From the NCBI GenBank assembly GCA_020719725.1, contig DYPU01000015.1:1-42370 (forward strand): DNA of 42,370 nt. The letters are read 5' to 3'. Of the stretch, positions 1-42,370 are shown piece by piece. Below the pieces are notes generated by a model. It was not told the origin of the DNA, made no database searches, and saw nothing but the letters and a program-made list of their open reading frames with translations. The position numbers and the translations under genes are program-made. The stretch's first letter is position 1. Each line of letters begins with the position of its first letter. This stretch comes from Anaerolinea sp. GTDB taxonomy: Bacteria; Chloroflexota; Anaerolineae; Anaerolineales; Villigracilaceae.

Positions 1-36
1 TACCATAAAAAACCAAAATAAATTAGAATCGCTTAA

Positions 37-1362
<1,326 letters not shown>

Positions 1363-2173
1363 AAGAGTCCAGCTTAACGGTTCCCGCCATACAGGCAGTA
1401 TTCGCCTCGGATGTGCCGCGCGGCGCGGGATTAAGCTCCTCGGCCTCGGTCGAAATGGCCTTTGCCATCGCCTGGCAAACCCTAAGTAAATGGGAACTCC
1501 CGCCCATGCAGCGTGCCCTGCTCGGTCAAAAAGCCGAGAACCAATACGTTGGTGTCAACTGCGGAATCATGGATCAGTTCGCATCGGCCTGCGGCATCTC
1601 AGGCAAATTACTGTTGCTCGACTGCCGCTCGCTCGAATGGCAGGTTTTGCCCGTCCCCGAAGATGTGGCCATCGTGATTGCAGACACCTGCGTGCGGCGC
1701 AAACTGACCGATGGGGCTTACAACCAGCGCCGCCAGGCCTGCGAAGACGCGGTAAAAATCTTGTCGCAACACCTGCCCAGCGTAAAGGCGCTGAGAGATG
1801 TCAGCGTAGACGATTTCAACCGGCTCAGCGACCAGCTTCCGGGGGTGGTCGAGAAACGCGCGCGGCATGTGGTCGAAGAAATTGAGCGCTCGCGGCGCGC
1901 CATCCCTCTTTTGGAGCAAGGCAATATCCGCGAATTCGGCCAGATCATGAACGAGTGTCACGCCAGCCTGCGCGATCTGTACGAAGTTTCGATCCCTGAA
2001 CTGAACGTGATGGTCGAGATCGCCCAAAGCCTGCCCGGCTGCCTGGGCGCGCGCCTGACCGGGGCCGGATTCGGCGGCTGTACCGCCAACCTGGTCGAGA
2101 AATCGGTTGCCGAGGCCTTTGCTGCCGAACTGGCGCAACAATATGAAGGGAAAACCAGCCTGAAACCGGAGAT

Positions 2174-2521
2174 TTATATTTGCAAGGCGTCTGATGGGGC
2201 CCGGTTGGTGTAGACTCTAGCTAGGGTTAGCGTGAAAGAGCGATGCGGCTCGGCATGGTCGGCCACCTGGTAGCTGATCCCCGGCGTGAGAACAAACTTG
2301 CGGCCACCGGCCAGCTCGGTATGGAGTTCGCCTTCCAGACAGAGCAGGATGTGGCCTTTGGTACACCAATGGTCGGCCAGGTAGCCGGGACTATATTCCA
2401 CCATGCGCACTCGAATGTTATCGAACTGTTGTGTTCGCCAGGTTGCCGTGCCTGTTTCCCCGGCATGTTGTGTGGGTTCAATCTGCGACCAATCGCTAAG
2501 GCCAAAGGGGATGTTTTTCAT
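2174..2521 (-). CDS. cupin-fold protein (DHCW-motif-like), C-terminus overlapping 3' end of galK
   Basis: ORF with SPGYLADHWCTKGHILLCLEGELHTEL...GISYQVADHAEPHRS; 40 bp convergent overlap with galK. Confidence 0.75.
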   Translation of the reverse strand: MKNIPFGLSDWSQIEPTQHAGETGTATWRTQQFDNIRVRMVEYSPGYLADHWCTKGHILLCLEGELHTELAGGRKFVLTPGISYQVADHAEPHRSFTLTLARVYTNRAPSDALQI

Positions 2522-2967
2522 GTCCATGTTTGTGTTCCTGGCTTGGTTTTAAGGGGACATTTCTTCAACAGCATCAACTGTTCGACATCCCGCACCTCTT
2601 CTTCTGTGGTGACAGGAATGAACAACCATTTGCCGTCATGCAATTGGGGCGTGTCTCTTAACCTGCCGCCCGCCTTCGCGCCCAACTCCAGCGTCAGCGC
2701 TTTTTCAACCTGCTCTTTTCCCAGCACAACCTGGGCGACAAAACTTCCGCTTTATGGATACAGTGAAACCAGCGCTTTGCCGCTCTTGCGATACCACAAA
2801 TTCCAACCGTAATTTTTGCCGCCGTAGCTCAAATCCCCGGCTATTTGATAGTTATCAGCGATAAAGCCAATCAGCTTTGTCCAAAGCGGTAAAGCTGGCC
2901 CCAGCACAGATTCGATTTCACTTGCCAAAGGCTGCGCTAACTTAGCTCCAAAATAACTGATCGTCAT
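2518..2967 (-). pseudogene. DUF3788-like protein split by one in-frame TAA
   Basis: ORFs 2752..2967 and 2518..2727 are in the same frame; joined read: ...DLSYGGKNYGWNLWYRKSGKALVSLYP*SGSFVAQVVLGKEQVEKALTLELG... Confidence 0.6.
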
Positions 2968-3514
2968 GACAAATCATCCTTTTGCTTTCAAGCAGCCGTT
3001 AAAACATTTGCTTTTAGCCCAAACACTATACAAAACCTGCCACAGAAAAGTCACCTGACATGGGTCATCAACCAGCCCCTTGCCACTTTCAGCGAACTAT
3101 CAGACAGGTTCTTCAACGCCGCATCTGGTTCGATCCGCGTGCTGAAGGTCGCCTGCACTTTACATCATGGACAATTTCATCAACCAACATGAAGCTGTAT
3201 TCAACGCTACCTGAAAGCCAGGCTGCACGAAAAAATAAAGCAAAATAAGGCCCAAGACTCGCGGGAGAACGCCCCAGTTACGTTTTCGCCTTCTTTCTTT
3301 AAGTCTACGCGAACTTTTTTGCTCGGTTTTTAAGATTCAGGCCGGTTTTAAACCCAGCCTTAGCCGGTTAATATCGGCTTTTTGCTATTTTCGTTAAGCG
3401 CAAGTGGATTGAGTAATTTCAGTAGAGTCATCAATACAATGAATCATTTCTCGCGCTCAGCAACGAGTTCATCTTGGGTGTTTTCACAAAAAACGGCAGT
3501 GCCAGAAAAAAAAA

Positions 3515-4723
3515 TTATGGGACGTTCCAGGTTTGGCCGCCGTCATGGCTGACGAATAACTGGCTCTGAAAGTTTTCGTCGAAACCAAGCGCCCAGCCCG
3601 TTTGCGGAGAGACAAATTTCAACTGAGTTGGGCTAAATCCATCAGGCAGATTGGAACTAACCGTCTGCCAGGTTTGGCCGCCATTCGTGGTGGTGTAAAG
3701 CGCACTCTCAGCCCAAACCCAACCCGTTTGCAAATCGATAAAACTATAGGCATTGGCATTACCGAGCGGGTTGGAGGCCTGCCAGGTTTGACCGCGGTCG
3801 GAACTGCTAAAAAAGATGGCTTGTGAGCTATCTGGCAGGCTTAAATGAACCGGAATAAGAATATGCTCAACATTGCCGGAAAAAATAAGCGGAGTTTCAG
3901 TAATTGCCATATAGCCGCTGATAGTGGCGGGCAGCGGCAAGGGCTGGAGCGTCCAACTTCGCCCGGCATCAGGCGTGCGGTAGAAAAAGATGTCATTTTC
4001 AACGGGACGGCTGCCGCCGATGAAACCCAGTTGGGCATCCAGAAAAGCGGGCATGCTTTTTTGTCCGCCAAAAGGCAAGCTGGCCGTACTGGTTTCACCG
4101 GGAACATGAGCAAAGTTTTTTTGCCAGTTCTGGCCGCCATCCAAACTTTGATAAATAGCGATGCCTTGCGAGCCTGCCGCCGCGCCCAGGTCTACCGCCG
4201 CAAAGAGCGCGGTTGGGTTGAGCGCAATAATTTTTGCATTGCTAAAGGGGACATCGTTTTGCTGCCAATCTTGGCCGCCATTGTTGGTTTGAATCAGCCG
4301 CCCGGCAAAAGTTTCGGGGTTGGATACCAGCAAATAGATGGTTTCTGCGCTGTAAAAACTGGCGCTGACGGATGTCTCACCGGCATTAAACGGAGGCGAA
4401 AGTAGCTGCCAGGTTTGGCCGCCATCCAGCGTGCGATAAAAACCCTGCTCGGCCCGCCCCCAACCGTGGGATTCGTCGAATAGCGCAATTTCAATCAGCG
4501 CGGGCGCTGCAATCGCAGCCAAAACAGGCTCTTCGGTAACAGCCACAGTCGGCAAGGCCGTGGAGGTGGCGGTTAGGGCGGGAACCAGCGTCGGCGTAGC
4601 CAAAAGAATAAACGGAGTCTGGCTGGGCGCAGGCGCAGGCTGAGTAGGCTGAATCAGGCTTGGAACCTGAATACAGGCCGTCAAATTGAAGAAAATCAGT
4701 ACAAAAAGATAGAGTCTTTTCAT
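3515..4723 (-). CDS. lipoprotein with Asp-box/BNR (Ycf48-like) repeats
   Basis: N-terminal lipobox FFNLTACI; repeated GGQTWQ motifs (about seven). Confidence 0.8.
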
Positions 4724-5952
4724 GCGCTGGCACCCAAATACTCAATAATCGTGGCTTCGCCCTGGCCGACCCCAACGCAGAGCGTTGCCAGGCCATACTT
4801 GACTGTTGAACCGGAAGCGGCGCGGCGTTTCATTTCGTGCAGCAAGGTGGTTAAGATGCGCGCGCCAGAGCATCCCAACGGATGACCTAGCGCAATTGCG
4901 CCGCCGTTAACATTATAAAGCGCCGGGTCAATCCGCAGGTCTTCAATAACTGCCAGCGCTTGCACGGCAAAAGCCTCGTTCAGTTCAACCAGGCCCAGAT
5001 CGCTGGCCTTCAACCCGGCCCGCGTTAATGCTTTTTGGGTCGCAGGAACAGGCCCCAGCCCCATCACGCGTGGCTCCACCCCAGCGGCGGCCATTGAGAC
5101 AATTCGCGCCAGCGGCTTCAGCCCAAGTTGGGCGGCTTTGGCGGCGCTCATTACCAGAACTGCCGCTGCGCCATCATTCAGACCAGATGAATTTCCAGCG
5201 GTGACGGTTCCACCTTCTTTTTTGAAAGCCGGTTTAAGGCGCGCCAGGCTTTCAGTGGTCGTATCCCGGCGCGGGCGTTCATCTTTGGTAACCAGAATCG
5301 GGTCGCCTTTACGCTGTGGCACAGGAACCGGGATCATCTCGTCGTTAAATTTGCCAGAATCGCTGGCAGCAATTGCGTTTTGGTGCGAACGGGCCGCAAA
5401 TTCATCTTGCATTTGGCGGGTCAGGTGTGGACGTTGAGCAGCGATGTTTTCGGCAGTTTCGCCCATGGCATCGGTTCCATACAATTCTTTCATGCGCGGG
5501 TTTGGATAACGCCAGCCAAGAGCCGTGTCATAGGCGGTCAGGTTGCCAAAGCCAAAGCCTTCTTCCGCTTTGGGCAGTGAATAGGGCGCGCGCGACATCG
5601 ACTCGACGCCACCCGCCAAATAAATATCGCCATCTCCATTACGAATGGCGCGTGCCGCTATATTAACCGCCGCCAAACCCGAAGCGCACAGGCGATTGAC
5701 AGTAAGCCCTGGCACGCTGGCTGGAATTCCGGCCAGTAACAAAGCCATCCGGGCCAGGTTGCGATTATCTTCCCCGGCCTGGTTGGCGCAGCCAAAAAGC
5801 ACTTCTTCCAGACTGGCCGGGTCGATCTGATTACGTTCCAAAATGGCATTCATTACCAGCGCGGCCAAGTCGTCGGGCCGAATTTTAGCTAAACTGCCAC
5901 CCAATGCGCCAATTGGGGTGCGAAGGGCATCGATTATGACTGCTTCTGGCAT
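4720..5952 (-). CDS. acetyl-CoA C-acyltransferase (thiolase)
   Basis: [64 protein letters not shown]; stop TGA overlaps the downstream lipoprotein ATG. Confidence 0.95.
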
Positions 5953-5993
5953 GGGAATTCCTCCAAATTTGCGGTTCTTTGATCGTCAAAATG

Positions 5994-6023
5994 CCAAAAA
6001 CCACCCCATTTAGGCGGTTTTGG
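5994..6023 (-). terminator. putative intrinsic terminator downstream of the ABC-F gene
   Basis: minus-strand CCAAAACCGCC-loop-GGTGGTTTTTGG, imperfect stem. Confidence 0.5.
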
Positions 6024-6024
6024 T

Positions 6025-8028
6025 TCAGGCCTGTAATAGTTCCCAATCGTTTAGCTTCTCGTCCATTTCTTTTTGCACGGCTGCATATTCCGCGCCAAGC
6101 CTGATCACTTCGCCAGGGTTGTTCGATAAATTTTCTAGCTTTCGCCCAATTTCAGCCAACCGGGCTTCCAGGTCTGCAATCCGATTTTCAATTTCTTGCA
6201 ATTGGGCCTTCTTTTTTCTTTCTTCTTTTGCATTTTGCTGGCGTTCACGCTGTACATGGGTATCTTTGGCCCGCACAACTTCGCCTTCTGCCGAAACCAA
6301 TCCCGCCAAACGTTCACGCTCTTCTTTGCGCTGCGAATACGTTCCGTTAAAAACATCCAATAAAGGCGATCCGGCATCTGCCGGAATTTCCCAGATTTGC
6401 GTCGCCAATGCATCGACCAGATAGCGGTCGTGGGTGACGAGCAAAATCGTGCCCTGATAGGCTTCCAATACCTGTTCCAAAATTTCCTGTGATGGAATAT
6501 CAAGGTGATTGGTCGGCTCGTCCAACAAAAGCAGGTTGGTATCTTGCAGGGCCAGTTTTGCCAGGGCCAGGCGGCCCCGCTCGCCGCCGGAAAGCACATT
6601 CACCTTCTTGAAAGCATCATCGCCGCTAAACAGGAATTTTCCCAAATACTGACGAGCATCTGCTGGCAGCATGGTAGGCGCGGCGGTCTGAATTTCCTGA
6701 ATGAGTGTGTTATTGGGGTTAAGTCCCTCATGCGCCTGGGCAAAATAGCCAATATGCAGGCTTGCGCCAAGCATGGCTTCACCAGCCAGCGGTTCCAATT
6801 GGCCCAAAATCGTCTTCAAAAAAGTGCTTTTGCCCGCGCCATTTGGGCCAATCAGGGCGGCACAGTCCCCACGGCGCAATTCAATATCAGGACAGCGAAA
6901 AAGCGGTTTGTCCGGCCAGCCCACCAAAATATCTTTGGTGCGGATGACCAGTTCACCTGAGCGGTAGCCGCTGCGCAGGTGTAGATGGAGCTGCGGCGGA
7001 CGCACATCTGGCAGACGCAGGGCGCGCACCCGTTTTTCGGCCTCTTCCACCCCAAAGGAACTGGTGGTGGTATCCACCTGCCCAGCGGTTTCGCTCCAAC
7101 GTTGATTCATCACTGCGTCCATGCCAACCTGTTCAATGGCCTGCACCACTCGCGTCAGGCGGCGCAATTTCCCTTTGGCCTGCACTGTATTCTGTCCGGC
7201 AATATTTTTCTTAATATAATCCATGTCTTTGAGTAGTTTTTCTTTTTCACTGTCAAAGACCTCCTGACGGCGTTCCCAGCGATCCTGGCGCTGACGCAGG
7301 TAGTGGCTGTAATTGCCGCGATATTCTTCCACACCCGCTGCCGTCATCTCTAAAATACCGTTGGCGGCTTTATCGAGAAAATACCGATCGTGTGAAACAA
7401 TCACCGCCGCACCCTCCCATTGACTCAGGTATCCTTCCAGCCACTCGACCGCTTTCATGTCAAGGTGATTGGTCGGCTCGTCGAGCAGAAGCAGGTCTGG
7501 GTCTGAAAGTAGCAATTGGGCCAAAAAAGCGCGGGTGCGCTGTCCACCCGATAAGTGGTCAAGCGAAAGCGGATAGTCGGCGCTGTCAAATCCCAGCCCA
7601 CCCAAAACCTGACGAATACGAGCCTGGTAAACGTAGCCGCCGCGCCGTTCAAAATCATGTTGCAATTGGCCGTAACGTTCCAATATGGCCTGGTCGCCGT
7701 CGGCCATTTGATGTTCGAGCCGGCTAAGTTCTTCCTGCTGGCGGAGGATGTCGGCAAAAACGGATTCGCAGGCATCCCAAAGCGTTCCCGTCATTTTGAA
7801 ATCGGCTTCCTGCGAAAGATAACCAACCCGAACGCCCCGCGACCTGTGAACTGAACCAGAGGAGGCTTCATCAACTCCGGCCAAAATCCGCAAAAGGGTG
7901 GTTTTGCCAATGCCATTTGGCCCCACAATGCCCAGGCGCGCGCCTTTGGCAATGCCAAAAGAAAGATTGGCAAAAATATCGGCATGGCCGTAAGATTTGG
8001 TGAGGGCAGAAACGCTGATAAGGGACAT
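6025..8028 (-). CDS. ABC-F family ATP-binding protein
   Basis: two Walker A (GPNGIGKTT, GPNGAGKST), two LSGGQ/LSGGE and LLLDEPTNHLD motifs, no TM; start chosen at MSLISVSALTKSYG. Confidence 0.93.
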   Translation of the reverse strand: MSLISVSALTKSYGHADIFANLSFGIAKGARLGIVGPNGIGKTTLLRILAGVDEASSGSVHRSRGVRVGYLSQEADFKMTGTLWDACESVFADILRQQEELSRLEHQMADGDQAILERYGQLQHDFERRGGYVYQARIRQVLGGLGFDSADYPLSLDHLSGGQRTRAFLAQLLLSDPDLLLLDEPTNHLDMKAVEWLEGYLSQWEGAAVIVSHDRYFLDKAANGILEMTAAGVEEYRGNYSHYLRQRQDRWERRQEVFDSEKEKLLKDMDYIKKNIAGQNTVQAKGKLRRLTRVVQAIEQVGMDAVMNQRWSETAGQVDTTTSSFGVEEAEKRVRALRLPDVRPPQLHLHLRSGYRSGELVIRTKDILVGWPDKPLFRCPDIELRRGDCAALIGPNGAGKSTFLKTILGQLEPLAGEAMLGASLHIGYFAQAHEGLNPNNTLIQEIQTAAPTMLPADARQYLGKFLFSGDDAFKKVNVLSGGERGRLALAKLALQDTNLLLLDEPTNHLDIPSQEILEQVLEAYQGTILLVTHDRYLVDALATQIWEIPADAGSPLLDVFNGTYSQRKEERERLAGLVSAEGEVVRAKDTHVQRERQQNAKEERKKKAQLQEIENRIADLEARLAEIGRKLENLSNNPGEVIRLGAEYAAVQKEMDEKLNDWELLQA

Positions 8029-8200
8029 GGGTTTTAGCGCAGGCTGAAAACAACGACTGCGGGCTGAATTATACCCGCTTGTGATGGCGGCTTCCGCGTT
8101 GAAGTCCAAGCCAACATTTGGCAGGATCGTTTTTATGGCCGAAATTCCAGCGTGGCATAGAACATAAATTCAGCTATACTTGAACGAAACAGGAGTGACT

Positions 8201-9619
8201 ATGGCGAAATCAATAACTCGTTATGTTTGCCAGCAGTGTGGGCGCGTTTCGGCATCCTATATGGGAAAATGCCCACAGTGTGGTTCGTTTAGCAGCATGG
8301 TCGAAGAAATCATACACGAAGCCGGGCCAGAGAAAAGCCCCAACGCCGGACGCGGGCTGACGGGTCGGACTGCCCCGCGCCGCATCGGCGATATTAGCAG
8401 CAATTCTGAAGAACGCATCCCCGTTCCGATTAGTGAGTTTTCGCGCGTTTTGGGGGGTGGCATTGTACCGGGGTCTATTGTGCTGGTCGGCGGCGACCCT
8501 GGCATCGGTAAATCGACTCTGATGTTGCAAATGACCCTGGCAATGGCCGGGCAAAAGCGTGTTCTGTATGTTTCCGGCGAAGAATCCGAGCGCCAAATCA
8601 AAATGCGGGCCGACCGTCTGATGGAGCGTAGCGGCGATTTTCCTGACGGTTTGTTTTTGGTGACGGAAACCAACCTGCAAACCATTCTGGAGCACGTCCG
8701 CGAGGTGCGTCCCGATTTGCTAATTGTCGATTCAATTCAGACAGTTTACCTGCCAGAGTTGGATTCCAGCGCCGGGTCGGTTTCACAGGTGCGCGAATGC
8801 TCTTCGCAACTACGCGAACTGGCAAAATCGCACAATATCAGCGTCTTCATCATCGGCCACGTCACCAAAGAAGGCGCAATTGCCGGGCCGCGAGTTCTGG
8901 AACATATTGTCGATACAGTTCTGTATCTGGAAGGCGACCGCTTTCAAGCCTACCGCCTGCTGCGCTCGGTCAAAAATCGTTTTGGGGCAACCGCTGAAGT
9001 GGGTGTTTTTGAAATGCGCGAACGCGGCCTGGCCGAGGTGACCAATCCATCCGAAGCCTTTTTAGCAGAGCGGATGATTAACGCCCCTGGCTCGGCGATT
9101 GCCGTGACAATGGAAGGCACTCGTCCGCTGTTGGTCGAATTGCAAGGGTTGACTTCACCCACGCAGTTTGGCAATGCCCGCCGCACTCCCAATGGGGTTG
9201 ATTACAACCGTTTGCTGATGATTGCGGCAGTTCTAACCCGGCGAGTGGGCATTAAGCTGACCGAACAGGATATTTTTGTCAACGTAGTGGGCGGCATCAA
9301 AATCGACGAGCCAGCCGCCGACCTGGCAATTGCCGCGGCTGTTTCATCGTCGATGCGGGATATGTCTGTTCGGGCCGATGCCGTGCTGATCGGCGAAATT
9401 GGTCTGGCCGGAGAATTGCGCCTGCCCGGCCAAATGCCCGTCCGCTTGCGCGAGGCTCAAAAACTTGGGTTTAAAACCGCCATTGTGCCCAAACGCTTGC
9501 GCAAAGCCGAACCCTGGCCGGATAATATTCAAATTATTGAAGCGCGCTCTGTGCATGATGCTCTGGAAATGGCCTTTGCAATTGAGCGCGAACTACCCAA
9601 AGGCCGCAAAGTGGCTTAA
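8201..9619 (+). CDS. radA: DNA repair protein RadA
   Basis: N-terminal zinc finger CQQCGRVSASYMGKCPQC, GGDPGIGKSTL, KNRFGATAEVGVFEM; RBS AGGAG before ATG 8201. Confidence 0.96.
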   Translation: MAKSITRYVCQQCGRVSASYMGKCPQCGSFSSMVEEIIHEAGPEKSPNAGRGLTGRTAPRRIGDISSNSEERIPVPISEFSRVLGGGIVPGSIVLVGGDPGIGKSTLMLQMTLAMAGQKRVLYVSGEESERQIKMRADRLMERSGDFPDGLFLVTETNLQTILEHVREVRPDLLIVDSIQTVYLPELDSSAGSVSQVRECSSQLRELAKSHNISVFIIGHVTKEGAIAGPRVLEHIVDTVLYLEGDRFQAYRLLRSVKNRFGATAEVGVFEMRERGLAEVTNPSEAFLAERMINAPGSAIAVTMEGTRPLLVELQGLTSPTQFGNARRTPNGVDYNRLLMIAAVLTRRVGIKLTEQDIFVNVVGGIKIDEPAADLAIAAAVSSSMRDMSVRADAVLIGEIGLAGELRLPGQMPVRLREAQKLGFKTAIVPKRLRKAEPWPDNIQIIEARSVHDALEMAFAIERELPKGRKVA

Positions 9620-9627
9620 ACGAAAGG

Positions 9628-9670
9628 AACAAAAATCGCCGTTTCTAAAACGAAACGGCGATTTTTGTTC
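9628..9670. terminator. bidirectional terminator between convergent genes
   Basis: near-perfect palindrome GAACAAAAATCGCCGTTTC-taaaac-GAAACGGCGATTTTTGTTC. Confidence 0.9.
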
Positions 9671-9678
9671 CTTTTTTG

Positions 9679-11325
9679 CTATTCTTCGCGGCGCAAGCCC
9701 TGGCGTTGACGGGTTTGATCAATAAAATCGCGTACCAGTTTTTGGGGATGAGGCTGTGAGCCACCCATAATTAAATAACCGGGTGCCCAAAAATCACCCG
9801 ACGGGTTATCGCTCTTAATGCGCGGGAAATCCTTAAAAACACGCTCCGAAGTTTGCTGGCGGATGATTCTCATAATGTAGCCGGGCGCGGTGGCTGGCGG
9901 GACGCTCACCACCCATTGCAAGTATTCGGGTCGGACTGAAATGTGTTCAAGCCGCCAGCCAAAAGCAACGCAGACTTGCGGAACCCAGGCGGAAAGTTGG
10001 TCGGCCAGGTCCCCGGTCAGGTGATGAGTATCGAAGCGCGGAACCATCAGGCAGGCGTAGTTCAGGTTATACATGGCCGGAGAGGCTGGTTCGAGCACAA
10101 TCCGGTGGGCCACTTCAGTAACCGATTGCGGGCGAGTTTCCATGATGGAGAGAGGGTCCGGGCTAACTTTTTGAGCGCGAGTGGCTTCCAGTTCTTCGGC
10201 AGTCAGTTGGCGTTCTTTTTCAGCCTGGGAGCGGTTCAGTCGGGTTTGATCCAGGGCCGGGTTGGCCTGACGGCGCACCGCAGGTGAGCTTTCCCGGCTA
10301 AATTCGGGAGCAAACATGGGATGGGTGGTAACGAGCGGTTCTAAATCGGGCAAGGGGCGCGCCTGGGTACGAACAGAGGTCGATTTCTGTTCCCAGTGCA
10401 ATGGAAGCGAACTGCCTTTGGGGGGCAAGGGCGGCGGAACATCCCCTAAAAGGTCTGAAATGGGAGGCAAGTCTTCCAGTTCTTCATCTTCTGGCAGCAT
10501 TGCTTCTGGCTTTTGGCTGGAAAAAAGCGAAACCTGGCTGGTATGTTCGGGTGAAACTTCGGACAGGGAGCGCACAAGCTGACCAGCCTGGCTGCGGATG
10601 GTACTTAGAGGGGTCTCGGCATCAAAAACCAGCGCCAGCACCATTGAAGCAGTCAGGCGACGGGCGTAGAGCATGTGCTGGGCTTCGGTGCTTTCCAGGT
10701 GAATGAAGCGCAGTAAATCGCTTTGCGATTGGGTATCCCAATATTTTTGGACAGAGCGCGCCAGTTCTTGGGCGGCTTCGCGCGAGAGTTGACCAGCGTA
10801 GGCCCATAGTTCATTTTGACGGGTGATCAGCGCGGCTTGGGCGGAAGATTCGAGCATTAGCCGGGTTAAATGGCGCGCGGCGCGGCTGACATCTTTCAGC
10901 CAATCCAGGTCTTCGTCGGGCAGGGCAGGGTTGGTCGAAACGGCGAAACCGGCAACGGGTGGAGTGTCGCGCAGTGTGAATTGAGCGAGCAGCTTTTGCA
11001 AGTCGGGCAAGGAAACGGGTTTGGTCAGGGTGGCGCGTAAGGGTAAATCCTGTAAACGAGCCGTTTTTTGACCGGCATTGGCAATCAGTATCAGGCTAAC
11101 ATCCGCTTTGATTTGACGCAAGGCCAGCCCAATATCCAGCACGGAGATATCAGCATCTTCCAGGTCAGCATCAAGCAAAACGGGCAGGGGTTGGCTGGTT
11201 TGGCGCACAAACTGAATTGCTTCAGAAAAATCTGAAGTGATGGAAACCTGATGGGAGGGCAATCCCTGAGCGATGAGATTTCCAAAACTGGGTTGTGGAG
11301 ATAGCACTAAAAGGGGATTTGCCAT
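9679..11325 (-). CDS. receiver-like + Roadblock/LC7-like + degenerate Y1 (IS200-type) transposase-domain protein
   Basis: N-term MANPLLVLSPQPSFGNLIAQGL...LLDADLEDADI...LTKPVSLPDLQKLL; middle ALITRQNELWAYAGQLSREAAQELARSV...; C-term YNLNYACLMVPRFDTHHL...GWRLEHISVRPEYLQWVVSVPP...IRQQTSERVFKDFP...FWAPGYLIMGG...LVRDFIDQ. Confidence 0.75.
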   Translation of the reverse strand: MANPLLVLSPQPSFGNLIAQGLPSHQVSITSDFSEAIQFVRQTSQPLPVLLDADLEDADISVLDIGLALRQIKADVSLILIANAGQKTARLQDLPLRATLTKPVSLPDLQKLLAQFTLRDTPPVAGFAVSTNPALPDEDLDWLKDVSRAARHLTRLMLESSAQAALITRQNELWAYAGQLSREAAQELARSVQKYWDTQSQSDLLRFIHLESTEAQHMLYARRLTASMVLALVFDAETPLSTIRSQAGQLVRSLSEVSPEHTSQVSLFSSQKPEAMLPEDEELEDLPPISDLLGDVPPPLPPKGSSLPLHWEQKSTSVRTQARPLPDLEPLVTTHPMFAPEFSRESSPAVRRQANPALDQTRLNRSQAEKERQLTAEELEATRAQKVSPDPLSIMETRPQSVTEVAHRIVLEPASPAMYNLNYACLMVPRFDTHHLTGDLADQLSAWVPQVCVAFGWRLEHISVRPEYLQWVVSVPPATAPGYIMRIIRQQTSERVFKDFPRIKSDNPSGDFWAPGYLIMGGSQPHPQKLVRDFIDQTRQRQGLRREE

Positions 11326-11484
11326 AATTAAAAGTTTATCACGCCCTGGCGGGCGCGGCAACCATAAATGAGAGCTGGATTGTTTCAATTTCACAACAAA
11401 AATGGCAAACGAGTTGTCTGACAATCTTGATTTTGATTGCCATTTATGCTATGTTTAGCCAATCTTTTTTTTGATGAGGCTTGT

Positions 11485-12339
11485 ATGCATCGTGAACGTG
11501 TTTCTGAAAATGTTTTTTGGTTTCAATCTGAAATTTATGCGCAGGTTACGGCTGGGGTGATTGCCGGGCCGCAATGGGCAGTGGTGATTGACACACTGGC
11601 GACCCCTGAAGAAACGCTCGCCATGCGCGAGTTTGTGGAGCATGAACTAAGTTTGCAGGTGCGTTATGTGATTAATACGCACTACCATGCCGATCATACC
11701 TGGGGGAATTGTTTTTTCCCTGGAGCGACGATTCTGGCGCATTCGCGCTGCCGGGATTTGTTAGCAGAAAAGGGCGTTCCATCTCTGGAGGCGGCCAAGA
11801 AGCAAAATGCCGGGTTAAAACAAGTCAAGATTGTTTTGCCGCATCTGACGTTTGATCGCGGTGAATTAAACTTGCGGGTGGGCAAGAGAAATCTCATTCT
11901 GGCTCCGGCAATGGGGCATAGCCATGATGGGATTTCGGTGCTGGTGGAAGAAGATCGCATTTTATTTGCGGGGGATGCGTTTATGCCTCTGCCCTATTTG
12001 GTGGATGGTGATATTACCGAATTGACAGGGTCGATTAAGAAGATCGGCAAGATGGGCCTGGAAAATGTGGTGCAGGGGCATGGGGATGTTATTTTACGCG
12101 GCGAGATTGAAGCGGCTGTGAAAGAAAACCTGGCGTATCTTTCAGCCATTCGCAAGTCGGTGCGGACGGCGCTTAAGCGCAAAAATCCACTGGAGTATTT
12201 GGACGAGGTGTCAATTGAGGAGTGTGGCAAGAGCCGGGTCTATCTAGGCGGGCTGGCCGAGCTGCTGCACCGGCGCAATATGCGGGCTTTGTATAAACAC
12301 ATGCTCGAAAATAAAGAAAAATACGAGGGCGAAGAATAG
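11485..12339 (+). CDS. MBL-fold metallo-hydrolase
   Basis: INTHYHADHTWGN, GHSHDG, LFAGDAFMPLP, VQGHGDV. Confidence 0.92.
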   Translation: MHRERVSENVFWFQSEIYAQVTAGVIAGPQWAVVIDTLATPEETLAMREFVEHELSLQVRYVINTHYHADHTWGNCFFPGATILAHSRCRDLLAEKGVPSLEAAKKQNAGLKQVKIVLPHLTFDRGELNLRVGKRNLILAPAMGHSHDGISVLVEEDRILFAGDAFMPLPYLVDGDITELTGSIKKIGKMGLENVVQGHGDVILRGEIEAAVKENLAYLSAIRKSVRTALKRKNPLEYLDEVSIEECGKSRVYLGGLAELLHRRNMRALYKHMLENKEKYEGEE

Positions 12340-12352
12340 CTCTGTGAGCAAA

Positions 12353-12867
12353 AGGGGCTGTCCAAAAAGGTGGGCAGGCAGCGAAGAAAATTGTGTCTAT
12401 CTCACAACCTTTTATCAGGATACCCACCGCTACCGTAATCCGAAAATCATTTCCAATCACCAGTTTCGCGCCGACCACTTTGCCTATGATCTCCAGGCCG
12501 GTGAATTTATCTGCCCGAACCAACAACGCCTGACCTATCTTTAGACCGGCAAACACAAAACGGTCAACGGTTACGAGAGTGAACGACGATACTGCGAATG
12601 CCAGAGTTGCCAGGACTGTCCGCTCAAGAGCCAGGTTGGTTTCAAGCTGTTCGAATATTGCCGTCAGGCGCGGGAAAATCTCACATCGCAGAGCGGTGTT
12701 GCCTTACGCAAGAAACGCGCGCTGGATGTTGAGACGGTTTTTGGCAATATCCAGCAGAATATGCAAAAACTGGCGAGCTGACCCCGCCAGTTTTTTTGTT
12801 TTTCGCTCTTTTCAACCCTGATGGGTATTTTGGGGAACTTTCACGGATGGCTTTTTGGACAGCCCCT
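12353..12867 (+). mobile_element. internally deleted IS1182-like element
   Basis: perfect 17 bp terminal inverted repeats AGGGGCTGTCCAAAAAG (12353-12369 and 12851-12867) bracketing a remnant of IS1182-type transposase C-terminus (FICPNQQRLTYL*TGKHKTVNGYESERRYCECQSCQDCPLKSQ...ALRKKRALDVETVFGNIQQN). Confidence 0.82.
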
Positions 12868-12873
12868 GTTTTA

Positions 12874-13215
12874 TTAACGATAGTCGCCTTCGCCTTTAAT
12901 TTTTCCGCGCTCCAGCCGTGAAAATAATTTTTCCAGGTTGGCTTCGGCAACTTCTTGCAATGGAATATCCAATTCCGTGGCGATTTGAGCCAAATACCAG
13001 AGCACGTCGCCCAATTCGTATTTTAGCGCGTCGCGGTCGGCGGCGCTAATTTGGCCGCCATGATCGCGGAAGATTTTTTTTACCTTACCGGCCAATTCGC
13101 CTGCCTCGTTGACCAGCCCCAGGGTAGGATAAACGATGGGGTGGTCGGTGTGAACCAGGTTCCAGGTTTTGCGCGATTCGCGCTGATAGTCGTTTAGATC
13201 GTTTAGGGTGGGCAT
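12874..13215 (-). CDS. MazG-like nucleotide pyrophosphohydrolase
   Basis: LVNEAGELAGKVKK...ALKYELGDVLWYLAQIA (ExxE/ExxD metal-binding pattern). Confidence 0.9.
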   Translation of the reverse strand: MPTLNDLNDYQRESRKTWNLVHTDHPIVYPTLGLVNEAGELAGKVKKIFRDHGGQISAADRDALKYELGDVLWYLAQIATELDIPLQEVAEANLEKLFSRLERGKIKGEGDYR

Positions 13216-13245
13216 AGTTTTTTGTTCCTTGAAGAGATTTGGAGG

Positions 13246-14487
13246 TTAGCCCTTCATTGTGGACATTTGCAATTCGCCGGTAAAGCCGCGCGCCATTAGA
13301 AATGACCCACGGGCATATTTCTTGGCGCGATAGAGCGATTCGTCCGCGGCCCGCAGCAGGTTGGCGGCAGAGCAGGCATGGGTGGGGTAAATGGCAATTC
13401 CACCCGAAATGCCCAGTTGGGCCGTTGCGCCATTGGGTAAAGCGCAAGAGAAACTGGCGAATCGTTCTTTTAGAAATGCGGCGGTTTGATTGGCGACTTC
13501 AGGCGTGGCTTCTGGTAAAACCATTGTCAATTCATCTCCGCCATAGCGGGCTAAAAAATCGCTGGAGCGAGAGATGGAGACCAGAAAAGTGGCGACATCG
13601 CGCAAGACCTGGTCTCCGATGGCATGGCCCCAGGAATCATTAATGCTCTTGAACCCGTCTAAATCCATCATCAACACCGCGAAGGGACGACCATGCCGCA
13701 TTGAGCGATTTACCTGGTTTTCCAGATAACGATCCAGCGCGCGCCGATTGGGTAAACCAGTTAGGGTATCACTAAGAGCTTGCATTGAAACCGCTTCGTG
13801 CAGGCGAGCATTGATGATGGCAATCACGGCCTGATCTGCCAGCAGTTTTAGCAACCTTTGTTCCGCCGCAGAAAACGAGCCAATTTGCCAGCGTGAAAGG
13901 TTCATCACGCCCACAACGGTATCCACCATTAGCAACGGAATGCTGATAAGCGAGCCATTTTCAAGATTCGGCACATCTTTGTATAAAGGATGAATTTTCA
14001 TTTCCTCAATAATTAACAGTTCTTTGGAATGGGCCACCAAATACGTAATTCCCTGAGGCCGGGGCGTCCAGCGTTCTTTGTTACGAACTCCCTGTCCATT
14101 CAGCGAGGCGCCAAAGTGTAATTGCCCCCCTTGATACAAATAAATATGCGCGTTGCGCGCATTTTTAACCAACTGAGTGGCTTCGGTGACAACCCCATCC
14201 AAAACAGCTTGTAAATCGAGGTTGGCCGTCAAGCTGTAGGCCAGGCGCTTCACCGCATCCAACTCTGCGGCTTGCTGCCGGATAACCGCCAACAAATTAT
14301 GATGTGAGAAAATACGCGAGGCCAATACTTCGCTGATTTGAGCGTAATTTCCCTGAAAATCTGAATTGGTTAAAGTCTCAAGCAAAGCAGAAAGTAACTC
14401 TATCGAAGATAACTGCTCTGTCGTGGATAGGTTAGTTTTTTGTAAACGCTCACGAAAAGAAGAAAGCCACTGTTCTTTATTATTCAT
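13246..14487 (-). CDS. GAF-GGDEF diguanylate cyclase
   Basis: DTLTGLPNRRALDRYL, ARYGGDELTMVLPEA signature; GAF-type N-terminal region. Confidence 0.92.
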   Translation of the reverse strand: MNNKEQWLSSFRERLQKTNLSTTEQLSSIELLSALLETLTNSDFQGNYAQISEVLASRIFSHHNLLAVIRQQAAELDAVKRLAYSLTANLDLQAVLDGVVTEATQLVKNARNAHIYLYQGGQLHFGASLNGQGVRNKERWTPRPQGITYLVAHSKELLIIEEMKIHPLYKDVPNLENGSLISIPLLMVDTVVGVMNLSRWQIGSFSAAEQRLLKLLADQAVIAIINARLHEAVSMQALSDTLTGLPNRRALDRYLENQVNRSMRHGRPFAVLMMDLDGFKSINDSWGHAIGDQVLRDVATFLVSISRSSDFLARYGGDELTMVLPEATPEVANQTAAFLKERFASFSCALPNGATAQLGISGGIAIYPTHACSAANLLRAADESLYRAKKYARGSFLMARGFTGELQMSTMKG

Positions 14488-14605
14488 AAGTTACCATCGT
14501 AGCATAGCCGGGGTTGTGGGATGGATGTCACCATTATAAGTGACGGATGACAAATTAGAGTATGCTAGAATCATTTGGATACCCTTTTCTAACGGAGAAT
14601 TAAGC

Positions 14606-15388
14606 ATGTCAAACTCGCGTTTAACCTCGCAAACTCCCTTAAAATCCTACCGACGCGCCCTGCTGGTGGGCGCTTCCAGTGGCATTGGCGCAGCCTTGGC
14701 TCATCAACTAGCCGAAAAAGGCTACCAGGTGGCCCTGCTGGGCCGTCGTCTCGAAATGCTCGAAGCGATCTGCGCAGAAATCAACCAAAAACACGGCCAG
14801 GGTCAGGCCATTGCTTTTGCCCATGATGTTGAAGACACAGAACAAGTTCCGGCCCTCTTTGGTCAAATCGTCAAACAACTGGGCGGACTGGATACCATCA
14901 TCTACAATGCGGGCATTTTACTCCCCGTCACAGTCACCGAATTTGACACTGAAAAAGACCTGCAAATGACACAAATCAACTATCTGGGCGCATTGGCCTG
15001 GCTCAACCCGGCTGCGGCCTACTTTCAGACCTTAAAAACAGGTCAAATTGTGGGCATTGGCTCGGTTGCCGGAGATCGGGGCCGAGTCGGCGCTCCGGCC
15101 TATAACGCCTCGAAAGCCGCTCTGCACACCTATCTTGAAGCGCTGCGGAACCGACTCACCCGTCGCGGTGTCCACGTTCTGACGGTGAAACCAGGCTTTG
15201 TCGCCACCGCCATGATCAAAGATTCGCCCCGCACCCTCATGGTCATCAGCCCCGAAGCAGCCGCGGCGGGCATCTACCGGGCCATGCAATCCCACCAGCA
15301 GACGGTTTATGTCCCGTTTCAGTGGGCGCTGCTCATGCAAGTCATTCGTCACATTCCGTCGTTCATCTTCCGGCGGTTATCCTTTTAG
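14606..15388 (+). CDS. SDR family oxidoreductase (DprE2-like position)
   Basis: GASSGIGAALAHQLAEKG, NAGI, YNASKAAL. Confidence 0.9.
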   Translation: MSNSRLTSQTPLKSYRRALLVGASSGIGAALAHQLAEKGYQVALLGRRLEMLEAICAEINQKHGQGQAIAFAHDVEDTEQVPALFGQIVKQLGGLDTIIYNAGILLPVTVTEFDTEKDLQMTQINYLGALAWLNPAAAYFQTLKTGQIVGIGSVAGDRGRVGAPAYNASKAALHTYLEALRNRLTRRGVHVLTVKPGFVATAMIKDSPRTLMVISPEAAAAGIYRAMQSHQQTVYVPFQWALLMQVIRHIPSFIFRRLSF

Positions 15389-15434
15389 CCGATATTCAGC
15401 CTTGAATATCGAAAAACAACCCAAAAGAGCTGAT

Positions 15435-16850
15435 ATGAATCCCCAATCGTTACCCTTTGAGCGTCTTAAGACGCTCGAAAACTTCGGTCACTCTCTTCAG
15501 GCCCAATCCTACTTGTACCGGCCAACCAATGTGGAACAAATGAACGAAGTTTTCAAACAGGCCAAACAAAGTGGCCTGACTGTGGCTCTACGCGGCGCAG
15601 GCCGCAGTTATAACGACGCTGCCCTCAATGGCGGCGGCATTGTCATGGATATTCAAGACATGAATCGCATCGTCGAATGGAATCCAGAAACCGGCCTGAT
15701 CACTTGCGAGCCGGGCGTCACCTTGCAAAAGTTGTGGCAACATATTTTGCCGGATGGCTGGTGGCCGCCAGTGGTCTCTGGCACGATGACCACCACACTA
15801 GGCGGCTGCCTGGGCATGAACATTCACGGCAAAAACAACTTTAAAATGGGAACCATCGGTGAGCAGGTTGTCGAGTTTAAGGCGCTGCTGCCTACCGGAG
15901 CAGAAATCACTTGCTCACCCAAACTCAACGGCGATTTGTTCCATGCCATGATCTCTGGTATGGGTATGTTGGGCGTTTTCACTGCTATCACTTTGCAAAT
16001 GAAGCGGGTTTATTCTGGCATGTTAAACGTCCATGCCTGGAATGTACCCAATCTCGAAAGCCATATCCAGGCTCTTACCGAAAACGCGCCCAACAACAAT
16101 TACACCGTCGGCTGGCTCGATTCGACCGCCAGCGGCGCGGGCATGGGGCGTGGTCAACTACATACCGCCAACTACTTGCCAGAAGGCGAAGACCCTAACC
16201 CAAAAAAGACCCTGCAAGTGGCTTACCAAACCCTGCCCGCCACCATGTTTGGCGTTTTCCCAAAATCCATTATTCACTACTTCATGGCCCCGTTTATGAT
16301 CAATCCTGGCGTCTGGCTGATTAACACTGCCAAATACATCGCCGGAATGCGCGAGGGGCATCACCCGCAGTCACACGCCGCCTTTCACTTTTTGCTTGAT
16401 TATGTGCCGAACTGGGAACTGGCTTACGGGCGCAGCGGCTTGATTCAGTACCAGTCCTTTATCCCCAAAGAGACTGTACGGGAGGCCTGGCGCGAAATTT
16501 TGACTTTGACCCAAAAACGCGGCTTACCCTCCTACCTGGGCGTCACCAAACGTCACCGCCCCGATAAGTTTCTGCTTAGCCATGCCGTAGATGGATTTTC
16601 GCTGGCTCTCGATTTCAAAGTCACCCAGGGCAACCGCGCCCGACTTTCGGCCCTGCTTCAGGAACTTGACCAAATTGTATTGGAGGCCGGTGGGCGGTTT
16701 TATTTTGCCAAAAACAGTGAAACCAGCCCCGAAACCGCCAAACGCTACTTGGGCGAGGAAACTATCGAACGCTTTAAGGCCCTCAAAAAGCGTACCGACC
16801 CCAATGGCCTGCTCGAATCAGACTTATATCGGCGTGTGTTTGGTTCATAA
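15435..16850 (+). CDS. FAD-binding oxidoreductase, DprE1-like
   Basis: ALRGAGRSYNDAALNGGGIVMDI, VSGTMTTTLGGCLGMNIHGKNN, GMLGVFTAITLQM. Confidence 0.88.
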   Translation: MNPQSLPFERLKTLENFGHSLQAQSYLYRPTNVEQMNEVFKQAKQSGLTVALRGAGRSYNDAALNGGGIVMDIQDMNRIVEWNPETGLITCEPGVTLQKLWQHILPDGWWPPVVSGTMTTTLGGCLGMNIHGKNNFKMGTIGEQVVEFKALLPTGAEITCSPKLNGDLFHAMISGMGMLGVFTAITLQMKRVYSGMLNVHAWNVPNLESHIQALTENAPNNNYTVGWLDSTASGAGMGRGQLHTANYLPEGEDPNPKKTLQVAYQTLPATMFGVFPKSIIHYFMAPFMINPGVWLINTAKYIAGMREGHHPQSHAAFHFLLDYVPNWELAYGRSGLIQYQSFIPKETVREAWREILTLTQKRGLPSYLGVTKRHRPDKFLLSHAVDGFSLALDFKVTQGNRARLSALLQELDQIVLEAGGRFYFAKNSETSPETAKRYLGEETIERFKALKKRTDPNGLLESDLYRRVFGS

Positions 16851-16865
16851 CGAAATTAAGACAAC

Positions 16866-16899
16866 AAAAAAGGGCGAAGTTTCGGCTTCGCCCTTTTTT
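16866..16899. terminator. bidirectional terminator
   Basis: AAAAAAGGGCGAAG-tttcgg-CTTCGCCCTTTTTT. Confidence 0.92.
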
Positions 16900-16910
16900 G
16901 TTATTTAGGG

Positions 16911-17327
16911 TTAAAACAGGCCAACAACACTCAGCCAACGATTGGGTTGTAACAGGCTGACTCCGGCGGCTACCAATGCCAGAGACAGCAAAATGCTTAT
17001 AAGGGTGTTGCGATACCGTTTTGGCGCTGGAGCTTTTTTCCACAGGGCGGGCAGGTGGGCGATGATGATTGCCACCAGCATCAACGTCAAATGCTCTCAG
17101 CGCTGACGCGGAAAACCAGCTCCGGCCAGGCCGTTCCAGATGAAAAACAGCAGCCCCAGCAAAAGTTGGGTATCCATTAGCCCGCCAAAGGCTGCCACCA
17201 GGCCACTGCTTGTTTTGTTGTATTCTTTTTTTTGCAGCAAGCCTTCTGTTAGCTTAAAAATTGCGCCCAGGGCCGCCAAAATGGTCAGCCAGCGCAGAAT
17301 TGAATGTAGGGTAAGCAAGATCAGCAT
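16911..17327 (-). pseudogene. small polytopic membrane protein interrupted by one in-frame TGA (17097-17099)
   Basis: same frame continues: ...FFIWNGLAGAGFPRQR*EHLTLMLVAIIIAHLPALWKKAPAPKRYRNTLISILLSLALVAAGVSLLQPNRWLSVVGLF stop TAA 16911. Confidence 0.6.
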
Positions 17328-17342
17328 TCTATCTCCTTCTTG

Positions 17343-17642
17343 TTATTGTTCCACAAAATCTCCGCCGGAGACGATGCGTTTTTCGGCCAGGGTGCGTTTT
17401 TTGTCGAATTTTAAGCTCACTTCGATTTGCTGGTAGCAGTGATTGCTGCCGTCACCCATCAGCACTTTGCGGACATAGAAAGTATCGTTGCCATTGTTGC
17501 CATATTCCACGCTCAGGTCGTTATCCACATCCACCCGGCCTTCAATGACTTCGCCACAGCGTTTGCATTTGACCTGGTAGATGTAGTAGCGTTTTTCGGG
17601 CTTGGGGCTGAGTGCGCTCATTAGGTTTTTAAAGAAGCTCAT
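17343..17642 (-). CDS. conserved hypothetical protein with CxxC motif
   Basis: intact 99 aa ORF in operon-like arrangement; YQVKCKRCGEVIEGRVD. Confidence 0.65.
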   Translation of the reverse strand: MSFFKNLMSALSPKPEKRYYIYQVKCKRCGEVIEGRVDVDNDLSVEYGNNGNDTFYVRKVLMGDGSNHCYQQIEVSLKFDKKRTLAEKRIVSGGDFVEQ

Positions 17643-18643
17643 TGGGGTTCCTCCTGCAAAATAAATTCGATGCGATTTAGTTCTTCTTCGCTGAAGGCCA
17701 GGTTTGTCAACGCCCCCAGGTTTTGCTCCAATTGAGCGACACTGCTTGCGCCGATTAGGGCCGAGGTGACTTGTGGTTTTCTCAAGACCCAGGCAATTGC
17801 CATTTGTGAAAGTGTTTGCTCGCGTTGTGCGGCCAATTCGTTTAACCGGTGAATTTTGCCGATATTGCGTTGAACGTCATTGGGGGTGAGCCAGACGCGC
17901 TCGGTTTTGGTGGCGCGGCTGCCAGCCGGGATTCCGTTCAGGTAACGGTCGGTCAGTTGACCCTGGGCCAGTGGTGAAAAAACAATCGAGCCGAGGCCCT
18001 GTTCGTCGAGTACATCCAACAGGCCGGTTTCGATCCAACGGTCGAACATATTGTACGAAGGTTGGTGAATCAGGCAGGGCGTGCCCAATTGGCGCAAAAT
18101 TTCGGCGGCCTGACGGGTTTGTTCGGGTGAATAGGATGAGATGCCAACATATAGCGCTTTGCCCTGGCGGACGGCGGCGTCTAGGGCGCTCATGGTTTCT
18201 TCGAGCGGGGTGCGCGGGTCGAAGCGGTGGCTGTAAAAAATATCGACATAGTCCAGGCCCATGCGTTTGAGGGATTGGTTGAGGCTGGCGAGCAGGTATT
18301 TGCGTGAACCCCATTCGCCGTAAGGGCCGGGCCACATATCGTAGCCGGCTTTGGTAGAGATGATTAGTTCGTCGCGGAAGGGGGCCAGGTCTTTTTGCAG
18401 TAATTGCCCGAAGGTTTCTTCGGCGGAGCCAGGCGGAGGCCCGTAGTTGTTCGCCAGGTCAAAGTGGGTTACGCCCAAGTCGAAGGCTCGCCGGGTAATG
18501 GCGCGCGCATTTTCGAATGAATCGAGGCCACCAAAGTTGTACCATAGGCCCAGGGAGATGGCCGGTAAGAGCAAGCCGGAATGTCCGGTGCGTTTGTAGG
18601 GCATGGATTGATAACGATTTTCGAGTGGGGCGTAAAAATTCAT
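17639..18643 (-). CDS. aldo/keto reductase
   Basis: FDLANNYGPPPGSAEETFG, ISTKAGYDMWPGPYGEWGSRKYLLASLNQSLKRMGLDYVDIFYSHRFD. Confidence 0.94.
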   Translation of the reverse strand: MNFYAPLENRYQSMPYKRTGHSGLLLPAISLGLWYNFGGLDSFENARAITRRAFDLGVTHFDLANNYGPPPGSAEETFGQLLQKDLAPFRDELIISTKAGYDMWPGPYGEWGSRKYLLASLNQSLKRMGLDYVDIFYSHRFDPRTPLEETMSALDAAVRQGKALYVGISSYSPEQTRQAAEILRQLGTPCLIHQPSYNMFDRWIETGLLDVLDEQGLGSIVFSPLAQGQLTDRYLNGIPAGSRATKTERVWLTPNDVQRNIGKIHRLNELAAQREQTLSQMAIAWVLRKPQVTSALIGASSVAQLEQNLGALTNLAFSEEELNRIEFILQEEPQ

Positions 18644-18644
18644 G

Positions 18645-19511
18645 TTAGCCTTTCTTAAATGGGGCAAAACCTTCGCCGAGGGCTTCGTGAGCTGCGCCCA
18701 CCACCATAAAGGCGCGTGGGTCGGCTTCTTGAACAATTGATTTTAGCAGTTGAACTTCAGACCGGGTGATTACGCAGTATAGGATCGGGCGGGCTGTGCC
18801 GGTATAGGCGCCTGTGCCAGAAATAAGGGTGACGCCGCGTTCCAGATCGTGCATGATTTGGTGCGTGACGATTTCCGGCTCGCTGGTGACGATCAGGGCG
18901 GTGCGGACGGTTGCGCCGCCTTCCATGGCGGTATCTACTACCAGGCCGCTGACATACAGGGTGATGACGGCGTACAGCGCTTCTTTCCAGCCAAAGACAA
19001 AACCCGCGCCTAGAATGACCAGAGAATCGGTAATCAGGTAACTCTGGGTCATCGGTACGCCGCGATAGTGGTTGAGAATGCGTGCCAAAATGTCGGAGCC
19101 GCCGCTTGTGCCGCGTCCGCGGTAGACCAGTCCGTAGCCTACCCCAGAGACAACTGCGCCATAAAGCGCATTCAGCACCAGGTCGTCGGTTAGCCCGGCG
19201 GTTGGGAAAAAGGGTAACAGCATCAACGTATCTGCAAACAAGGAAAAGGTGATGATGGCAAAGGCGGTTCGCAAGGCAAAGGCTCGTCCGCCTAAAAAGC
19301 GCCAGCCTAGTACAAACAGCGGTAAATTGCCAAAAAAGACCATCAGGCCAATCGGCCAGCCGGTGTAATAGTTGATGAGTTGTGAAATACCGCTGACTCC
19401 GCCGCTTGCCAGGTTGGCTGGAACTAGAAAAATGCGCAGTCCAATGGCCTGAGTGAGTGTACCTAGCAGAATTAAGACCAGGTCGCGCAGAAGTGGATAA
19501 TATTTTTTCAT
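18645..19511 (-). CDS. YitT family membrane protein
   Basis: GLRIFLVPANLASGGVSGISQLI, GGSDILARIL, C-terminal DUF2179-like GVTLISGTGAYTG. Confidence 0.88.
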   Translation of the reverse strand: MKKYYPLLRDLVLILLGTLTQAIGLRIFLVPANLASGGVSGISQLINYYTGWPIGLMVFFGNLPLFVLGWRFLGGRAFALRTAFAIITFSLFADTLMLLPFFPTAGLTDDLVLNALYGAVVSGVGYGLVYRGRGTSGGSDILARILNHYRGVPMTQSYLITDSLVILGAGFVFGWKEALYAVITLYVSGLVVDTAMEGGATVRTALIVTSEPEIVTHQIMHDLERGVTLISGTGAYTGTARPILYCVITRSEVQLLKSIVQEADPRAFMVVGAAHEALGEGFAPFKKG

Positions 19512-19514
19512 TTT

Positions 19515-21542
19515 TTAGTTTTCACAATCTGAAATTTGGACAATGCGTCTAAAATCGACCAGGGTTCCGGCATTGTTGTATTGTTCGAGTTGGCCGAGCG
19601 GTTTAACGCAGGCTTTTTGGAGTAAAGCGCCGTGCCGGTTGGAAAATTTCAGGTCGAAATAGATGTAATCGTACCCGGCGGCTTTCAGACGATACGGGTC
19701 GGGATTGGCGACCAGGGCATCCCATTCGGGCAAGGTGGTGCCAAAATTCAATGCGGCGATGGCCGGGCGGCCCGTGACGGTGATGCCGCGTAGGTAGTTG
19801 GTATCGAAGACCAGGGTGTTTGGCTCCATTGTGTTCCAATATTTTTGATACATTTTGGCGTCCAGGTCTTCCAGAAATGCGGCGTAAATGGGGTTGGGCA
19901 TGGCTTGCAATTGCACCCCAAACAGGGCCAGTCCGCTGAAGCAAGTTGCCAGCCCCCACATCATCAAGCCGACCTGGGTCTCTTCTGATTTTTGGCGCGC
20001 CCACAGCCAGAGCAGCGGCACTGCATACATTTTTGTCACCAGGCCAAAATGGGCAATCATGCGTGAGATGGCGGTTGGCCCGGCATTGCCGGTGTAATCA
20101 AAAAAAACGACCAGCAGGCTTGGTATGCTGGAGGCCAGCCAGGCCGCAGAAATCCAGCGCGCGGCAGAAGTCTCGGCGCGCCAGTAGCGGAAGACCCAGG
20201 GTAAGGCCAAAATTGCCAGCCCGGTTTCGGCCAGAATGGCAAACCACTGTAACGGGTTGAGCAGCGAAAGGTAGCCGAGATGGGCCGAAAGCACAGTGGG
20301 CGAGCGCAAGGCAAACCCGACCCGGTAGAGGCTGTTTGCGCTGCCTGCGGTGGCGCGTTCGATGGCGCTGAAGGTTAACTCAGTCAACATGCCACCTTGC
20401 ACCAGCGCCAATCCTCCCGCAGCGGCCAGCACCGCCAGCCAGCCCCACAACGCGCCAGGCAGGCTTAGAGAGCGTTTTAGGCCAGCCCATAAGAGAAATG
20501 CCAGCGCCAGCCCGCCATACAGGAAGGCAAAGGTTACTTCGTTTGCCAGGGCCATGGCTGCCAACAGGACGATGAGCACCGGGTTAGCCCAGCGGCTTTG
20601 GCGATTTTCCGCTAAAAGGAGCAGCAGCAGGACAATTAGAATGGCGCTTGACCCGAAACCGGTATGCGCCATCGAAAGGGAGGGGTCTACCCCAGAGCCG
20701 TATAAGAATGGGAAAGGGGTTGGGCCGTTGCCTTCAATTTGCCAGCTTTTATAGAGGGCGGTTGCCAGGTTGGGGCCGCTATCGGCCCCAGAGCCGATTA
20801 GCGTGATACTGGTGGATAAGCGATTGAGCAGGCTGGCTGGGAGCAGTAGCAAAATCCAGCGCGCGCCCCCGGCAAAGGTGAAGAATAAGGCCGAAAGCGC
20901 AGCGGCCAGTTTGCTGCCGGTCAGGCGCAGGCCCAGCAGGCCGGTCAACAGGATGGTTAGTGAAATTGCCAGCCCGCGGGCTATATCAAGCGCCACCCAG
21001 GGGCCGGTCTGAATCAGGTTGACAAATTGGGCTGCCAGCAAAAGCTGGAAGTAGTGATAGCCAAAGCGCAGGCGCGGGTCGAAAGCGGTTTGAGGTGGAA
21101 TGTCACCGGCGGCCATGGTGGAAACTGGCGGCAGGTTTTGGTAGTCGTCGAAGATGCCCAATCCACGCCCGATCAGGGTGAAGACGAGGAAGATAGCTGC
21201 GAAAACAAGCCATTGTCTTAATTGCAGGCTTTCGGGCGGGAAGAGGTCTGAGATAACCTGGCGGGGGGTGCGGCGTTCTTTCGGTTGCAGGAACCAGGCC
21301 GCGGTGAGTCCGAGTCCGAGGATGAGCAGGGCTGAAAGCCAGAAGGCGGCCAGGGGCGGCAGTAAACGCGCCAGTCCGTTGGCGGTCCAGTTTGATAATA
21401 TGACGCCCAGCCCCAGTCCGAGCAATCCGCGCTCGTGTGGGGCGGTTTTGAAGAGCCGGGCGGTCAGCAGCCAGCCGCCGAGCGCCCAGAGTAGCAGGAT
21501 AATTCCAAAAGGCAGGGGGTTGAGTTCGGAGAAAAGATACAT
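19515..21542 (-). CDS. large polytopic membrane protein of unknown function
   Basis: 675 aa ORF with many hydrophobic segments; soluble C-terminal region. Confidence 0.75.
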   Translation of the reverse strand: MYLFSELNPLPFGIILLLWALGGWLLTARLFKTAPHERGLLGLGLGVILSNWTANGLARLLPPLAAFWLSALLILGLGLTAAWFLQPKERRTPRQVISDLFPPESLQLRQWLVFAAIFLVFTLIGRGLGIFDDYQNLPPVSTMAAGDIPPQTAFDPRLRFGYHYFQLLLAAQFVNLIQTGPWVALDIARGLAISLTILLTGLLGLRLTGSKLAAALSALFFTFAGGARWILLLLPASLLNRLSTSITLIGSGADSGPNLATALYKSWQIEGNGPTPFPFLYGSGVDPSLSMAHTGFGSSAILIVLLLLLLAENRQSRWANPVLIVLLAAMALANEVTFAFLYGGLALAFLLWAGLKRSLSLPGALWGWLAVLAAAGGLALVQGGMLTELTFSAIERATAGSANSLYRVGFALRSPTVLSAHLGYLSLLNPLQWFAILAETGLAILALPWVFRYWRAETSAARWISAAWLASSIPSLLVVFFDYTGNAGPTAISRMIAHFGLVTKMYAVPLLWLWARQKSEETQVGLMMWGLATCFSGLALFGVQLQAMPNPIYAAFLEDLDAKMYQKYWNTMEPNTLVFDTNYLRGITVTGRPAIAALNFGTTLPEWDALVANPDPYRLKAAGYDYIYFDLKFSNRHGALLQKACVKPLGQLEQYNNAGTLVDFRRIVQISDCEN

Positions 21543-21647
21543 GCGGCTATTATATCGAAGACCCCCTCATTTACTTCTTTTTTACATGGCTATTACAGCC
21601 ATAGTATGCTTTTTTTATGGGTATTGATCATGCCAATGCAAATTTAT

Positions 21648-21687
21648 AAAGAAGAAGCCCGCGCTGGTTAGCGCGGGCTTCTTCTTT
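21648..21687. terminator. terminator downstream of the bc-complex operon
   Basis: AAAGAAGAAGCCCGCGCT-ggtt-AGCGCGGGCTTCTTCTTT. Confidence 0.9.
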
Positions 21688-21704
21688 ATTTTTAAGGGTG
21701 CAGA

Positions 21705-23051
21705 TTATTTGGGCATTCCGGCTTGGACCCAACGGACAAAGACTTCTACAATCTCGGGTTTCAGCGCTTTATTGGGCGGCATAACGCCGATCAGTTCTTC
21801 TCCGCTGGCGGGGTCGGTGATGGGGATTTGTTGGATGACCTGAAGCAGGTAGGATGTTGGGTCGTTGCTGATGAGGTTGTGGCTGGCATTATCGCCGGTG
21901 GTCAATAGTTCTTCGTAGCTGGTCATTAGATAATTGTTGTTATCTTTACCAGGGCGATGACAGGAGATGCAGTAGCGTTTGACGATGGGTTCAATGTGGA
22001 CGCTGTAGCTGGGTACTTCGCCTTCGGCCAGGGGCGGGTAAAGCGGGGCAATGTAGGGCGCTTCAAAGCGGTCGTCCCAAGTGTAGCGCATAAATGTCAC
22101 AACATAGTCAATTTCGCTGCGGGTTAAGCCTTCAGGGTTGTAGGCTTTGCCAAATGGATTCATGCCCGAATCGGGGCGGCCATAGGCAATGATTTCGGCC
22201 ATCGAAGCGTCGTTAACGGTATAAAGCACATCTTTGCTGCTGATAATGCTGATTTTTTTGCCTTCAAGACCTTCCACGCCAGTGATTTCTTCCACTTTAC
22301 CGTCGTCACCGTGGCATTCGACACAATGCACCGAGTACAGGTCTTGCCCGGCGACGATTTGGTCGGCCAGGGTGGTGGGGATTTCAATGACTGCAACGGC
22401 AGCGGGTTGGTACAAGGCCAGGGTGGCGGCTGTAAAGCCAATCATCAGCGCCGCGGCGAGGGCGGTTGTCCACGCGATGGCGCGGACAGCGTTTTCTTTG
22501 AGGGTGTAGGCCATGCCAACGAAGGCGATGTAGGCCAAACTCGGTACGATCAGCCCGGCCACGGTTTGCAGGTTTCCAAGCAGGCCCGATCCGTCTGCGG
22601 CGACGGTTGGAACATCGGCGGTCATGGTGAGCAGTACCATGCCAAGCACCATGATGGTCATAATGGCGATAGGCATGGCGCGTTTGGCGTAGTAACGTTG
22701 GGGTGATTTGTCGATGAAGGGTAGGAGGGTCAATAGGCCAATGGCAATGCCAGGGATTAGAACAGTGGCAACCCATTCGATTTTGCCAAAGACGGGGATT
22801 TGTCCGTAGAGTGCCAGAAACTTGAACAGGAACAGGAAGTACCACTCTGGGCGGGGGACGTAGCTGGTGTCGCTGGGATCGGCTTTGGGGGAGTCGTGTA
22901 CGCCCACAAAGGTGGCTAACAGCACCAGGAAGATGAAAATTCCGAGCGCGACAATTGCATCTTTGAAGAGACTGTCGGGCCAAAAGCGTTCCCCATGTAA
23001 GAGTTCGCGCTCATATTTTGCGTTGATTTTCTTTTTAGTTTCGTCTGTCAT
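21705..23051 (-). CDS. cytochrome b C-terminal (subunit IV-like) domain fused to cytochrome c with two CxxCH motifs
   Basis: PRPEWYFLFLFKFLALYG; heme motifs CVECH and CISCH. Confidence 0.9.
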   Translation of the reverse strand: MTDETKKKINAKYERELLHGERFWPDSLFKDAIVALGIFIFLVLLATFVGVHDSPKADPSDTSYVPRPEWYFLFLFKFLALYGQIPVFGKIEWVATVLIPGIAIGLLTLLPFIDKSPQRYYAKRAMPIAIMTIMVLGMVLLTMTADVPTVAADGSGLLGNLQTVAGLIVPSLAYIAFVGMAYTLKENAVRAIAWTTALAAALMIGFTAATLALYQPAAVAVIEIPTTLADQIVAGQDLYSVHCVECHGDDGKVEEITGVEGLEGKKISIISSKDVLYTVNDASMAEIIAYGRPDSGMNPFGKAYNPEGLTRSEIDYVVTFMRYTWDDRFEAPYIAPLYPPLAEGEVPSYSVHIEPIVKRYCISCHRPGKDNNNYLMTSYEELLTTGDNASHNLISNDPTSYLLQVIQQIPITDPASGEELIGVMPPNKALKPEIVEVFVRWVQAGMPK

Positions 23052-23062
23052 GGCGGCGCTCC

Positions 23063-23734
23063 TTAGTCTTCCTTATCTGGGAAGTGCGATTCGCCGTGCC
23101 TGATGATGAGGTAGAGATGCACCCCAATCAGTGCAACCAGCAGGGCCGGAAGAATCCAAATGTGGGCGGCAAAGAAACGTTGCAGGGTGAGGGCGCTCAG
23201 GTCTGGCCCGCCGCGCAGCGATTTTAGGATAAATTCGCCCGCAAAAGGCACGCTGCCCGCGATTTGAGTGCCAACAGTGGTGGCCCAATAAGCCATCTGA
23301 TGCCAGGGTAGCAGGTAGCCAGTGAAGCCCATGCCAACGGTCAATAGGAGTAGGCCAATTCCAATTAACCAGGTCAGTTCGCGCGGGTATTTGTATGATG
23401 CGGTGAAAAATACCCGGAGCATGTGGATGAAAACCACAATGACCATGAGCGAGGCGCTCCAATGATGGATACCACGCACCAGCCAGCCAAATTGGACTTC
23501 GGTCATAATGTATTGAATCGAGTCGTAGGCGTGATCGGGGGAGGGGGTGTAGTAAACGGTGAGAAAGATGCCTGTGACAGCTTGCAAAATAAATAAAAAC
23601 AGGCTGGCCGACCCAAGGGTATTCCACCAATTGCCTTTAGGCTCCGGGCGGTCTAGCAGGTTTTTATACGCATCATTCAGCCCCAAGCGTTCATCCAGCC
23701 AGGAAAAAAGTTTTTGCCACAAAGTGCTGCGCAT
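23063..23734 (-). CDS. cytochrome b N-terminal (b6-like) subunit
   Basis: GIHHWSASLMVIVVFIHMLRVF, GFTGYLLPWHQMAYWATTVGT, FFAAHIWILPALLVALIGVHLY. Confidence 0.94.
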   Translation of the reverse strand: MRSTLWQKLFSWLDERLGLNDAYKNLLDRPEPKGNWWNTLGSASLFLFILQAVTGIFLTVYYTPSPDHAYDSIQYIMTEVQFGWLVRGIHHWSASLMVIVVFIHMLRVFFTASYKYPRELTWLIGIGLLLLTVGMGFTGYLLPWHQMAYWATTVGTQIAGSVPFAGEFILKSLRGGPDLSALTLQRFFAAHIWILPALLVALIGVHLYLIIRHGESHFPDKED

Positions 23735-23736
23735 GG

Positions 23737-24240
23737 TTAGCCTGCCTTTTGTTCGACGGGGATGATGGTGATATAGCCTTCAGCGTCTACTTCGTGGGTG
23801 AAATGGCCGAGTGGCTCCGGGGGAGGCCCGTCCAACACTTCGCCTTCTTTGCTAAATTTGGCATCGTGGCAGGGGCAAAGAAAGGCTCCGGCGGTCTCGT
23901 TCCAATTGACACGGCATGAAAGGTGAGTGCAACGGCTGGAAAGAACCAGGATGTCATTGGGGTCTTCGGATTTTCGCAAAATGAAGCCGCCGTAGCTGGC
24001 AGCGGTGCGTTCCCACCCGTTGACTTTGGTGATGGTAAATGAAAATGGATGTGGTGTACCAATCGGAATATCCTCCAGTTTACCAATTGGCATGGGTTTC
24101 CCGGCCTTATCTTCACGTAAGGCTGGTGAAATCATGTATGCAATGGAGGGGATACCCAAAACCCCTGCGATGAATCCCCCAATGGCACCCGTGGTGACTT
24201 TGATAAAGTCCCTCCGGCTGATGTGATTCGAACCTGACAT
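23737..24240 (-). CDS. Rieske iron-sulfur protein
   Basis: CTHLSCRVNWNETAGAFLCPCHDAKF; twin-arginine-like SRRDFIK; RBS AAAGGAGG before ATG 24240. Confidence 0.95.
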   Translation of the reverse strand: MSGSNHISRRDFIKVTTGAIGGFIAGVLGIPSIAYMISPALREDKAGKPMPIGKLEDIPIGTPHPFSFTITKVNGWERTAASYGGFILRKSEDPNDILVLSSRCTHLSCRVNWNETAGAFLCPCHDAKFSKEGEVLDGPPPEPLGHFTHEVDAEGYITIIPVEQKAG

Positions 24241-24270
24241 GCGCACCTCCTTTGGCTTTGGTTTAGTGAC

Positions 24271-24296
24271 GCACGGGTGATGAGAATCACTCGTGC
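24271..24296 (-). promoter_or_regulatory. dyad in the leader of the Rieske/cyt b operon
   Basis: GCACGGGTGAT-gaga-ATCACTCGTGC (one wobble). Confidence 0.45.
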
Positions 24297-24591
24297 CAGG
24301 ACGTTTTATAAATTAAAATCTGGAGCAGTTGCCTGTTTCCATGTTTAATTTTTGATAAGTTTTTCTTATAACAAAATCGATTAAAATCAGCCTAAATCTA
24401 ATAAGACTGCGTTGGATTATAAGGGTCAAACCTGTCATCTTTATAGGATGTCTGAAATGAAATATATAGGACGATTGTCACTTTCTATCAAATTTTAGAC
24501 GTGAAATAATAAGGGGTGCTTTTGGGGTGGGCTTAAGCGCTGGTTGGTTGAATTATTGTTCGCCAAATTTTGATTTTTTAAGGAGGAACAA

Positions 24592-24972
24592 ATGGGCATA
24601 ACGAGAAACGTCGGCCTGATGACCGCCCTGCGCTACAAGGGCCAGGGGCCAATGCTGACCTTTGTCCTGCACCGTCTCGGTGGAATGGGCATGGCAGTTT
24701 TCATTGCAATCCACATGTTGTCATCTTTTCTGGGAGGAAAAGGGGGGCAATTTGTCAATGCAATTTACGAGCATTGGTCTTTCCAGCTAGTTATTTTTTT
24801 CTTTGTCTTGTTCCATGCCATCAACGGCTTGCGAATCACCATCATCGATCTATTGCCAAAATTGCTCGAATATCAACGTGAGGCCATTTGGGTCGAGTGG
24901 TTGGTTTTTATCCCTGTTTATGGATTTGCTGTTTTTGTTATTGTTAGCACTGCATTGGGATCGGGAGGCTAG
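24592..24972 (+). CDS. sdhC: succinate dehydrogenase cytochrome b subunit
   Basis: membrane protein, MLTFVLHRLGGMGMAVFIAIHML; first gene of sdhCDAB. Confidence 0.85.
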   Translation: MGITRNVGLMTALRYKGQGPMLTFVLHRLGGMGMAVFIAIHMLSSFLGGKGGQFVNAIYEHWSFQLVIFFFVLFHAINGLRITIIDLLPKLLEYQREAIWVEWLVFIPVYGFAVFVIVSTALGSGG

Positions 24973-24980
24973 AGAAGAGT

Positions 24981-25406
24981 ATGAAATCGAGAAACTTGCC
25001 CCTCAATAAACGCGGCTTCAACTTTGAAATGATCATGTGGATTTTCACCCGCCTTTCTGCCCTGGCGATGTATACGCTCTTGCTGATTGGGTTTATTGGC
25101 GCATTACTGATGGGTGCGCGCGAACAAATGAACTTTGCCGACGTCATGCGCTGGGCCTTTATGCCCAATCCCAGCCATGTGATCAACACTAACATTCCAG
25201 ACATCGCACCCTGGACGGCACTTTTCTGGCAATTGGTTGCCAGCGCCCTCTTGTTGGTTGCCACTGCGCACGGCGTTCACGGGCTGGTCGTCATTGCCGA
25301 CGATTACATCGTGACGTCCAATGGACGAAAAATTGTCCGCCTGATCAGTATGCTAATGATGGCCTCCACCAGTTTGATAGGCCTATACATTCTTTGGACA
25401 TTTTAG
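24981..25406 (+). CDS. sdhD: succinate dehydrogenase membrane anchor subunit
   Basis: three hydrophobic segments, position between sdhC and sdhA. Confidence 0.82.
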   Translation: MKSRNLPLNKRGFNFEMIMWIFTRLSALAMYTLLLIGFIGALLMGAREQMNFADVMRWAFMPNPSHVINTNIPDIAPWTALFWQLVASALLLVATAHGVHGLVVIADDYIVTSNGRKIVRLISMLMMASTSLIGLYILWTF

Positions 25407-25417
25407 GAGGCCCTACC

Positions 25418-27208
25418 ATGACAAACCAGCACCAATTCGAAGTGATTGTCGTTGGCGCGGGCGGCGCCGGGCTGATGGCCGGGCTGTACGCATCCAAAAC
25501 TGCTAAAACCGCCGTTATAAGTAAGCTTTATCCCACCCGCTCACACACTGGCGCGGCCCAGGGTGGCATCAGCGCCGCTTTTGGCAACAGCGAGGAAGAT
25601 CGCGCCGAATGGCACACCTACGATACCGTCAAAGGCTCCGATTATCTTGGCGACCAGGACGCGATTGAGTTCATGTGTAACGAAGCCCCCCAGGCAGTGC
25701 TCGAACTGGAGCATTACGGCCTGCCCTTCGACCGCACTCCCGAAGGACGCATCTCGCAGCGCCCGTTTGGCGGCCACACCAACAACGCCACCGGCAAACC
25801 TGTCCGGCGCGCCTGCCATGCCGCCGACCGCACCGGCCACATGATTTTGCAAACCCTCTACCAACAATGCTTGAAGAACAACATCAATTTTTTCGATGAA
25901 TTTCAAGTCATCGATTTGCTGATGGTGGACGGCAAGGCTGCCGGAGTTGTGGCGGTGGAACTTGCCACCGGCGAACTGCACACCTTCCACGCCAAAAGCG
26001 TTATCTTCGCTACCGGCGGACATGGCCGCGTTTGGGAGATCACATCCAACGCTTATGCCTACTCTGGTGACGGCGCCGCAGTGGCCTATCGTCGCGGCAT
26101 CCCACTCGAAGATATGGAATTCTTCCAATTTCACCCGACCGGCATCTATAAGCTCGGTATTCTCATCACCGAAGCGGTGCGCGGCGAAGGCGGTATCCTG
26201 CTCAATGGCAAGGGCGAGCGCTTTATGACCAAATACGCCCCCAACGTCAAAGACCTGGCCTCGCGTGATGTCGTCAGCCGCGCCATTTACCTTGAAATCC
26301 GCGATGGTAACGGCGTTAACGGTAGCAACTATGTTTATCTAGACGTGCGCCCCGAAACGGTTAATAAATACGCTGTTTTGGATGGTCGCACCAACCCCGA
26401 TGGCTCTCCCGTCAACGTTACGGGTGAACAGATCCTAAAAAAACTACCCGATATTATCGACTTCAACCGGGTTTACCTGGGCGTAGACCCCATCACCCAG
26501 CCTATGCCGATTCAGCCCACGGCCCACTACACCATGGGCGGTATCCCGACCAATAAATTTGGTGAAGTGCTGAGCGAAAACGGCACACCCTACCCCGGCT
26601 TGTATGCTGCGGGTGAAGTAGCCTGCGTCTCCATTCACGGCGCGAACCGCTTGGGAACCAATTCTTTGCTCGACCTGGTCGTTTTTGGCAAATATGCCGG
26701 CCTGCGCGCCGCCGAATACGCCAACAGTGCCGAATATACCCCCTTGCCCAAAGACCCCACCCTCAACACCGCCCAGCAATTCGATCTGCTGCGCAATGGT
26801 GATGGCAAAGAAAACCTGACCGATATTTCCAAAGAAATGAAAAAAATCATGTTTGACGATGTGGGCGTTTTCCGCACCGAGGCCGGAATGCAGCGCGCTC
26901 TCGATAAACTAGCCGAACTGCGTGAACGCTATAAACACGTCCGCGTACAGGATACGGGCAAGGTTTTTAATACCGACCTGCTAAACGCATGGGAACTGGG
27001 CAACCTGCTCGAACTGGCCGAAGTTGTCACCCTTTCAGCGCTAAACCGCAAGGAAAGCCGCGGCGGCCACGCCCGTGAAGATTTCCCCAAACGCGATGAC
27101 CAGAACTGGCTTAAACATACCCTGGTCTGGAAGCGCAATGGAAAATTGGAAATTGGCTACAAGCCGGTTGTCATCACCAAATACCAGCCCAAGGAACGGG
27201 TTTATTAA
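25418..27208 (+). CDS. sdhA: succinate dehydrogenase flavoprotein subunit
   Basis: VVGAGGAGLMAGLYASK, PTRSHTGAAQGGISAAFGN, HPTGIY, IHGANRLGTNSLLDLVVFG. Confidence 0.97.
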   Translation: MTNQHQFEVIVVGAGGAGLMAGLYASKTAKTAVISKLYPTRSHTGAAQGGISAAFGNSEEDRAEWHTYDTVKGSDYLGDQDAIEFMCNEAPQAVLELEHYGLPFDRTPEGRISQRPFGGHTNNATGKPVRRACHAADRTGHMILQTLYQQCLKNNINFFDEFQVIDLLMVDGKAAGVVAVELATGELHTFHAKSVIFATGGHGRVWEITSNAYAYSGDGAAVAYRRGIPLEDMEFFQFHPTGIYKLGILITEAVRGEGGILLNGKGERFMTKYAPNVKDLASRDVVSRAIYLEIRDGNGVNGSNYVYLDVRPETVNKYAVLDGRTNPDGSPVNVTGEQILKKLPDIIDFNRVYLGVDPITQPMPIQPTAHYTMGGIPTNKFGEVLSENGTPYPGLYAAGEVACVSIHGANRLGTNSLLDLVVFGKYAGLRAAEYANSAEYTPLPKDPTLNTAQQFDLLRNGDGKENLTDISKEMKKIMFDDVGVFRTEAGMQRALDKLAELRERYKHVRVQDTGKVFNTDLLNAWELGNLLELAEVVTLSALNRKESRGGHAREDFPKRDDQNWLKHTLVWKRNGKLEIGYKPVVITKYQPKERVY

Positions 27209-27214
27209 AAAGTC

Positions 27215-27247
27215 AATCCATGCCGGTTTCTAAAACCGGCATGGATT
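27215..27247 (+). promoter_or_regulatory. perfect 15-bp hairpin in the sdhA-sdhB intergenic gap
   Basis: AATCCATGCCGGTTT-cta-AAACCGGCATGGATT, immediately before the sdhB ribosome-binding region. Confidence 0.7.
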
Positions 27248-27260
27248 TGGGAGAGCCGTT

Positions 27261-27968
27261 ATGAATGTTACCCTGAAAGTTTTCCGCTACAATCCAGATG
27301 TGGACAAAAAATGGCACTACGACACTTTCAACATTGAAGCCCAACCCACTGATCGGGTGCTTGACCTGCTCGAATACGTAAAAGGCTACCTTGACGGAAC
27401 CCTCACCTTTCGCCGCTCTTGTGCGCATGGCGTTTGCGGCTCGGATGCCATGCGTATTAATGGCAAAAATAGCCTGGCCTGCAAAACCCTTGTCCGCGAC
27501 CTGGGCGAAAAAATTACAGTAGACCCCATTCTGGGCTTACCCGTCAAAAAAGACCTGATTGTCGACATGGAACCATTTTTCGACAATTACAAAAAGGTTT
27601 TGCCCTGGTTTATCAACGACAGCCCCCTGCCAGCCGATGGCAAGGAACGCCTGCAAAGCCCTGAACAGCGTGAGCGTTTTGACGACAGCACCAAGTGCAT
27701 CTTGTGCGCTTGCTGTACCACCTCGTGCCCGTCCTTCTGGGCCAGTGATGACTACCTCGGCCCAGCGGCCCTGGTTGCCGCCCACCGTTTTATATTCGAC
27801 AGCCGCGACGAAGCCGCCGCCGAACGCATTGAAATTATCGCCGAAACACACGGCCTGGCGCGCTGCCACACCGCCTTCAACTGTACCATGGCCTGCCCAC
27901 GCGATATTCAGGTTACAAAAGCCATCGGCGAGCTAAAAATGCTCACCATTACCGGCAAGCTGGAATAA
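27261..27968 (+). CDS. sdhB: succinate dehydrogenase iron-sulfur subunit
   Basis: RRSCAHGVCGSDAMRINGKNSLAC, CILCACCTTSCPSFW, CHTAFNCTMACPRDI. Confidence 0.97.
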   Translation: MNVTLKVFRYNPDVDKKWHYDTFNIEAQPTDRVLDLLEYVKGYLDGTLTFRRSCAHGVCGSDAMRINGKNSLACKTLVRDLGEKITVDPILGLPVKKDLIVDMEPFFDNYKKVLPWFINDSPLPADGKERLQSPEQRERFDDSTKCILCACCTTSCPSFWASDDYLGPAALVAAHRFIFDSRDEAAAERIEIIAETHGLARCHTAFNCTMACPRDIQVTKAIGELKMLTITGKLE

Positions 27969-27981
27969 GCTCACTTCACCC

Positions 27982-28020
27982 AAAGAAACAGGCCGCGCTT
28001 CGAGCGCGGTTTGTTTCTTT
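27982..28020 (+). terminator. terminator of sdhCDAB
   Basis: AAAGAAACAGGCCGCGCT-tcg-AGCGCGGTTTGTTTCTTT. Confidence 0.85.
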
Positions 28021-28099
28021 AAAACATAAATCAACCACAAAATTCACAGCACTCTAGCGTATAATTTAATTGTTCGTCAATCCAGAAAAGAGGTGAGCA

Positions 28100-30442
28100 A
28101 TGACTTTTGAACTCGTGCGACTCTCCCAACGTGACCCAAAATGGAAAGACAAAAAACTTGGCAACAGCAGCCTTACATTGGGTTATTTTGGTTGCGCCGT
28201 CAGCAGCGTAGCCATGCTGCTAAGCGGTCACGGCTACCCCGAAACCCCCGAAACGCTCAACGAAAAACTCAAAAAATCGGGCGGCTTTATGGACGCTGCC
28301 ATCGTTTGGGCCGCCGTCGGCAACCTCTACCCAAAAGCAAAGTTCAAAAACCTGGTCATCTGCCGTGATAGTGACGCCCCCATCGATGCCATCTCGGCCT
28401 CCATCGAAAAAGGCCAACCCGTCATCCTGGAAGTGGACTACTCTCCCCAAAAAGGCATCCAAACCCACTGGGTTGTAGCCTACAAAAAAGTTGGCAAAGA
28501 TTTCTACATCCTCGATCCCTACCCCCAACCCACCGAAAACGGCAAAGATGTCTCACTCATGCAGCGCTACTCGCACGGCAAAGACTTCAAACGCTCCATT
28601 ACCGCCGTTGTCTGGTACGAAGTCCAGCCCTCCAACTACATCGCCCCACCGGCCCCACCCATCGAAGAAACCGGCCTAACCCTACAAGTCGTTGGCGGGT
28701 TAGCCTCTCCAGGGTTACGCCTGCGCTCCCTGCCCAGCACCGCCTCGGATACCCTCAGCTTCGAGGGTTCTGGTGCGCGCCTGCGCGTCATCGAACCCGA
28801 AAGCATCGCCCGGCCCAAAATAGGCATTTTTGACCAATGGATTCGAGTGCGCGATGCAGAAGGCAACGAGGGCTATGTCGCCGCCTGGTACGTGGAACTG
28901 ACTGAACAGGCCGACCCAACCCCCGAACCGATTCCACCTACTGACCCTACTCCCCCGCAGCCTGTTCCGGTTGGCCCAATCGCCCGTACCCGTCCCTCTG
29001 TTGGCGACGGGCTGGAAAGCACACCGTTACCCGCACCCAATGCCGAAAAACGGAACGCCAAACCCAACCAAAGCGCCACCCATCGCCTGGCCGCCGATAT
29101 TTGGAATCGTTATGGCGGGCTGCTTGGCCCGCTGGCAAAAACCCTCGGCATCGAACCCGGCGTAGCAGTCGCCACCCTGGCCGTAGAATCTGGTGGACAA
29201 GCTTTTGGACCAGATGGCAAAATGATTATCCGCTTCGAGAATCATGTCTTTTACAGTCAATGGGGCAAAAATAACGCTGCCAAATTTGCCCAACATTTTG
29301 TTTACAACAATGCTCAAACCTGGACCGGCCATAAATGGCGGCCCACCCCCGGCGAAGCCTGGCGGCCCACCAACTTAGCCGAATTTCACGGCAGCCAGAC
29401 CCGTGAGTGGGATGTGCTCAATTTTGCCTGTACACTGGCTGATAGTGCGGCCAAAATGTCAATCAGCATGGGCGCGCCACAAATTATGGGATTCAACTAT
29501 GACATGATTGGGTTTGCCAGCGTTCAGGATATGTTCAATGCTTTCAGCGCCGGTGAACGTGATCAGATTATAGGTTTCTTCGACTTTGTCAAAAATGTTT
29601 CACCAAACGCCGTCAAAGCCTTGCAAACCCGCGATTTCAAGACTTTTGCCACTTACTATAATGGCAGCGGTCAGGCGGTTATGTACGGCAACCTGATTAA
29701 AGCCTCCTACGACGCTTTTAAAGACCTGCAACAGGTTAGTCAGCCCCTACCAGAGCCGGAACCCCAACCAGAGCCAGTGCCGCCCACGCCGCAGCCTCAG
29801 CCCCAACCAGAACCAGTGGTGCCCCCCACACCGCAGCCTCAACCAGAACCTATGCCCCCCACGCCGCAACCAGAGCCGCCTGCGCCTAAGCCAGACAAAG
29901 AAAAAATCTATGTTCTGGTTTCCAAATCGGTTGGCAGCAGCGGGTTGCGAATGCGTAAACAGGCCAGTCAGGCCTCCACGCTGGTGGCGGTTCAGCCAGC
30001 GGGAACTCGTCTGCGCATTTTGGATGATCCCGGCATTGCCAAGCCAAAAATTGGCAAGCAAAATGCCTGGCTATGGGTGCGCGACCGGCAAGATCGGGAT
30101 GGCTATGTCGCGGCTTGGTTTGTGGAATTGGACAAAGAGAAATCCGAGTTAAAGGAAAGTGATTCGGTCTCTTTTGATATTTCTGATTTCACCGAAGTTG
30201 CGCCCGAAGTGCTGGAGGTGCATGTTTCGGGTCTGGCGCGTAATTATGGCGGTTTGCGCTTGCGCCAAACACCCGGTGAAACAGGTATCACCATCAAGAA
30301 ATTGGCTGTAAATACGCCTTTGACCGTGCTTGATGATCTTGAAACTGCGATAGCCCGGATTGGAAAATTTAATATGTGGCTTAAAGTCCGCGAACCGCTG
30401 GGCAGCGAAGGTTTTGTGGCTGCCTGGTTTGTGGAAAAGTAG
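28100..30442 (+). CDS. multidomain lysin: C39-like peptidase, SH3, N-acetylmuramidase (DUF3380-like), Pro-rich linker, two SH3
   Basis: GCAVSSVAMLL...THWVVAYKKVGKDFYILDPYP; ESGGQAFGPDGKMIIRFENHVFY...SMGAPQIMGFNY; three repeats ending (E/D)G(Y/F)VAAW(Y/F)VE. Confidence 0.82.
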   Translation: MTFELVRLSQRDPKWKDKKLGNSSLTLGYFGCAVSSVAMLLSGHGYPETPETLNEKLKKSGGFMDAAIVWAAVGNLYPKAKFKNLVICRDSDAPIDAISASIEKGQPVILEVDYSPQKGIQTHWVVAYKKVGKDFYILDPYPQPTENGKDVSLMQRYSHGKDFKRSITAVVWYEVQPSNYIAPPAPPIEETGLTLQVVGGLASPGLRLRSLPSTASDTLSFEGSGARLRVIEPESIARPKIGIFDQWIRVRDAEGNEGYVAAWYVELTEQADPTPEPIPPTDPTPPQPVPVGPIARTRPSVGDGLESTPLPAPNAEKRNAKPNQSATHRLAADIWNRYGGLLGPLAKTLGIEPGVAVATLAVESGGQAFGPDGKMIIRFENHVFYSQWGKNNAAKFAQHFVYNNAQTWTGHKWRPTPGEAWRPTNLAEFHGSQTREWDVLNFACTLADSAAKMSISMGAPQIMGFNYDMIGFASVQDMFNAFSAGERDQIIGFFDFVKNVSPNAVKALQTRDFKTFATYYNGSGQAVMYGNLIKASYDAFKDLQQVSQPLPEPEPQPEPVPPTPQPQPQPEPVVPPTPQPQPEPMPPTPQPEPPAPKPDKEKIYVLVSKSVGSSGLRMRKQASQASTLVAVQPAGTRLRILDDPGIAKPKIGKQNAWLWVRDRQDRDGYVAAWFVELDKEKSELKESDSVSFDISDFTEVAPEVLEVHVSGLARNYGGLRLRQTPGETGITIKKLAVNTPLTVLDDLETAIARIGKFNMWLKVREPLGSEGFVAAWFVEK
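29746..29899 (+). repeat. degenerate Pro/Gln/Glu-rich linker repeat
   Basis: PEPEPQPEPVPPTPQPQPQPEPVVPPTPQPQPEPMPPTPQPEPPAPKP. Confidence 0.85.
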
Positions 30443-30453
30443 GCTGAGTAAAA

Positions 30454-30503
30454 GAATAAACAAGCATCCCGCTGACGCGCGTCAGCGGGATGCTTGTTTA
30501 TTC
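30454..30503. terminator. bidirectional terminator, perfect 25-bp inverted repeat overlapping the ABC ATPase stop codon
   Basis: GAATAAACAAGCATCCCGCTGACGC/GCGTCAGCGGGATGCTTGTTTATTC. Confidence 0.9.
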
Positions 30504-31244
30504 AATGGCCGCTTTTAATTGGCGGGCCAGCCGCCCAAAAGGCTCGGTATAGCGCATGTCGTCGTCACGCGGACGGGGTAAATCTACCGGTAAATCTAAT
30601 TTGATTTTACCGGGTCGGGCTGAAAGTACCAGTACCCGATCGGCCAGGAAAAGAGCTTCGCTGATGGAATGAGTCACCATCAGTACGGTGGTTTGGCGAG
30701 CCAGCCAAAGGCGTGAAAGCTCCATCCACATCCGTTCGCGCGTCAGGGCGTCGAGTGATCCGAAGGGTTCATCGAGCAGGAGCAGGTCTGGGTCGTGAAT
30801 CAAGGCTCGCGCCAGGGCAACGCGTTGCAACATCCCACCCGAAAGGTCACGCGGCAGTGAATTTTCAAAACCTTGCAGTCCCACCAGTTCGGCCATTTCT
30901 TGCGCTTTGGCGTGAGCCGCTGCCGGGTTCAGGTTTTGCAGTTCCAGTGGGAGCAGGATGTTTTCGAGCACGCTGCGCCAGGGCATGAGGGTGGCTTGTT
31001 GAAAGACAAAGCCAATGCGGGGCGGCGAATCGAGGCCGTTAAAATCCAATGTGCCGCTGCTGGGGCGGAGTAGCCCGGCCAGCGCGCGCAGCAGCGTCGA
31101 TTTGCCGCTACCAGAGGGGCCAAGCACGCACACAAATTCGCGCGGTAAGACTGAGAAGGAGACTGCGCCGAGGGCATGCAGGCCGCCGTTGCCATCTGAG
31201 AAGGTGACGCTCAGGTCGCGCGTGGTCAGGAGCGGGGCTGTCAT
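30498..31244 (-). CDS. ABC transporter ATP-binding protein (SsuB/NrtD type) of the riboflavin-type system
   Basis: GPSGSGKSTLLRALAGL, LSGGMLQRVALARAL, LLLDEPFGSLDALTRE. Confidence 0.92.
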   Translation of the reverse strand: MTAPLLTTRDLSVTFSDGNGGLHALGAVSFSVLPREFVCVLGPSGSGKSTLLRALAGLLRPSSGTLDFNGLDSPPRIGFVFQQATLMPWRSVLENILLPLELQNLNPAAAHAKAQEMAELVGLQGFENSLPRDLSGGMLQRVALARALIHDPDLLLLDEPFGSLDALTRERMWMELSRLWLARQTTVLMVTHSISEALFLADRVLVLSARPGKIKLDLPVDLPRPRDDDMRYTEPFGRLARQLKAAIE

Positions 31245-31245
31245 A

Positions 31246-32241
31246 TTAGGGGATAAATTGATTGGTGAAGGCCTGGCCCAGATCGAGTGCTTGAGGGTAG
31301 AGGCCCATTTTGAGCATAACTTCTTGCATGTTTTGCCAGGATTGCGGGTCTGCGTAGCCCAGGCGTTCGGCGCGCCACATTTCGACCGAGGTGCCTAATA
31401 TCTGTTTTTGGACAATTGGGTCGGATTCTTTCAGGTTTTCGACAAAATCGAAGGAAGTTTCGTAAGCGGCATCGGGGTCGGCGATGGTGTCGCGCAACCC
31501 TTTTAGCATTGCTCCCACAAAGGCCCGAACAAGTTCCGGGTTTTCAGCAATGGTTTTTTCGTTGGTGATCAGGCCGTTGGAAGCTAATTGCACATAATCT
31601 GAGGTGCGCCACTCGGTAAGATCGTAGCCTTTGGAGCGTAGGACAACCGGTTCATTGGCTGCGTAACCCACAACGACATCTTCCTGATCACTGACCAGGG
31701 CTTCAACTTGATTAAAGCCAATCGAATCGATAGTGACCTCTTTTTCGTCAATGCCGACGGCATACAGCATGGCGCGCAAACCGATGTAATTTGCGCCAAA
31801 CAAACCTGGCAGGCCAATTTTGTGGCCGATTAGTTCTTGCGGGGTTTTGATGCCTGTGGTCGATTTTGCCATGACGGAAATGGGGTATTTTTGATACCAG
31901 GCCATAACATAGACCACCGGAATGCCCTGAGCGCGCGCCAGCAGAATCTGTTCTCCTGAAGCCAGTGAGAATTTCAATTCGTCTGCGCCAACCAGCGCGA
32001 TACCGTCAGTTTCAAAGGAATAATCAAATTCCACCTCGAAACCGGCTTCGGCAAAGTAGCCTTTGGCGGCGGCCACATAAAATGGCGCATATTGGACGTT
32101 TGGAACATAGCCCATAGGCAGCCGAATTTTGATGAGTGGTTTTTCGGTGGAAGTGGGTGTTTCGGCAGCGGGTGTTTGCGGCGCACAAGCGGCCAAAACA
32201 AGGGTGAATAAGACAAAAAACAGAGAAAACCGTTTTAGCAT
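31246..32241 (-). CDS. ABC transporter substrate-binding lipoprotein (NMT1/THI5-like; RibY-like)
   Basis: signal/lipobox MLKRFSLFFVLFTLVLAACAP; GYVPNVQYAPFYVAAAKGYFAEAGFEVEF. Confidence 0.88.
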   Translation of the reverse strand: MLKRFSLFFVLFTLVLAACAPQTPAAETPTSTEKPLIKIRLPMGYVPNVQYAPFYVAAAKGYFAEAGFEVEFDYSFETDGIALVGADELKFSLASGEQILLARAQGIPVVYVMAWYQKYPISVMAKSTTGIKTPQELIGHKIGLPGLFGANYIGLRAMLYAVGIDEKEVTIDSIGFNQVEALVSDQEDVVVGYAANEPVVLRSKGYDLTEWRTSDYVQLASNGLITNEKTIAENPELVRAFVGAMLKGLRDTIADPDAAYETSFDFVENLKESDPIVQKQILGTSVEMWRAERLGYADPQSWQNMQEVMLKMGLYPQALDLGQAFTNQFIP

Positions 32242-32260
32242 GATGTACTCCAATGAAAGA

Positions 32261-33070
32261 TTAGGGATGCGTTTCTTGCCAGGCAAGCAAATGCTGTTCA
32301 AGCAGGATGACCAGGCCATACAAGCTGAGGGCCAGTGCTACCAGGGTAAAAACGGCGACGAAAACCAGGGCTGTGTCGAACTGTCCACGCCCGATATTGA
32401 TCAGGAATCCCAGGCCGCGATCTGCACCGACAAATTCTCCAACCACTGCGCCGATGACAGATAGGGTGGCTCCGATGCGTAATCCGCCTAAAAACACGGG
32501 CAGGGCGGCGGGAATTTCGAGCAGGGTCAGGGTTTGCCAGCACGAGGCGCGTAAGGAACGCATCAACTCGTTCAGGGCGCGCGGCACGGCACGCAACCCA
32601 ACAACCGTGTTGACCAGTACCGGGAAGAACACAATCAGGGCGCAAATAAGCACTTTTGAGAATATGCCCGGCCCAAACCAGATCACCAGTAAAGGGGCAA
32701 TTGCCACAATAGGCACAGCCTGGCTGGCAACCAAAAATGGCGAGAGAATGCGCTCAAAAAGGCGTGATTTGGCAATCAGATAGCCCATTGCCACGGCTAG
32801 GCTGGTTCCAACAAGCAGCCCCATGACAACCTCAAGCAGAGTCACGGCGCTGTGTCGTAAGAGGCTTCCATCCAGCAGACTGCGGCTGAAACGCTCGATG
32901 ACTTGCAGCGGGGCAGGAAAGATGAAGGCTGGAATATTGCCGTACCGCGTGAATAAATCCCAGCTAAGCAGGGCGAACAGCCCCACAACCGGCAATATCC
33001 AACCGGTGGCAGGTGGCTTGGGTGATTTGGGGTTTAAGTTTTCAGAAAGGCGGCTCAGGGTTGGCTCCAT
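32261..33070 (-). CDS. ABC transporter permease (RibX-like)
   Basis: multi-TM, EAA-like MRSLRASCWQTLTLLEIPAALPVFLGGLRIGATLSVIGAVVGEF. Confidence 0.88.
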   Translation of the reverse strand: MEPTLSRLSENLNPKSPKPPATGWILPVVGLFALLSWDLFTRYGNIPAFIFPAPLQVIERFSRSLLDGSLLRHSAVTLLEVVMGLLVGTSLAVAMGYLIAKSRLFERILSPFLVASQAVPIVAIAPLLVIWFGPGIFSKVLICALIVFFPVLVNTVVGLRAVPRALNELMRSLRASCWQTLTLLEIPAALPVFLGGLRIGATLSVIGAVVGEFVGADRGLGFLINIGRGQFDTALVFVAVFTLVALALSLYGLVILLEQHLLAWQETHP

Positions 33071-33073
33071 CAA

Positions 33074-33106
33074 TAAAAAAACCGAAAGAGAGTGGTTCTC
33101 TTTCGG
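33074..33106 (-). terminator. intrinsic terminator of the riboswitch expression platform
   Basis: minus strand CCGAAAGAGA-accac-TCTCTTTCGG-TTTTTTT, 4 nt before the permease ATG. Confidence 0.85.
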
Positions 33107-33146
33107 GGCAGGCAAACAGGTCGATAGAATCTGTCTACTAACAAAA

Positions 33147-33176
33147 CGCCCGAAAACCAGTATCGTTTTCGGGGCG
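33147..33176 (-). promoter_or_regulatory. second terminator-like hairpin in the riboswitch leader
   Basis: minus strand CGCCCCGAAAAC-gatactg-GTTTTCGGGCG-TTTTGTT. Confidence 0.6.
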
Positions 33177-33206
33177 CGATAGCAAAACAGACCCGTAGCG
33201 GGCCTG

Positions 33207-33399
33207 CAACCTTCTTTTATCCGGACTTTACCGTCGGCCCCGGAATTACACCGGGTCATGCCTTTTTTTCAAAGCGGAGCGCCCGCTTTCCCAATCAGGA
33301 AAGACGCTTCTGCCTAAACAGGCTCGTGGGCTTTACCACCGATCGGGAATTCACTTGCACTTTTTTGGGCGTGCAGATGTCACCCTACCCCGAAGGTTG
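33207..33399 (-). ncRNA. FMN riboswitch (RFN element)
   Basis: minus strand CAACCTTC(P1)GGGGTAGGGTGA...AATTCCCGATCGGTGGTAAAGCCCACGAGCC...GACCCGGTGTAATTCCGGGGCCGACGGTAAAGTCCGGATAAAA GAAGGTTG(P1); matches RFN conserved boxes with a perfect 8-bp P1. Confidence 0.96.
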
Positions 33400-33447
33400 T
33401 GTTGAACTTGATTGTAAGAATTATAGCAAGGGTCTTAAGAAAAGAGT

Positions 33448-33470
33448 AGGGCGGGTTATCCCCGCCCTAT
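33448..33470 (-). terminator. terminator-like hairpin downstream of the ferredoxin gene
   Basis: TAGGGCGGG-loop-CCCGCCCTA. Confidence 0.6.
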
Positions 33471-33491
33471 GACCTGATGCTGATGTTTTGA

Positions 33492-33677
33492 TTAGGCTTT
33501 GACGATACAATCGACCGGGCAAACTGCGGAGCACTGGGGGGCATCAAAGTGGCCGACGCATTCAACGCAGGTGGCGGGGTCGATGACGTAAATATCACCT
33601 TCGCTGATGGATTCGGTGGGGCATTCTGGCAGGCAAGCGCCGCAGGCGATACAATCATCTTGAATTTTCATTGCCAT
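33492..33677 (-). CDS. 2[4Fe-4S] ferredoxin
   Basis: CIACGACLPECP and CVECVGHFDAPQCSAVCPVDCI. Confidence 0.93.
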   Translation of the reverse strand: MAMKIQDDCIACGACLPECPTESISEGDIYVIDPATCVECVGHFDAPQCSAVCPVDCIVKA

Positions 33678-33787
33678 AGTACACACTCCTCTGGGTGGAT
33701 GGATAAGATTTCACTACTGCTTATACTTGTGTTGCGGAACTGTGTCAAATGACAAATTTCTTGAATTTGGTGTTGTTTGTCATACGC

Positions 33788-34504
33788 TTAAGGTTCGGGC
33801 AGCGAATAGCCAAGCAGTTTGAATTCGTAGCCAAATACATCCCCCAGATGCTCATATTTGCCTGCCACAAAGCCGATGTGTGGGCAAAAAATAGCCAATT
33901 CATTGCCGCTTAAAAATGGGGTGATAAGCTCCAGGCAGTTTTTAAAACTGCCGGATACGGTTTCGTAGGAGGGCAGATACGTATTTACAGTGCGGCAGCC
34001 GCTTTCGCCTTTTTGGAGTGGGCCGAGCGATTCTGCTAGATACCAGCATGGAACGCTTTCAGGCGGAAAGAACAACTCTAAACTGGTGTTTTGGGATAGA
34101 TCGGATGGGTTGAGATGGCCCGTTTGGCGGTAAAGCTCTCCGCCGCGCAAGATATACCAGAAGGTTTCGTCTTTGGGGATATTGGGGAGACTTTGGTCGG
34201 GCTGCCCGTCTATCAGGCGGGCAGTGCGCTGAACAGTGGCGATCAGCAAAACGATTTGCTGATCGCTTTTGATGATGGTTTCTGTCACAATCCAGGCGGC
34301 TTGCTGGCTGGCGCTGTAGGCGCGATAGTCGTAAATCCAGGTGGAGGCCAGGGCGAGCGGGTAGGGGACTGCGGCAGGCGTGGGACTGGGGGTTGGCTGA
34401 AGGCTGGGGATTGCCAAGGGGCTGCTGGCCGAGCGGGTGCAAGCGCCCAGTAATAGCAACCATAAGGGTAGCCAGGCCAGGGGGAGTGTGCGTTTTTTGT
34501 CCAA
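33788..34504 (-). CDS. hypothetical lipoprotein
   Basis: lipobox LLLLGACTRS; intact 238 aa ORF. Confidence 0.7.
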   Translation of the reverse strand: MDKKRTLPLAWLPLWLLLLGACTRSASSPLAIPSLQPTPSPTPAAVPYPLALASTWIYDYRAYSASQQAAWIVTETIIKSDQQIVLLIATVQRTARLIDGQPDQSLPNIPKDETFWYILRGGELYRQTGHLNPSDLSQNTSLELFFPPESVPCWYLAESLGPLQKGESGCRTVNTYLPSYETVSGSFKNCLELITPFLSGNELAIFCPHIGFVAGKYEHLGDVFGYEFKLLGYSLPEP

Positions 34505-34512
34505 AGGCAGGG

Positions 34513-35931
34513 TTATTCGGTAGTTTGTAAAACTTCGTAGGCTTGAACAGGCTTTTCTCGCCCACGCAGAGTGACAGCGCCGATACGCCGGGTTTGGTAT
34601 TTATCGACAATGGCGGCCATTGTCGCCGGGCCGACAACCAGGCGATAGGGCCGCGCCAGTTCTTGCATTCGAAAGGCGACATTGACAGTATCGCCCAGGG
34701 CATTAAATTCCATACGGGCATCTGTGCCTATGTAGCCAACCATGGCTTGCCCGGTGTGAATGGCGATGCCAATAATGATATTGAGTTCACTGCCAAAATC
34801 AATTTTACGAATTTTATCGAGAGTTTCGCGTCCGGCTTTGACTGCGCGTTCTTCAGGAAGTAAATTATCCTGAGTGTGACTATTTTCCTGAAAGATCGCC
34901 ATGACACCATCCCCCAGATAGCGCACCATACCACCGTATTTGAAAATACTATTAGTGGCTTCCTGATAGTAGTGATTCAAAATTTCGGCAAAGCGCGGCG
35001 TGCCGACTTGTTCGGCAATGCCGGTGGAGCCGGCAATATCGCTAAACAGGATGGTTACTTTCTCCTGGCGCAAACCTGGCAGGCTGCCGGTGCGCAGGTA
35101 GTCGTTGATTAGAAATTCGGCTTCGGCAGGGGGCACAAAGCGGTTGAGTAGTTCGTGAATTCGTTCTTGTTTACGCAGCTTTTCGATCAATTCCATGCGT
35201 TGGACGGTGAGACCGACCTGGTAACTGATGGCGATGGCTAGCTGCAAATCCAGGCGGCTGAAGGGGCGTGTGCCAGAGCGCGATTTGGCAAAGTACATTA
35301 GCCCCAAAACTTCGTCGCCGCTGATGACCGGTATATACATGGTTGTAGCTGCCACCTCAGCCGAGCGGTTGTGGATAGCCTGCAGGGCGGCGGTATCTGG
35401 CAAAATATTGTGCAAATGTGGAAATTCGCCGTGTGGAATGATGATGCAGTCATCTATGCTCATCGTGCGCTTCATCATTCCGGTCACTTCTGCTATAGCA
35501 ACATTTAGATCGGTGATGGTATTCAGCCGTTTGGAGATTTCATAGAGTAAGACGGCGTGTTCGTCCAGTGATTCGAGCAATAGCTCACGAGTGAAACGAT
35601 GCGTTCCTTTGGGGTTGTTTTGCGAGCTTTTTGGGGTTTCCTGCTCCAGATGCAGAATGGCTTGCCCAATACGAATAATATCGTTGGTTTGCAGTTCAAC
35701 CCGGCTGCCAACGCGCTGACGGTTGACATAGGTGCCATTGGTGCTGCTTAGGTCGTTAAGCTCAAGCTGCTGGGAAGGCGAATCAAAAGATATTTCTGCA
35801 TGAAACCTGGATGCAGAAATATCTTTTAAAACAATTTTGTTTTCAGCGCTTCTTCCCAGGCTGGTTTTGCCCTCTTTGAGCTCTACAACGCGGGATGCGC
35901 TATCTGGTTCACTGACACTTAGCCGCCACAT
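34513..35931 (-). CDS. FHA-GAF-class III nucleotide cyclase
   Basis: FHA: LGRSAENKIVLKDISASRFHAEI...SSTNGTYVN; cyclase: VTILFSDIAGSTGIAE, YLGDGVMAIF, GIAIHTGQAMVGYIG. Confidence 0.92.
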   Translation of the reverse strand: MWRLSVSEPDSASRVVELKEGKTSLGRSAENKIVLKDISASRFHAEISFDSPSQQLELNDLSSTNGTYVNRQRVGSRVELQTNDIIRIGQAILHLEQETPKSSQNNPKGTHRFTRELLLESLDEHAVLLYEISKRLNTITDLNVAIAEVTGMMKRTMSIDDCIIIPHGEFPHLHNILPDTAALQAIHNRSAEVAATTMYIPVISGDEVLGLMYFAKSRSGTRPFSRLDLQLAIAISYQVGLTVQRMELIEKLRKQERIHELLNRFVPPAEAEFLINDYLRTGSLPGLRQEKVTILFSDIAGSTGIAEQVGTPRFAEILNHYYQEATNSIFKYGGMVRYLGDGVMAIFQENSHTQDNLLPEERAVKAGRETLDKIRKIDFGSELNIIIGIAIHTGQAMVGYIGTDARMEFNALGDTVNVAFRMQELARPYRLVVGPATMAAIVDKYQTRRIGAVTLRGREKPVQAYEVLQTTE

Positions 35932-36151
35932 AAAAAAAGCCTTTGGTTGGATGAAATACCCTCAAATTATAGCTCTAAAACTTGTTTATACCACAGCGTT
36001 TTTAAGCGTGAACTATTCACCTGGCTATAGCCGATTATGTGTTTCGTCTTTCGCCCCTCCATTCGTGTTTGACATTCTGCCCGCCTCATACTAAAATGAA
36101 ACTACGCATATTTTACGGGCGTAGCTTGTATTTCCCCTTCAGGAGATTCTT

Positions 36152-37282
36152 TTGAGCACAAAATGGCCTGAAAAAACAATCATCGGTCTCACCGGCAATA
36201 TTGCTACCGGCAAAAGTGTGGTGCGAAAAATGCTGGAACATTTGGGTGCATACGGCATTGACGCTGACGCTCTCTCGCATCGCGCCATTGCGCGCGGAGC
36301 GCCTGGGCACCAGGCCGTGTTAAATGCGTTTGGCAAATGGGTATTAGACTCTCAAGGGGAGATTGACCGCGCCCGATTGGGCCGGTTGGTTTTTAATGAC
36401 GGCAGCGCCATGACCACCCTGGAAGATATTGTCCACCCGCTGGTTTCACAGGCCATTGAAATGATGGTAAAACGCGCCAGCCAAAAAGTGATTGTAATTG
36501 AAGCCATCAAACTTCTCGAAAGCGATTTACGCAATTTGTGCGATGTCGTTTGGGTGGTGAATGTGCCTCAAGAAATGCAGATTCAGCGCCTGGTTCAAAA
36601 ACGCGGGCTGAGTTCCGACGAAGCAGCCCAACGCATTCACTTTCAGAGCGCGCAGCAGCAAAAAATTGCATCAGCCAATGTGGTTATCCAAAATCAGGGA
36701 TCGTTTGAAGATACCTGGAAGCTGGTTGTGGCTGAATGGAAGAAAATCAACCCGCAGTCTGATACACTCCAGATGGTTAAACCTACCGAAGGAGAGTTCA
36801 CGGTGGCACGTGGACGCCCCCGTGATTCTGCGGCCATTGCCGAACTGGTAACACGCCTGAGCAATGGCATCAAAACGATGAATGAAGATGACGTGATGGC
36901 AGCTTTCGGCGAAAAAGCCTTTCTATTGCTGCAACTTTCGGGTAAAGCCAGCGGCGTTGCTGGCTGGCAGGTCGAAAACCTGGTCGCTCGCACCACCGAG
37001 TTTTTCATTGACCCCGGCGTAGCCATTGAACCGGCCCTCAAGACTCTTATTAGCGAAGTTGAACGCGCCTCGATCGATTTACAATGCGAAGCCTCGCTCT
37101 TGTTTTTGCCGCCAGCCTTGGCCGCTCATCAGAGCACCTGGAAACAACTGGGTTACGAACCACGCCCACCGCAAAGCCTGGGCGTGCAAGCCTGGACCGA
37201 TGCCGCCATCGAATCTGCTCAACCCAATACAACCCTGTTTTTCAAGCAACTTCGACAAGACCGGGTGCTTCGCCCGATTTAA
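36152..37282 (+). CDS. coaE: dephospho-CoA kinase with C-terminal GNAT-like domain
   Basis: GLTGNIATGKSVVRKML...IDADALSHRAIARG...VDVVWVVNVPQEMQIQRLVQKRGL-type CoaE core (about 200 aa); C-terminal VARGRPRDSAAIAELVTRLSNG...WKQLGYEPR GNAT-like. Confidence 0.88.
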   Translation: MSTKWPEKTIIGLTGNIATGKSVVRKMLEHLGAYGIDADALSHRAIARGAPGHQAVLNAFGKWVLDSQGEIDRARLGRLVFNDGSAMTTLEDIVHPLVSQAIEMMVKRASQKVIVIEAIKLLESDLRNLCDVVWVVNVPQEMQIQRLVQKRGLSSDEAAQRIHFQSAQQQKIASANVVIQNQGSFEDTWKLVVAEWKKINPQSDTLQMVKPTEGEFTVARGRPRDSAAIAELVTRLSNGIKTMNEDDVMAAFGEKAFLLLQLSGKASGVAGWQVENLVARTTEFFIDPGVAIEPALKTLISEVERASIDLQCEASLLFLPPALAAHQSTWKQLGYEPRPPQSLGVQAWTDAAIESAQPNTTLFFKQLRQDRVLRPI

Positions 37283-37423
37283 TGTAGCAACACCAGAAAC
37301 AACCAGACATTCAGGCCGCCGGGCCTCAGGCGAATAGGCGTATTGGGCTGAAAGGTTTTACAAGATTGATAACCTTTCCATTTACTTGCCAGAATCTCAT
37401 TCACCGCACCTGAAACCCCAAGA

Positions 37424-38287
37424 ATGGCCGAAATTCTTAGCGACATCCTTTTCATTTTTCAGCGGTTAAACTGGTTGAGCGTTGTCGATATTTTACTGGT
37501 AACGCTCATCTTTTTTGGCCTGCTTTACCTGTTGCGCGACACCCAGGCCATGGTGCTCTTGCGTGGGATTTTATCGCTGCTGGTTAGTTTTGCGCTCCTA
37601 ACGGTTTTGGTCGATTTACCGGCTTTCTCCTGGCTGTTGCGTACAACACTCCCATCACTTTTGCTTGCCATTCCGGTAATTTTTGCGCCCGAAATCCGCC
37701 GCGCGCTGGAACGAATTGGCCGCGCCGGGACCTTTGTGCATGGCAACGCCTCCCAAAAGGATACCAAACGCCAGGCCGCGATCCAGGCCATTGTAACCGC
37801 CGCCGCGCGCTTGTCGGCCCGTCAACATGGCGCACTCATCATCCTGCAGCGTTTGGACAGTCTGGAAGAGTATGTTCGAACTGGCGTTTTGCTGGAAGCC
37901 CGTCTTACACCGGAGTTGCTTTTACAGGTGTTTTACCCCAATACCCCACTCCACGATGGCGCGGTTATTGTTGAAGAAGATCGGCTGGTTGCAGGCGCGT
38001 GTGTCATGCCGCTTTCAGCCAGCGGAATTTTGGCCCGTTCCCCCGAACGCCAAATGGGCCTACGGCATCGCGCCGCGCTGGGTATTTCAGAAGCATCGGA
38101 TGCTATTGCGGTGGTGGTTTCTGAAGAAACTGGTTCCATTTCCATTGCTCATGCCGGGCGCATGATTCGGCGGTTAGACACAGAACGGCTGCAAAACATA
38201 CTTTCCGCCTTTTACCGGTCAGAAAAGTCAGAGCGCAACACTTTCTGGAAACGTCACTTTCCTTACTTGTTCCGTGAAAATGAGTGA
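37424..38287 (+). CDS. cdaA: diadenylate cyclase (c-di-AMP synthase)
   Basis: three N-terminal TM segments, PLHDGAVIV, RHRAALGISE. Confidence 0.95.
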   Translation: MAEILSDILFIFQRLNWLSVVDILLVTLIFFGLLYLLRDTQAMVLLRGILSLLVSFALLTVLVDLPAFSWLLRTTLPSLLLAIPVIFAPEIRRALERIGRAGTFVHGNASQKDTKRQAAIQAIVTAAARLSARQHGALIILQRLDSLEEYVRTGVLLEARLTPELLLQVFYPNTPLHDGAVIVEEDRLVAGACVMPLSASGILARSPERQMGLRHRAALGISEASDAIAVVVSEETGSISIAHAGRMIRRLDTERLQNILSAFYRSEKSERNTFWKRHFPYLFRENE

Positions 38288-39548
38288 CTCAGGCCAATCC
38301 CAAATGCCAACCATGCTCAATTGGATTTTTCGCAACCTGCGTACCTTTAGCCTGGCGTTTGCGCTGGCCTTGACCGTTTGGATTATGGCCGTCATCGCCG
38401 ATGACCCAGACGAAACCCGTGTTTACCCGCGTACCCTGGCGCTGGAAGTGGTTGGGCAAGACCCGCGCCTGATTTTGACCGACACTTTGCCAAAACAAGT
38501 GAGCCTTACCTTGCGCGCCCCACAATCGGTTTGGACACAATTGACCACCAGTGATAGCCAGGTGCGCGCCCTGCTGGACCTGGCCGGATTGGCCGCTGGG
38601 CAACACGAAATCCCGGTACAATTGCAAATCAAATTATCTCCAGTGCGCGTCATTAGCCTGACACCGCAAACCATCACAGTTAACCTTGAAGCTCTGGAAA
38701 CCAAAACACTGCCGATTGAGCTCATCACCAAAGGCCAGCCTGCCATTGGCTATCGCACTGGGTCGGCGGAACTTACTCAGAGCCAGGTGGTCCTGTCTGG
38801 CCCACAATCTCTGGTGGAGCAGGCTGCAAAAGCCCAAATTGAGATTAAAATTGAGGGTGCCCGCACCTCCATCGGAGCAGAGACATCCATTCGCATCTTA
38901 AATGCAGAGGGAAAAATCATCTCAGGAATTACGCTCAACCCTGAAAAAGTAAGCGCCCAAATTCCCATCACCCAGCAAGGCGGCTACCGCGATATTGCTG
39001 TCAAAATAGTGGTGCGCGGACAGGTTGCCAGCGGCTATCGACTCACCAACATCTCGGTTTTTCCGCCCGCGTTGACGGTTTTTTCGGGTGATACCGAACT
39101 GGTGAACGACCTGCCGGGTTACGTTGAAACCGAACCACTTAACCTAAACGGCGCTTCCCAAAATATCGAGCTTAGTCTGGGACTAATTCTTCCCACCGGG
39201 GTTTCGGTGGTCGGCGAGCAAACTGTCATGGTGCAGGTTGGCATCGATGCCATTGAAGGTAGTCTCTCGCTCAATAATATGGCGGTTGAGGTGTTGGGGT
39301 TGGAAAACGGCTTAAGCGCCGTAGCCGCCCCCACCACCGTGGACATCATCCTGACCGGCCCACTCCCCCTGCTGGAAAAACTCACCGCTAATGATATCCG
39401 CGTTACGGTGGATGCCACCGGCCTCAACCTTGGCGCTCATCAAATTGCGCCCATTATCGAAATTCTCATTGCCGACATCGAAGTGCAATCCATCATCCCC
39501 GGCACCGTGGAAATTGTAATTTCAAACACCACCACCGGAACACCTTGA
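38280..39548 (+). CDS. cdaR: YbbR-domain protein (CdaR-like)
   Basis: one N-terminal TM, repeated YbbR-type domains, overlaps the cdaA stop. Confidence 0.9.
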   Translation: MSDSGQSQMPTMLNWIFRNLRTFSLAFALALTVWIMAVIADDPDETRVYPRTLALEVVGQDPRLILTDTLPKQVSLTLRAPQSVWTQLTTSDSQVRALLDLAGLAAGQHEIPVQLQIKLSPVRVISLTPQTITVNLEALETKTLPIELITKGQPAIGYRTGSAELTQSQVVLSGPQSLVEQAAKAQIEIKIEGARTSIGAETSIRILNAEGKIISGITLNPEKVSAQIPITQQGGYRDIAVKIVVRGQVASGYRLTNISVFPPALTVFSGDTELVNDLPGYVETEPLNLNGASQNIELSLGLILPTGVSVVGEQTVMVQVGIDAIEGSLSLNNMAVEVLGLENGLSAVAAPTTVDIILTGPLPLLEKLTANDIRVTVDATGLNLGAHQIAPIIEILIADIEVQSIIPGTVEIVISNTTTGTP

Positions 39549-39559
39549 AAGAGTAAATT

Positions 39560-40930
39560 ATGACAAAACCTATCGTAGCCCTGGTTGGACGTCCGAATGT
39601 GGGCAAAAGCACCTTCTTCAATCGCCTGACCGGCGAACGCCTGGCAATTGTGGACGACACCCCCGGCACCACCCGCGACCGTATTTTTGCCGATGCAGAA
39701 TGGAACGGCATTCCCTTTACCATCATCGATACCGGCGGCCTTGACCCCTCGCATGGCGGCAAAACCCCGCTTTCGATTGGCTCGGCAGAGTTTATTGACG
39801 AAATTCGCGTTCAGGCCAAAATGGCAATTCAGGATTCAGATATTGTCATCTTATTATGTGATGGCGAAACGGGCGTTACCGCCGCGGATAAGGAAGTGGC
39901 AGAACTCTTGCGACGCTCGCAACGCAAGGTGAATGGAACCCCCTACCCGCCGGTCTTTGTGGCCGTTAACAAATGCGAATCGGCCCAACGCCGCAGCCAG
40001 GCCGCCGAGTTTTACGAATTGGGCCTGGGCGATCCTTACGCCATTTCGGCCATTCATGGTACTGACACCGGTGACTTGCTGGACGTGATTGTGGCGGCTT
40101 TTCCCGAACAGGAGCCCGAAGAACCCGACGATTCGGTCAAAATTGCGATCGTCGGCAAGCCCAATGCCGGGAAATCATCCCTGCTCAACCGGCTGCTTGG
40201 CAAAGAACGCGCCATTGTCAGCCCCATAGCCGGAACCACCCGCGATGCAACCGATTCCAAGCTGGAGTTTGGCGGGGTCCCGATCACGCTCATTGATACA
40301 GCCGGGATTCGCCGCCGAGGCCGTATCGACCCTGGGGTAGAAAAATTCTCCGTTGTCCGCTCCTTTAAAGCATTGGAACGGGCCGATGTGGCGCTGCTAA
40401 TGATTGATGCCGAAACCGGCATTACCGCTCAGGATGCGCATATTGCCGGATATATTTTGGATGAGTGGAAATCGTGCGTGGTGTTGGTGAATAAATGGGA
40501 CGCGATTGTTAAAGATAATTACACCATGGAAACCTTTACTCGCACTATTCGGCAGCAGCTTAATTTTATGGATTATGTGCCACTTCTGTTTATTTCGGCC
40601 AAAAACGGCCAACGTGTAGACCAGGTTTTGCCGTTGGCGTTACAAGTGCAAGAAGAGCGGCTGATGCGGTTGACAACCTCCAAACTGAATAATCTTTTGC
40701 AAAAAGCGCAGGACGTTCACCCCGCGCCCAGCCAGGCCGGGCGGCAACTGAAGATTTATTACGCCACCCAGGTTCGCTCGGACCCGCCGACCTTTTTGCT
40801 TTTTGTAAACGATCCTACCCTGCTACATTTTACTTATATGCGCTTTCTCGAAAACCGGATTCGAGAAGAATATGGCTTTGTCGGTACACCCATCCGGGTG
40901 GTTGCCAAGTCGAGACGAGACGAAGACTAA
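39560..40930 (+). CDS. der: ribosome biogenesis GTPase Der (EngA)
   Basis: two G domains: GRPNVGKST...DTGG and GKPNAGKSS...[15 protein letters not shown]. Confidence 0.97.
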
Positions 40931-40978
40931 TTTACGCAGCCTGGAGCGACGATTTTTCTCTATTTCCCCCGAATATTG

Positions 40979-41017
40979 CGGCTGTCACGCCAAAAACGTG
41001 ACAGCCGTTTTTTCTTT
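40979..41017 (+). terminator. intrinsic terminator after der
   Basis: CGGCTGTCACG-ccaaaaa-CGTGACAGCCG-TTTTTTCTTT. Confidence 0.92.
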
Positions 41018-41076
41018 AAATCGCTATAATCATTGGAAGAATTTCTATTCAACTTTCCATGTTCCAGGAGAAACGC

Positions 41077-42258
41077 ATGTCCAAACTCGATTGGGTTACG
41101 CAAGAAATTGAAAGCCTGAAAACTGCCGGGCTGTATAACCGCATTCGCACTATTGAGTCACCGCAAGGCGCGTGGCTGGTGGTGGATGGCAAAAAAGTGA
41201 TCAACTTCTGTTCCAATAATTATCTTGGCCTGGCTAATCATCCAGATATTGTTGCGGCAGCGCGCAAATCGGTTGATGAAATGGGCGTTGGCCCGGCGGC
41301 AGTCCGCTCTATTGCGGGAACAATGAGCCTGCATGTGGAATTGGAAAAAAGACTGGCGCAGTTTAAAGGTGTCGAGGCGGTTATCACTTTTCAGAGTGGT
41401 TTTGCCGCCAATCTGGCTACGATCCCGGCTCTGGTTGGTAAAGAAGATGTCATTTTCTCCGATCGGCTGAATCACGCCAGCATCATCGATGGCTGCCGTC
41501 TTTCTGGGGCCAAGATCGTTGCTTATGAGCACAATGATGTCAAATCGCTCGAAGAGCAGATCAAAGCCAACCTGTCTCAGTTTCGCCGAGCCTTGATTGT
41601 GACCGATGGTGTTTTCAGCATGGATGGCGATATTGCGCCCTTGCCAGCCATTTATGAAGTAGCCCAAAAATATGATATTTTGCTGATGGTGGACGATGCG
41701 CATGGCGAAGGTGTACTTGGCAACGGTGGGCGCGGTATTGTGGATCATTTTGGCCTGCACGGCAAAGTGGATGTGGAAGTAGGGACGCTTTCCAAGGCTT
41801 TCGGCGTGGTTGGCGGCCTGGTCGCGGGCAAGGCCGTTATCATCGAATGGCTGCGGCAGCGTGGTCGGCCTTTCCTGTTCTCTTCGGCAGTGACCGTGCC
41901 AGATGCCGCGGCTTGCCTGGCTGCGGTGGATTTGCTCGAAGATTCGACCCAATTGGTTGATAAACTTTGGGCCAATGGCCGTTACTTTAAAGCCGAAATG
42001 GCAACCCTGGGATTTAATACGGGGGTCAGTGAAACGCCAATTACCCCGGTTATGCTGGGTGAAGCGCCACTGGCGCAGCAATTTAGTCGCGAGTTGTTCG
42101 ATGCTGGCGTTTTTGCAATGGCCTTGGGCTTTCCGACTGTGCCACAGGGCAAAGCCCGCATTCGGGTCATGATTTCTGCCGCTCATTCCCGTGATGATTT
42201 GGACAAAGGCTTGGAAGCCTTCCAGCAAGTTGGTAAAAAACTGGGTGTCATTGCCTAG
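41077..42258 (+). CDS. kbl: glycine C-acetyltransferase (2-amino-3-ketobutyrate CoA ligase)
   Basis: [57 protein letters not shown]. Confidence 0.92.
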
Positions 42259-42370
42259 CCAGGAGATGGTATTTGCCCGGATGGGGCTTTGCTCGCTTTT
42301 GGGGCAATAAATCAAAAAGGGTATGTTTCATTTCAGTTGAAAAAATGCGACCTGACAGGTTTCATAAGAC

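Follow-up and report, generated by a model that had tools for sequence, protein, structure and literature searches.

A catalytically degenerate IS200/IS605-type transposase domain conserved in a receiver-Roadblock protein encoded beside polA in Anaerolineae

What does a transposase domain do at the end of a signalling-type protein once its catalytic residues have gone? The question is raised by a gene of Anaerolinea sp., which we analyzed in a stretch of 42,370 nucleotides (contig DYPU01000015.1, hereafter the window). The first-pass annotation had placed an open reading frame at 9679-11325 and had read it as a receiver/Roadblock protein fused to a dead Y1 transposase domain. The frame is real and was correctly delimited, running on the minus strand from an ATG at 11325 to a stop at 9679 and encoding 548 amino acids. 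It comprises a receiver-like domain (residues 1-118; 10972-11325), a Roadblock/MglB-like domain (residues 141-256; 10558-10905), a disordered linker (residues 257-415; 10081-10557) and a catalytically degenerate IS200/IS605-type Y1 (TnpA) domain (residues 416-548; 9682-10080), all on the minus strand.

The identity of the C-terminal domain was supported by profile searches, by a sequence search of the PDB and by the predicted fold. The Pfam profile PF01797 (Y1_Tnp) matched residues 418-535 with an E value of 1e-11 and 45.4 bits against a cut-off of 23, and the NCBIfam profile transpos_IS200 matched at its threshold (1e-14; 54.9 bits, cut-off 55). A phmmer search of the PDB retrieved the TnpA chains 2ec2 (7e-9), 2fyx, 2f4f and 2xm3 over residues 415-543. 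The Y1 part is of low confidence in the full-length model, and a separate AlphaFold model of the Y1 domain (17 sequences, pLDDT 78) is the better evidence. Its strands and helices follow the order seen in TnpA, Foldseek matched it to the IS608, ISDra2 and Sulfolobus TnpA structures at E values of 1e-8 to 1e-5, and all of the first 29 PDB matches were TnpA-type transposases. The near-invariant family motif NPSGDFWAPGY (residues 507-517; 9775-9807) corresponds to the G-x-LW--SY region of TnpA. The IS200/REP TnpA fold that had been proposed from the sequence, with a structural match as the suggested check, is thus borne out.

The catalytic elements have degenerated. At the site of the HUH metal-binding motif the window protein has Y468-L469-Q470 (9916-9924), and the two histidines occurred together in none of 76 distinct homologous Y1 domains, in which the first position is mostly Tyr and the second mostly Gln; a single histidine remains in a few distant family members. 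The earlier reading of a lost HUH motif therefore holds for the family as well as for this protein. Loss of the catalytic tyrosine from the window protein was also read correctly, but its position was one residue off: the nucleophile-equivalent residue is Phe534 (9724-9726), not Asp533. The Y---Q arrangement of tyrosine and downstream glutamine is replaced by F534 and T538. Tyrosine is kept at the Phe534-equivalent site in many homologues (28, as against 47 with Phe); at the class-1 glutamine site, Thr occurs in 50 and Gln in 9. As a control, 18 TnpA-like proteins from the same order grouped apart as active-type; the one further Y1 match of the window genome keeps HAH and a tyrosine.

Both N-terminal domains were recognized as the first-pass annotation had suggested. 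Pfam found Response_reg in 10 of 18 homologues (best 6e-9), and the model of residues 1-118 has a CheY-like fold that matches the PhoB and Spo0F receivers (TMt 0.75-0.83). D52 and Lys102 are kept in the window protein and the acidic pair is lost (S9-P10); over 82 homologues the phospho-Asp is present in 79 and the Lys in 69, and the acidic pair is mostly T/P. The receiver is thus degenerate, and because the acidic pair is lost its phosphorylation appears doubtful. No significant Pfam match to a Roadblock domain was found in the window protein. The model of this region nevertheless has the alpha-beta-beta-alpha-beta-beta-beta-alpha topology of the fold, and Foldseek matched it to MglB of Myxococcus xanthus (6hjm; TMt ~0.6, E ~3e-5) and of T. 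thermophilus (1j3w). The linker (pLDDT <50) is the fastest-evolving part of the protein and contains a short conserved motif, DLPPISDLLGDVPPPLPP (residues 285-302; 10420-10473), for which the family pattern is PI..[IL][IL]..[IV]P.P.P. This strict pattern was matched in 18 of 51 linkers and a looser form in many others.

We then asked how widely the protein is distributed; neighbourhoods and profiles were searched within one phylum, in genomes that are mostly metagenome assemblies. A homologue is present in 86 of 100 relatives at the order level, representing 57 genera, so that the fusion is far from unique to the window. There is typically one full-length copy per genome, with identities of mostly 40-77% within the family and less beyond it. 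A cross-phylum scan, which reached only close relatives, gave matches from Chloroflexota alone. Within the window genus, dN/dS was lowest in the Y1 (~0.02-0.06) and Roadblock (0.03-0.05) domains and higher in the receiver (0.11-0.13) and linker (0.15-0.26), the ratios being rough since synonymous sites are near saturation. The Y1 domain is under strong purifying selection despite its lost HUH motif. When 75 dead Y1 domains were placed in a tree with 22 of the active type (rooted for drawing only), the dead ones formed one clade with 100/100 support, apart from the active-type TnpAs. Fused copies that belong to other families of the class (L114, L125, L130 and L164) fall within this clade. Taken together, the single clade, the vertical distribution and the strong purifying selection point to domestication, as the first-pass annotation had proposed, and to a single old event, in which an IS200/IS605-type TnpA domain was fused behind a receiver-Roadblock protein early in Anaerolineae. 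Nothing marks the gene as a mobile element: it is single-copy and vertically inherited, and a non-exhaustive search for hairpin ends returned only its own unique 23-bp inverted repeat.

Variants of the architecture were also observed. Giant versions of 948-1146 amino acids (L125:4593-8030, L130:4770-7781 and L168:1978-4821) carry an insertion of several hundred residues between receiver and Roadblock; Y1 was detected in those of L125 and L130, not in that of L168. Standalone dead-Y1 copies of 170-200 amino acids (L050-L056) nest within the fused clade and are therefore derived. In L050 (273-5347), L053, L056 and L060 a dead-Y1 gene, Roadblock-fused in L060 and standalone in the other three, heads a cluster with an Mrr-type nuclease (Mrr_N plus Mrr_cat) and a TPR protein; on sufficiently long contigs a 7TM histidine kinase is also present, and in L050 a response regulator comes next. 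The Mrr protein of these clusters matches the PADLOC candidate PDC-S02; PADLOC gave no match to the window protein. Two further standalone copies (L052:4749-5327 and L055:5228-5827) lie beside MCP-like, CheW-like and MotA/MotB-like genes, named from their sequences.

The genomic context of the fusion gene is dominated by polA. Among the 85 order relatives carrying the protein, 72 have the gene directly upstream of polA on the same strand, usually with a TPR gene following, and the linkage recurs in other families of the class; neighbours on the opposite side are not conserved. The linkage has been lost in the whole window genus and a few others; in the window genus polA lies on another contig, and the fusion gene faces radA. 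The window neighbours radA, ABC-F, MBL, MazG-like and GGDEF are mostly not conserved with the fusion gene beyond close relatives, only the MBL gene recurring, in a few relatives. Receiver/Roadblock genes without Y1 stand immediately before polA in other families (L118, L133, L155 and L165), some overlapping it, and likewise in one family of the order (f2; L079, L080 and L082). Because these Y1-less forms also precede polA, the comparison suggests that the linkage to polA is older than the addition of Y1. Some of the gaps between fusion gene and polA are at most 30 nt; among those of at least 60 nt, 28 of 35 contain a terminator-like hairpin, and polA may have its own promoter, separate from the fusion gene. 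In L098-L102 (the window genus and some relatives), polA is preceded within a few bases of its start by a conserved TATGGTAAATTAA, which suggests a leaderless polA transcript; the leaderless promoter signal TANNNT was not enriched overall (17 versus 14.7 in shuffles).

Being encoded next to polA, the protein may have a regulatory or scaffolding role in DNA replication or repair, and the reading that we tentatively prefer is a non-catalytic, Roadblock-dimerized scaffold whose Y1 fold still recognizes DNA or replication structures near Pol I. In this adaptor, the Roadblock and Y1 domains would both dimerize, and the degenerate receiver and the linker motif would bind partners. Like TnpA, the Y1 fold would recognize secondary structures in DNA or fork-like single-stranded DNA of the lagging strand, holding rather than cutting it, and a partner, most plausibly DNA polymerase I, would be placed or regulated at gaps or Okazaki junctions. 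DNA binding by Y1 and a functional link to Pol I are here inferred, and a single-stranded DNA hairpin, the ligand proposed in the first-pass annotation, is a candidate. Yeast two-hybrid assays identified the beta clamp as a binding partner of IS608 TnpA, which also has an affinity for DNA resembling a fork and is directed to the template of the lagging strand (PMC5371812; PMC6006769). These properties make an adaptor at Pol I a natural reading. In a more specific version, a two-component/Roadblock scaffold would recruit or regulate DNA polymerase I at replication gaps, with a nuclease-dead TnpA as the head by which it reads DNA structure; this version seems rather unlikely as it stands.

Several observations weigh against the adaptor. 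The dead Y1 domain does not exceed active-type TnpA in net positive charge (median +2 against +3.5), and in the conserved KGxS helix motif R-Q stands in place of K-G. A beta-clamp motif was considered in the linker, where the window protein has QVSLF, and was rejected, as counts over 51 linkers equalled those in shuffles (2 seen, 2 expected). With terminator-like hairpins in many of the gaps, co-transcription with polA is putative, and the window genus and a few others have separated the gene from polA. The standalone dead-Y1 copies in kinase/Mrr or chemotaxis loci also imply that the fold may be a general protein module.

This last point leads to the main rival, a signalling scaffold that does not bind DNA, in which Y1 would serve as a protein-interaction or dimerization module only, working with an MglA-type small Ras-like GTPase and two-component partners, and the polA adjacency would be incidental or regulatory. 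We regard it as possible, if on balance not likely. It accords with the MglB-like Roadblock and receiver folds, with the standalone copies beside histidine kinase, Mrr-like, TPR or MCP/CheW/MotB-like genes, and with small-GTPase-like matches in all 21 genomes searched, the best in the window genome being weak (E=7e-5). It also has a precedent in the RomR and MglB/MglC proteins of Myxococcus (PMC6785124; PMC9481161). However, no GTPase gene was recognized among the conserved neighbours, and a position next to polA that is shared by 72 of 85 genomes can hardly be called incidental.

An improbable alternative is a gene regulator that controls polA expression, the dead Y1 binding a hairpin in DNA or RNA close to polA or to its own gene, in the manner of a nuclease-dead transposon protein turned transcription factor. 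In its favour, several genera share a sequence-conserved hairpin, CGCAGAG(TATAAT..)CTCTGCG, in the gap from the fusion gene to polA (L048, L085, L089, L023, L026 and L024). The loop often contains TATAAT, a T run comes after the hairpin, and it is mostly the sole or nearly sole copy in its genome. Its stem is more conserved than a terminator requires. A hairpin with a T run nonetheless reads as an intrinsic terminator; it stays upstream of polA in L101 (G006), where the fusion gene has moved away, in the window no copy of it follows the gene, and other genera have unrelated hairpins or none. We therefore rejected it as the ligand. The inverted repeat beside the gene was rejected too as a dispersed ligand: the first-pass annotation had proposed a search for genomic hairpin repeats, but this perfect 23-bp repeat (9623-9674, between the convergent ends of the radA-like and fusion genes) is unique in the genome and is probably a two-way (bidirectional) terminator.

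It is highly improbable that an altered active site still lets Y1 cleave or ligate single-stranded DNA: the nucleophile position is Tyr in 28 of 75 homologues, but the two metal-ligand histidines never occur together, Thr mostly replaces the class-1 Gln, and the nucleophile position of the window protein itself is Phe. Ordinary decay or accident, that is, an IS200 element fallen into a signalling gene or a prediction artefact, is refuted by these data, since Y1 transposases are common and often decay (PMC6006769) but here a homologue persists in 86 of 100 order relatives, in one clade and under strong purifying selection.

The first-pass annotation knew of no described system with this architecture, and our literature search, in which subscription journals were thinly covered, likewise found no description of a dead Y1 fused to receiver and Roadblock domains. 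The fold, the full-length domain alignment and the best Foldseek matches liken the domain to TnpA of IS200/IS605 (IS608, ISDra2; PF01797, class 1 of the TnpA-Y1 superfamily); it differs in its lost HUH and metal-site Gln, its F/Y tyrosine site, its signalling fusion and its chromosomal, vertical inheritance with no IS ends found. Like TnpA-REP/RAYT it is a chromosomal Y1 protein thought to be domesticated, but RAYTs keep HUH and Tyr and sit with dispersed flanking REP hairpins, whereas here both catalytic elements are degenerate and the gene's own inverted repeat, the one repeat compared, is not dispersed; the Foldseek match of the Y1-alone model to the RAYT 4er8 was weak (4e-3). The Myxococcus RomR and MglB/MglC polarity system likewise brings receiver and MglB-type Roadblock modules together, but as separate proteins with no transposase domain and no polA link. 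TldR originates from a nuclease-dead TnpB. Like the dead Y1 in principle, this phage-encoded RNA-guided transcription factor (PMC13418256) is a catalytically dead protein that arose from this transposon family and was retained for regulation; it derives from TnpB, not TnpA, and has no signalling fusion. In the main survey of the TnpA-Y1 superfamily, proteins keep HUH and Tyr, and unusually long fusions were set aside (PMC6006769).

The family is thus old and vertically inherited, and in it the TnpA fold, although it has lost catalysis, ranks with the most conserved regions of a signalling-type protein. The domesticated Y1 transposases that have been described to date retain their catalytic residues, and the dead-Y1 family differs from them in this respect. 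It is the TnpA counterpart of the nuclease-dead TnpB in TldR. Its position next to polA allows the fork-targeting of transposons to be tied, in a testable way, to replication or repair in the host, in a phylum where replication has been little studied. If the Pol I reading is true, a transposon's replication-fork targeting module would have become a core factor of replication or repair throughout a bacterial class.
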